A stretch of 47,883 nt of DNA from assembly GCA_026417495.1 (NCBI GenBank), contig JAOADD010000071.1, forward strand, positions 1 through 47,883. Direction: 5' to 3'. Every line of letters starts with the position of its first letter. The first letter of the stretch is position 1. Below the pieces are notes generated by a model. That model was not told the DNA's origin. It did not search any database and saw nothing but the letters and a program-made list of their open reading frames with translations. Made by a program: the position numbers and the translations under genes. This document shows positions 1 to 47,883 of this stretch, piece after piece. The DNA is from Ignavibacteria bacterium (GTDB lineage Bacteria; Bacteroidota; Ignavibacteria; Tepidaquicellales; Tepidaquicellaceae).

Positions 1-1
1 T

Positions 2-151
2 GAAGGTAAAAAGCTCGGTCCCGAAATGGAACGCATGTGCGCAGCAGGTAATATCATACCCCAAGAATGGATGAAAAACGCGGTTGGTTCTGATATTTCA
101 GTAAAGCCTATGCTGGATGCAGTAAACATTGCATTAGATAAGGTGAAATGA
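2..151 (+). CDS. C-terminal fragment of an unrecognised protein (truncated by window edge)
   Basis: An open frame enters from the left edge and stops with TGA at 149-151, leaving the last 49 residues. The end of the protein reads like a helical tail with PQEWMKNAVG followed by DISVKPMLDA. This loosely recalls the C-terminal helices of zinc peptidases such as M32/M2/M3, but the fragment is too short and carries no catalytic motif, so no function is assigned. Codons here look slightly richer in G/C than in most neighbours. The gene is not continued by any other rightward gene before 2012. Confidence 0.6.
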   Translation, partial: EGKKLGPEMERMCAAGNIIPQEWMKNAVGSDISVKPMLDAVNIALDKVK

Positions 152-526
152 ATTAAGTATTAACAATTTTGTTTTTTGATAGAATAGGATTAATTTTCGT
201 GGTTTAATTTAAATAATATAGATTCTCTTTAAGTTGAATATGTAGATCCCCTAAATTACTTTAAATTTTGCATATTAGGGTCACTATCAATCTACTTCAG
301 AGATTCATTTTAGAGACTTTTAGCATATTAAGAACCTGTACCTGATGGAACAGGTCGATATATCTTTTATTTACTTTATTATATTTGATTATTTAAAATT
401 TACATCCCTTTTATACTGGGAGTTGAAATAGTGTGATAGTTTTTAAATTCAAAGGTGGAAAATAAGTATTGTTATAAAATTCTTATCTTGGGTTTTTCTT
501 AATTTTTTAGGTTTGAATTTATTTAA
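152..526. other. Intergenic stretch, no gene seen
   Basis: These 375 bases lie between the end of the left-edge gene and the end of the convergent Mrr-like gene. Stops are frequent in all frames and no RNA gene is recognisable. The only local structure I see is a short inverted repeat, ACCTGT at 334-339 and ACAGGT at 350-355, without a following T-run, so I do not call it a terminator. Confidence 0.5.
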
Positions 527-1429
527 TTATTCTTCTTCAAAATAATCAGTATCAATTTTTTTTATATCATAACTAGATACTTTTGTAACCCCTATATCGT
601 TTTCAATCATAAGTTGAGCCAACATTTCTCCATCAATTAAGATTACTTTATGAGAAATTTTTTTAACATAATCTAATGCGTCTTTTGTAAAACTTGAGGT
701 AGTTATAAAAACTCCCTTATTAGAATGCTGACCTACTAAACTTCCAACAAAATTTCTTACATCTTTGGAACCAACAACATTATCCCATCTTTTTGCCTGT
801 ATGTATATAATATCAAGGCCAAGTTTATCTTCTTTTATAATTCCATCTATTCCACCATCTCCTGTTTGACCAACAGCTTCGCCAGCTTCTTTTAGTGAAC
901 CACCATAACCCATTTTTATTAATAAATCAACTACCAATTTTTCAAAGAATCTTGGTGACGATTTTTTCACCAAATTCAATAGTTCTTGAGCTAAACCTCT
1001 TTTTATTCTTTGATATCCATATTCCAACAATTCCTCCGGTGTTTGTTCCAATTCAATTTTTTGTTCGTCTTCACCTCTTTCACGGGGAAGATTTCTAAAT
1101 TCGATAAACTCTGGAAATTGTTCTAAATATTTAACGTTGATTTTTTCAGGATTTTTATTTAATTCTTCTATTCCTTTCTCAGTGATTTGGATATATGATC
1201 TTCGAGTAGATTCAAGTAATCCAGCTTTCTTTAAGAATGTTCTTGCCCATCCGACTCGGTTGTCGAAAACATACTGTTGACCACTAGGTAAAATTTTTTT
1301 TCTATCTTCTTCGTTCAACTCAAAATAGTTAGCTAAATAATCAATTGATTCTCTATTCGAATGTTCTTTCCTATCAGAAGCAAATTTAAGTAGAGGAAGC
1401 ATTATAGATTGAAAATCTGGTATTGGCAT
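527..1429 (-). CDS. mrr: Mrr-family restriction endonuclease
   Basis: 300 residues, close to the length of E. coli Mrr. The first ~100 residues look like the winged-helix Mrr N-terminal domain. Residues ~155-285 form the Mrr catalytic domain of the PD-(D/E)XK nuclease fold: GDGGIDG at 190-196 supplies the acidic residue (D195) and QAKR at 211-214 the Gln-x-Lys. Family members are type IV restriction enzymes that cut DNA carrying foreign methylation, and they need no partner methylase; none is visible here. It starts at ATG 1429 and stands alone, leftward, just beyond tRNA-Ser. All key motifs are intact, so it should be active. Which modification it recognises cannot be read from sequence. Confidence 0.88.
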   Translation of the reverse strand: MPIPDFQSIMLPLLKFASDRKEHSNRESIDYLANYFELNEEDRKKILPSGQQYVFDNRVGWARTFLKKAGLLESTRRSYIQITEKGIEELNKNPEKINVKYLEQFPEFIEFRNLPRERGEDEQKIELEQTPEELLEYGYQRIKRGLAQELLNLVKKSSPRFFEKLVVDLLIKMGYGGSLKEAGEAVGQTGDGGIDGIIKEDKLGLDIIYIQAKRWDNVVGSKDVRNFVGSLVGQHSNKGVFITTSSFTKDALDYVKKISHKVILIDGEMLAQLMIENDIGVTKVSSYDIKKIDTDYFEEE

Positions 1430-1650
1430 TATTGATTAATTATATATTAAAAAATTCCTTGAAATTTTTAAAAATTACAATGTAAAATTTTTTCTATAGA
1501 AATTAAACAATAATTTTTAAAACAGGGATTGATCTTTTTACAATAACAATATTAGTTATGAAAATATAATAATTTATCATTTTTTTAAATTCGATAGTAT
1601 TTATACCTCTTTTTGTTTATAACAATTAAATCTTCATATTTTACTATCTG

Positions 1651-1739
1651 CGGAAGGGGCGAGATTCGAACTCGCGCTACGGGTTTATCCGTAGGACGGT
1701 TTAGCAAACCGTTGGTTTCAGCCACTCACCCACCCTTCC
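1651..1739 (-). tRNA. tRNA-Ser (anticodon GCU)
   Basis: On the minus strand the acceptor stem GGAAGGG (1739-1733) pairs with CCCTTCC (1658-1652), followed by discriminator G (1651), the usual base for serine tRNAs. The anticodon arm GGTTTGCTAAACC gives anticodon GCT, reading AGC/AGU. A long variable arm (TACGG...CCGTA) marks it as a class II tRNA, and the T arm contains GTTCGAATC. The 3' CCA is not encoded; the CCA-adding enzyme in this window would supply it. A near-consensus promoter lies just upstream. Confidence 0.97.
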
Positions 1740-1761
1740 TGTGGTTGAATTAATAATAATA

Positions 1762-1790
1762 ATATTATTGATTTAAGAACTAATTGTCAA
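1762..1790 (-). promoter_or_regulatory. Sigma-70-type promoter for tRNA-Ser
   Basis: On the minus strand TTGACA (1790-1785) is followed by a 17-nt spacer and TAATAT (1767-1762). The predicted start is about 7 nt further, leaving a leader of roughly 15 nt before the tRNA 5' end at 1739. It is one of the best promoter matches in the window and indicates that this organism uses ordinary -35/-10 sites for at least some stable RNA genes. Confidence 0.7.
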
Positions 1791-2011
1791 AATAGATAAA
1801 ATATTTTTTTACTTCAACATAAATATTAAATTAAATTATCAATAATATTTGTATTTTGTTAATGTATTATTTAAATTTTTATATCGATTATTTTACCTCC
1901 AGAATTTCTAATTTTAAAATAACGGGAATTTGATATTTTACGAGTTTTTATTTTAAATAAGTTTTTATATTTAAAATAGTTAATTATTTTTGATTAAATA
2001 AAAAATATACT

Positions 2012-3241
2012 ATGAAAAAATACATTACAATTGTTATTTTAATCACTTGCTTTACTCAAATCCTTAAATCTCAAATAAATGACCAGAATGCCTTTGGGAT
2101 TAAATTCACAGGCTTTGTTAAATATGATATGTTTTACGATTCTAGAGTAACACAATCGATTAGGGAAGGGCATTTTCTTGTATTTCCTGAAAGGGAAGTG
2201 CTTAATTCGGAAAATAAAGATATTAATGCAAAGCCTTCATTTAATTTTCTTTCTTTGCAAACACGAGTTACAGGCAAAATAACAGGTCCAGAATTTTTTG
2301 ATGCGAAAACCTCAGGATTAATTGAAGGGGAATTTTTCGGAACCTCTGAAACGGATTTAAATGGATTTAGGTTAAGGCATGCTTTTGTAAAAATTGATTG
2401 GGAATCTTTTTCCATACTTGCGGGACAATTCTGGCATCCGATGTTTGTAACCGATTGTTCTCCCGCTACAATTTCTTTTAATACTGGTGCTCCCTTTCAA
2501 CCATTTACAAGAAATCCTCAAATAAGATTTACAATCAAAGCGAATAAAATAAATATTATTGCTGCAGCAATGTCACAGAGGGATTTTCAAAGCAATGGTC
2601 CAAATGGGTTCTCTTCAATTTATTTAAGAAATAGTTTAATTCCTGATTTGCATTTACAATTTCAATATAAGGAAAGTAATTATCTTTTTGGGTTTGGTGG
2701 TGGTTTTAAATCTTTAGTGCCCAGAACTGTGACTACAAAAAATCTTACAACTGATTCTCGAATAAACAGTTTATCTGCAATTGCTTATGCAAAGTTTAAT
2801 TTTGAAAATATTACTTTTAAACTTGAGGGAGTTTGGGGACAAAATCTTGCAGATATGACGATGATTGGGGGATATGCGATTAAGTCTGTTGATACTACAA
2901 CGGGTAAGGAAGAGTATACTAATATGAATACAATATCTTCGTGGATTGAAGTATCTTATTCAAAAAATATTGAAATTGCCCTTTTCGCAGGATATACAAA
3001 AAATTTAGGTGCTGATGAAAATACAACAGGTGTTTACTATACAAGAGGTGGAAATATTGATTACCAATTTAGATTATCTCCACGCTTTGCCGTCATTTCT
3101 GGTAATACTAAGATTGCAACGGAAATTGAAATTACCTCTGCAAATATTGGAGTAAATGATAATAACGATAAAGGTAAAGTTATTAACGGTAAAGAAGTAA
3201 CTAATATAAGAGGACTAATATCTTTTATTTATAATTTCTGA
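2012..3241 (+). CDS. Outer-membrane beta-barrel (DcaP/porin-like) protein
   Basis: 409 residues with an N-terminal signal peptide of about 20 residues (basic MKK, hydrophobic core, cut near LKSQ). The rest alternates polar and hydrophobic residues in strand-sized segments and ends in YNF, the terminal aromatic typical of barrels inserted by BamA. The block around residues 115-150 (RLRHAFVKIDW followed by ILAGQFWHPMF) resembles DcaP-type porins, where similar strands line the pore. Role inferred: passage of small solutes across the outer membrane; the substrate is unknown. It stands alone downstream of 270 bp of very AT-rich DNA and converges on the CCA-adding enzyme gene with a 16-nt gap. No strong Shine-Dalgarno sequence precedes the ATG. 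Confidence 0.72.
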   Translation: MKKYITIVILITCFTQILKSQINDQNAFGIKFTGFVKYDMFYDSRVTQSIREGHFLVFPEREVLNSENKDINAKPSFNFLSLQTRVTGKITGPEFFDAKTSGLIEGEFFGTSETDLNGFRLRHAFVKIDWESFSILAGQFWHPMFVTDCSPATISFNTGAPFQPFTRNPQIRFTIKANKINIIAAAMSQRDFQSNGPNGFSSIYLRNSLIPDLHLQFQYKESNYLFGFGGGFKSLVPRTVTTKNLTTDSRINSLSAIAYAKFNFENITFKLEGVWGQNLADMTMIGGYAIKSVDTTTGKEEYTNMNTISSWIEVSYSKNIEIALFAGYTKNLGADENTTGVYYTRGGNIDYQFRLSPRFAVISGNTKIATEIEITSANIGVNDNNDKGKVINGKEVTNIRGLISFIYNF

Positions 3242-3257
3242 TTAGGTTTCAATAGCT

Positions 3258-4679
3258 TTATTCTTCTTGTGAAAGAATATCATCTTTAATTTTCATAAGA
3301 TATTCTTTCGCTGCATTATAATCGTTGGGAATTACCCCATCAAGGATTGCTTCTTCAATTTTCTTTTTAAGTAATCCCACTTTTTTACATGGTGGTAGGT
3401 TGCAAATTTGCATTATTTCATCTCCCCTTACTGGTGATTGAAAGTTTCTTAAGTTATCTTTTTCCTGTACTTCAAAAATTCTTTTTTCAACTTTATCAAA
3501 ATTATCTAAATATTTTTTAACTTTATCAGGGTTTTTTGATGTAATATCTGCCCTGCATAAGACAAATAAATCCTGTAAATATTCTCCAGCTTCTGTGGCT
3601 AACCTTCTAAAAGCAGAGTCGGTTACATTTTCTTCAGAAAGTGAAATTGGTCTTAAATGTAAGGAAATAAGTTTCTTTACATATTCGAGCTTATTCATTG
3701 GCAAACGCATTCTTGTAAATATATTTTTCATCATTCTTGCACCTTGCTCTGAATGCCCATGAAATGTCCAACCAATACCACTTATAAATTTTTTAGTTTG
3801 TGGTTTTGCTATATCGTGAACAAGTGCAGCAAATCTTAGCCATAAATTATCAGATACTTTGGCAACATTGTCAACAACTTGTAAGGTATGATCAAATACA
3901 TCTTTATGATGGTATTCACTCATTTGTTCGATACCAACAAGAGCAGATATTTCAGGGAAAATAATGTCCATCACTCCCGTTAAATACAGTAAATTTAATC
4001 CAATAGATGGTTTCGGAGTTTGTAATATTAAAAGAAATTCATTCGTGATTCGCTCTTGCGAAACTACAGAATCTTCTTCAAGTCTTTTTGCATATTTATT
4101 AATAGCAGATAAAGTTATTGGTTCGATTGAAAAGTTCAATTGCGATGCAAATCTAATTGCTCTAAGTATTCTTAATGGGTCATCGTCAAAAGTTTTTTCA
4201 GGATCAAGTGGAGTTCTGATGATTTTATTATCTAAGTCTTTTAATCCATTGAATTTGTCAATTATTTTATCTGGTTTAATTAATGAAATAGCAAGTGCAT
4301 TTATTGTGAAGTCACGCCTTGATAAGTCAGCTTCTAGATCTGCATATTCAACTTTGGGTTTTCTTGATTTTCTGTCATAACTTTCTTTTCGTGCAGATGC
4401 AAATTCAAGTTTAAAGTCTTCATAATGGATTAAAGCTGTACAAAAATTCTTATAGACAGCAAGAAGTTTTACATTAAGTTCTTTTGAAACCTCTTCTGCA
4501 AATTTTATTGCATCACCAACTATCATGAAATCTATATCATTTGAGTCAATACCAAGTAATCTATCCCTTACATATCCTCCAACAAGATATACTTTATAAT
4601 TTTTCTTTTTCGCAATAGATTTTATTTTCTTTATAATTGGTTTAGATATTATTTCTTTTATATTAACCATATTTAGCAT
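3258..4679 (-). CDS. cca: CCA-adding tRNA nucleotidyltransferase with HD domain
   Basis: 473 residues. The N-terminal class II nucleotidyltransferase head carries GGYVRDRLLG (34-43) and the metal-binding DID (48-50), then RRDFTINALA (121-130) and DDPLRILRAIRFA (166-178), which recognise the incoming nucleotide and tRNA. An HD phosphohydrolase-type domain follows, with H264, H288-D289 and D378. The enzyme adds or repairs the 3' CCA of tRNAs, which both tRNA genes of this window lack. It is the last gene of the leftward run. The ATG at 4679 overlaps the stop of the metallophosphoesterase gene by 7 nt; a second in-frame ATG three codons later (4670) would avoid the overlap and is equally plausible. 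Confidence 0.93.
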   Translation of the reverse strand: MLNMVNIKEIISKPIIKKIKSIAKKKNYKVYLVGGYVRDRLLGIDSNDIDFMIVGDAIKFAEEVSKELNVKLLAVYKNFCTALIHYEDFKLEFASARKESYDRKSRKPKVEYADLEADLSRRDFTINALAISLIKPDKIIDKFNGLKDLDNKIIRTPLDPEKTFDDDPLRILRAIRFASQLNFSIEPITLSAINKYAKRLEEDSVVSQERITNEFLLILQTPKPSIGLNLLYLTGVMDIIFPEISALVGIEQMSEYHHKDVFDHTLQVVDNVAKVSDNLWLRFAALVHDIAKPQTKKFISGIGWTFHGHSEQGARMMKNIFTRMRLPMNKLEYVKKLISLHLRPISLSEENVTDSAFRRLATEAGEYLQDLFVLCRADITSKNPDKVKKYLDNFDKVEKRIFEVQEKDNLRNFQSPVRGDEIMQICNLPPCKKVGLLKKKIEEAILDGVIPNDYNAAKEYLMKIKDDILSQEE

Positions 4680-5524
4680 TCCAAATGTTTGATATCAATT
4701 TTTCTCATTTCCTCTTTCAAATCTATTAGTGTGAATAATTTTTTCTTAACTTGAGAAAGAGGTTTAATGCAACCTGAACTATTGATGATTTTTATATTTT
4801 GTTTTTTATATAGATTCGTATAATGTGTATGTCCATGAAGAATTAAATCAATTTTATTCTTTCTTAAATGATTAAAAACATTTCTAAAATTATGCATTAC
4901 CATCGTGTCTCTTTCAGAGTACAACCACAATCTATGCATCTCATCATAAGTCTTATTTGCAGTGTAATAGAAATGATGATGTATTACTGCAATTTTAATA
5001 TAGTGTTTATAATTCTCTTTTCTCAAAACTTTATTTAAATTTTTAATTTGAATTGAATCTACATTGCCATTTGAACCTATAGGGTTTTTATTTTGGGACC
5101 AGTGCGCAACTGAATTTATTATAATTAAAACGATATTATTGGATAATTCTTTAAATATTGGAAATGATGATGTGCCATTACAAAATAAAATTTCTGTGAA
5201 AAAACTAAGAAAATTTTTGACTCTTTTCTTGTAATCAGTGTATTTACATTGGTAGGGGAATGTGTGCGTTTTTTCTGCACCACCAAAAATTTCATGATTA
5301 CCAATTGTTACTGTTAATTTGTTGTAATCCCAATATCCATATTTTTTTAAGATTTTTTTTAGAACCCAATAATTTTTTTCGCATGGGAGGTGTATCATAT
5401 CACCAGTTATAATGATATGTTCAATTTTGTTTTTTTGAATTATTCTTACTAGTTTATCAATTTCTTTTATGAGTTTTCTATCCTTATAATCTATATGTAA
5501 GTCAGATATGTGTGCTATCTGCAT
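4673..5524 (-). CDS. Calcineurin-like metallophosphoesterase
   Basis: 283 residues containing the full set of di-metal phosphoesterase motifs: D8-x-H10 in SDLH, GD at 41-42, GNHE at 75-78, histidines at 182-184 and HGHTH at 230-234. There is no signal peptide or membrane segment, so it should be cytoplasmic. The layout recalls Icc/CpdA-type cyclic-nucleotide or nucleotide-sugar phosphohydrolases, but the substrate cannot be assigned. Its ATG directly follows the TAA of the upstream oxidoreductase gene (TAAATG), and its 3' end overlaps cca, so translation of the three genes is probably coupled. Confidence 0.85.
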   Translation of the reverse strand: MQIAHISDLHIDYKDRKLIKEIDKLVRIIQKNKIEHIIITGDMIHLPCEKNYWVLKKILKKYGYWDYNKLTVTIGNHEIFGGAEKTHTFPYQCKYTDYKKRVKNFLSFFTEILFCNGTSSFPIFKELSNNIVLIIINSVAHWSQNKNPIGSNGNVDSIQIKNLNKVLRKENYKHYIKIAVIHHHFYYTANKTYDEMHRLWLYSERDTMVMHNFRNVFNHLRKNKIDLILHGHTHYTNLYKKQNIKIINSSGCIKPLSQVKKKLFTLIDLKEEMRKIDIKHLEC

Positions 5525-6532
5525 TTATGTATCCAAAATGTAATTTTGTGATTGCTTTATTTTTTCTATTATCTCTTCTGCAACTTTTATTGCTTTTATT
5601 CCATCATCAATTGTTACAATTGGTTGTTTGTTTTCCAAGATGCATTCAAAAAATTTCATTTGCTCTATTTTCATAGGGTTTTTATGCTTAATAGGTGGTT
5701 TTTCATAGATAATCGCTTTACTAATTTCTGGTAATTTTATTTTTCTAAGTCTTATTTTTGAAACCTCTTTTAAATCTTTTAGCAGATACACTTCTGCTAT
5801 GTTTTCTTGAAAATCAAGTGATATATATGCATTCCTTTGGAATATTCGCATTTTACGCATTTTCTTCTGCGATATTCTTGAAGCTGTTACATTAACAACA
5901 CATCCATTTTTAAATTTCAATCTAGCATTTGCAATATCTATACTTTTAGTTATTAGTGGAACTCCACTTGCATCTATACTTGTCAATTCAGATTTAACTA
6001 AATTTAAAATTAAATCTATATCATGTATCATTAGGTCTTGTATCACACTTACATCTGTACCTCTCGGATTATATTGAGATAGTCGATGGCTTTCGATAAA
6101 GAGTGGTGATAAATTATATTTTTCCACTGATAATAATGCTGGGTTAAATCTTTCTATATGTCCTATTTGAATTACAATTTCTTTATCTTTAATTAATTGT
6201 TTCAATATTTCTGCTTCTTCTAATGTAGAAGTAATAGGTTTTTCAATAAATATATTTTTACTTTTTTCTATAAAATATTTTGCAATTTCAAAATGGGTGT
6301 TTGTTGGAGTTGATATTAACACTGTATTAGTTTCTTCTGATAAATCCTCAATAGTAGAAAATGTTCTTATTTTATATTTACGACTAATTTCTTTCTCCCT
6401 ATCTTTATTTATATCATATACACCTGATAATTTAATATATTTTTTCTCCTTAGTAATTTCTAGTATGTTCTTTAAATGCATTTCACCAAGGTGACCTACT
6501 CCTACTATCCCGACTTTTATTTCTTTTTTCAT
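5525..6532 (-). CDS. Gfo/Idh/MocA-family NAD(P)-dependent oxidoreductase
   Basis: 335 residues. The N-terminal Rossmann fold has GVGHLG at 11-16; EKP at 97-99 contributes the conserved catalytic-region lysine, and the C-terminal substrate domain holds GHIERFNPA (124-132) and DLMIHDIDL (166-174). Members oxidise or reduce sugars, inositols or nucleotide sugars. The GHIERFNPA form also occurs in nucleotide-sugar dehydrogenases linked to lipid A genes (GnnA-like), but no lpx gene or partner aminotransferase is present here, so that remains a possibility only. The start overlaps the stop of the CDF transporter gene by one base (TAATG), a sign of coupled translation. Confidence 0.85.
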   Translation of the reverse strand: MKKEIKVGIVGVGHLGEMHLKNILEITKEKKYIKLSGVYDINKDREKEISRKYKIRTFSTIEDLSEETNTVLISTPTNTHFEIAKYFIEKSKNIFIEKPITSTLEEAEILKQLIKDKEIVIQIGHIERFNPALLSVEKYNLSPLFIESHRLSQYNPRGTDVSVIQDLMIHDIDLILNLVKSELTSIDASGVPLITKSIDIANARLKFKNGCVVNVTASRISQKKMRKMRIFQRNAYISLDFQENIAEVYLLKDLKEVSKIRLRKIKLPEISKAIIYEKPPIKHKNPMKIEQMKFFECILENKQPIVTIDDGIKAIKVAEEIIEKIKQSQNYILDT

Positions 6533-7950
6533 TAACTATGCCCTTTAGGTTCTGAATGAATTATTATATTTGCAATAGGTGGTACATGATTTTTAAATTC
6601 ATTATATAACCTCACTTCTATTTCTTTTACTGTTTTATGCACTAAATCAAATTTAATATCTTCATCAAATTCAATATTAAATGAAATTCTAATCCCAAGT
6701 GGTGTGTCAAATATTTTCAAATCGTGAAAATGTACATCTTTATAGTCCGATATTAGTATCTTTTCGATCTGGGTTATTATATTTTTGGAATCTTTTGTGA
6801 TATCTTGTACATTATCTATTATACTAGCTGGTGGATCTAAATGTATGTGAACATATTCAATTTCTTTCAATTCGTTTTTTATTTTTTCTTCAAGGGATGT
6901 GATTTGTTTGTGAGCAGAGTTTAAATCATTATTTGAATCTATTTCTATATGGATATCAGTATAGTACTTATCATTGATTTTATAAGTGTACAAATCATGA
7001 CATTTAAACCCATTCTTATTAACTATTAATCTGATTTTATCATTTAGAGTCTCGTATTTTGTTTCTACAGGTTCAGTGTGAATTACTATATCTGAATGAG
7101 GATATTTTTCTTTTATTTTATTCTCTATCTCATTTACTATTTCATGAGCTTCTGAAAACATTCTGGTTCTACCAATTAAGACTTCTGAGTCAATAAATGT
7201 TTTTCTACCTGTAACCCTTACTCTTAATGACTTTAGTCCTTCAATCATTCCATTTGATAAAATTAATTCTTTTATATCTTCATATAATCCATCTGGTGCT
7301 CTATCCATTAGTAAATTAAAAGCTCTTTTTGTTAATTTTAAGGTAGTGAGAAATATTATGACAGAAACTATGATTGCTGCTATCGGATCTGCTAAAGGGA
7401 CATCTTTATAAAGAGGTGGGATCTTGTAGTATGTGAAAACCATACTTATCAAAACAAATATTGAACTTAGTATATCGGAAGAGAAATGTAAGGAATCTGC
7501 TTCTAAAGCTTGCGAATTTGTTTCTCGCGCTACTTTCATCAGGGCACGTGCGCGAGAATAATCTATGCCTATACATACAATTATTACTGTAAATATCCAA
7601 ATGTTAATTTCAGGATGATATGGATGAATTATTCTATCGATTGATTCATAAATAAGATAACCGCACATTATAATTAATATAAGAACTTGAAATAGGGCAG
7701 ATATGCTTTCTATTTTTTCATGGCCATATTGATGTTTGCTATCTGGAGGTTTAGATGAATATTTAACTGATATTACTGTTGCAACGCAGGCTAATAAATC
7801 AATTGAGGAATGAAATAATTCAGATAGAACAGCAATACTTCCACTTATATATGCTGCTACAAATTTTATAGTGACAATAAATAACGCTGCAAAAAATGAA
7901 TTTATTGCAATTCGTAATTTCTTTTTGTTTTGAATTTCTATTTCAGTCAA
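6532..7950 (-). CDS. Cation diffusion facilitator (CDF) metal transporter with three tandem C-terminal domains
   Basis: 472 residues, against about 300 for a usual CDF protein. Residues 12-210 form the six-helix membrane domain, with metal-site residues H47 and D51 in helix 2 and D152, H155 and D159 in helix 5. Family members export Zn2+, Fe2+ or Mn2+ from the cytoplasm in exchange for protons. The cytoplasmic part contains three copies of a ferredoxin-like ZT_dimer-type unit: about 222-295, 302-375 and 392-470, ending in IHTEP (290-294), IHLDP (369-373) and IHSEP (464-468). Each copy has a histidine before its last helix (H269, H347, H438). The start is TTG at 7950; no in-frame ATG lies before the first helix. 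Confidence 0.88.
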   Translation of the reverse strand: MTEIEIQNKKKLRIAINSFFAALFIVTIKFVAAYISGSIAVLSELFHSSIDLLACVATVISVKYSSKPPDSKHQYGHEKIESISALFQVLILIIMCGYLIYESIDRIIHPYHPEINIWIFTVIIVCIGIDYSRARALMKVARETNSQALEADSLHFSSDILSSIFVLISMVFTYYKIPPLYKDVPLADPIAAIIVSVIIFLTTLKLTKRAFNLLMDRAPDGLYEDIKELILSNGMIEGLKSLRVRVTGRKTFIDSEVLIGRTRMFSEAHEIVNEIENKIKEKYPHSDIVIHTEPVETKYETLNDKIRLIVNKNGFKCHDLYTYKINDKYYTDIHIEIDSNNDLNSAHKQITSLEEKIKNELKEIEYVHIHLDPPASIIDNVQDITKDSKNIITQIEKILISDYKDVHFHDLKIFDTPLGIRISFNIEFDEDIKFDLVHKTVKEIEVRLYNEFKNHVPPIANIIIHSEPKGHS

Positions 7951-8019
7951 TACTGTTTTCTCTCAGCAGAATTAATAAACTATTTTTAAAAAGTTCTAAA
8001 TTGATCCTTTACTAATTCT

Positions 8020-8124
8020 TTACTTTTTATTACTTTTTTGTTGAAGTAATAATTTCATTTTTTCTTTTCTCTTTTTCTCTTTCTTTCGATGCTTTTTAAG
8101 GACCATTTTTTTTGGCTTATTCAT
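8020..8124 (-). CDS. 34-residue basic protein, AURKAIP1/COX24-like
   Basis: A small frame of 34 codons (ATG 8124, TAA at 8022-8020) lies between the aldolase and CDF transporter genes, on the same strand. The product is mostly Lys/Arg, with a KPKKMVLKKHRKKEKKRKEKM core. The MVLKKHRKKEKKRK pattern matches the short AURKAIP1/COX24-type proteins of Bacteroidota and relatives, which are tiny basic ribosome-associated proteins related to mitochondrial mS38. It fits the gap exactly, with 13 nt to the aldolase stop. Because the composition is so biased, homology to the family is probable rather than proven. Confidence 0.55.
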   Translation of the reverse strand: MNKPKKMVLKKHRKKEKKRKEKMKLLLQQKSNKK

Positions 8125-8137
8125 AATCTAATTATTT

Positions 8138-9205
8138 TTATGCTATTGTTATACTGTTTTCCAAATAAACATCTTGAATTAAATTTAGTAGTTTAATTCC
8201 TTCTTCCATCGGTTTCTGAAATGCTTTCCTACCTGAAATCAAACCCATACCACCAGCTCTTTTGTTTATTATAGCTGTTTTAAGTGCTTCTGTAAGATCT
8301 GTTTCTCCTTTTCCTGTTGATGCTCCACCCGAGTTAATTAAGCCAACTCTTCCCATATAGTTATTTGCTACTTGATATCTTGTCAAATCGATCGGATTAT
8401 CAGTAGTAAGTTTTTCATAAACAAGTTTATGGGTCTTGCCAAAGTTTGGTAATGCTAAATATCCACCGTTATTCTCGGGTAATTTTTGTTTTATTATATC
8501 TGCTTCGATTGTTGCTCCTAAATGATTTGCTTGCCCTGTTAAGTCTGCTGAAACGTGATAGTCTTTGTCATCTTTTACTTTGAATGCTGAATTTCGTAAA
8601 TAACACCAAAGAATTGTTACAAGTCCTAATTCATGTGCATAAGAAAATGCTTCTGATATTTCTTGTATTTGTCTTGTGGATTCTTCAGAACCAAAATATA
8701 CTGTTGCTCCTATGGCAACAGCACCCATATCGAATGCTTGCTTCACATTAGCAAATAGTATCTGATCATATTTATTTGGATATGTCAACAATTCGTTGTG
8801 ATTAATTTTCAAAATGAATGGGATTTTATGCGCATATTTCCTTGCTACTGCTCCAAGAACTCCAAGGGTAGAGGCAACTGCATTACAACCGCCTTCAATC
8901 GCTAATTTGACAATGTTTTCAGGGTCAAAATAAATTGGATTTGGGGCAAATGATGCTCCCGCAGAATGTTCTATACCTTGGTCAACAGGTAAAATTGATA
9001 AATAACCTGTACCTTTTAATCTACCTGTATTAAAAATTAGTTGTAAATTTCTTAACACTGACGGATTGCGGTCAGTATCTTTAAATACTCTATCTACAAA
9101 GTCTGGTCCTGGTAAATGAAGATTTTCTTTTGGAATTGTATTACATTTGTGCGTCAGAAGATATTCATTTTCTTTACCTAATAATTTAATGATTTCTTCT
9201 TTCAT
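8138..9205 (-). CDS. fbaB: Fructose-bisphosphate aldolase, class I (FbaB/DhnA type)
   Basis: 355 residues, the length of the archaeal-type class I aldolases. Recognisable are [12 protein letters not shown] (72-83), LKINHNELL (132-140) and [13 protein letters not shown] (231-243), whose lysine K239 is the expected Schiff-base residue, plus the phosphate-binding glycine stretches INSGGAS and GLISGRKAF. It interconverts fructose-1,6-bisphosphate with dihydroxyacetone phosphate and glyceraldehyde-3-phosphate, in glycolysis or gluconeogenesis, without a metal. It starts 4 nt after the stop of the YgfZ-like gene, so it should be co-transcribed with it. Confidence 0.93.
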
Positions 9206-9209
9206 ATTA

Positions 9210-10100
9210 TTATATTTTTAATTTTAAAAAATTCTTTTCATTGTTAATTTTAGTATGATATTTATTTCTGAGTTTTATGTTAAAGTTATTAATAATAGCT
9301 AAACAATAATATAAATTATCAACTAATGCTACACTGCTTATAAATCCATTTATATTATTTTCCTGTAAATAGACTAGATCCTGTGGTTTAATTTCCTCTG
9401 AAGATATAAAGCAATGCATTTCTTGCAGTTGCCTAAAGTTATTGTTATCTTCATCTAATTCATATTCTTCGGTGTAATATGTGTATTTTTCAAGGTTGCA
9501 TGCTTGTGGTTCTAGTGTTTCATTTATTTCATTTGGATATGCGGGGATTAGGTTTATTATTCTATAATAATCAAATTCATTTAAATTTAATTCTATATAT
9601 TTATTTAATAAGGAATTTATTTTATGGATTTTTTTTTCAGAAACTATAATAGAAAAACAGTTATAAAGGTCATCATTAAAAGCAATCAAATCTTCTGAAT
9701 ATACAAACTTATCTGCTATAGGTGGACTTATTCCTAATTCTTTACATATGGAATAAGAATTTTTAGTAAAAAAGAATATCTTATAATATGTTTCAGGTTT
9801 TAAAGATATAGAAATGTTTTTACTTCTAAGATTTTTTTCTAAAAATTTTTTTACCTTTTCAGTGTTATCTTCTGTTATTTTTATTAATAATGTTGTTTCA
9901 GGTATTGGTGTAAAAAAAATATATAATATATCTATAACTCGTCCTGATTCATTTAATAAAAGAGAAATCTTTTCAAAATTTGGTTGTAAATTTTTTAAAT
10001 CATTTGTAGAAATTTCATTTATATAGTCTATACTTCCATTTCCTCGTATTTGAATTAAAGATACAGGGATTTTATAATATTTGTCTGAAAAATCAATCAT
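9210..10100 (-). CDS. Divergent YgfZ/GcvT-like folate-binding protein
   Basis: 296 residues. The start resembles YgfZ/CAF17 proteins: a G[14 protein letters not shown] block at 20-34, followed by [16 protein letters not shown] (47-62). Around residues 180-195 [16 protein letters not shown] mirrors the YRI..GIP...E segment of the family. YgfZ proteins use tetrahydrofolate to support repair or assembly of certain Fe-S enzymes. The family signature KGCYxGQE should follow but is absent; an acidic and asparagine-rich stretch replaces it. The protein may therefore be an inactive or retargeted member. It is the first gene of the leftward run that ends with cca. Confidence 0.6.
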
Positions 10101-10236
10101 TAATTATAGTAATTTTTAAGCTTTATTATTTCCAAAATAATAATTAAGAAATTTAAATTAAATGAACTTTTAAAAATTAGACTTTAATTATTAAATAATA
10201 ATAATTAATTTTAATGATTTAAATAAATTTTCTATA

Positions 10237-10929
10237 ATGGCTAAGACACTAAAGAAAACATCATTTCAGCAAAGAAAGATTCATCAAGATAATAAGTTAT
10301 TTAATTATTATCTTGTTATTTCTGATTTTATAGAGAAGCATAAAAAATACATATATACCGCTTTATTAATAATATTAGCTGTTGTTGTTGTTTTTATCTT
10401 ATATACTAAGAAGAAATCAACTGATAATGAAGAGGCGTCTACTGAATTAATTAAAGTTAGGGATTGGTACTTAAAGGGTGCATATGATCAAGCAATTTAT
10501 GGCGACTCTCTTGGAATGTCCAGAGGGCTTTTATTTTTAGTAGATAATTATGGCTCAACAGAAAGCGGTCAAACTGCGAAGATTATGCTTGGGAATAGTT
10601 TTCTTGCTCTTAAAGATTACGACAATGCTGAAAAATATTTCAGTGACTATTCAGGAAGGGTTGAATACCTTAAAGCAGCATCCCATTCTGGTTTGGGTGC
10701 GGTTTATGAAGCGAGAAGAAACTATGTGGAAGCAGCAAAAGAGTTCGAAAAAGCATATAATGTGAATAAAGAATTATTAAATGCAGATGAATACTTGTTC
10801 TATTCCATAAAAAATTATTTCCTTGCAAAAGATGTTGAAAAAACCAATAAGCTAATCGAAGAGTTTAAATCTGAGTTTCCAAAATCAAAATATCTTGGAC
10901 AAATAGAAAGATATACACCACCAAAATAA
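10237..10929 (+). CDS. TPR-containing inner-membrane protein (YfgM-like)
   Basis: 230 residues: a basic cytoplasmic N-terminus, one membrane helix at about 38-56, then a periplasmic region of helical repeats (roughly 75-225) with TPR-like spacing of Ala, Gly and Tyr. The layout matches YfgM-type proteins, which bind SecYEG and periplasmic chaperones in Proteobacteria; the same role is only inferred here. It opens a rightward gene run, with the YqeY-like gene 6 nt downstream. The 136-bp gap before it separates it from the divergent YgfZ-like gene and probably holds promoters for both, though none matches consensus well. Confidence 0.7.
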   Translation: MAKTLKKTSFQQRKIHQDNKLFNYYLVISDFIEKHKKYIYTALLIILAVVVVFILYTKKKSTDNEEASTELIKVRDWYLKGAYDQAIYGDSLGMSRGLLFLVDNYGSTESGQTAKIMLGNSFLALKDYDNAEKYFSDYSGRVEYLKAASHSGLGAVYEARRNYVEAAKEFEKAYNVNKELLNADEYLFYSIKNYFLAKDVEKTNKLIEEFKSEFPKSKYLGQIERYTPPK

Positions 10930-10935
10930 TTAATT

Positions 10936-11394
10936 ATGAGTCTAAAAGAAAAAATAAATAATGATTTAAGAGAAGCAATGAAAGCGCAAGATATAATTTT
11001 AACTGAAACTTTGCGCTCCATTCGTGCTGAAATTTTAAAAATGGATAAATCTGGTATGAATAGGGAAATGACTCATGAAGAGGAGATACAATTGCTGAAT
11101 AAGCAGGTAAAAATGAGAAAGGAAGCAATTGAAATGTTTGAAAAAGCTGGCAGAACTGACTTAGTTGATAGAGAAAAAAAACAGTTAGAAATTATTCTCA
11201 AATACCTACCAGAACAAATATCGACTTCGGAAGCAGAAGCTGTAATAGATAAAATAATTTCTGGTTTTCAGGATGTAACAGCAAAAGATTTTGGTAAAAT
11301 AATGGGGCTTGCTATGAAAGAACTGAAAGGAAAAATTGATGGCAAAATAGTTCAGGAAATAGTTAAGTCTAAGCTTCAACCCCCACAAAGTTAA
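10936..11394 (+). CDS. YqeY/GatB-tail domain protein
   Basis: 152 residues, the normal length of the family. It opens with the typical LKEKINNDLREAMKAQD-like helix and has AIEMFEKAGRTDL (about 54-66) and EQISTSEAEAVI, followed by a GKIMGLAMKELKGKIDG-type C-terminal helix pair. The fold is the same as the tail domain of the GatB subunit of the tRNA-dependent amidotransferase, which touches tRNA. The cellular role of free-standing YqeY proteins is not well established. It is soluble and cytoplasmic, and sits between the TPR protein and cvpA. Confidence 0.88.
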   Translation: MSLKEKINNDLREAMKAQDIILTETLRSIRAEILKMDKSGMNREMTHEEEIQLLNKQVKMRKEAIEMFEKAGRTDLVDREKKQLEIILKYLPEQISTSEAEAVIDKIISGFQDVTAKDFGKIMGLAMKELKGKIDGKIVQEIVKSKLQPPQS

Positions 11395-11429
11395 ATGGAT
11401 AATTTATTACTTAGATTCATTTATATGAT

Positions 11430-11960
11430 TTGAATTATTTAGATGTAATAATACTCATTTTAATTTTAATTCCTGCATTACTTAATATGAGAAGGGGATT
11501 ATTGAAATCTATCTTCTCCTTGGCGGCTATTATTTTAGGTTTATATATTGCTACCAGATTTCATCAAGGGATTGTTTTTGCTTTGAAAAAATTTTATAAT
11601 GATGAAAGAGTGTTGAGTATAATTTCTTTTTGTGCTATAATAATAATAATATATCTTATTGCATTATATTTTGCGTCCAAAATTTCTAATTTAAACTTCT
11701 TAACAAAGTTTATAGATAAAATTGGCGGTTTTGCTTTTGGTTTATTGAAAGGACTATTAATTGCTAGTATTTTGCTTTTAATTGCAAATTCTGCTAAAAT
11801 ATTTACTCAATATGATAAAGATAAATCAGTTTTATATCCTTATGTGATTAATGTTGCTCCTAAAGTGTATGAAACTATTAGAGTTTATATAACAGGTTCA
11901 GAAAAGTCTTTTATGGATTTAAATAATTTCTTCTTCCCTGATATAAATATTAATAAATGA
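11430..11960 (+). CDS. cvpA: CvpA-family membrane protein
   Basis: 176 residues with four predicted membrane helices. The opening MNYLDVIILILILIPAL and the following NMRRGLLKSIFSLAAIILGLYIA (as two blocks) are typical of CvpA, a protein named for colicin V production and linked to envelope integrity in several Gram-negatives. The initiator is TTG at 11430; an in-frame stop lies 18 nt upstream and no ATG precedes the first helix. Its stop overlaps the mutS2 start in an ATGA arrangement (11957-11960), so the two genes are translationally coupled. Confidence 0.85.
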   Translation: MNYLDVIILILILIPALLNMRRGLLKSIFSLAAIILGLYIATRFHQGIVFALKKFYNDERVLSIISFCAIIIIIYLIALYFASKISNLNFLTKFIDKIGGFAFGLLKGLLIASILLLIANSAKIFTQYDKDKSVLYPYVINVAPKVYETIRVYITGSEKSFMDLNNFFFPDININK

Positions 11961-14323
11961 AAGAAGAACAACTAAAAATTCTCTCTGAAAAACTTGAACT
12001 TGATAAAATATTAAACAAAGTTAAATCTTTTTGCTTTTCTGATTCTGGCAAGGATTTATGTGATATTACACCATTTTATACTGATGCAACAGATTTGAAT
12101 TACGAATTGAATAAAGTGCAAGAGATGAAAGATTTGATTTTAATAGAGGGTGGTCTTGAATTAAACGGTTTGAAAGATATAAGAAAAATCTTGCACAGTA
12201 TAAATATTGATGGATACTTTATTCCTGCTGATAAACTTTTATGGATTTTAGATTTTATTAAAATAGTAAAAAATGTAAAGTCTAAAATAAATTCTGTATA
12301 TAAAGCGAACTCTGAAAGATATAAACTATTATATGAATTATCTTCTAATTTGTTTTATGATAAATCAATTGAATATCACATTGAGTCAACAATTGATGAG
12401 AATGGTTTAGTGAGGGATTCTGCTTCTTTGAATTTAAAAAAAATTAGGAGTGAAATATATAAAAAATCTGAGCATTTAAGAAAAACATTAAACAAAATAC
12501 TTAATGAAGTATCTGATCAAGACCTTGTAAGAGATGATATAATTTCAATTAGAGATGGTCGTTTAGTTATACCAGTAAAAATAGAAAATAAAAGAAAAGT
12601 ACCTGGAATAATACATAGTACATCTGCTTCAGGTGTGACTGTGTTCATCGAGCCGAGTGAGACTATTGAAATGAATAACGAATTAACTGAACTTCAATAT
12701 GAAGAAAAAAGAGAGATTGAGAGAATTTTAAGGGAATTAACTCGAAAATTATCTGAAAATTATAATGAATTAATAAAAAACGTAGAAATTATTTCTGAGT
12801 TAGATTTTCTATACGCAAAAGCTAAGTATGCAATAGAAATAAATGCTTCAAAACCTGAATTTCATTTACATGAGATTAATTTAATAGACGCATATCATCC
12901 ACTACTATTGGAACAATTGAAAAAGGAGAATGTTGTCCCCCTAAATTTTCACATTGATGAAAAATCAAATACAATCATTATTACAGGACCTAATGCTGGT
13001 GGTAAAACAGTTGCATTAAAAACTATAGGACTTCTTCAATTAATGTTGCAGAAAGCTATTTTTGTCCCATGCAGTCCAGATAGTAAGTTTAGAATTTTTA
13101 ATAAAATATTTATTAGCATAGGGGATGAACAATCAATTGAGCAAAATTTAAGTTCATTTAGTTCACATCTCAAACACATAAAAGAGATTTTAGATGAAGC
13201 CGATTCTGATTCTCTCGTTCTAATAGATGAAATATGTTCGGGAACAGATCCTAAGTCTGGAAGTGCATTAGCAGAATCGATTCTTGAAAATCTTACTGAA
13301 AGAAATGCAATTACGATAGTTACAACTCATATTGGAGAGTTAAAAATATTAGCACAAAAAAATCCAAAAATTAAAAATGCATCTCTGGAATTTGATGTGA
13401 ATACAATATCGCCTAATTATCATTTTGTGATGGATGTACCAGGCCATAGTTTTACATTCGAGATTGCAAAGAAGTATCAACTACCTGATGATATAATAAA
13501 TAATGCAAAAAATCTTGTTGGTACTCAGCAAATAAAATTAGATGAAATAATACTTGATTTGGAAAAAGAGAAACAAATTTACAGAGACTTAAGGAAAAAG
13601 TATGATGTAGAAAATTCTAAAGTAGAAGGTTTGAAGAAGCTTTATGAAACTAAAATTAGTGAATTAAAAAAAAGAGAAAAAGAGGAAATAAAGAAAGCTG
13701 AAGTAAAAGTTTCTGAAATTATAAGTAATGCAAATAAACTAATAGAAAATACGATCAAAGAAATAAGGGAAGCTGAAAAATTAGACGCTAAGAAAATTAA
13801 AAGTCAATTTTCAAAAGAAGCTGAAAAAATAATAAAAGAGGTAACTTCTAAAACCAATTCAGAGCTAGAATTAAAAGAATCTTTTAGTGTTAACGATGTG
13901 GTAGTAATAAAAGATACAAATTCAAAAGGGATTGTTTTAGAAATCGAAAAAGATTCCGCAAAAGTTGATGTTAATGGTATGATTCTTAAAGTGAAACTAT
14001 CCGACTTGAAATTGTGTGAGAGTGATTCGAAAGATACGAGAATACCAAGAGGTGAAAAAGTAGATTTTAGTTTTTTAAGTAATGTCAATAGAGAACTTGA
14101 CATCAGAGGTATGTATCCTTATGAAATAGAAGGAAAAATTGAAGAATTTTTGAATGATGCTATTATTCATAATCTACCAGAAGTTCGAATTATTCATGGT
14201 AAAGGTACAGGTAAATTAAGAGCAAAGGTTCATGATGTATTAAAAAAATCGAAAGTAGTTAAATCTTTTAGATTTGGTAATTGGAACGAAGGTGACTCTG
14301 GAATTACTATTGTAGAATTATAA
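11957..14323 (+). CDS. mutS2: MutS2 / RqcU ATPase-endonuclease
   Basis: 788 residues, full length. The lever and clamp helices occupy residues ~1-300. The ABC-type ATPase follows, with Walker A GPNAGGKT at 344-351, Walker B LVLIDE at 420-425, a CSGTDP signature after it and the switch histidine in TTH (456-458). A long coiled coil (~520-620) leads to a KOW-like segment and the C-terminal Smr domain with LDIRGMYPYE and HGKGTGKLR. MutS2 lacks the mismatch-binding domain of MutS. In different bacteria it suppresses recombination or splits collided ribosomes (RqcU). The end overlaps the next start by one base (TAATG). Confidence 0.96.
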   Translation: MKEEQLKILSEKLELDKILNKVKSFCFSDSGKDLCDITPFYTDATDLNYELNKVQEMKDLILIEGGLELNGLKDIRKILHSINIDGYFIPADKLLWILDFIKIVKNVKSKINSVYKANSERYKLLYELSSNLFYDKSIEYHIESTIDENGLVRDSASLNLKKIRSEIYKKSEHLRKTLNKILNEVSDQDLVRDDIISIRDGRLVIPVKIENKRKVPGIIHSTSASGVTVFIEPSETIEMNNELTELQYEEKREIERILRELTRKLSENYNELIKNVEIISELDFLYAKAKYAIEINASKPEFHLHEINLIDAYHPLLLEQLKKENVVPLNFHIDEKSNTIIITGPNAGGKTVALKTIGLLQLMLQKAIFVPCSPDSKFRIFNKIFISIGDEQSIEQNLSSFSSHLKHIKEILDEADSDSLVLIDEICSGTDPKSGSALAESILENLTERNAITIVTTHIGELKILAQKNPKIKNASLEFDVNTISPNYHFVMDVPGHSFTFEIAKKYQLPDDIINNAKNLVGTQQIKLDEIILDLEKEKQIYRDLRKKYDVENSKVEGLKKLYETKISELKKREKEEIKKAEVKVSEIISNANKLIENTIKEIREAEKLDAKKIKSQFSKEAEKIIKEVTSKTNSELELKESFSVNDVVVIKDTNSKGIVLEIEKDSAKVDVNGMILKVKLSDLKLCESDSKDTRIPRGEKVDFSFLSNVNRELDIRGMYPYEIEGKIEEFLNDAIIHNLPEVRIIHGKGTGKLRAKVHDVLKKSKVVKSFRFGNWNEGDSGITIVEL

Positions 14324-15816
14324 TGAAAGAAAATAAAATAATAGTATTGGGAGCTGGTTTAGGTGGCCTATCGAGTGCTGTCCTTTTATCTGAATTGGGA
14401 TTTAAAGTTGAGGTATTTGAAAAGAACTTACAGGTTGGTGGTAAAATTAACGAATTCAGAAAAAATGGGTTCAGATTTGATACGGGAGCTACTTTACTCA
14501 CTATGCCTTTTATTTTGGAAAATTATTTTGAATGCTTAAAATATGATATCCGCGATTACCTACAATTAATCTCTATTCCAGTTATTTGTAAATATTTCTG
14601 GCTTGATGGGACAAATTTTACTGCTTTCAATGATAAAAAGATGCTTGGGTATGAAATAATCAATAAATTTGGTGAAAAAGAATATCAAAAATTTTTAAAA
14701 ATAATTAAGTATTCTGAAAAACTCTACAAAACTGCTTTCGAAAAATTTTTGACTACTGAATTTAAAATTATTAACTACATTAATCTTTCAGGTTTAAAAA
14801 ATTTTAAACGATTTTTAACTAATGAAAGTTATCATTCTTTTATAACAAAATATTTAACTAATCCAAAACTAATACAGGTATTAGATAGATTTACAACTTA
14901 TAATGGTTCCTCACCATATCTTGCACCAAGGTTTTTTTCAATTATTCCTTATGTTGAATTCAATTTTGGTGGTTGGTTTGTTAAAGGTGGAATATATAAA
15001 ATTATTGAATTCCTTAGAAAAGAATGTGAAAAAAGAAATATCAAAATTAATTATGGGCAGGAATTTGTTCATCTTGACCATTATGGTGGTAAGATTGTTA
15101 ATTTATACTTTAAAAATAATATTAGTAAAGAACCATATAGAATTAGTGGGTTTGATATTGTAGTATCAAATTTTACAAATAATGAAGAATTATATCCTAA
15201 ATATTTATATGAAGATACTGATTTTAATTGGTCCTTATCTGGCTTCATACTTTTTCTCGGAGTAAAAGGAAAGTCTGAAATTTTAGAACACCATAATATT
15301 TTGTTCCCAAATGATTACCACAAGGAATTTGATTACTTATTTAATAAGAAAATCCCTACTAATGATATGACAATTTACATCTCAATAAGTAGCAAAAATA
15401 ATCCTGAAGATGCACCTGAAGGTTATGAAAATTGGTTTATTCTGGTTAATTCTCCAAATTTAGAAGGTACGACAAAATGGTCTGACCTGTATTCAGAAAC
15501 TTTTAAGAACATAATTTTAAATAGGATAGAAAAATACGGAATTAAGATTAAAGATAGAGTGTTATTTTATAAGTTCTTTACCCCTGAAGATTTTCTTAAG
15601 AAATACAATGCGGAGTTTGGTTCAATATATGGAATAGCTTCTAATTCATTAAAATCATTATTTATAAGACCTGCGAATAAGTCTACTCTTTATGACAATC
15701 TTTATTTTACAGGTGGTAATGTTCACCCCGGTGGAGGGATACCTTTATGCTTTTTATCTGCAAAAATAATTACTAAATTAATTGCAAAAAAGTATGGCAA
15801 AAATTTTAGTTGTTGA
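14323..15816 (+). CDS. CrtD-like carotenoid desaturase/oxidoreductase
   Basis: 497 residues of the phytoene desaturase (CrtI) superfamily. The FAD-binding GAGLGG lies at 10-15, with the second ribose-binding region EKN and the FAD-adjacent GGKI. The C-terminal signature TGGNVHPGGGIPLC is the form seen in CrtD/CrtN-like enzymes, whereas the paralogue at 35219-36697 has THPGAGIPGV. It probably desaturates or otherwise oxidises a carotenoid intermediate in the membrane. No phytoene synthase is in the window. It is coupled to mutS2 by a one-base overlap, and its last codons overlap the start of the response-regulator gene. Exact substrate unknown. Confidence 0.7.
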   Translation: MKENKIIVLGAGLGGLSSAVLLSELGFKVEVFEKNLQVGGKINEFRKNGFRFDTGATLLTMPFILENYFECLKYDIRDYLQLISIPVICKYFWLDGTNFTAFNDKKMLGYEIINKFGEKEYQKFLKIIKYSEKLYKTAFEKFLTTEFKIINYINLSGLKNFKRFLTNESYHSFITKYLTNPKLIQVLDRFTTYNGSSPYLAPRFFSIIPYVEFNFGGWFVKGGIYKIIEFLRKECEKRNIKINYGQEFVHLDHYGGKIVNLYFKNNISKEPYRISGFDIVVSNFTNNEELYPKYLYEDTDFNWSLSGFILFLGVKGKSEILEHHNILFPNDYHKEFDYLFNKKIPTNDMTIYISISSKNNPEDAPEGYENWFILVNSPNLEGTTKWSDLYSETFKNIILNRIEKYGIKIKDRVLFYKFFTPEDFLKKYNAEFGSIYGIASNSLKSLFIRPANKSTLYDNLYFTGGNVHPGGGIPLCFLSAKIITKLIAKKYGKNFSC

Positions 15817-17155
15817 TGACGATATTAGCATTGTCGAATCATTTAATATGGTTTTACCTAAAACTGAATTTGAAATTGATACCAGTAATGATGGACCTGA
15901 TGCATTGAGAAAAATCAAGCAGAAAAATTATGATTTGATTTTTCTTGATATAAAAATGCCTAAAATGGATGGTATAGAAGTTTTAGAGAAAATTATGGAG
16001 TACAATAATGATTTGATTGTAATTATGATTTCTGGACATGCAACGATAGAAACTGCAGTCGAATCTACTAAAAAAGGGGCTTATGACTTTTTAGAAAAAC
16101 CTTTTGGACTTGATGAGCTTGATATTAAAATTAAAAATGCTCTAAAGTATAAGAGATCAAAAGATGAATTAAAAAAACTTAAAGAAGAAGTATTAAAATC
16201 ATATGAAATTGTAGGAGTAAGCGAAAAAATAAATAAGGTTAGAGAATTAATTTCAAAATATTCCAATCTCGACTTTAATATTTTGATAACGGGAGAAAGT
16301 GGTACTGGTAAAATGTTAGTTGCAAGGCAAATTCATATAACTTCTAGTAGAAGTGAATATCCTTTTATTACTATTAATTGTGCCGTACTTAATGAAGAAA
16401 ATTTAGAAACAGAATTATTTGGAAAATATCAGAATAATAATTTAATAACTAAAGGTAAATTGTTGGAAGCTGAAGAGGGTAGTATTCTATTTGATGAAAT
16501 TAGTTGTTTATCATTAGAAGTGCAATCTAAACTTCTTAAAGTTATTGATGAAAGAAAATTCAGCGCGACAGGTTTATCGGGTGAAATAAATTTAAAATCT
16601 AGACTCCTCTTCTCTACTAATCAAGATCTTGAATCATTGATTGAAGAAAATAATTTTCGGCACGACTTATATCATAGAATTAATGTTTTAAACATTAATA
16701 TACCTCCACTTAGAGAAAGAGTGGAAGATATACCAGTACTCGCTGATTATTTTATTAAACAAATTTCTCTTCTTTATAATGTAAGAGAGAAAAGGTTAAC
16801 AGAAAATGCTAAAGAGAAATTAATGGGATTCAGGTTTCCTGGCAATGTAAGAGAATTAAAAAATTTAATTGAGAGAATTATTTTCACAGTAGAGAAAAAT
16901 GTAATAGATGCAGATGATATTTTGATCCCTGATACAAGGCATACAATTTATTTCTCTGAATTATTTAATAAGAATTTGACTTTGAATGATTTCCAAAATG
17001 AATCAGAAAAACTATTTATTCAAAAAGTTTTAAATGATTATAAATATAACATAAAACAAACAGCTGATGCGCTGAAAATACAAAGGAGTCACTTATATAA
17101 ATTAATGAATAAATATAAAATTCCTCTCCCCTCTAGAAAGACAGGTGATAATTAA
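15794..17155 (+). CDS. NtrC-family response regulator without a recognisable GAFTGA loop
   Basis: 453 residues from ATG 15794, chosen because MAKILVVDDD is the canonical receiver start; a TTG four codons earlier (15782) is possible. The receiver domain has D8-D10, phospho-acceptor D52, S80 and K102. The AAA+ domain has Walker A GESGTGK (167-173), ELFG (207-210), Walker B FDEI (233-236) and FRHDLYHRINV (289-299). Where GAFTGA should follow ELFG, the sequence reads KYQNNNLITKGKLLEAEEG, so the loop that contacts sigma-54 is missing. A Fis-type helix-turn-helix ends the protein. It may regulate without sigma-54, as TyrR and HupR do. No sensor kinase is adjacent. Confidence 0.85.
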   Translation: MAKILVVDDDISIVESFNMVLPKTEFEIDTSNDGPDALRKIKQKNYDLIFLDIKMPKMDGIEVLEKIMEYNNDLIVIMISGHATIETAVESTKKGAYDFLEKPFGLDELDIKIKNALKYKRSKDELKKLKEEVLKSYEIVGVSEKINKVRELISKYSNLDFNILITGESGTGKMLVARQIHITSSRSEYPFITINCAVLNEENLETELFGKYQNNNLITKGKLLEAEEGSILFDEISCLSLEVQSKLLKVIDERKFSATGLSGEINLKSRLLFSTNQDLESLIEENNFRHDLYHRINVLNINIPPLRERVEDIPVLADYFIKQISLLYNVREKRLTENAKEKLMGFRFPGNVRELKNLIERIIFTVEKNVIDADDILIPDTRHTIYFSELFNKNLTLNDFQNESEKLFIQKVLNDYKYNIKQTADALKIQRSHLYKLMNKYKIPLPSRKTGDN

Positions 17156-17775
17156 TCCAAATTATCCTCGATTAATTTTGCTATTTGATTGAAATCTTCA
17201 TTTGACTTTACAAAATCAATGCAATCTGATTCTATGATTAAACATTTTCCCAAATTGTATGATTTAATCCATTCTTCATAGCTAACATTTAAATTATTAA
17301 GATAGCTTCTCTCAATATTTTTTTCAAACTCTCTGCCTCGAAGTTCTATCTTTTTAATCAAACACTCTAAATCGGATTTCAAATATACCAGTAAATCTGG
17401 AGGTTTTAAAAACGATACCATTTCATTAAATAATTTGGTATATGTTTCGTAATCACGGTCGTCCATTCTCCCCATTTGATGTAAGTTCTTTGCAAATATG
17501 AAAACATCCTCATATATACTTCTATCTTGAATAACTGATCTTTTTTGATTTAATATTTCTTTATGAGTATTGAATCTGTGAGCAAGAAAATATATTTGTA
17601 AGTTAAATGACCATCGCTTCATATCTTTATAGAAATCCTGTAAATATGGATTATCGCTCACGGATTCATAATATGGTATCCAATCAAATCGCTCTGCGAT
17701 TAATTTTGTTAATGATGACTTTCCCGAACCAATATTACCTGCTACAGAGACGAAATATTTTTTACCTTTAATCAT
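17152..17775 (-). CDS. Deoxynucleoside kinase (dGK/dAK family)
   Basis: 207 residues. The P-loop GNIGSGKS is at 13-20, the catalytic-base region YYES at 35-38, substrate-contact Q60 in NLQIYF, the DRS motif at 84-86, and a lid rich in arginines (RGREFE...IERSYL). These enzymes phosphorylate deoxyadenosine, deoxyguanosine or deoxycytidine to monophosphates in the salvage pathway; which base is used cannot be told. The ATG directly follows the rplS stop (TAAATG), so it is the terminal gene of the ffh-rplS operon. Its stop shares bases with the stop of the convergent regulator gene (TTAA at 17152-17155). Confidence 0.88.
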   Translation of the reverse strand: MIKGKKYFVSVAGNIGSGKSSLTKLIAERFDWIPYYESVSDNPYLQDFYKDMKRWSFNLQIYFLAHRFNTHKEILNQKRSVIQDRSIYEDVFIFAKNLHQMGRMDDRDYETYTKLFNEMVSFLKPPDLLVYLKSDLECLIKKIELRGREFEKNIERSYLNNLNVSYEEWIKSYNLGKCLIIESDCIDFVKSNEDFNQIAKLIEDNLD

Positions 17776-18195
17776 TTATTGCTCGTTTTTGCTCGCTTGT
17801 GTATTCTCAGCAGGTTGTTGAACTGATTCCTCTACTACTTCAATCTTTCTTTTCTTTTCCTTAATCTTTGTTGCGGCTTTTCCAGTCAATTTTCTCAGAT
17901 AATATAACTTTGCTCTTCTAACACTTCCTTGCTTAATCACCTCAATTTTAGCAATCCTTGGTGAATGTAGTGGGAATATCCTTTCTACTCCAACTCCGTT
18001 AGAAATTTTTCTCACTCTGAATGTTTTGCTTATCCCTGAACCCTTTATACCCATTACGATACCCTTGAATTGTTGCAATCTCTCTTTATCACCTTCAATA
18101 ACTTTTACATAGACAGAAATAGTATCACCAGGATAAAATTTGGGTAAATCAGTTCTGATTTGATGTTCGGTTACTAAATTAATTTTTTTATTCAT
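17776..18195 (-). CDS. rplS: 50S ribosomal protein L19
   Basis: 139 residues. The core of ~115 residues is standard: [50 protein letters not shown] and [13 protein letters not shown]. It sits at the 30S-50S interface. A C-terminal tail of about 25 residues (Lys/Glu, then Gln/Asn rich) extends past the usual end. The ATG lies one base after the trmD stop, continuing the operon. Confidence 0.98.
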
Positions 18196-18196
18196 T

Positions 18197-18916
18197 TTAT
18201 ATTTGCTCCTTATTCTTTTTGAGTTCAGAAATTAAAAACTTATTTTCGTTTAATTCAATATATTTTTGTAATTTTTGTTTCGCTGACTCTCTGCGCCATT
18301 GTTCTATTGCTGAGTGATTTCCGCTTAATAGTACTGATGGTACTTTCATATCATCTATTATCTCTGGTCGTGTATAATAAGCACAATCAAAAACTTCCTC
18401 AGTTTGAAATGTATCTGTTATTGCAGACTCGCCATCATGGAGTACACCAGGTATTAATCTTGAAATTGCATCAATTAAAACAAGTGCTGCTAAATCTCCG
18501 CAAGAAAGAACATACTCACCAATTGAAATTTCTTTTGTAACATATCTCTCTATGACTCTTTCATCAATTCCCTTATAATGCCCACATAATAGAATAAAAT
18601 TTTTCTTTAGAGAAAGTTGATTAGCAAGTTTTTGATTAAGAATTTCTCCTTGAGCAGAGAAGTAAATTATATCATCATATTCTCGTTCACCTAAAAGCTC
18701 CTTGATTACTCTGAAAAATGGTTCTGCTTTCAATATCATACCAGCACCACCTCCATAGGGTTCATCATCAATTTGCTTGTAACTACCTTCTGCATAATCT
18801 CTTAAATTATGGATGTAGGTTTCAATATATCCTTTAACCCTTGCTCGGGAAATAAGCCCATAGTTTAGTGGGCTTTGTAATATATCAGGATTCGCACTTA
18901 TTATATCAAACCTCAT
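18197..18916 (-). CDS. trmD: tRNA (guanine37-N1)-methyltransferase
   Basis: 239 residues, the normal TrmD length. The SPOUT trefoil-knot motifs are present: [25 protein letters not shown] and [19 protein letters not shown]. The C-terminal part has the conserved [17 protein letters not shown]. It methylates G37 next to the anticodon using S-adenosylmethionine and so prevents +1 frameshifting. Position between rimM and rplS is the classical order. It begins 5 nt after the rimM stop. Confidence 0.98.
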
Positions 18917-18921
18917 ATCAA

Positions 18922-19452
18922 TTAATCTATTAAACCTTCATAATATTTCAAATATATTTTTTTATTCTCAATATCTATGTTATCTATAAACTGCTCTCTT
19001 AGTGGGATGAATATTTTTTTCTTTTTATCTTTTTTAAGTACAAGTAAATCATCTGAACCATAGTTTTCTATAGAACTTACCGAACCAACAAGATTTCCTT
19101 CTAAATATACATCACATCCAATTAAATCATAGTAATAATACATCCCTTCAGAAAGATTGATTCGCTTTTCTTCTTCAATGCATAAGTAACATTCTGCGTT
19201 AATTGTTTGTTCTTCGTAAATGTTCTTGAATATGATATATATATAGTTTCCAGCTATCTTTACTTCTTTTATCAAGAACTTATTTTCTCCTGAGCAATCT
19301 AAAATAAAATCCTTCTTCTTATCATTATATACATATACATATTCTAAATTCTTAAACCTCTCTGGAAAATCAGTTAAAGGGTAAACTTTGAATTTACCCT
19401 TCTTGCCTGAACATTTAATTATTTTACCAATAAATATATAATCCTGAATCAA
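18922..19452 (-). CDS. rimM: Ribosome maturation factor RimM
   Basis: 176 residues. The N-terminal barrel opens with YIFIGKIIKCSGKKGKFKVYPLTDFPERF, a divergent form of the usual G-x-hGxxGxhkV...TDxPERF block (given here as one reading of 8-36, with key residues G14, G17, K18 and PERF). The C-terminal PRC-barrel has LIGCDVYLEGNLVGSV and ends in KYYEGLID. RimM assists 30S head assembly around S19. The start is TTG at 19452, immediately after the khpA stop (TAATTG); no ATG lies nearby, so TTG is the only sensible initiator. Confidence 0.93.
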   Translation of the reverse strand: MIQDYIFIGKIIKCSGKKGKFKVYPLTDFPERFKNLEYVYVYNDKKKDFILDCSGENKFLIKEVKIAGNYIYIIFKNIYEEQTINAECYLCIEEEKRINLSEGMYYYYDLIGCDVYLEGNLVGSVSSIENYGSDDLLVLKKDKKKKIFIPLREQFIDNIDIENKKIYLKYYEGLID

Positions 19453-19704
19453 TTACTTCTTCTGAGATGCATTTTTATCAGGAATTTCCAAAGAACACTT
19501 TTTTCCAGATTTTGCTCCGACCGCTGTTAATAGTGTTCGCATCGCAGTAGCGGTTTTACCAGATTTCCCAATTACCTTTCCGGTTTCAGAATCGTTTACA
19601 TAAAGTTTATAGATTAACCTATCGTTCTCTACAATTTCTTCAACTTTTACATCTTCTGGTTTATCAACGAGATTCTTCGCAATAAATTCAATAAATTCCC
19701 GCAT
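19453..19704 (-). CDS. khpA: KH-domain RNA-binding protein KhpA
   Basis: 83 residues, nearly all one type II KH domain. The RNA-gripping GKSG loop is in GKVIGKSGKTATAMRTLL (about 43-60). KhpA binds RNA in the cytoplasm, often with KhpB, and influences cell elongation or small-RNA function in Gram-positives. A strong Shine-Dalgarno AGGAGGT (19717-19711) lies 6 nt before the ATG. Lying between rpsP and rimM is the common arrangement of this gene. Confidence 0.93.
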   Translation of the reverse strand: MREFIEFIAKNLVDKPEDVKVEEIVENDRLIYKLYVNDSETGKVIGKSGKTATAMRTLLTAVGAKSGKKCSLEIPDKNASQKK

Positions 19705-19748
19705 TGATTGACCTCCTGTTGGATATTTTAGTTAATTAATAAAAGTAA

Positions 19749-20177
19749 TTATGTTTTTGTTTCTTGCTCACCTTGAGCTTTATTACCTTCTTCTTTCTTA
19801 GTCTTGCGTCTTTTCTCTGCAAGTTTTTTCTTCTTCTCTTTTCGTTTATTTTCTCTGTATTCTTTTGCTAATTGAAATTTTTGTAACGCATCTTTAATCT
19901 CTTCTTCTGTCTTTCCTTTTCTTTCTAAATACAATCTGTACTTTATACCTTCTCGTTTCAGTAATGAATTAACTGTTTCAGTCGGAACTGCTCCATTGTT
20001 TAACCAATATTTCAATCTCTCTATTTTGATTGAAAATTTTATTGGATCAAAATTAGGATCATAATATCCTAATTCTTCTATGTTTCTGCCATCTCGTGGG
20101 GAGCGAGAATCAGCAGCAACAATTTTATATACAGGCTTCTTTTTCTTTCCCGTTCTTTTTAATCTAATTTTTACCAA
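19749..20177 (-). CDS. rpsP: 30S ribosomal protein S16
   Basis: 142 residues. The first ~85 are standard S16 (VKIRLKRTGKKKKPVYKIV, DSRSPRDGRNIEELGYYDP, RLKYWLNNGAVPTETV). Residues ~85-142 are a long Lys/Glu-rich extension of the kind found in Bacteroidota-type S16. S16 binds 16S rRNA early in 30S assembly. The initiator is TTG at 20177, supported by AGGAGA 6 nt upstream. It follows ffh by 29 nt. Confidence 0.97.
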   Translation of the reverse strand: MVKIRLKRTGKKKKPVYKIVAADSRSPRDGRNIEELGYYDPNFDPIKFSIKIERLKYWLNNGAVPTETVNSLLKREGIKYRLYLERKGKTEEEIKDALQKFQLAKEYRENKRKEKKKKLAEKRRKTKKEEGNKAQGEQETKT

Positions 20178-20183
20178 TTTATA

Positions 20184-20189
20184 TCTCCT
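20184..20189 (-). promoter_or_regulatory. Shine-Dalgarno site fixing the TTG start of rpsP
   Basis: On the minus strand AGGAGA (20189-20184) precedes TTG 20177 by 6 nt. The next residues VKIRLK are the conserved S16 N-terminus, so this site confirms that TTG is the true initiator. Confidence 0.75.
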
Positions 20190-20206
20190 TAAATTTTTAA
20201 TTCTTT

Positions 20207-21547
20207 TTAATTAAATATATTTTTGTGTAAGTTCATTCCTTTTAGAAATCCTCGTAATTTACCTTTACTAAATCCTTTCATTATTTTTTTCATTTCTTCA
20301 TATTGCTTTATTAATTTATTAACATCCTGTATGCTTGTTCCACTACCGTTTGCTATTCTTCTTCGCCTTGAACCATTTAATATCATAGGGTTTGTCCTTT
20401 CTTCTTCTGTCATTGATAAAATTATAGCTTCAAGTCTAGTAAAAATTTTGTCATCTATTTTTGCATCTTGTAACTTACTTCCCATCCCGGGTAACATAGA
20501 AACAATACTCGAGAGTGGGCCCATCTTTTTTATCTGTTTTATTTGAACAAGAAAGTCATTAAAATCAAAATTATTTTTTCTATATTTTTCCTCCAGTTTT
20601 GCTGCTTGTTCTATGTCAAATGCTTCTTGAGCTTTTTCAACAAAACTTACAATATCTCCCATGCCAAGTATCCTTGATGCCATTCTCTCAGGATGAAATT
20701 GTTCTATAGCATCAAGTTTTTCCCCAACACTTACAAATTTTATTGGTTTATTTACCACTGAACGGATTGATAGAGCTGCCCCCCCTTTAGTATCTCCATC
20801 AAGTTTTGTTAGTATTACTCCTGTATATTCCAATCTATCATTAAATATTTTTGCTGTATTTACAGCATCCTGACCTGTCATAGAATCAACTACAAACAAT
20901 ATTTCTGATGGTTTTAAATTATTTTTTAACTCTGATACTTCCGTCATCATTTTTTCATCTATTGATAATCTGCCTGCTGTATCAATTATTAGTACATCTC
21001 TTGCATTTTTTCTACAATATTCTACTGAAGCTTTTGCTATTTTTAATACATCTTTAGATTCTTCATCGAAATATACTGGAACTGAACACTGTCCACCTAA
21101 TATTTTCAATTGCTCTATTGCTGCTGGTCTATATATATCACAAGCAGAAAGTGTGGGGCTATAACCTTTTGTTTTTAAATATTTTGCAAGCTTTGCAGCA
21201 AAAGTCGTCTTGCCTGAACCTTGTAATCCTACAATTAGAATGATGGAAGGTATTGTATTAGAAATTATTAAATCTGACTTCTCAGAACCTAATAATTTGA
21301 TTAATTCATCATTTATTATTTTGACAATTAACTGGCCTGGAGTTATACTATTAATGACATTTTGGCCTAAAGATTTTTCTTTAACTTCTTTAATAAAAGA
21401 ATTGACAACTTTATAATTTACATCAGCATCGAAGAAAATTCTTCTTATTTCTCTTAATGGTTCTTCAATATTTTTTTCATTGATCGTTCCTTGTCCACGT
21501 ATTTTTCGTAATACATTTTCAAGTTTATTTGTCAATTCTTCAAACAT
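20207..21547 (-). CDS. ffh: Signal recognition particle protein Ffh (SRP54)
   Basis: 446 residues. An N domain of four helices is followed by the GTPase with G1 GLQGSGKTT (107-115), the SACDIYRPAAIEQL insertion-box region, DTAGR and TKLDGDTKGGAALS. The C-terminal M domain contains MLPGM and the RRRRIANGSG RNA-binding helix. It binds signal sequences at the ribosome with the 4.5S RNA and delivers nascent chains to FtsY and SecYEG. It opens the leftward ffh-rpsP-khpA-rimM-trmD-rplS operon. The 194-bp region upstream is shared with the divergent LysM gene and shows no clear consensus promoter. Confidence 0.98.
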   Translation of the reverse strand: MFEELTNKLENVLRKIRGQGTINEKNIEEPLREIRRIFFDADVNYKVVNSFIKEVKEKSLGQNVINSITPGQLIVKIINDELIKLLGSEKSDLIISNTIPSIILIVGLQGSGKTTFAAKLAKYLKTKGYSPTLSACDIYRPAAIEQLKILGGQCSVPVYFDEESKDVLKIAKASVEYCRKNARDVLIIDTAGRLSIDEKMMTEVSELKNNLKPSEILFVVDSMTGQDAVNTAKIFNDRLEYTGVILTKLDGDTKGGAALSIRSVVNKPIKFVSVGEKLDAIEQFHPERMASRILGMGDIVSFVEKAQEAFDIEQAAKLEEKYRKNNFDFNDFLVQIKQIKKMGPLSSIVSMLPGMGSKLQDAKIDDKIFTRLEAIILSMTEEERTNPMILNGSRRRRIANGSGTSIQDVNKLIKQYEEMKKIMKGFSKGKLRGFLKGMNLHKNIFN

Positions 21548-21741
21548 CAGAAAAACATTAAATTAAAAACAATTAAGTTAATAATCATATATTTTTTTTT
21601 CAAGGTATATTATCAATGAAGATTTATATCATCCGCTTTAAAGTAATATAAAATATATTGAAAATTTTAATTATAAAAATTAATTTATAACCTCAAAATT
21701 AATGTTTTGTTAAATCATTAACTAAAAGAAAGGAAAATCCA

Positions 21742-22179
21742 ATGAAAGTGAAGTTCTTCTTTTTGATTGTTATCGGTGTGGTATTATTGTTTGTATTAGC
21801 ACCGATTTCCTCCTATGCTCAAAATGAAACCTACGAGGTTGTAAAGGGTGATTGTTTGTGGAAGATTTCTAAAAAGGAGTTGAAAGATGGCAAACTTTGG
21901 CCAGAAATCTGGGTATTAAATAAGGATGGGGTTGTAAACAAAGATAAATTTGATAAGGAAAAATATAAAACAATAAAAAACCCCAATCTTATTTACCCAA
22001 CTCAAATTCTCAGAATCCCTAAAACCCCCAAATTATCTCAAGCAGAACTACAATCTGCCTACAAGGAGGCAAAGAAATATTGGAGAAAAATGCATCCAAG
22101 AAAGCCAAAAGTAAACAAAGAGGAGTCTACTGAAAAGCCAAAAGATGATCAAGGAAAGAAAGAAGAAAAGAAGAAATAA
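21742..22179 (+). CDS. Secreted LysM-domain protein
   Basis: 145 residues. A signal peptide of about 25 residues ends near SSYAQ. One LysM domain follows at about 29-80 (YEVVKGDCLWKISKKE ... IYPTQILRIP), which usually binds peptidoglycan or chitin-like glycans. The C-terminal 60 residues are a highly charged Lys/Glu/Pro tail. Role inferred: attachment to or organisation of the cell wall in the periplasm. A Shine-Dalgarno AGGAAA lies shortly before the ATG. A clear intrinsic terminator follows the gene, so it is probably a single-gene transcript. Confidence 0.85.
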   Translation: MKVKFFFLIVIGVVLLFVLAPISSYAQNETYEVVKGDCLWKISKKELKDGKLWPEIWVLNKDGVVNKDKFDKEKYKTIKNPNLIYPTQILRIPKTPKLSQAELQSAYKEAKKYWRKMHPRKPKVNKEESTEKPKDDQGKKEEKKK

Positions 22180-22203
22180 CAATTATTTATGTAGTTTAAG
22201 AAT

Positions 22204-22236
22204 GCCATCTTCATATAATTTGAAGATGGCTTTTTT
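22204..22236 (+). terminator. Intrinsic terminator after the LysM gene
   Basis: A perfect 10-bp stem, GCCATCTTCA (22204-22213) with TGAAGATGGC (22221-22230), encloses a 7-nt loop and is followed by six T (22231-22236). It lies 24 nt after the LysM stop and 17 nt before rnhB. Confidence 0.92.
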
Positions 22237-22252
22237 ATTAAATTTTTGATAT

Positions 22253-22819
22253 ATGCTAATTTGTGGAATAGACGAAGCTGGCAGAGGACCTTTAGCGGGT
22301 CCTGTTGTGGCTGCTGCTGTTGTCTTCGAAAAAAATGTTTTCATTGAACATGTAACTGATTCTAAAAGTCTCTCTCCTATTATGAGAGAAAAGCTATATT
22401 ATGAAATTGTGAAAAGATGTTCTGAATACAAGATATCGGTAGTGGATAACCATATGATAGATAGTATTAACATTCTGAAAGCTACGATGTTAGCTATGGA
22501 AAATTGTCTGATAAACTTAACAAAAAAACCCTCAAAAGTGCTCATTGATGGTAATTATTTTAAATTTGAAAACGATAGACACTTAATGTACAAATTCAAA
22601 AAATTTATTAAAGGTGATGAAAAGATATTCCAAATTTCCGCTGCTTCAATACTTGCAAAAGTTGAAAGAGATAGAATAATGTTGCAGCTTGATAAACTTT
22701 TTCCACAATATAATTTTAAAAAAAACAAAGGTTATCCTACAAAAGAACATATATGTAATATTAAAAAATATGGCTTAAGTCCTGTTCATAGAGTTACTTT
22801 CTGTAAAAAATATTTATAA
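22253..22819 (+). CDS. rnhB: Ribonuclease HII
   Basis: 188 residues. The catalytic DEAGRGPLAGPVVAAAVV block starts with D7-E8, a third acidic residue lies in LIDGN (D99), and the SILAKVERDR segment (about 132-141) completes the site. RNase HII nicks RNA in RNA-DNA hybrids, including single ribonucleotides misincorporated into DNA. It starts 17 nt after the LysM terminator, so its promoter must lie very close or be read-through. One base separates it from yraN, a pairing common in many bacteria. Confidence 0.96.
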   Translation: MLICGIDEAGRGPLAGPVVAAAVVFEKNVFIEHVTDSKSLSPIMREKLYYEIVKRCSEYKISVVDNHMIDSINILKATMLAMENCLINLTKKPSKVLIDGNYFKFENDRHLMYKFKKFIKGDEKIFQISAASILAKVERDRIMLQLDKLFPQYNFKKNKGYPTKEHICNIKKYGLSPVHRVTFCKKYL

Positions 22820-22820
22820 T

Positions 22821-23195
22821 ATGTTGTCAAATAGATTGGTAATTGGTAAAAAAGGGGAAAAAATTGCAAAGAAATTTCTTAAAAAGAAGAAACTAAAATT
22901 TTTAACAAGTAATTTCATTTATAAGAATAAAGAAGTGGATTTAATATTTGAAGATTTGAAAAATAAAATTTTAATTTTTGTTGAAGTGAAAACGCGACTT
23001 GATGATTCTATTGCAACACCTGAAGATAATATTAATTTAAATAAATTAAAAAAATATAATATTGCTATTAATGGGTTCCTGCTAAAGAATCCGAAATATA
23101 AAGATTATGGGATAAGAATAGATTCTATAGGTATTGTTTTAAAAAGAGATGAAATACTAATAAATCATACAGAAGCAATAAATCAAATATATTAA
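22821..23195 (+). CDS. yraN: YraN/UPF0102 family endonuclease-like protein
   Basis: 124 residues, typical length. The family motifs GKKGEKIAKKFLKKK (9-23), NKEVDLIFED and LIFVEVKTRLDD are present; the E-x-D-L ... F-V-E-V-K pattern is a PD-(D/E)XK-type nuclease core related to Holliday-junction resolvases. The cellular role is not settled. It is co-transcribed with rnhB, and its stop shares a TTAA with the convergent hemW stop. Confidence 0.9.
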   Translation: MLSNRLVIGKKGEKIAKKFLKKKKLKFLTSNFIYKNKEVDLIFEDLKNKILIFVEVKTRLDDSIATPEDNINLNKLKKYNIAINGFLLKNPKYKDYGIRIDSIGIVLKRDEILINHTEAINQIY

Positions 23196-24340
23196 AAATA
23201 TTTTATCATAATTTCATCTGCTAGAAAAAACCCTTTCTTAGTAAGTTTAAATTTGTCTTGGAAATACTCTGCAAACCCATTTGCGATTAATAACTTAGTT
23301 GATTTATTATATTTGTGTTCGAAACTTTTACCTGTTAGTAATTTAAATTTTTTTATATCAACACCTTGACTTCTTAAACCTAAGTATATTAATTCTGTTT
23401 CAATGTTTTTCTTCGTTAATTTATATTTGTTTTCAATTGGTAATTTATTTTTATCAAGATACTTATTATAAGTGATAATATCTCTAAAATTATTCCATCG
23501 ATATAAATTCACCATTGAATGTGCTGATGGCCCAAGTCCTAAATAGTTTTCGAAATTCCAATATTTTAAATTATGTCTTGATTCATATCCTTTTTTCGCA
23601 AAGTTTGATATTTCATAATGAACATATGAATTTTCTTCTAATAATTCTTTTATAAATTTATATTGTTTATATTCTTCATTAGAATTTAATGGCTTTATTT
23701 CTTTGTTTTCTACTTTTAAACATAACGGTGTATTTTCTTCTATCATTAATGAATATGCAGAAATATGCGGTATCTGTAACTTTATTAAATATTTCAAAGT
23801 GTCTAATAACTCACTTATCTTCATTTCAGGAATCGAGTGTATAACATCAACATTAATATTATCGAAATAATTTAGTATTAATTCAAGACCGTATTTTAAA
23901 TTTTTAATCCCTTTGTATCTATTAAGAAATATTAAATGCTTTTTTTTAAGAGTTTGTAAACCATAACTAATTCTATTAATTCCTAAAAGTTTTAAGCTTT
24001 TCGAATAGAGATGCTTCTCTGTAATATCTTCAGGGTTAACTTCAATCGTAATTTCAGTATCCTTGTCAAAATGAAAACATCTATATAAGGTATTCAATAT
24101 TTTATCTATATGTTTAACATTTAAAACAGAGGGTGTCCCTCCACCTATATAAATTGTATCAAAAATGTAATCAGGATACTGTTCTTTATATAAATTAATT
24201 TCTTTCTCTAAATTCTTTACGAATACATCTATGATGTCAAGATTTGTTATAGAGTAAAAATCGCAATACCCGCATTTATATCTGCAGAAAGGAATATGTA
24301 TATACATTCCAGCTTTATCATCTTTATCATTAATATTCAT
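23192..24340 (-). CDS. hemW: Radical SAM protein HemW
   Basis: 382 residues from ATG 24340; a TTG three codons upstream (24349) is an alternative. The cluster motif CRYKCGYC (C19, C23, C26) binds the radical-SAM 4Fe-4S cluster, followed by GGGTPSVL. The extra cysteine that marks genuine HemN coproporphyrinogen dehydrogenases is replaced by D27, so this is HemW, a proposed heme chaperone and not a porphyrin enzyme. The HemN C-terminal domain (about 290-380) is present with its YLGLRSQGVDI-like segment. It is a single leftward gene between two rightward units. Confidence 0.9.
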   Translation of the reverse strand: MNINDKDDKAGMYIHIPFCRYKCGYCDFYSITNLDIIDVFVKNLEKEINLYKEQYPDYIFDTIYIGGGTPSVLNVKHIDKILNTLYRCFHFDKDTEITIEVNPEDITEKHLYSKSLKLLGINRISYGLQTLKKKHLIFLNRYKGIKNLKYGLELILNYFDNINVDVIHSIPEMKISELLDTLKYLIKLQIPHISAYSLMIEENTPLCLKVENKEIKPLNSNEEYKQYKFIKELLEENSYVHYEISNFAKKGYESRHNLKYWNFENYLGLGPSAHSMVNLYRWNNFRDIITYNKYLDKNKLPIENKYKLTKKNIETELIYLGLRSQGVDIKKFKLLTGKSFEHKYNKSTKLLIANGFAEYFQDKFKLTKKGFFLADEIMIKYF

Positions 24341-24458
24341 TCTTTTCAACTTTTTAGTTTTTTAATAGAATAGAGATGAATTCTTAAGTTAAATTTATAA
24401 ATCAATATTCTATTTTTAAATGTAATTTAGGTAATTAATCAATATTTTATATTTCGAA

Positions 24459-24492
24459 GAATAATTGAAAAATTATTCAATTAATTTATCAT
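24459..24492 (+). promoter_or_regulatory. Possible promoter with overlapping dyads before the BrkB-family gene
   Basis: TTGAAA (24465-24470), a 16-nt spacer and TATCAT (24487-24492) make a fair promoter about 48 nt before the TTG start. Two overlapping dyads cover the -35 box and spacer: GAATAATT/AATTATTC around GAAA (24459-24478) and TAATTGAA/TTCAATTA around six bases (24462-24483). Either could be an operator, but in DNA this AT-rich such dyads also arise by chance. Confidence 0.35.
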
Positions 24493-24539
24493 AATAATTT
24501 TATTATTTTAATACAAATAATAGAACTTTTATTATATAA

Positions 24540-25418
24540 TTGAAGAATATCAAATCATATTACGACAAAACTCTTTTTTATATTAAGAAGTTATATGAAA
24601 AAGTAATTTCTGAAGTATTGTGGACTTTATCTGCTGGTGTTGCTTTCAATTTTATTTTGAGCTTAATTCCATTTTTTCTTTTACTCTTAACTGTTGTTGG
24701 TATTCTCTTGGATAAATATCAAGTGGCTTCACTATTAAGTGCACATATAAATGAATATGTCCCTTTACCTGAAGGTATAAAAGAAAAATTCTTAAATGCA
24801 GTTATTAATCGAGTAAATGAACTCACTTCAAATACATTAATTACGGGATTAATTGGTGTTGCTGGTTTTATATGGACAACAAGTAGTTTATTTTCGTCAA
24901 TGCGTGATGTATTAAATAAAGTGTTTAATTATGTAGATGACAAAAGTATTATTTATGGAAAGCTAAAAGATATTTTATTTGTCTTTGTTTCTTTGATACT
25001 TCTCATAATAACTTTTAGCATTACTTCGTTGGTTCAAATATTCACATATTATAAGATAACAATTTTTAATATTAATTTTGACTTAAGTTATTTTGATAAA
25101 ATAATAAGTTTATTTGTTGGATATATTATTTCTTTTTTGATGTTTTTATTAATGTATAGAAATATACCGCATTTTAAAACTCCATGGAAGGTTATTTTTT
25201 TTACATCTTTTTGGGCTGCACTATTTTTTGAAATATTCAAATATTTATTCACATTTTATATTTTAAATTTATCTAATTATACCAAAATATATGGGGCATT
25301 CACAGCATTTGTGTTAACATTTCTATGGATTTACTTTATCTCCACTATTTTCACTTTTTCTGCTGCACTTGGTAGTATATATTTGAATAAAAATAATTAT
25401 AAAATTATTCCAAGATAA
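24540..25418 (+). CDS. YihY/BrkB-family inner-membrane protein
   Basis: 292 residues with about six membrane helices. The family pattern is clear: EVLWTLSAGVAFNFILSLIPFFLLLL (as blocks near 23-50), a central helix with TTSSLFSSMRDVLNKVF (about 112-128), and the C-terminal YGAFTAFVLTFLWIYFIS with a final SAALGSIY. The family was long mislabelled RNase BN; its molecular function is unknown. The initiator is TTG at 24540, since no ATG occurs before the first helix. The phosphatase gene starts 3 nt downstream, so the two are co-transcribed. Confidence 0.85.
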   Translation: MKNIKSYYDKTLFYIKKLYEKVISEVLWTLSAGVAFNFILSLIPFFLLLLTVVGILLDKYQVASLLSAHINEYVPLPEGIKEKFLNAVINRVNELTSNTLITGLIGVAGFIWTTSSLFSSMRDVLNKVFNYVDDKSIIYGKLKDILFVFVSLILLIITFSITSLVQIFTYYKITIFNINFDLSYFDKIISLFVGYIISFLMFLLMYRNIPHFKTPWKVIFFTSFWAALFFEIFKYLFTFYILNLSNYTKIYGAFTAFVLTFLWIYFISTIFTFSAALGSIYLNKNNYKIIPR

Positions 25419-25421
25419 TTT

Positions 25422-26681
25422 ATGGAGCAAAGAAAGCTTTACAAAACAATAGAAAGTATTATACGAGAAGCTCCAAATTTTGACTCTAATGAAAAATTCC
25501 TAACTTATGTTATTAGTAAAATTATAGAAATGGAAGGAGTTAAAATTATTGGAGGACGATTGTGGAAATTGAATAAAAGTAAGGATGCATATGTTCTCGT
25601 GAGCCAAATTGGAGAAGTTGCGCAAATAGACAAAAATTTTAAACTAAAAATAAAAGATTACCCAATATTCAAGGAATTTAAAAATAAAAGAGCATATCTT
25701 GCAAAAGAAACTGATGAATATTTAATTGGTAAAGGGATCTATCATTATTCTGCAACAGGAGTAGGAGAAAGATATAAAATTAAAGTTAAGGGGACAATTT
25801 TCCCAGATTATTATTATTTGTATCAATATTTAATTGCTCTTAATGGAAAAGAGCAAGATGAAGAATTCCTTAATACACTAAATATTATTAGTGTGACATT
25901 GAGCTCAGTTTTGAGAGCAAAAAAAATAGAAAAAAAAGCAAAAGAAGAATTTGAGGAATTAGAAAAGGCTAGTGAAATTCAAAAAAGCATTTTACCTGAC
26001 CATGAGCTGAAATTCGGTAATTATGAAATATTTGGTATCTCCGTTCCTGATAAAATTGTTGGGGGAGATTTTTTTGATTATCTAATAATTGACGAAGAAT
26101 TCAAAGTTTCCATTGTTATTGCGGATGCCGCTTCTAAAGGTATTTCTGCTGCTGCTCAAGCTCTTTATGTTTCAGGTGCTCTTAAAATGGGGGTATCGTA
26201 TGATGTATCTATAAATTCCTTAATTAAGAAAATTAATGATTTAGTCTATAATACTTTCCCGAATGAAAGGTTTGTAACACTATTCTACTGTGAATTGTAT
26301 AAGGATAAAAAGGGGCTATGCGTATATGCTAATGCAGGTCATAATTCTCCACTTCATTACAATTATAATTTAAACAAAATTGAACCCCTTTTACCTACAG
26401 GTCCTGTTCTTGGACCTTCTGCAAATCAAAATTATAGAACTGATAGTTTAAACCTTGAAAAAAATGATATTCTTGTATTATACACAGATGGGATTACTGA
26501 AGCTGCAAATGAAAATTTTGAATTCTATACAGAGGAAAGATTGAGGAAAAATATTGAAGCATATAAAGATTTGTCTGCTAAAGAAATTTGTCAACTAATT
26601 ATTGAGGATGTACAGAAATTTAATGCAGGTGGTAAATATTGTGATGATAAAACCATAGTTGTAATAAAAAGAGTTAGTTAA
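25422..26681 (+). CDS. SpoIIE/RsbU-type PP2C phosphatase with N-terminal sensor region
   Basis: 419 residues. Residues 1-165 look like a GAF-type sensing domain, followed by a short coiled coil (166-190) and the phosphatase domain from ~195. Metal-site residues are in VGGDFFDY (213-220), IADAASKGISAAA (233-245), YTDGITEAAN and the final CDDKTIVVIK. Such enzymes dephosphorylate anti-sigma-factor antagonists in partner-switching systems. No antagonist (STAS) or RsbW kinase is in this window, so its target must be elsewhere. It has no membrane segment and should be cytoplasmic. Confidence 0.9.
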   Translation: MEQRKLYKTIESIIREAPNFDSNEKFLTYVISKIIEMEGVKIIGGRLWKLNKSKDAYVLVSQIGEVAQIDKNFKLKIKDYPIFKEFKNKRAYLAKETDEYLIGKGIYHYSATGVGERYKIKVKGTIFPDYYYLYQYLIALNGKEQDEEFLNTLNIISVTLSSVLRAKKIEKKAKEEFEELEKASEIQKSILPDHELKFGNYEIFGISVPDKIVGGDFFDYLIIDEEFKVSIVIADAASKGISAAAQALYVSGALKMGVSYDVSINSLIKKINDLVYNTFPNERFVTLFYCELYKDKKGLCVYANAGHNSPLHYNYNLNKIEPLLPTGPVLGPSANQNYRTDSLNLEKNDILVLYTDGITEAANENFEFYTEERLRKNIEAYKDLSAKEICQLIIEDVQKFNAGGKYCDDKTIVVIKRVS

Positions 26682-26714
26682 TTTAAAAAATTTAAACATA
26701 AAAGGAGAATATAA

Positions 26715-27047
26715 ATGGCAATAAAAATTACTTCAGATTGTATCAATTGTGGTGCATGTTTACCCGAATGCCCTAATAATGCTATTTACGAAGGTGGTTC
26801 AGAGTGGTCTCTCGGTGGGATAAATTATGGAACAAGTAATCTGGCTCCATCAGGAGCTACTGGTTTCTTTTCTGAAGATTATTATTACATTGTTCCTGAT
26901 AAATGTACTGAATGCATTGGTTTCTATGATAAACCACAATGCGCTGAAGTTTGTCCTGTGGACTGTTGTGTCCCTGATCAAGAGCACGAGGAGGATAAAG
27001 AAACTTTATTGAAAAAGAAAGAACATCTTGATAAAATTGGAAGGTAA
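26715..27047 (+). CDS. Two-cluster 4Fe-4S ferredoxin (Bacteroidota type)
   Basis: 110 residues. The first cluster motif is C9-x2-C12-x2-C15-x3-C19 followed by proline; the second is C64-x2-C67-x8-C76-x3-C80 with proline, as in YfhL-like ferredoxins. A 34-residue Gly/Ser-rich insert (27-60) separates them, and CC at 84-85 adds two cysteines. Ferredoxins of this layout are widespread in Bacteroidota. It should be a low-potential electron carrier; its partners are unknown. A good Shine-Dalgarno (AAAGGAGA) precedes the ATG. It may share a transcript with the phosphatase 33 nt upstream. Confidence 0.88.
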
Positions 27048-27103
27048 TTTTAATTAATATGTGGATTTAAACTCTTAATTTTTTAGAATAACCCCAATGT
27101 GTT

Positions 27104-27721
27104 TTATTTGAAGTATTTTTCTTCTTCCTTATTTATAGGGCTTAAGTTTTTATCATCAATAATTTCTTCTTTAATCTTTTTATGGAATATCTTTCTGTAT
27201 CCTAATATTATCATTAAAAAACCAGTTGTGACATATAAATCAGCTAAATTAAAAATTGGCCAAGATGTAAATGTTTTTCCAAAAATTGTAATATCTGGAA
27301 TATTTATTTGAAAGAAATCTACAACTTTACCTTGGAATAGGGGAGCATAATCATATATAAGACCATAAAACGCTCTATCAATTAAATTACCTAAAGCCCC
27401 TGCAAGTATAAATGAAAGCGATAATTTTAAATAATATCCTTCTTTTCTATTAAGGTAAATAAAATAGATTATTAAAATAGAAGCAACAATAGTGAATAAT
27501 GATCTTCCTAATCTACCGCCAAATTCCATACCGAAAGCCATACCAGGATTTTCGATAAATGTTATAAAAAAAATGTTGTCAATAATAGGTATGCTTGAAC
27601 CGTAACTCATACCTGGTAAAGAAATTATTAGTCCGAATATATTAAGGTTGATTCCTTTAACTAAAAATTTAGTAATTTGATCCCCTAATACCAAAACTAA
27701 TGTAAAATATAATATCTTCAA
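27104..27721 (-). CDS. lspA: Lipoprotein signal peptidase (signal peptidase II)
   Basis: 205 residues, longer than the common ~160. Four membrane helices are evident. The catalytic aspartates lie in GALGNLIDRAF and in FNLADLYV; ENPGMAFGMEFGG is the Bacteroidota form of the conserved loop. It removes signal peptides from prolipoproteins after lipid attachment. Extra length comes from a periplasmic loop and a charged C-terminal tail. The initiator is TTG at 27721, 7 nt after the DksA-like stop. It is the last gene of the ileS-dksA-lspA operon. Confidence 0.93.
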   Translation of the reverse strand: MKILYFTLVLVLGDQITKFLVKGINLNIFGLIISLPGMSYGSSIPIIDNIFFITFIENPGMAFGMEFGGRLGRSLFTIVASILIIYFIYLNRKEGYYLKLSLSFILAGALGNLIDRAFYGLIYDYAPLFQGKVVDFFQINIPDITIFGKTFTSWPIFNLADLYVTTGFLMIILGYRKIFHKKIKEEIIDDKNLSPINKEEEKYFK

Positions 27722-27728
27722 TTTTTAA

Positions 27729-28352
27729 TTATCCTCTTAATTTTTTACACTCAATACAATGTTGAGTTATTGGAACCAATTCCAATCTCTCTTTTGGGAT
27801 TAAAGGGCAAGTATCACAAAGATTTTTGGGCTCCTCAATACAATCAATACAAACACCATAAGTCCCTTGGTCTATTCTTATTAGTGCCTCTTGAATGTAA
27901 CCTAAATATTTCTCATCACGCTGAACAAATAAATAATTCTTTTCTCTTTCCATTTCATCTGTACCTTGTTCTGCCATATGTGATGCATATGTGAGATTAT
28001 CTCCAACATATTCACCCGATTCTATGTCTACAAGTGATTTCATATTTGCCCTTGCATTTTCCAATATTTTATCCCTTTCTTCAAGTAATATTTTCCTGAA
28101 ATGCTCTAATTCTCTCTTTGTATATCTGGTTTTTTTATTCTTTGGTTTTGTTTTGACTGTTTCTTTGGTAACCTTCTTTTTCGTGGTAGTTTTTGGTTTT
28201 GTAGTTTTTTTAATGGCTCTTTTTGTACTTGACAATTTCTTATTAATACTTCTCTTTATTTTGTTCTTTATTAATTTTTTCACTTTTTGCTTTACTTTCT
28301 CTTTTGAAATTTTCTTTTTTGTTTTTGTTGTAGATTTTTTTCTGATTTTCAT
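27729..28352 (-). CDS. DksA/TraR-type zinc-finger protein with basic N-terminal extension and an extra CxxC
   Basis: 207 residues. Residues 1-78 are a Lys/Thr/Arg-rich low-complexity extension. The DksA-like coiled coil begins near YTKRELEHFRKIL (77-89); the acidic tip region includes ESGEYVGDN (111-119). The zinc-finger end has C168-x2-C171 and C199-x2-C202 as expected, with an additional C179-x2-C182 pair in between. Proteins of this family enter the RNA polymerase secondary channel. Whether this one acts as a ppGpp co-regulator is not known. A Shine-Dalgarno GGAG 7 nt before ATG 28352 supports the start. It follows ileS by 13 nt. Confidence 0.85.
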   Translation of the reverse strand: MKIRKKSTTKTKKKISKEKVKQKVKKLIKNKIKRSINKKLSSTKRAIKKTTKPKTTTKKKVTKETVKTKPKNKKTRYTKRELEHFRKILLEERDKILENARANMKSLVDIESGEYVGDNLTYASHMAEQGTDEMEREKNYLFVQRDEKYLGYIQEALIRIDQGTYGVCIDCIEEPKNLCDTCPLIPKERLELVPITQHCIECKKLRG

Positions 28353-28365
28353 TTGTTTACTCCTT

Positions 28366-31300
28366 TCAGGATTCTAATTTTTCTACTTTAAAAGTGCATT
28401 GCTTACCATTAATATCTGTTTCATAATAGTCAGTGTCTATGTTTTCTGTAAATACTATATTTTCACAATATACTTCATTTTTTATTTTTTCTATATGATT
28501 CAGTATTGCTTTTTTTATATCTTCTGTTGTTTTTGTGTATATATTTATTTTTTCATTTACATTAAAGTCATTTGTCTTTCTGTAATTTTGAATTCTATTT
28601 ATAAATTCACGCGCTATTCCTTCTTCTATTAATTCCTGTGTCAATCTCGTATCAACTGCTACGGTTAAATTTTGTTCCCGTTCTACAATCCATCCCTCTA
28701 TATTTTCAGTTATAATTTCAACATCTTCATTTGTAATTGTAATACCTCCTTTTTCTATCTTCCCTTCAGTCTCTATTTTATATACTTCGTCAGTATTTAA
28801 ATCATTTATTATTTTTTGAACTTCTTTTACTTGCTTTCCATATTTAGGTCCAATAACTTTAAATACTGGTTTTGCTTTTTTAGTTATAATATCTGAATTA
28901 CCTTCAATTATATTTAACTCTTTTATATTAACTTCCTCTAAAATAATATCTTTTACTTTCAGCAATGTCTCCTTATCTTTCTTGTTTAAAACTGGAATCA
29001 ATATTTGTTTTAATGGCTGCCTTACTTTTAAATTATTTTTAACTCTTATAGCTCTTACTATATAAACAACAAGTTGTGCTAATCTCATCTCTTCCTCTAC
29101 TTTTTCATCAATAATACTCTCATCAACTGGTGTAAATTCTTCAAGATGAATAGATGAATTTTTCTTCGTCAGTTTTGAATATATAATTTCTGGTAAGAAT
29201 GGCATTATTGGTGCTAACATCATCATTAGCTCAATCAATACCTCATATAAAGTTTGATAGCAGGATAATTTGTCCGTTTCGTCTTCAGGGTTTCTGAACC
29301 TTTTTCTATTTCTTCTCACGTACCAATTAGAAAGTTCATCTATTGTAAAATCAAATAGGATTCTTGATGCTTTTGTTATATCATACAGATCCAATGATTC
29401 TAAGTATTCTTTCTTAACAGAATTAATTCTTGAAAGTAACCATTTATCTATTGGCTTTCTTTTCTGGGGATCTAGTATAGTTTCCTTTCTATAATCAAAA
29501 CCTGTAAGATTAGAATAAATAACAAAAAATTTAAATGTATTAATAACAGTGTCAAATAATTTATTTCTTATATCTATTAAATCCTCTTCATTAAATGGTT
29601 TTGATTTCCAAACAGGGGAAGAGTATACTAAGTACCATCTCAATAAATCAGCACCATATTCCTCCAGAATTTCTAATGGATTGACAACATTTCCGAGAGA
29701 CTTACTCATTTTTTTTCTTTCTTTATCCAGAATAAGTCCGTTAACAATCAAATTTTTATATGCTGGTTTATTGAAAAGGAATGTCCCAATTGCGTGTAAT
29801 GAATAAAACCAACCTCGGGTTTGATCTAATCCTTCAGCAATGAAATCAGCGGGATAGTGTTTTTCAAATTTTTCTTTGTTTTCAAAAGGGTAATGAAATT
29901 GTGCAAATGGCATAGAACCGCTATCAAACCAACAATCAATCACCTCGGGTGTGCGAGTCATAATATATTTACCATCTTTAGACCTTATTTTTACATCGTC
30001 TATATATGGTTTGTGAAGATCTACTTTATTGTCTGGATATACTTCCTCAAAGTTTATCGCTCGTTGCTTTAATTCTTCAATACTTCCAATAATTTCATAT
30101 ATTTCTTCTCCATTTTCATTAACGTAGTACCATATTGGTAGGGGGGTTCCCCAAAACCTATTTCTTGACAATGCCCAATCTTTATTTTCTTCAAGCCAAT
30201 TACCAAACCTACCTTCTCCTATATCAGGTGGATTCCAATTTATTTCTTTATTAAGCTTAATCATTTTATCTTTATATTCTGTGGTCTTGATAAACCAAGA
30301 ATCAGTAGCATAATAAATTAAAGGGGTTTTATGTCTCCAACAAAATGGATACTGATGTTCATATGTCTCTTTCTTGTATAATCTACCTCGTTGTTTCAAA
30401 TTATCAATTATTAACGGGTCTGCTGTTTTAAAATTCATTCCTGCATAGTCAGTTACTTCTTGAATAACATTACCATCTTTCCCAACTGCCATTAAGATTG
30501 GTAAATCGTATTCCAATCCAATATTATAGTCATCTTCACCGTATGCTGGTGCTATATGAACAATACCAGTTCCATCTTCCATAGTTACAAAATTGCCCGT
30601 TGTTACAAAATGTGATCTCTTTTCTGATTTCAGAAATTTAAATAATGGTTCATAACTTATCTTTTCTAATTCTTTTCCATAAAATTCTTTTATAATATTA
30701 TAATTTTCTTTTATTACTATAAGTCTGTCCTTAGCTAATATGAATTTATTTCCATTTTCTAATTCAATTAAAGTATATAATGATTCAGGATTTACTGCAA
30801 GTGCAACATTCGATAGCAATGTCCACGGGGTTGTAGTCCAAACTAAAAAGTCAACACCTTTGAATTCAGGATGTGTAATAGCAAATTTAATATATATAGA
30901 AGGGTCTTTTACTTCTTTATATCCCAAAGCAACTTCATGGGAAGATAGGGGAGACTCACAAACTGGACAGAAAGGTTGAATTTTAAATCCTTTATACATT
31001 ACTCCTGAGTCAAAGAACTGTTTAAGAGCCCACCACACAGATTCAATGTATTCGTTTTTAAAAGTAATATATGCATTATCTAAGTCGATCCAGTATCCCA
31101 TTCTTTCTGTTAATACTTCCCATTCATTTAAATATTTGAAAATTGACTCTTTACAAGCTTTATTAAATTTTTCAGGTCCAAATTCTATTATTTCTTTTTT
31201 GGAATGAATTCCTAAAGTCTTTTCAACCTCTACTTCCACAGGCAAACCATGAGTATCCCAACCAGCGACTCGCTCAACCATATAACCCCTCATAGTTTTA

Positions 31301-31512
31301 TATCTGCATATTATATCTTTAACTGTTCGAGAGATTACATGATGGATGCCAGGCATACCATTAGCAGTAGGGGGACCCTCATAAAAAGTGTAATATTTTT
31401 CAGGATTTTTACTTTCTATGCTTTTTACAAAAGTATTATCTCTTTTCCAGAATTCGAGAACCTCTTTCTCTAATTCTGGAAGATTAACTTTATCTGGTAA
31501 TGACTCATACAT
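28366..31512 (-). CDS. ileS: Isoleucyl-tRNA synthetase
   Basis: 1048 residues from ATG 31512. The open frame extends 16 codons further upstream (31560), but MYESLPDKVNLPELE is the natural N-terminus and the extra stretch is hydrophobic and unlike the family. The HIGH-type motif appears as PPTANGMPGIHH (47-58), as in Bacteroidota IleRS. A large CP1 editing domain follows, and KMSKSLGN lies near residue 610. The CPVCESPLSSHEV segment and a long anticodon-binding and C-terminal region complete the enzyme. It charges tRNA-Ile. It leads the ileS-dksA-lspA operon, a gene order that links it to lspA as in many bacteria. Confidence 0.97.
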   Translation of the reverse strand: MYESLPDKVNLPELEKEVLEFWKRDNTFVKSIESKNPEKYYTFYEGPPTANGMPGIHHVISRTVKDIICRYKTMRGYMVERVAGWDTHGLPVEVEVEKTLGIHSKKEIIEFGPEKFNKACKESIFKYLNEWEVLTERMGYWIDLDNAYITFKNEYIESVWWALKQFFDSGVMYKGFKIQPFCPVCESPLSSHEVALGYKEVKDPSIYIKFAITHPEFKGVDFLVWTTTPWTLLSNVALAVNPESLYTLIELENGNKFILAKDRLIVIKENYNIIKEFYGKELEKISYEPLFKFLKSEKRSHFVTTGNFVTMEDGTGIVHIAPAYGEDDYNIGLEYDLPILMAVGKDGNVIQEVTDYAGMNFKTADPLIIDNLKQRGRLYKKETYEHQYPFCWRHKTPLIYYATDSWFIKTTEYKDKMIKLNKEINWNPPDIGEGRFGNWLEENKDWALSRNRFWGTPLPIWYYVNENGEEIYEIIGSIEELKQRAINFEEVYPDNKVDLHKPYIDDVKIRSKDGKYIMTRTPEVIDCWFDSGSMPFAQFHYPFENKEKFEKHYPADFIAEGLDQTRGWFYSLHAIGTFLFNKPAYKNLIVNGLILDKERKKMSKSLGNVVNPLEILEEYGADLLRWYLVYSSPVWKSKPFNEEDLIDIRNKLFDTVINTFKFFVIYSNLTGFDYRKETILDPQKRKPIDKWLLSRINSVKKEYLESLDLYDITKASRILFDFTIDELSNWYVRRNRKRFRNPEDETDKLSCYQTLYEVLIELMMMLAPIMPFLPEIIYSKLTKKNSSIHLEEFTPVDESIIDEKVEEEMRLAQLVVYIVRAIRVKNNLKVRQPLKQILIPVLNKKDKETLLKVKDIILEEVNIKELNIIEGNSDIITKKAKPVFKVIGPKYGKQVKEVQKIINDLNTDEVYKIETEGKIEKGGITITNEDVEIITENIEGWIVEREQNLTVAVDTRLTQELIEEGIAREFINRIQNYRKTNDFNVNEKINIYTKTTEDIKKAILNHIEKIKNEVYCENIVFTENIDTDYYETDINGKQCTFKVEKLES

Positions 31513-31662
31513 AAGCAAAAAATAAATTGTTAAAATATAAATTTGTTTCTTAAATATCAATGATAAGAAATTGATTTTTTAATCAACTAATTTAAGTTCG
31601 AATTTTAAGGATATTTATAATAGGTAGTCTTTTAAGTCTTCCAATATATTGTTTTATCAAAT

Positions 31663-31697
31663 AAAAAAGGGCTGTTTTAATTTAGAACAGCCCTTTT
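31663..31697 (-). terminator. Intrinsic terminator of the ECF sigma operon
   Basis: A perfect 12-bp stem, AAAAGGGCTGTT (31665-31676) with AACAGCCCTTTT (31686-31697), encloses a 9-nt loop. Read leftward, the GC-rich stem ends in six T. It lies 22 nt after the stop of the Spy-like gene and separates that operon from ileS. Confidence 0.9.
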
Positions 31698-31719
31698 AAA
31701 TTCAATAATTTGATTTATT

Positions 31720-32169
31720 TTATTTCTTTTTATCTTTTTTATCTTTGGATTTCTCTTTCATCATCTTTCGGGTTTGTTTTTCAAGTATCATCGTCTTTGC
31801 AATTTGTTCTGGAGTCAATATTTCTTTAATGGCAGTTATATAATTCTTTCGATTTTTATATGCTTCTTCATCAAGTGCGAATAATTCATCTAATTTTTTC
31901 CCTATATCAGATGCTTCTGGATTGCTTTCTATGTATTCCCTTAATTCTTTGCGTTTTTTACCTATTGCTTTTGCACTGCTGAAGTATTCTTTTTGTATAT
32001 TTAAATATTTTTCTGCGACCTCTTCGCTTAATCCTACCTGCTCTATGAGCTTTTTCTTATATGCTATTCGAAATTTATTTGTCTTATCCGCAGTATCTTT
32101 TTGGGAAAAACAGGTGGTAGTTATGAAAAATAATATTAACGCTGTTAATAAACATTTTGTAGTTTTCAT
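31720..32169 (-). CDS. Spy/CpxP-like periplasmic protein
   Basis: 149 residues. A signal peptide of about 22 residues ends near CFSQ; the cysteine at 20 does not sit in a good lipobox. The mature part is almost entirely helical and basic, with QVGLSEEVAEKYLNIQKEYF (44-63) and EILTPEQIAKTM (116-127), an LTPEQ motif like the LTxxQ repeats of Spy and CpxP. Those proteins are periplasmic chaperones or stress sensors. Here it is the third gene of a sigma/anti-sigma operon, 3 nt after the anti-sigma stop, which suggests an envelope-stress role by inference only. Confidence 0.7.
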   Translation of the reverse strand: MKTTKCLLTALILFFITTTCFSQKDTADKTNKFRIAYKKKLIEQVGLSEEVAEKYLNIQKEYFSSAKAIGKKRKELREYIESNPEASDIGKKLDELFALDEEAYKNRKNYITAIKEILTPEQIAKTMILEKQTRKMMKEKSKDKKDKKK

Positions 32170-32172
32170 GGT

Positions 32173-32847
32173 TTATATTTTTAAATTTTCTAATTTTTCT
32201 AATATTTGTTGTTGTTCATTTTGTGGTAACTTTTCAAACTCATTTTCAAGATCGGAATCTACATCATGGGATTCTATAAATTCTTCATCACCTAAAAATT
32301 CCATTATGTTTTCATTGTAAAAATTTTCTGACGAAATTTTATTTACCTTTTTATCATCTATTTTTTTCGTTTTAAAATCAGTAGAAGGTTCTTCGTTATC
32401 TATTACATCTTCATTATTAGTAATTGAAGTATCTAATGTTTGTTCTGTCATTTTTTTAATACTTGTATCGTTTAATGTTATCTGAATTATATTCTTATTT
32501 TGAAAAGTATTAATAATTAATTGGTAAAAAAGTATGATTAATATTATAATACTAAAGGAAATTGCAAATTTCCAATTAAATATAAATTTTTTAATTTTAT
32601 AGATGATTGTATTTCCTAATTTTTTATTCAACCTTATAAGAAAATTATTAAAATAATATTCTGGTGGATTGAAAGCTTTGCTTTTTTCTAACTCTGAAAA
32701 AATTGCTCTTAAATTTTCATATTCTAATCTTAATTCTTCATTATTTTTCAATTCTTGCTCAATTTCTTGTTTTAATTTTAATTCTTTAATGTTTCCTTTT
32801 ATATAATCAGCTAAATAATTTAAGTATTTTGTTTGAGAATTATTCAT
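32173..32847 (-). CDS. Putative membrane anti-sigma factor
   Basis: 224 residues: a cytoplasmic helical N-terminus (1-90), one membrane helix at about 92-113, and an acidic, Asn/Ser-rich extracytoplasmic region. The segment NPPEYYFNNFLIRLNKKL (60-77) matches the P-x-x-YF-x-x-F-x-x-R-h motif seen in anti-sigma-like proteins of Bacteroidota. There is no zinc-binding HxxxCxxC motif, so it is not a ZAS-type anti-sigma factor. It lies 5 nt downstream of the ECF sigma gene, which is the main reason for the call. The C-terminal 60 residues are strongly acidic (DVDSDLENEFEKLP). Confidence 0.65.
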   Translation of the reverse strand: MNNSQTKYLNYLADYIKGNIKELKLKQEIEQELKNNEELRLEYENLRAIFSELEKSKAFNPPEYYFNNFLIRLNKKLGNTIIYKIKKFIFNWKFAISFSIIILIILFYQLIINTFQNKNIIQITLNDTSIKKMTEQTLDTSITNNEDVIDNEEPSTDFKTKKIDDKKVNKISSENFYNENIMEFLGDEEFIESHDVDSDLENEFEKLPQNEQQQILEKLENLKI

Positions 32848-32852
32848 TTTAA

Positions 32853-33446
32853 TTAAAATATATCTTTATAATTATTCTTTTCAAAAAATAACTTTATATT
32901 TTTTATTGCATGAAAATAATTAGCTTTTAAACCTCCTATTGAAGTTCCAAGAATTTCAGATATTTCATCATAAGTAAGATTTTCATAAAATCTTAATATA
33001 AATACACTCCTTTGTTGTGGTGGTAAATTTTCTATTGCATTTCTTACAAATTTCTCTTTTTCCTTTCTTTGAATTTCTGTAAGAGCATTATCTTTCTTGT
33101 AAGCAGGTTCTGTATCCTCTTCATTATATTTTCTGCCCATTTCAATATTTCTTTTTTTCAGATGATTTAAACAGTAATTCATAGTAATTCTATATAAATA
33201 TGTTGATAGTTTAGATTCTCCTCTGAATTGATTTATCGTTCTGTATAATTTTATAAAAACTACTTGTGCAACTTCATCAGCATCATCGTGAAATATTAAC
33301 ATTCTTCTAGCAATACTATAAACCATTTTTTGATATTTTAATACAATTATATTAAAAGCTTTCTTATCTCCAGATTTAAATTTTTCAATTAGCTCAACAT
33401 CATTTTCAAACTCAAATTTTCTGTTTTCATCTTTCATCTTTTTCAT
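32853..33446 (-). CDS. ECF (RpoE-type) RNA polymerase sigma factor
   Basis: 197 residues. Region 2 is typical (KYQKMVYSIARRML, DDADEVAQVVFIKLYRTI, FRGESKLSTYLYRIT), with MNYCLNHLKKRN after it. Region 4 has LPPQQRSVFILRFYENLTYDEI and the recognition helix GTSIGGLKANYFHAI. It directs RNA polymerase to a set of stress or envelope promoters. The operon with an anti-sigma factor and a Spy-like protein suggests it answers a signal outside the cytoplasm. It diverges from the lytic transglycosylase gene across 97 bp. Confidence 0.92.
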   Translation of the reverse strand: MKKMKDENRKFEFENDVELIEKFKSGDKKAFNIIVLKYQKMVYSIARRMLIFHDDADEVAQVVFIKLYRTINQFRGESKLSTYLYRITMNYCLNHLKKRNIEMGRKYNEEDTEPAYKKDNALTEIQRKEKEKFVRNAIENLPPQQRSVFILRFYENLTYDEISEILGTSIGGLKANYFHAIKNIKLFFEKNNYKDIF

Positions 33447-33543
33447 TATTTAGACAATTAATTCTAATTGAAGGTTTAATATTTTATTGTAATTATTGGT
33501 TTTTGAATTGATTTTTTTTCTCATTCAGTAGATTTTATATTTA

Positions 33544-34512
33544 ATGATAAAACTATCAAAGAAAAAATTATTTATCCTCTTAATAATACTTTTTTTATCT
33601 TTTATAATAATTCTTTCAATATCAGAAAATGAACAAAGTAAAAAGAGGAATGAAAAGCAAGAACTATCAGAATTATTTAAGTCAAAAAATACTTTTTTAA
33701 AATATGAAGATTTTCAATTAAATAAAATCAATTTTAGGAACAATTTAAGTAGGTTATTTACTAATTGGTATAAAATTTTCGATATTTTTTACTTAAATCT
33801 TAATAGATATAAATACATAAGTTATGAAGAAGATATACAAACTGATGAGTCAGGGAAAATCAAATTTCCTCAACCGAAAATTAGGTTTTTTAAAGGAAAC
33901 ATAGATGGAATTATTAATAATTTCGGAGAAATTATTATTGAACACTGTAATGAATATAAAATAGACTGGCGTTTAATTTTAGCAATTATTCATCAGGAAT
34001 CTTATTTCGATTCTATGGCTGTATCAAGAGCTGGTGCATATGGACTTATGCAACTTATGCCAAGGACTGGTTTTGGTTTGCAAGCTCAGTTAAATCTTGA
34101 TGATTATAAATCTGCTAAGAATAATATAATTGCAGGAATTTATTATTTTGCAACTTTAGTAAATTCTTTCGAAAGTGTGGGTGAAGATAAATATAAATTT
34201 GCTCTGGCTGCTTATAACGCTGGTTTTGGAAGAGTTGTTGATGCTATGACACTTGCTGCTTATGATGAAAAGAATTATAAAAATTGGGATGAAGTGAAAG
34301 AATATTTACCATTGCTATCTTCAAGATATGACACACTCACAAAAGGAATGTTCCAGGCAATGGGAAGACAGCGTTCCCCGATATTAAACAATTGGAAAGA
34401 ACCATACCTATATGTTGAATATGTCTATTATTATTATGAGAGATACAAAGAAATATTTGAAAGTAACTTAAAAGAGAAAAAGCAAAAAACAAAAAAGAAG
34501 AAAAAAACTTAA
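33544..34512 (+). CDS. Membrane-anchored lytic transglycosylase (SLT/GH23)
   Basis: 322 residues. A single N-terminal helix at about 8-27 anchors or exports the protein. The SLT domain begins near residue 138: WRLILAIIHQESYFD holds catalytic E152, followed by AVSRAGAYGLMQLMP (159-173) and AAYNAGFGRVVDA (about 222-234). It cleaves the glycan strand of peptidoglycan, forming 1,6-anhydro ends. The tail is Lys-rich. There is no extra N-terminal solute-binding domain as in MltF. The gene is isolated, diverging from the ECF sigma gene and sharing stop bases with comF. Confidence 0.9.
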   Translation: MIKLSKKKLFILLIILFLSFIIILSISENEQSKKRNEKQELSELFKSKNTFLKYEDFQLNKINFRNNLSRLFTNWYKIFDIFYLNLNRYKYISYEEDIQTDESGKIKFPQPKIRFFKGNIDGIINNFGEIIIEHCNEYKIDWRLILAIIHQESYFDSMAVSRAGAYGLMQLMPRTGFGLQAQLNLDDYKSAKNNIIAGIYYFATLVNSFESVGEDKYKFALAAYNAGFGRVVDAMTLAAYDEKNYKNWDEVKEYLPLLSSRYDTLTKGMFQAMGRQRSPILNNWKEPYLYVEYVYYYYERYKEIFESNLKEKKQKTKKKKKT

Positions 34513-35216
34513 TCAAATACTGTTAAAGCAGCACTTATAACAAAAATATCAGAAATCCCTGCTCTTGTTAATGTTTTTATTGCTTCCTTCATAGTTGCAC
34601 CTGTGGTAATTACATCATCTACAAGAATGATTTTCTTATCCTTTAAAGTTTTACAATACTCAGGAATAACAGCAAATGCATCTTTCAAATTTTCATGTCG
34701 CTCTTCTACGGATAGTTTTGTTTGGGATAATGTATCTTTTTTCCTTATAAAACTATTGTCATTAAACATTAAGTTAAAGTGTTTATTTATACCAATAGCA
34801 ATATATTTACTTTGGTTATATCCTCTTTCCCTAATTTTGCTCTTGTGTAGTGGAATTGGAATTATATAATTGTAGTCAAGTAAAAAACTATAATTAGATG
34901 CTAATAATTCTTTCCCTATTAATTCTCCCAATACAATTCCAAGGTTTTTGAAACCATTATATTTTATATAATGAATAATTGTTTGAATCGGAGAATTATT
35001 TTTGAATCTATATAAGCTGAAGCAATTAGGATTGTTTATTTTAACTTTTAATTCACTTAATTCTGATAGTGATAATTTCTCAAGATTTTGAATTATTTCA
35101 TCTTTAACATAAGGGTTGGAATTAGATTCTACTAGTTTTTCATTTGTTACAATGCAAATTTTTGGGAAAATAAAGTCAATTAATGAATTAATAATATTGA
35201 TTGCCTTATTAAACAA
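34509..35216 (-). CDS. comF: ComF-family phosphoribosyltransferase-like protein
   Basis: 235 residues. IIPIPLHKSKIRERGYNQSK (118-137) and the PRPP-binding ILVDDVITTGAT (197-208) are diagnostic of ComF/GntX proteins. ComF supports inner-membrane DNA transport during natural transformation in competent bacteria. The N-terminal zinc finger normally has two CxxC pairs; here only a solitary cysteine (C21) is left, so the finger is lost. The initiator is TTG at 35216, two bases after the crtI stop, so it is read from the crtI transcript. Confidence 0.85.
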   Translation of the reverse strand: MFNKAINIINSLIDFIFPKICIVTNEKLVESNSNPYVKDEIIQNLEKLSLSELSELKVKINNPNCFSLYRFKNNSPIQTIIHYIKYNGFKNLGIVLGELIGKELLASNYSFLLDYNYIIPIPLHKSKIRERGYNQSKYIAIGINKHFNLMFNDNSFIRKKDTLSQTKLSVEERHENLKDAFAVIPEYCKTLKDKKIILVDDVITTGATMKEAIKTLTRAGISDIFVISAALTVFD

Positions 35217-35218
35217 AA

Positions 35219-36697
35219 TTAAGATTCCTCACTATTTTCAATCAGTCTTTCTACTATTTTTGCTGAGCTTATCACTCCTGGTATTCCTGCTCCAGGGTGA
35301 GTTCCTGCACCAACAAAATATAAATTTTGCACATCCTCACTTCTATTATGCGGTCTGAAGTATGCAGATTGAAGTAATATCGGTTCTAATGAGAATGCAC
35401 TACCTAAATAAGAATTAAGTTTGTCCCTGAAATATTCCGGTGTTATAAAAAATTCAATTTCTATATTTTCCCGTAATTCAGGCATATAAGTGTATTCCAG
35501 AAATTCTAAAATTTTATTCTTATAAATTTCTCCAAAAGTGCTCCAATTTGTTCTTGAAAGTAAATTTGGAACTGGAGATAATATGTATAGACAATCCTTA
35601 CCTTCAGGTGCAATACTTGAATCGGTTGCAGTTGGCCTATGAATATATAATGAGAATTCTTCTGGTACTTTGTAATTAGTGAATATATCATCAAGTAATT
35701 CTTTATATGATTTACTGAACACAATTGAATGGTGGGGGAGAGTATCATATTTTCTTTTCAAACCAAGGTAAATTACAAAAAGTGACATACTGTATTTGTA
35801 TGAATTAATCTTATTATCAGTAAACTTTTTCCTGTACTCCCTATTAATAAGATTTTTATAAGTGTATGCGATATCAGAATTGCATATTACTACTTCTGCT
35901 TCAAATTTTTCTTTTTTATTAATGATAACACCTTTAGCTCGAGAACCCCTGCCCTTTTTATCGCATAAAATGTTTGTTACCTCTGAATCATAATATATCT
36001 TACCTCCCTGCTCAGTAAATAATTTACATAATCCTTTTACTATAGAATTTGTACCTCCCATAGCATACCAAACCCCCCATTTCTGTTCCAAATAATGAAT
36101 TAATACATAAATACTCGTAGTTTTGAATGGATTTCCACCAATAAATAAAGGATGAAAGCTAAATGCTCTTCTTAAGTATTCATTTTGTATATATTCAGAA
36201 ACGAATTTATAAACAGACTTATCAGCTCTAAGTTTTATTAAATCAGGTAGAATTTTCAACATACTCCTGAGAGTAATAAATGGTTTGTCGATTAATGAAA
36301 ATCCTTTATAAAATATTTTTTTTGAAGACTTTAAAAATTCCCTATATCCATCTGCATCATTTACGTTGAATTTAATAACTTCATTGATAATACTATCCTT
36401 ACTATAAGTGAAAATGTTTCTATCATTAAAAAATATCTTATAAAATGGTTCTAACTTGATTAATTGAAAATAATCTTTTGATTTTTTATCAAATAATGAA
36501 AATAATTCTTCAAATAACCATGGAGCTGTTATTACAGTGGGACCTGCATCAAAAGTGAACCCATCTTTTTCAAACCAAAAAGCTCTACCACCAGGTTTTT
36601 TAAGTTTTTCAAATATCGTAACTTTATGTCCTTTGGATAAACATCTAATTGCAGCTGATATTCCCCCAAATCCACTACCTATAACTACAATATTCAT
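35219..36697 (-). CDS. crtI: CrtI-type phytoene desaturase
   Basis: 492 residues. FAD-binding GSGFGG at 7-12 is followed by GGRAFWFEKDGFTFDAGPTV, read here in two parts: GGRAFWFEKDG and FTFDAGPTVIT. The C-terminal signature FVGAGTHPGAGIPGV is the bacterial CrtI form. It should desaturate phytoene towards lycopene with FAD. A second, more divergent family member lies at 14323-15816. No phytoene synthase (crtB) or cyclase is beside it. It is followed by comF with a 2-nt gap and preceded by the MerR-family gene, 53 nt away. Confidence 0.87.
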   Translation of the reverse strand: MNIVVIGSGFGGISAAIRCLSKGHKVTIFEKLKKPGGRAFWFEKDGFTFDAGPTVITAPWLFEELFSLFDKKSKDYFQLIKLEPFYKIFFNDRNIFTYSKDSIINEVIKFNVNDADGYREFLKSSKKIFYKGFSLIDKPFITLRSMLKILPDLIKLRADKSVYKFVSEYIQNEYLRRAFSFHPLFIGGNPFKTTSIYVLIHYLEQKWGVWYAMGGTNSIVKGLCKLFTEQGGKIYYDSEVTNILCDKKGRGSRAKGVIINKKEKFEAEVVICNSDIAYTYKNLINREYRKKFTDNKINSYKYSMSLFVIYLGLKRKYDTLPHHSIVFSKSYKELLDDIFTNYKVPEEFSLYIHRPTATDSSIAPEGKDCLYILSPVPNLLSRTNWSTFGEIYKNKILEFLEYTYMPELRENIEIEFFITPEYFRDKLNSYLGSAFSLEPILLQSAYFRPHNRSEDVQNLYFVGAGTHPGAGIPGVISSAKIVERLIENSEES

Positions 36698-36750
36698 TAC
36701 TTAAGTATAACATTAAATTGTTTTGTTAACCATTATAAAAATATATAAAA

Positions 36751-37176
36751 TTATTCTAATTCATTAAGTAAATTATTCAGAAAATTCCTTAATTCTTTAA
36801 GATCATTTTTTAATTTTTCATCTTTACTTTCTTTTTTGTTCTCATCTTCTGATTTAAATAATTTTAATTCACCTCTGCTGCTTTCTTTACTGCTCGTTTC
36901 ATTTTCTCTAGCAAGTGGTGTACCTACTTTTTTATCTTCTTTCTGAAGATACGATTTTAATATTTTCTTCGCACCTTCAATTGTATATTTCTCATCTCTT
37001 AGCAGTTTTTTAATTAATAAAATTAATTTTATATCTTTATTTGTATATATTCGATTACCTGCTAAATTTTTTGCTGGTTTTAACTGTTCAAACTCTGTTT
37101 CCCAGTATCTTAATACATATTGTTCTAAATCAGTTATTTTACTTACTTCACTAATCGAATAATACAATTTTTGCAT
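36751..37176 (-). CDS. MerR-family transcriptional regulator
   Basis: 141 residues from ATG 37176, where MQKLYYSISEVSKITDL gives the usual MerR N-terminus; an ATG six codons upstream (37194) is the alternative. The helix-turn-helix and wing cover about 3-72, with YVLRYWETEF and NLAGNRIYTNKD as hallmarks. The C-terminal half is a charged coiled coil and has no metal-binding cysteines, so it is not a metal sensor of the MerR/CueR kind. A good promoter flanked by a 12-bp inverted repeat precedes it. It lies directly upstream of crtI in the same direction, so co-transcription with crtI or control of it is possible. Confidence 0.82.
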   Translation of the reverse strand: MQKLYYSISEVSKITDLEQYVLRYWETEFEQLKPAKNLAGNRIYTNKDIKLILLIKKLLRDEKYTIEGAKKILKSYLQKEDKKVGTPLARENETSSKESSRGELKLFKSEDENKKESKDEKLKNDLKELRNFLNNLLNELE

Positions 37177-37211
37177 TGCGAAGTTCTTTCTCATTTTTGA
37201 TTATTTTTTTT

Positions 37212-37252
37212 AAATATATATATTTTCTATCCTTTTGTCAATATATATATTT
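37212..37252 (-). promoter_or_regulatory. Promoter of the MerR-family gene, flanked by an inverted repeat
   Basis: On the minus strand TTGACA (37241-37236), a 17-nt spacer and TATATT (37218-37213) match the sigma-70 consensus at 11 of 12 positions. A 12-bp inverted repeat, AAATATATATAT (37212-37223) and ATATATATATTT (37241-37252), brackets the promoter with a 17-nt gap. The start would be near 37206, just upstream of the gene. The arms are simple AT alternation, so the repeat itself may be incidental. Confidence 0.65.
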
Positions 37253-37341
37253 ACTTTAAAATATTAATGTAATTATTAATATGAACCTATTAACTTGTTT
37301 AAAATTATGATAATTATATTAAAAAATTAAATTTAATTATT

Positions 37342-38121
37342 CTAATTTTCTTCTTTAAGTTTAGAAAATAACTTGTAAGTATTGTTGCTTACAATGTTAA
37401 TCAATTCATTATAGTTTACCCCGATTAATTCTGAGATTTTTGAAATTGTGTAAACTATATTTGCAGGTTCGTTTATCTTGTCTTTTATTGGAGAAGGTGT
37501 CATAAAAGGACTATCTGTTTCAAAAAGTAATTTTTCTGGTGGGATATTCTTTATTAGTGTTGCACTCTTATTATTTTTATATGTAATATTACCGCAAAAT
37601 GAGATAAAAAAATTTTTAAAATTCAAAATTTTCTGTAGATTTTCAAAATTCCCACTGAAACAATGAAATTGTCCTTTAAGTTTAGGACTTGAGATTTCTT
37701 CAATTATTCTTATTGTATCTTCAATTGAATTTCTTGTGTGAATAATAACAGGTAGTTCTTTTTCAATTGCTATTTTAATTTGCTCAGAGAAATAGTATTT
37801 TTGGTTGTCAATGTTGTCCTTATCCCAATAATAGTCCAAGCCAATTTCACCTACTGCAACAACTTTTTCATGTCCCAATAAATCATTTATTTTTTCTATA
37901 TCTTTGGTCTTAGAATTCTTAACTTCTGTTGGATGGATTCCTAACGCGACATAAATTTCAGAATATTTTTCTGCTATTGAAATAACCTCTCGTGATGTTT
38001 CTACATTAACTGCTGGAATTATAATTTTTACTACACCATTAGACTTTGCTCTATCAATAATTTCTTTAAGTTTACTTTTCAATTCAGGGTAATATAGGTG
38101 GGAATGGGTGTCAATTATCAT
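37342..38121 (-). CDS. tatD: TatD-family deoxyribonuclease
   Basis: 259 residues, full length. Metal ligands are visible in IDTHSHLYYP (H6, H8), VGEIGLDYYW, IIHTRNS, QFHCFSGN and LLFETDSPFMTP. TatD proteins are metal-dependent 3'-5' DNases/RNases implicated in DNA repair. The ATG at 38121 overlaps the 3' end of the upstream nucleoside phosphorylase gene by 11 nt. There is a 147-bp gap to the MerR-family gene, which has its own promoter. Confidence 0.94.
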   Translation of the reverse strand: MIIDTHSHLYYPELKSKLKEIIDRAKSNGVVKIIIPAVNVETSREVISIAEKYSEIYVALGIHPTEVKNSKTKDIEKINDLLGHEKVVAVGEIGLDYYWDKDNIDNQKYYFSEQIKIAIEKELPVIIHTRNSIEDTIRIIEEISSPKLKGQFHCFSGNFENLQKILNFKNFFISFCGNITYKNNKSATLIKNIPPEKLLFETDSPFMTPSPIKDKINEPANIVYTISKISELIGVNYNELINIVSNNTYKLFSKLKEEN

Positions 38122-38818
38122 AATGTGTTAAAATTAATTCTAATAATTTTTCAAGTTTCTTTGAAGATTTTGATGCTGAATTAATTACTATGCTGTGGTC
38201 TATAATTTCTGTTGAGAATTCTTTGAGAAGGTTTGTTATAATTGAAATACCTATTGTTTTTATGCCATATTTGGAACAAAGAAAAATCTCTGGTACAGTA
38301 GACATTCCAACAGAGTCAACTCCAATTTTTCTTAAAAACTTTATTTCATTACGAGTTTCATAAGTAGGACCAAGTAAAGCACAGTATACACCTTTTTTTA
38401 TATCAAAGGAATTATTTATGGCAATTTCATATATGTGATTTATTAGTTTTTTGTCATAATAAGTGATGTTTTGCCAATTTTTCAAAAATTTACCCATAAA
38501 ATTAATATGCGAATTCATTAGCATTAAATCTGATACTTTGAAAAATGGATTAATAGCACCAGAGGCATTTGTTATTATCATTAATTTTACATTATTTTCT
38601 TTTGCATAATTTACATTATAGAAAATTTGCTCAAAATCTTGAGTCTCGTATATATGAGAACGACCCTGAAATATGATTAATCTATTTTTCTGAAAAATTA
38701 ACTCCTTAATTACTTTTTTATGAACGCCACTAGACTTTATATTAATAACATTATGAATATATTTTTCGAATGATTTTAACTTAATACCTGAACCTAATAT
38801 TACACCTATAGTTTTCAT
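38111..38818 (-). CDS. Purine nucleoside phosphorylase (trimeric, class I)
   Basis: 235 residues, shorter than the usual ~270. Phosphate- and ribose-site motifs are present: VILGSG (6-11), FQGRSHIYET (50-59), TNASGAINPFF and GPTYETRNE. The base-binding asparagine is in SIITNLL, which suggests 6-oxopurines (guanosine, inosine), and VGMSTVPE is the family signature. It splits purine nucleosides with phosphate in the salvage pathway and would feed the same nucleotide pool as the deoxynucleoside kinase elsewhere in the window. MTA phosphorylases are close relatives and cannot be fully excluded. It overlaps tatD by 11 nt. Confidence 0.85.
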   Translation of the reverse strand: MKTIGVILGSGIKLKSFEKYIHNVINIKSSGVHKKVIKELIFQKNRLIIFQGRSHIYETQDFEQIFYNVNYAKENNVKLMIITNASGAINPFFKVSDLMLMNSHINFMGKFLKNWQNITYYDKKLINHIYEIAINNSFDIKKGVYCALLGPTYETRNEIKFLRKIGVDSVGMSTVPEIFLCSKYGIKTIGISIITNLLKEFSTEIIDHSIVINSASKSSKKLEKLLELILTHYDN

Positions 38819-38845
38819 GTTTATTTACAAAGATAACCTATGTTT

Positions 38846-38874
38846 ATTATATAAAAAATTACATTTTAAGTCAT
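38846..38874 (-). promoter_or_regulatory. Likely promoter of the nucleoside phosphorylase gene
   Basis: On the minus strand ATGACT (38874-38869), a 17-nt spacer and a perfect TATAAT (38851-38846) lie about 28 nt before ATG 38818, giving a predicted 5' leader of roughly 20 nt. The -35 box matches at four of six positions. Confidence 0.45.
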
Positions 38875-38935
38875 TTTAATTTAAGTTATATTGTAAAAAA
38901 TGTTCTTTTATTAAACTAAATTACAATTATTTATT

Positions 38936-39679
38936 ATGAAAAGAATGCTATTATTTTTGTTATTAATCATTATTGTTTCTATTAATGGATATGGTCAATC
39001 TTTTGTTTTTTATAGAATATCGCCACCAATTGTTCAAGGTGATACTTCAAGTATAAACCCTACTGTTACAAAAGGAATATTAAAAAATACCTCTTCAACT
39101 CCTTTATCATTTAAGTATGTAAGAGTTTTAAACAACTTACCACCAACATGGACATCACAACTTTGCGCTGGCGGATACTGTTTCGCACCTGAAATTGACA
39201 CTTTACCACCATATCCATTTCCACCCATCACATTACAACCAAATCAAATTGATACTATGACGATTGATGTTATGGGTCTTGTTGCTGGAACTGGTACTAT
39301 TGTTATTAAAGCATATTTATATTCTAATCCATCGAATTTTCAAAAAGATACTTTTAGAGTTCAACTTAATTATCCGAGTTTAGTAAAATACAAAAATGAG
39401 ATTGTTGAAAATTACTCTCTGAAACAAAATTACCCAAATCCCTTTAATCCATTAACTTTGATAGAATTTACAATACCTGAGAATCAAACAGTGAGCTTAA
39501 TTGTGTATGATATTTTAGGTAATGAGGTGATTAGATTAATTGATAATCAAAATTTAAAAGCAGGTAAATATTCAGTTGATTTTAATGCTGCTAATTTGAA
39601 TTTATCAAGTGGTATGTATTTTTATTCTATCATAACTGAAAAATTCAGAGATTCAAAAAAGATGGTTCTTACCAAATAA
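38936..39679 (+). CDS. Secreted protein with T9SS type A sorting domain
   Basis: 247 residues. A signal peptide covers 1-20 (ends GYGQ). Residues ~22-147 form a beta-rich, Ig-like domain with two cysteines in CAGGYC (77-82) flanked by TWTSQL. The C-terminal ~80 residues are a type A sorting domain: QNYPNPFNP (164-172), IEFTIPENQTV, VYDILGNEV and a final SGMYFYSI with KKMVLTK. That domain targets proteins through the type IX secretion system to the cell surface or medium. The function of the Ig-like part is unknown. nuoI follows after 9 nt. Confidence 0.88.
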   Translation: MKRMLLFLLLIIIVSINGYGQSFVFYRISPPIVQGDTSSINPTVTKGILKNTSSTPLSFKYVRVLNNLPPTWTSQLCAGGYCFAPEIDTLPPYPFPPITLQPNQIDTMTIDVMGLVAGTGTIVIKAYLYSNPSNFQKDTFRVQLNYPSLVKYKNEIVENYSLKQNYPNPFNPLTLIEFTIPENQTVSLIVYDILGNEVIRLIDNQNLKAGKYSVDFNAANLNLSSGMYFYSIITEKFRDSKKMVLTK

Positions 39680-39688
39680 CTTTGTTTT

Positions 39689-40180
39689 ATGCCAATAGTT
39701 AAAGAAAAAGATTTAACATTTTTAGAAAAGACATATATTCCTCAAATATTAAAAGGTCTTATCTTAACATTTAAAGAAATTTTTAAACCTAAATTCACAA
39801 GACAATATCCAGAGGAAAAATGGGAACCTCCTGCATCATTCAGAGGACGTCCTGTTTTGGTTTTAGAAGATAATGGTAGGGAAAGATGTGTAGCATGTGG
39901 CTTGTGTTCTAGAGTTTGTCCTGCGCTTGCAATTGAAGTTCAAGCAGCAGAAACGGAATTAGAAAAAGAACGCTATCCTGAAAAATTTGAAATTAATATG
40001 GTGAGATGCATTTTTTGTGGATTATGTGAAGAAGTATGTCCAGAAGAAGCAATTGTTATGAGTGATGAATTCGAACTAGTTTTCAATTCACAGGAAGAAG
40101 CTATTTTTGGAAAAGATAAATTACTCGTTCCAAAAGAAAAACTTAAAAAAAGACTTGAATTTTTAAAGAAATTTCGTTGA
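39689..40180 (+). CDS. nuoI: NADH-quinone oxidoreductase subunit I (NuoI)
   Basis: 163 residues. Two 4Fe-4S motifs are intact: C67-x2-C70-x2-C73-x3-C77 and C107-x2-C110-x2-C113-x3-C117, each followed by proline. The N-terminal [21 protein letters not shown] and [17 protein letters not shown] are typical of NuoI. The subunit carries clusters N6a and N6b in the peripheral arm of complex I. No other nuo gene is present in the window, so it lies apart from the main operon. It starts 9 nt after the T9SS cargo gene. Confidence 0.9.
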
Positions 40181-40234
40181 GTGTTTTGATGTGCCAACTT
40201 TTTGAGGAAATTTATTTATTTAATTAAGTTAAGC

Positions 40235-41542
40235 ATGGATAATATTGAATCTCAGTTTTTCCAAATGTTTATTGTTTTTGCCCTTATTATTAGTAATGGT
40301 ATTTTTGTCGCTTTTGAATATGCTCTTATAAGAGTTAGGGATTCTGAACTTGCTTCCCTTATAAAAAAAGGGAATAAAAAAGCAGTTCTTGTTAGCAGTA
40401 CTAAAGCTAAAATTGAAAAATATATTTCAGCAACACAATTAGGTATTACACTTGTTAACTTGCTTTTGGGATGGTTTGGTGATGAAGTTATGTATTCCAT
40501 TTTCTATCCTTTATATTCTCTCTTTGGCATGCATGAAAATATTACTACCACTGTAACAACAGTTTCAGGAATTGCATTAATTACTTTTTTAACAGTAGTA
40601 CTCGGTGAATTTGTGCCTAAAGTTGTAGCAATAAGAAAAACGCTACCTGTTTCTTTTTGGTTAGCAAGACCAATTAAGTTATTCTATTCAATATTCAAAC
40701 CTTTTATTTTCCTTTTAGAAAAGACTGGCAACTATATTCTTAAAATTATTAACATTGAACCTACCTCAAAGTTGGAAGAAGTTAGTTCTCAAGAAGAAAT
40801 TGAATACATTATTGAAGAAGGTGTAAAATCTGGTGTTATCGATTCCACTGAACATCAACTTATACAAAACATATTTGAATTTAATGATAAAATGGTAAAA
40901 GATATAATGGTGCCGAGAAACAATATTGTTGCTATAGAGATAGATTCACCAAGAGATAAAATTATTGAGACTATTATAGAACAGGGATATTCAAGAATAC
41001 CTGTATATAAAGAAACAATTGATAATATAGTTGGTATCTTATACTCAAAAGATTTAATAAGTGCTGCAGAGTATCGTGGGCTAATAGTTTTACAGGATAT
41101 ATTAAGAACAGCCACATTTATACCAGAAACAAAAAGAATAGGGGAAACTCTTAAAGAGTTCCAAAAAAAGAGAATACAAATGGGAATAGTTATAAACGAG
41201 CATGGTGGTGTGGAAGGACTTGTGACTCTTGAAGATATCATAGAGGAAATTGTCGGTGAAATTGAAGATGAATACGACATTGAGAGTATTAAAATTCAAA
41301 AAGATGAATCTGGTGTTTATCTGGTAAATCCTATTATTGAAATTAAAGAATTTAATGAATATTTTAATACTGAAATTCCCGAACAAAGTGATGAGTATAG
41401 AACATTAAGTGGATTTTTGCAATTTATAACTGGTAAAATACCAAATTTAAATGATAGGATTGAATATAAAGACCTGATTTTTATCGTAAATAAAAAAGAA
41501 GGGAATAAACTTTTACAGCTAAAAGTTTATAAAAAAAGTTGA
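40235..41542 (+). CDS. CNNM/HlyC-CorC family membrane protein with CBS domains
   Basis: 435 residues from ATG 40235; a TTG 11 codons earlier (40202) is possible. The DUF21/CNNM membrane part has about four helices (to ~145) with GIFVAFEYALIRVRDSEL near its start and TVVLGEFVPKVVAIR in the middle. Two CBS domains follow (about 190-310) with VKDIMVPRNNIVAIE and a GGVEGLVTLEDIIEEIVGEI block (parts at 325-345). The C-terminal CorC_HlyC domain ends the protein. Relatives are linked to Mg2+ or Co2+ export; the old hemolysin name is not meaningful. It starts 54 nt after nuoI. Confidence 0.9.
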   Translation: MDNIESQFFQMFIVFALIISNGIFVAFEYALIRVRDSELASLIKKGNKKAVLVSSTKAKIEKYISATQLGITLVNLLLGWFGDEVMYSIFYPLYSLFGMHENITTTVTTVSGIALITFLTVVLGEFVPKVVAIRKTLPVSFWLARPIKLFYSIFKPFIFLLEKTGNYILKIINIEPTSKLEEVSSQEEIEYIIEEGVKSGVIDSTEHQLIQNIFEFNDKMVKDIMVPRNNIVAIEIDSPRDKIIETIIEQGYSRIPVYKETIDNIVGILYSKDLISAAEYRGLIVLQDILRTATFIPETKRIGETLKEFQKKRIQMGIVINEHGGVEGLVTLEDIIEEIVGEIEDEYDIESIKIQKDESGVYLVNPIIEIKEFNEYFNTEIPEQSDEYRTLSGFLQFITGKIPNLNDRIEYKDLIFIVNKKEGNKLLQLKVYKKS

Positions 41543-41551
41543 TAAAATATT

Positions 41552-42334
41552 ATGTACACAAAAAAGTTTATAATTGTATTATATGAGCGCTTCATAAATT
41601 TCTTTACAGATATAGGTAATTTTACCATTTTATTTATTGGAATTATTAAAAGTTTACATAGAGTTTTTAGAGATAGAAGGTTAATAATAAACCAGATGGT
41701 TCATGTGGGTGTGAATTCATTATTGCTTGTCTCAATTATAGGTTTCTTTACTGGTGTTGTGGCTTCTTGGCAAGCATCTTATCAGATTGGAGATTTGATT
41801 TCCAAGAACTTTCTTGGCTCCGCAACCTCTAAAGCAATTATTCTTGAACTTGGTCCTGTTCTTTCTGCAATAGTACTTGCAGGTAGAGTGGGTGCTTCTA
41901 TTTCTGCAGAAATTGGAACAATGAAAGTAACGGAACAAATAGATGCTTTAGAGTCTATGGCAATCAACCCTGTTAGATATCTTGCTATGCCAAGAGTTGT
42001 TGCAACAACTTTGATGATGCCTGTACTTGTTATCTATGCGAGTGCTGTTGCAATCTTTGGTTCATATTTAGCAGCAGTAGTTTTTCTTGAAGTCCCTCCT
42101 ACTTCTTTTATGAATGGGTTCAGGAACAATTTCTTAATGAAAGATGTATTCGCAGCTATTATTAAAGCACTTTTCTTTGGTGTTTCTGTTTCTTCAATTG
42201 GATGTTTTTATGGCTTTAAAACTACGGAAGGTGCTCAAGGGGTGGGACTTTCTACAATTAAAGCATTTGTTATTTCTGCTGCTGTTATTTTAATTCTTGA
42301 TTCTTTATTATGGAATTTCCTTATTGGTGGTTAA
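41552..42334 (+). CDS. mlaE: MlaE-family ABC transporter permease
   Basis: 260 residues with five or six membrane helices. Family motifs include ILELGPVLSAIVLAGRVGAS (95-114), EIGTMKVTEQIDALESMAINP and RYLAMPRVVATTLMMPVL, read as consecutive blocks. MlaE is the inner-membrane permease of the Mla system, which moves phospholipids between the inner and outer membranes. The usual partners MlaF (ATPase) and MlaD (MCE protein) are not adjacent; tRNA-Val and pyrC follow instead. It lies 9 nt after the CBS-domain gene. Confidence 0.92.
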   Translation: MYTKKFIIVLYERFINFFTDIGNFTILFIGIIKSLHRVFRDRRLIINQMVHVGVNSLLLVSIIGFFTGVVASWQASYQIGDLISKNFLGSATSKAIILELGPVLSAIVLAGRVGASISAEIGTMKVTEQIDALESMAINPVRYLAMPRVVATTLMMPVLVIYASAVAIFGSYLAAVVFLEVPPTSFMNGFRNNFLMKDVFAAIIKALFFGVSVSSIGCFYGFKTTEGAQGVGLSTIKAFVISAAVILILDSLLWNFLIGG

Positions 42335-42338
42335 ATAT

Positions 42339-42412
42339 GGGCAATTGGCGCAGTTGGTTAGCGCGCTTCCTTCACACGGAAGAGGTCACAGGTTCGAATC
42401 CTGTATTGCCCA
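42339..42412 (+). tRNA. tRNA-Val (anticodon CAC)
   Basis: 74 nt. The acceptor stem GGGCAAT (42339-42345) pairs with ATTGCCC (42405-42411), followed by discriminator A. The anticodon arm CTTCC-TTCACAC-GGAAG gives CAC, reading GUG. The T arm ACAGG-TTCGAAT-CCTGT is canonical. The CCA end is not encoded. It lies 4 nt after the mlaE stop and 3 nt before the pyrC ATG, with no room for its own terminator, so it must be cut out of a longer transcript. Confidence 0.96.
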
Positions 42413-42415
42413 CTG

Positions 42416-43696
42416 ATGAATTTGATTTTAGAAAATATTAAAGTTATCTCACCTTTAGATAAATTAAACAGTACATTTAATCTACTCATCCTTGATGGAA
42501 AAATCGCCAGATTAACAAGAGAAAAAATTTTACTCAACAATACTAAGTCAATTGATCTAACAGGTAAAACTGCTATTCCTGGTTTGTTTGATATGCATAC
42601 ACATTTTAGAGAGCCTGGTCAGACTTATAAAGAAGACATTTTTACGGGCTCACAGGCTGCTGCTAATGGTGGTTTTACAGGTGTTCTTTTAATGCCAAAC
42701 ACAGATCCACCTGTTGATTCTCCTGAAATTATAGATTACATTTATGAAAAATCTAAAGATAATATTGTTGATATTTATACAACTGCATGTTTAACAAAGG
42801 AAAGAAAAGGACTAAAATTATCTAATATCGAAAATTGTTTAAAAGCGGGAGCAATTGCATTTACTGATGACGGAAGTCCTGTTTTAAATTCTGAATTGCT
42901 TAATCAGGGATTTAAATATTCTGCAAAATATAAATTCCCGTTTTTACAACACGCTGAAAATTATAACCTTCATAGTAACGGAGTTGTAAATGAAGGAAAG
43001 ATTTCTAAACTCCTGAAACTAAATGGTATACCTGAAGAGAGTGAATCATCTGTTATCTCATCAGATATTTTACTTTTAAAACAAAACAGAGATGCACTTT
43101 ACCACATTCAACATATATCCTGTGAAAAGTCAATTAAAATAATAAAGGAAGCAAAATGTGAAGGTTTGAATGTTTCTGTCGAAGTCTGCCCACATCATTT
43201 TATACTTGATGAAGAAGCATGCATAAATTTTGGGACTAATGCAAAAATGAATCCTCCATTAAGAACAAAAAAAGATGTTGAAGCAATATTAAATGCTATA
43301 TCTGAAAATATTATAGATGTGATTGCATCTGACCACGCTCCACATTCGAACGAAGAAAAACTATTACCTATGAGTATTGCTCCATTTGGAATTATTGGAT
43401 TAGAAACTACTGTAAGTTTAACCTATACCTATTTGCTCAAGAAACGATATATAACTATTGAAAGAATGATTGAGCTTCTTTCAATTAATCCAAGAAAAGT
43501 TTTAGGTCTTGAGCAAATTAAAATTAGAGAAGGGGAGAAAGCAAATCTAACTATTCTTGATACTGAGTGCGTGTATAGAATAAATAAAAATAAATTTTAT
43601 TCAAAGAGTAGAAATACTCCCTTTGACAATTTTGAAGTGCAATGTAAACCATTTGCTATTATTAATAACAACAATATTTTCTTTTCTGATCTTTAA
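42416..43696 (+). CDS. pyrC: Dihydroorotase
   Basis: 426 residues, class I type. The metal-binding FDMHTHFREPG (H61, H63), the LLMPNTDPPVD block, QHAEN, IQHIS and ASDHAPHS are all present. It cyclises carbamoyl aspartate to dihydroorotate in pyrimidine synthesis. It belongs to the long ~420-residue group and has all ligands, so it is catalytic and not the inactive PyrC' of aspartate transcarbamoylase complexes. The ATG is only 3 nt past the tRNA-Val discriminator base, so no Shine-Dalgarno site exists on a processed message. Confidence 0.95.
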   Translation: MNLILENIKVISPLDKLNSTFNLLILDGKIARLTREKILLNNTKSIDLTGKTAIPGLFDMHTHFREPGQTYKEDIFTGSQAAANGGFTGVLLMPNTDPPVDSPEIIDYIYEKSKDNIVDIYTTACLTKERKGLKLSNIENCLKAGAIAFTDDGSPVLNSELLNQGFKYSAKYKFPFLQHAENYNLHSNGVVNEGKISKLLKLNGIPEESESSVISSDILLLKQNRDALYHIQHISCEKSIKIIKEAKCEGLNVSVEVCPHHFILDEEACINFGTNAKMNPPLRTKKDVEAILNAISENIIDVIASDHAPHSNEEKLLPMSIAPFGIIGLETTVSLTYTYLLKKRYITIERMIELLSINPRKVLGLEQIKIREGEKANLTILDTECVYRINKNKFYSKSRNTPFDNFEVQCKPFAIINNNNIFFSDL

Positions 43697-43780
43697 TGAA
43701 TTCGATTAATTTTATTTTTAGATTTTTAGGTTTGATTAAGAATTTTGAATATGATATTTTTTAAAATTTAAATTTTATGA

Positions 43781-44554
43781 ATGAGTAAAGTAATTTCAGT
43801 TTGTATACCGAAAGGTGGAGTTGGAAAAACTACTATAGCGGTTAATTTAGCTGCATCACTTGCTGTTGCAGAAAAGAAAACTTTACTTATTGATGCAGAC
43901 CCATTTGGTGCTTCTGCAATTGCTCTTGGATTTACACAGAATAAAATTAAAGCAGGAATTTCCGATATTTTTAACTTATCTAAATCAATTAAATTCACAA
44001 TTCATAATACTGATTTAAAATATCTACATTTTATCCCTGCAAATATTAATTCAATAAGACTTGATGAAAAGTTTTCAAAATCTACAAATGATCGTTCTGT
44101 TCTAAAGAAAGCACTAAAAACTATTAGAAATCAGTATGATTATATCATAATTGACTGTCCTCCTATTCTTACAGGAATTACAACAAATGCATTAAACACT
44201 TCAAATTCAATTCTCATTCCTATTAGGAGTGGACATTTATCATTAGAAGCAGTAGATAAATTAATTCAATTTGTTAATTGGTTAAGAGATACATCAAATC
44301 CAAACCTTGAAATAGAAGGTATTGTTTTCAATATGTATGAAAAGTACTCTAAAGTCACTGAAATATCAGAAAAAGAATTAAGATTGAAATATAAATCTTA
44401 TATATTAAACACTGTTATCCCTGTTTCAAACTTACTGAATGAAGCAACATTCTATGGTAAACCTTTATGCCTTTATAAAATAAATTCAGTTGGTGCAATT
44501 GCATTTTTAGATCTTGCTTATGAAATTATATGTAAAAATGAAAATATTATTTAG
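43781..44554 (+). CDS. ParA/Soj-type ATPase
   Basis: 257 residues. The deviant Walker A motif KGGVGKTT is at 11-18, with LLIDADPFGAS (Walker A') near 36 and YIIIDCPPI (Walker B) near 126. Such ATPases dimerise on ATP and position chromosomes, plasmids or protein clusters. No parB or parS-like repeat is beside it, so chromosome partitioning is not assured; a role in positioning another cargo is equally possible. It begins 84 nt after pyrC and is followed by valS after 2 nt. Confidence 0.85.
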   Translation: MSKVISVCIPKGGVGKTTIAVNLAASLAVAEKKTLLIDADPFGASAIALGFTQNKIKAGISDIFNLSKSIKFTIHNTDLKYLHFIPANINSIRLDEKFSKSTNDRSVLKKALKTIRNQYDYIIIDCPPILTGITTNALNTSNSILIPIRSGHLSLEAVDKLIQFVNWLRDTSNPNLEIEGIVFNMYEKYSKVTEISEKELRLKYKSYILNTVIPVSNLLNEATFYGKPLCLYKINSVGAIAFLDLAYEIICKNENII

Positions 44555-44556
44555 TT

Positions 44557-47202
44557 ATGAAAGAAATACCTCCTAAATATGACTACAAATCTATAGAAGA
44601 TAAATGGCGAGAGTTCTGGGAAGAAAGAAAAATTTATCACTCAAAAGTAAATAAAGAGAAAGAAAAATTTAGCGTCGTAATACCTCCTCCAAATGTAACA
44701 GGAATTTTACACATTGGGCATATTCTAAATAATACGATTCAGGATATCTACTGCAGGTGGAAGCGAATGCTGGGTTATGAAGTATGCTGGGTTCCTGGTA
44801 TGGACCACGCAGGAATTTCTACTCAAATTATGGTTGAAAAAAGCCTTGCTCAACAAGGTAAATCAAGAAAAGATTTTTCTCGTGAAGAATTTTTAAAATA
44901 TGTATGGGATTGGAAGGAAAAGCATGGTGGAATTATTCTTAAGCAACTTCGAAAACTTGGTGTATCGGTAGATTGGTCAAAAGAGCGTTTTACGCTTGAT
45001 GAAGGACTATCTCGAGCTGTGAAGCAAGTTTTTGTTGATCTTTTTAAAAAAGGTTTAATCTACCGCGGAAAAAGAATTATTAATTGGGATCCGATTACAA
45101 AAACTGCATTAAGCGATGATGAAATTTCTTATAAAGAAGTTAAAGACAAATTATATTTTGTCAAATATCCTTTATATAAACAGGAAAATGATTTTCTTAT
45201 AATTGCTACCACTCGTCCAGAAACTATGTTTGGCGATACTGCTGTTGCTGTTAATCCCAATGATGATAGGTATAAATCCTATATTGGTAAAAAAGTTGTT
45301 GTCCCACTGGTTAATAGGATTGTCCCAATTATCGCTGATTCTTATGTAGATATGGAATTTGGAACTGGTGCTTTGAAAATAACACCTGGTCATGATATGA
45401 ACGATTTTGATGTTGGGCAAAGGCATAATCTTGAAATTGTAAATATACTAACTGAAGATGCCATACTTAATGAAGTTGCAGGTGAATTTCAAGGTTTAGA
45501 TGTTAATACGGCTCGTAGCAAAGTCGTTAAAAAATTGAAATCTTTAAAACTTCTTGAAAAAGAAGAACCATATACTCATAATATTGCTATTGCAGATAGA
45601 TCTCAGGCTGTTATAGAACCAATGATATCTGACCAGTGGTTTGTAAAAATGGAAAAATTAGCTAAACCTGCTATTGATGCTGTTAATAATGGATTAATAA
45701 AATTTCATCCTGAAAGATATGTAAAAGTTTATAATCATTGGATGGAAAATATTAGGGATTGGTGTATCTCAAGACAGCTCTGGTGGGGGCACCAAATACC
45801 TATTTGGTACCATAAAGAAACTGGTGAAATGTATTGCGACATTAATCCACCATCTGATATTGAAAATTGGGTTCAGGATGAAGATGTGCTTGATACCTGG
45901 TTTTCTTCCTGGCTCTGGCCTTTTAGTGTGTTCAATTGGGAAAACGATGAAGAAAAAAACAGGAACAACGAAGAGTTGAATTACTACTATCCTACAGATT
46001 TTCTCTCTACCGCTGCAGATATTATTTTTCTCTGGGTTGCTAGGATGATTATGGCAGGGCTGGAATATATGGGAAAAATTCCATTCAAAGATGTCTATTT
46101 CCATTCTATAATTAGAGATGGAAAAGGTAGAAAAATGTCAAAAACTCTTGGCAACTCTCCTGACCCATTAGAAGTAATGGAAAAGTATGGCACTGATGCT
46201 TTAAGATTTACTTTAATTTATCTTGCTCCTATTGGTAATGATGTACTCTATGATGTAGAAAAAACTGAAATTGGTAGAAATTTCATCACCAAACTGTGGA
46301 ATGCGGGAAGATTTCTTATGCTCAACAAGAAAAATATATATGAATTAAAATCTAAAACCGATGAACCGATAGAAAAAGATTTAATTGATAGATGGATTAT
46401 TAGTAGACTAAATCATACTTTAAACGAAATTACAGAAAACCTGAATGAGTATAGATTAAATGAATATACAAAAGCATTATATAATTTTGTATGGAGTGAC
46501 TTTTGCGATTGGTATATTGAATGTCTAAAAGTAAAAGTTAATTTACATAAGAATAGTAGTAAAAACATTATTAATAATGCTATAGAAATTTATGAGCAAA
46601 TTTTGAAAATGCTGCACCCTGCAATTCCGTTTGTTACAGAAGAACTCTGGCACCTTATACAGGAAGGCAGGGAAGAACTTTCTATTTCCACATCAGAGTT
46701 CCCCAAGTATAGTGAAGCTAATATTAATATTGAAATTGAAGAAAAGTTCGATGAATTTAAAGAGATTATTAACACTGTAAGGAATTTAAAAATTGAAAGT
46801 ATGATTCCTCATAAAAATATATGTGATTTGTTCATAACAACCAGTGACGGAGTCAGAATGAATTTAATTAATGAACTAATACCATTTATAAATAATTTAT
46901 GTAAGGTAAACACAACAGTAATTGAAAAACAAAATTTAAAACCTGAAAAATATATTACAGGTGTCCTGACAAATTATGAATTGTACCTGCTATCAAAAAT
47001 TGATTCTGAAAGTGACATTTTACTAAAGAATAAATATAAACAGGAATTAGAAAAACTTGAGAATTATTTATCCAGTTTAGAAAAGAAACTTTCCAATACA
47101 GGATTTCTTGAAAAGGCATCAAAAGAAGTAATAGAAAAAGAAAAACAAAAACGGGAAGAAACTATTAAAAAGATAAATAAACTACGCGAACTAATTTCCT
47201 AA
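44557..47202 (+). CDS. valS: Valyl-tRNA synthetase
   Basis: 881 residues. HIGH is at 52-55 within PPPNVTGILHIGH; the KMSKS loop reads KMSKT (526-530) followed by LGNSPDPLE. The CP1 editing domain (about 190-350) has TTRPETMFGDTAV, the anticodon-binding domain follows, and the C-terminal ~65 residues form the tRNA-binding coiled coil. It charges tRNA-Val and removes mischarged threonine. It starts 2 nt after the ParA-type gene. A tRNA-Val gene lies 2 kb upstream on the same strand. Confidence 0.97.
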   Translation: MKEIPPKYDYKSIEDKWREFWEERKIYHSKVNKEKEKFSVVIPPPNVTGILHIGHILNNTIQDIYCRWKRMLGYEVCWVPGMDHAGISTQIMVEKSLAQQGKSRKDFSREEFLKYVWDWKEKHGGIILKQLRKLGVSVDWSKERFTLDEGLSRAVKQVFVDLFKKGLIYRGKRIINWDPITKTALSDDEISYKEVKDKLYFVKYPLYKQENDFLIIATTRPETMFGDTAVAVNPNDDRYKSYIGKKVVVPLVNRIVPIIADSYVDMEFGTGALKITPGHDMNDFDVGQRHNLEIVNILTEDAILNEVAGEFQGLDVNTARSKVVKKLKSLKLLEKEEPYTHNIAIADRSQAVIEPMISDQWFVKMEKLAKPAIDAVNNGLIKFHPERYVKVYNHWMENIRDWCISRQLWWGHQIPIWYHKETGEMYCDINPPSDIENWVQDEDVLDTWFSSWLWPFSVFNWENDEEKNRNNEELNYYYPTDFLSTAADIIFLWVARMIMAGLEYMGKIPFKDVYFHSIIRDGKGRKMSKTLGNSPDPLEVMEKYGTDALRFTLIYLAPIGNDVLYDVEKTEIGRNFITKLWNAGRFLMLNKKNIYELKSKTDEPIEKDLIDRWIISRLNHTLNEITENLNEYRLNEYTKALYNFVWSDFCDWYIECLKVKVNLHKNSSKNIINNAIEIYEQILKMLHPAIPFVTEELWHLIQEGREELSISTSEFPKYSEANINIEIEEKFDEFKEIINTVRNLKIESMIPHKNICDLFITTSDGVRMNLINELIPFINNLCKVNTTVIEKQNLKPEKYITGVLTNYELYLLSKIDSESDILLKNKYKQELEKLENYLSSLEKKLSNTGFLEKASKEVIEKEKQKREETIKKINKLRELIS

Positions 47203-47244
47203 ATTAAACTCTTTACTCTGCACTCGTTTATCATTTTACTTTTC

Positions 47245-47640
47245 TCATTTCTCTTTACCTTCTGGGTATAAGCATGGTTCGCAGGAACCGTAATTATCCA
47301 GGTACAAGTAAACTTCCATAGTCCCGCCAGAAACATACACTGTTTTTCCATCTTCATAATTGTCTTTAGATGCACAAAAACTATAATACCCTGCTTGATT
47401 TATTTGTTTACGGCATTTACCGGAATAACTCGTATAACAGGTTTCACAATAACTATTATTAACACCCTTTACTCGTACAAAAGCATCCTGGACTAGGACA
47501 ATTTCGCTGTCAGTATTTTTGTATACTTTTATATCAATACCAGTATAAACTCTATCATTGCCAGTCGTGATGGAACTTAATACCAAAAGGATAATTACGA
47601 AGGGTAATAAGAATAGGATAAAATAAACTATTTTTTTCAT
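47245..47640 (-). CDS. Unrecognised membrane-anchored, cysteine-rich protein
   Basis: 131 residues. One helix at about 5-25 anchors or exports the protein. The rest is a small beta-rich domain with six cysteines (65, 68, 76, 89, 120, 123), including two CxxC pairs. The stretch QDAFVRVKG ... AGYYSFCAS ... VYVSGGTMEVYLYL resembles carboxypeptidase-regulatory-like sandwich domains, but I do not recognise a family. Six cysteines in a predicted extracytoplasmic domain suggest disulfides or a metal site. It has a strong promoter of its own overlapping a palindrome, and converges on valS. Confidence 0.7.
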   Translation of the reverse strand: MKKIVYFILFLLPFVIILLVLSSITTGNDRVYTGIDIKVYKNTDSEIVLVQDAFVRVKGVNNSYCETCYTSYSGKCRKQINQAGYYSFCASKDNYEDGKTVYVSGGTMEVYLYLDNYGSCEPCLYPEGKEK

Positions 47641-47652
47641 AATATTATATTT

Positions 47653-47673
47653 TAATTTTACATTGTAAAATTA
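47653..47673. repeat. Perfect 21-bp palindrome between divergent genes
   Basis: Arms TAATTTTACA (47653-47662) and TGTAAAATTA (47664-47673) surround a single central T. It covers the -10 box of the leftward promoter, where a repressor could block polymerase. Fifteen of its bases recur upstream of the Mrr-like gene at 1475-1489. Confidence 0.6.
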
Positions 47674-47690
47674 CTTTTTTTTTTTGTCAA
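47662..47690 (-). promoter_or_regulatory. Sigma-70-type promoter of the cysteine-rich protein gene
   Basis: On the minus strand TTGACA (47690-47685), a 17-nt spacer containing ten A, and TACAAT (47667-47662) match consensus at 11 of 12 positions. The predicted start is near 47655, about 15 nt before ATG 47640. The -10 box lies inside the 21-bp palindrome. Confidence 0.7.
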
Positions 47691-47708
47691 GGAATAATTT
47701 AATACCCT

Positions 47709-47883
47709 ATGACTCGCAATAAAAAATCAATTCTATATATTTTAATAATTCAAATATTACTTTCATATAATCTATATTCTCAATGGTATTGGCAAAATCC
47801 AAAACCACAAGGTAATTTTCAAAATGATATATATATGCTTAATAATAATGTTGGTATGATATGTGGTGATGCAGGGACATTAA
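47709..47883 (+). CDS. N-terminal fragment of a secreted protein, possibly YCF48/BNR-repeat type (truncated)
   Basis: The first 58 codons of a gene cut by the right edge. A signal peptide of about 24 residues ends in NLYSQ. The mature part begins WYWQNPKPQGNFQNDIYMLN and then has NVGMICGDAGTL. The W-x-x-Q-N-P-x-P-x-G-N ... D-I-x-M ... G-x-x-x-G-D-x-G pattern is typical of YCF48-like beta-propeller proteins secreted by Ignavibacteria-type bacteria, often with a T9SS sorting domain at the far end, which cannot be seen here. Confidence 0.6.
   Translation, partial: MTRNKKSILYILIIQILLSYNLYSQWYWQNPKPQGNFQNDIYMLNNNVGMICGDAGTL

What the first reader, a model, noticed from the sequence alone, without database searches (positions are those of the whole stretch)
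6532..7221. CDF metal transporter with three tandem ZT_dimer-like cytoplasmic domains
The 472-residue protein carries three similar cytoplasmic units ending in IHTEP, IHLDP and IHSEP (residues 290, 369 and 464), each with a histidine before the last helix (269, 347, 438). Ordinary CDF proteins have one such domain, which dimerises and senses metal. Three copies could add metal-binding or allosteric sites, or let one chain build an unusual assembly.
Basis: partly seen in the sequence, partly recalled or inferred. Interest (0 to 1): 0.5.

Follow-up and report, generated by a model that had tools for sequence, protein, structure and literature searches.

The report
Metal exporter with three tandem tail-domains
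This gene encodes an ordinary-looking bacterial metal (probably zinc) export pump whose usual single regulatory tail domain is present three times in a row, and in the relatives compared the full metal-binding site is missing from the first copy and kept in the second, which suggests that the metal-binding unit has moved away from the membrane.

Summary
The 472-residue protein at 6532-7950 (- strand) has one Cation_efflux transmembrane domain plus three ZT_dimer stretches, predicted as three units of the same alpha-beta-beta-alpha-beta order that superpose on solved CDF tails. The segments match each other far above shuffled controls. It is not a one-off: the D2-D3 profile is matched across its span in 66 of 197 genomes sampled from its class and 67 of 296 from its phylum (55 in one family, identified as Chlorobiaceae), and two Azospirillum plasmids match end to end. 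Against YiiP's dinuclear zinc site C, a five-ligand set is present in domain 1 of 0 of 54 proteins, domain 2 of 52, domain 3 of 22, and in 17 of 20 single-tail controls. Best reading: a CDF exporter whose metal-stabilised clamp/sensor sits on the second domain, domain 1 serving as coupler. A new variant of a known family; none of nine searches of an open-access library listed a paper on it. How the three domains pair could not be tested.

The parts
6532..7950 (-). CDF transporter gene, 472 aa, TTG start; its stop codon (6532-6534) overlaps the start codon of the next gene by one base (TAATG)
   Evidence: TIGR01297 CDF superfamily 249.5 bits, cut-off 82.35
7306..7920 (-). Transmembrane domain, residues 11-215, six helices; site A H47, D51, H155, D159; site B D70, H73, H77
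   Evidence: TMD plus D1 superpose on YiiP
7066..7296 (-). ZT_dimer unit D1, residues 219-295; lacks the YiiP H232/H248 equivalents, keeps H269, H291, E293
6829..7053 (-). ZT_dimer unit D2, residues 300-374; full site-C ligand set H318, H334, H347, H370, D372
6544..6792 (-). ZT_dimer unit D3, residues 387-469; has H409, H438, H465, E467 but Asn at the H248 position

Best explanation
It is a divalent metal exporter of the CDF family, presumably proton-driven like YiiP and with zinc the likeliest substrate, belonging to a subfamily in which the single cytoplasmic domain has become three in tandem. Shown by sequence and prediction: the transmembrane domain and D1 match YiiP end to end; D2 and D3 are further copies of the same fold; the complete dinuclear site-C ligand set is in D2 (and in D3 in some lineages), not in D1. 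Inferred: the protein works as a homodimer; D1 keeps the position of the YiiP tail under the membrane and passes movement to the helices without a full metal site; D2 is the metal-stabilised clamp or sensor; D3 is a further pairing module, metal-binding in Chlorobiaceae and Azospirillum. Whether D2 and D3 pair with their counterparts across the dimer or with each other inside one chain is open.
For: CDF membership. Fold of TMD+D1 against YiiP: 8f6h_A Z 23.5, rmsd 4.7 A over 280 residues (top row 8f6k_B Z 23.8 but rmsd 9.3 A). D2 to a MamM CTD (6qek_A) Z 12.7, 1.6 A over 76 residues; D3 to the T. maritima CzcD CTD (6vda) Z 12.3, 1.9 A over 82. Five-ligand set (H/D/E at 232 and 248, H at 261 and 283, D/E at 285, YiiP numbering): D1 0 of 54, D2 52 of 54, D3 22 of 54, single-tail controls 17 of 20. 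YiiP site C: H232, H248, H283 of one protomer, H261 of the other, D285 bridging (PMC6465983, passages); a double site-C mutant lost the normal dimer (PMC10617992, passages). Site A H-D/H-D in the window protein; site B D, H, H in 54 of 54. The only Cation_efflux match in its own genome.
Against: No biochemical data. Site A does not fix the substrate: 9 of 24 ignavibacterial members have Asn for His at position 47, and a published analysis found no good correlation between site A and substrate (PMC5703985, passages). A site-C clamp is not undisputed even in YiiP: the single mutant D287A kept metal and structure (PMC10617992), and mutants in the salt bridge and CTD zinc binding still eluted as dimers (PMC6465983). 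The full-length model has pTM 0.49, so domain placement is unreliable. D1 in the ignavibacterial proteins keeps three of five ligands, so weak metal binding there is not excluded; Chlorobiaceae D1 has Asp/Glu at the 232 position in 18 of 19. D3 alone is just under the Pfam cut-off.
Confidence: 0.65

Rival explanations
1. D2 and D3 pair with each other inside one chain as a pseudo-dimer (the 261-type ligand supplied by the other domain of the same chain), leaving D1:D1' as the tail contact between chains; the sensor is then intramolecular.
For: The D2-D3 model has pTM 0.72, a fairly definite mutual placement; in YiiP H261 comes from the partner (PMC6465983), and D3 keeps the 261 equivalent in 52 of 54.
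Against: D2's own ligand set would suffice for a D2:D2' pair; D1 keeps the same three ligands as D3 in most ignavibacterial proteins, so their retention does not single out D3 as D2's partner. Model coordinates could not be inspected, so this is undecided.
Confidence: 0.3
2. The extra domains are structural spacers or docking platforms for another protein, and their histidines are a fold remnant without a regulatory role.
For: D1 has lost part or most of the site without loss of the protein; D3 varies between lineages.
Against: In D2, H at 232, 261 and 283 is invariant in 54 of 54 sequences, which include Azospirillum from another phylum, while D1 decayed in the same proteins.
Confidence: 0.2
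3. It exports another metal (Fe2+, Mn2+, Co2+ or Cd2+) rather than zinc.
For: Site A is a poor guide to substrate (PMC5703985, passages); Asn at position 47 in 9 of 24 ignavibacterial relatives.
Against: The window protein has H47, D51, H155, D159; HD-HD is found in eight clades and in zinc-assigned ones among them, though also in an iron-related clade (PMC5703985).
Confidence: 0.25

Closest known systems
YiiP / FieF (E. coli, Shewanella), PDB 3h90, 8f6e
   Same: Six-helix transmembrane domain, sites A and B, one ferredoxin-like tail aligned with D1; match over residues 5-297.
   Different: One tail domain carrying the dinuclear site C; here three, with the full site in D2 and not in D1. Far below the FieF equivalog cut-off (193.5 against 420 bits). 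YiiP site A is DD-HD (PMC5703985), here HD-HD.
Thermotoga maritima CzcD C-terminal domain (6vda, 2zzt)
   Same: Best sequence match in the PDB to the D2-D3 profile (E 2e-5) and best structural match to D3.
   Different: One domain in that chain.
MamM / MamB cytoplasmic domains
   Same: Same fold; top structural matches to D2.
   Different: Single domain in those chains; this protein scores far under the MamM and MamB equivalog cut-offs.
Azospirillum sp. B510 WP_012977263.1, 'cation diffusion facilitator family transporter'
   Same: Same architecture: Cation_efflux plus three ZT_dimer stretches; 30% identity over 98% of the query.
   Different: Its D1 has lost four of the five ligands (Asp remains at the 248 position) while D2 and D3 both have full sets; beside ABC transporter and MgtC/SapB family genes.

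Membership tests
Cation diffusion facilitator family (TIGR01297 / PF01545) | Match to the family models above curated cut-off | tested here: met
   PF01545 165.4 bits (cut-off 26.6); TIGR01297 249.5 (cut-off 82.35)
Cation diffusion facilitator family (TIGR01297 / PF01545) | Six transmembrane helices | tested here: met
   Six long helices at 3-36, 39-65, 76-108, 117-144, 147-174, 187-214 in the predicted model
Cation diffusion facilitator family (TIGR01297 / PF01545) | Four-residue transport site A in helices 2 and 5 | tested here: met
   H47, D51, H155, D159; position 51 is D in 53 of 53 with a letter there, 155 and 159 H and D in 54 of 54
Cation diffusion facilitator family (TIGR01297 / PF01545) | Functional homodimer and metal/H+ antiport | not testable with these tools
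   No multimer prediction and no experiment available
ZT_dimer domain (PF16916), three copies | Three separate matches to the domain model | tested here: met
   Three stretches in the whole protein; alone D2 43.8 bits, D3 26.5 bits against a cut-off of 26.7
YiiP-type dinuclear site C | H232, H248, H261, H283, D285 equivalents in the tail domain attached to the membrane domain (D1) | tested here: not met
   D1: 0 of 54 have the set; D2: 52 of 54
FieF/YiiP equivalog (NF050169) | Score above the equivalog cut-off | tested here: not met
   193.5 bits against 420

The most novel reading that the evidence does not exclude
A CDF subfamily that has built a ladder of three stacked tail dimers in which the membrane-adjacent rung has given up its full metal site and acts as a coupler, while the outer rungs act as the metal clamp or sensor: a natural separation of coupling from sensing, with one or two full sites depending on lineage, seen in none of the PDB relatives found.
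Probability: 0.35. Interest if true: 0.6.

Novelty: new variant of a known kind. Interest (0 to 1): 0.42.

Why it matters
What the cytoplasmic domain of CDF transporters does (hold the dimer, sense metal, or drive transport by scissoring) is still debated (passages in PMC6465983; PMC10617992). Here the domain next to the membrane and the domain holding the full metal site are different parts of one chain, so the two roles can be tested apart by mutation or deletion. The type is common in Ignavibacteria and in most sampled genomes of the family identified as Chlorobiaceae (76 of 86 have three or more ZT_dimer matches), a family with cultured members (recalled), so it can be tested.

Tried and rejected
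Rejected: chance similarity of the three segments (five column shuffles of D2 gave E 0.014-0.59 against 3.7e-11 to 1.5e-17). Rejected: three equal metal sites. Rejected: a species-specific oddity. Rejected as membership: FieF, MntE, MamB, MamM, Cdf31, MamV, ZitB and DmeF equivalogs, all under cut-off.

Led nowhere: Foldseek of the D2-D3 model against the PDB gave as its first row (E 2.1e-4) and several more a two-domain match to methionine adenosyltransferases, with rmsd 14-16 A and query TM-scores of 0.27-0.37 in the 50 rows shown; taken as chance. The gene neighbourhood is conserved in Ignavibacteria but points to no metal gene. Spread beyond this phylum was seen only through the plasmid collection; the one scan of named genomes used two ignavibacterial peptide patterns and returned only records titled Ignavibacteria, Ignavibacteriae, Ignavibacteriales or Bacteroidetes, so other phyla are largely untested. 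I did not search specifically for two-domain intermediates. Papers: nine searches were seen as listings with titles and starts of abstracts; no listed title or abstract start speaks of multi-tail CDF proteins, and the phrases 'three/two/tandem/multiple ZT_dimer' and 'ZT_dimer domains' are in 0 papers. Five papers holding 'two CTDs', 'additional CTD' or 'additional C-terminal domain' were checked in passages: they speak of the two tails of a dimer, of a terminal helix of MamM, or of MetNI. Most subscription-journal papers are not in that library, so absence from print is not shown. Passages only were read of PMC1868760, PMC10617992, PMC6465983, PMC5703985, PMC7170241, PMC7864060, PMC4994047, PMC10710835, PMC10932157, PMC4995437.

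Rows dropped before the 54-sequence counts: repeat copies of the window (L001, L046), two fragments of 58 and 55 aa (L043, L044), and sequences identical at their own residues 101-300 to one already held. Of the 67 spanning phylum hits, the 30 best were fetched. The 20 single-tail controls were picked from hits, not at random; the three that fail the five-ligand test are L094 and L095 (very divergent) and L098 (Chlorobiaceae, Arg at 232). Groups: 24 ignavibacterial, 19 Chlorobiaceae (L055-L074 without L057), 9 of other families of the class, 2 Azospirillum.

Full report
The gene. The ORF at 6532-7950 on the - strand reads 472 residues from a TTG start. It belongs to the cation diffusion facilitator family by both Pfam and NCBIfam and is the only Cation_efflux match found in its own genome of 2.19 Mb in 76 contigs, 99.77% complete. 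The 23 related named records are metagenome assemblies titled Ignavibacteria, Ignavibacteriae, Ignavibacteriales or Bacteroidetes.

The three domains. Pfam finds Cation_efflux at 18-215 and three ZT_dimer stretches. Cut out and scanned apart, D2 has 43.8 bits and D3 26.5 bits, the latter just under the curated cut-off of 26.7. Profile comparison between the three segments is significant in all pairings with 20-row profiles and stronger with 54-row ones, with shuffled controls at E 0.014-0.59. AlphaFold2 gives mean pLDDT 80.8 and pTM 0.49 for the whole chain (21 sequences), with six long helices and three units of the same order, alpha-beta-beta-alpha-beta, at 222-295, 302-372 and 389-468; the D2-D3 part alone gives 84.7 and pTM 0.72 (22 sequences). 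TMD plus D1 superposes on YiiP (8f6h_A, Z 23.5, 4.7 A over 280 residues); D2 on a MamM tail (Z 12.7, 1.6 A over 76 residues) and D3 on the T. maritima CzcD tail (Z 12.3, 1.9 A over 82).

The copies differ in a patterned way. YiiP's site C holds two metals using H232, H248, H283 and a bridging D285 from one protomer and H261 from the other (PMC6465983, passages). A double site-C mutant lost the normal dimer, though the single D287A mutant did not (PMC10617992, passages), and other site mutants still ran as dimers (PMC6465983). Aligned to YiiP, 54 triple-domain proteins give: D1, H at 232 in 0 of 54 and the five-ligand set (H/D/E at 232 and 248, H at 261 and 283, D/E at 285) in 0 of 54; D2, H at 232, 261 and 283 in 54 of 54, D or E at 285 in 54 of 54, H or D at 248 in 52 of 54 (Q in the other two); D3, H at 283 and E at 285 in 54 of 54, H at 261 in 52, the full set in 22. 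By group: the 19 Chlorobiaceae D1 have no H at 261 and no acid at 285, H at 283 in one, but Asp/Glu at 232 in 18; both Azospirillum D1 keep only Asp at 248; D3 of both groups has all five (19 of 19, 2 of 2). The 24 ignavibacterial D1 keep 261 (23), 283 and 285 (24 each), and so do their D3 (24 each), with H at 232 in 3. The window's D3 is one of those three (H409), and has Asn at 248. Twenty single-tail CDF proteins from genomes of the same phylum have the set in 17, so loss of the site next to the membrane goes with the triple architecture in this sample. In the window protein the D2 ligands are H318, H334, H347, H370 and D372.

Distribution. Hits over the whole length: 21 of 40 genomes in the near sample counting its own, that is 21 of 25 in its family and 0 of 15 in the sister family; one further genome has two pieces. 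In the class, 69 of 197 genomes match the D2-D3 profile at E 1e-10 or better; 66 of these matches span it, three are partial, and one spanning match has a stop inside. In the phylum, 101 of 296 match at E 1e-3; 67 span the profile in open frames of 457-583 aa, 55 of them in one family, and the other 34 are weak partial hits such as single tails would give. Seven of seven tested genomes of that family carry the FMO antenna protein, none of six others and none of 14 controls do, hence Chlorobiaceae. In that family 83 of 86 genomes have a ZT_dimer match and 76 have three or more; the list of places was capped, but for example G279 and G339 show three in one 460-aa frame. Of 72,556 plasmid records, 1150 match and two, both Azospirillum, have one place covering 80% or more of the query; three ZT_dimer stretches were confirmed in the one scanned. 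A tree of the transmembrane domains of 54 triple and 20 single proteins needs one change of architecture (support 70/93, 72% of 200 bootstrap trees), with a program warning about long branches: one origin is favoured, not proved. Azospirillum groups with Chlorobiaceae there.

Neighbourhood. In the 21 long ignavibacterial loci (L022-L042) the Gfo/Idh-type gene is found in 21, the aldolase in 19 and the CCA-adding-enzyme-like gene in 19 (the misses are in loci cut short at contig ends), the metallophosphatase-like gene in 12. Of three loci of another family of the class (L047-L049), two show the aldolase and one the Gfo/Idh gene; the other 25 short loci (L050-L074) show none, but reach only about 0.6-1.5 kb beyond the gene. 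This speaks for vertical descent in Ignavibacteria and says little about function.

Mechanism. Shown by sequence or prediction: family, fold, three copies, ligand pattern, spread. Inferred: metal/proton antiport as in YiiP; a dimer; D1 as coupler; D2 as metal clamp or sensor. Zinc is favoured by the His/Asp site A and the histidine-rich site C, but 9 of 24 ignavibacterial relatives have Asn at position 47 and site A is a poor predictor (PMC5703985, passages). The pairing of D2 and D3 is open.

Novelty. It is a member of a known family with an architecture that no listing of nine literature searches showed (follow-up passages), although public annotation already holds such proteins under the plain family name and Pfam detects the repeats. 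I rate it a new variant of a known kind.

Noticed in passing
window 3258-9205: A conserved gene block in Ignavibacteria (names by eye): aldolase, the triple-tail CDF gene, a Gfo/Idh-type oxidoreductase whose start overlaps the CDF stop (TAATG), often a metallophosphatase-like gene, and a CCA-adding-enzyme-like gene.
   Followed up: partly
window 14323-15816 and 35219-36697: Two phytoene-desaturase-like (CrtI-type, by eye) genes about 20 kb apart in one window.
   Followed up: no
L094, L095 (single-tail CDF controls): Two very divergent CDF proteins lacking the site B ligands and the 261/283 ligands of site C, on long branches of the tree.
   Followed up: no
L075 4001-6143; L076 4004-6125: On two Azospirillum plasmids the triple-tail CDF gene overlaps an MgtC/SapB family gene and follows ABC transporter genes, perhaps an operon.
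   Followed up: no
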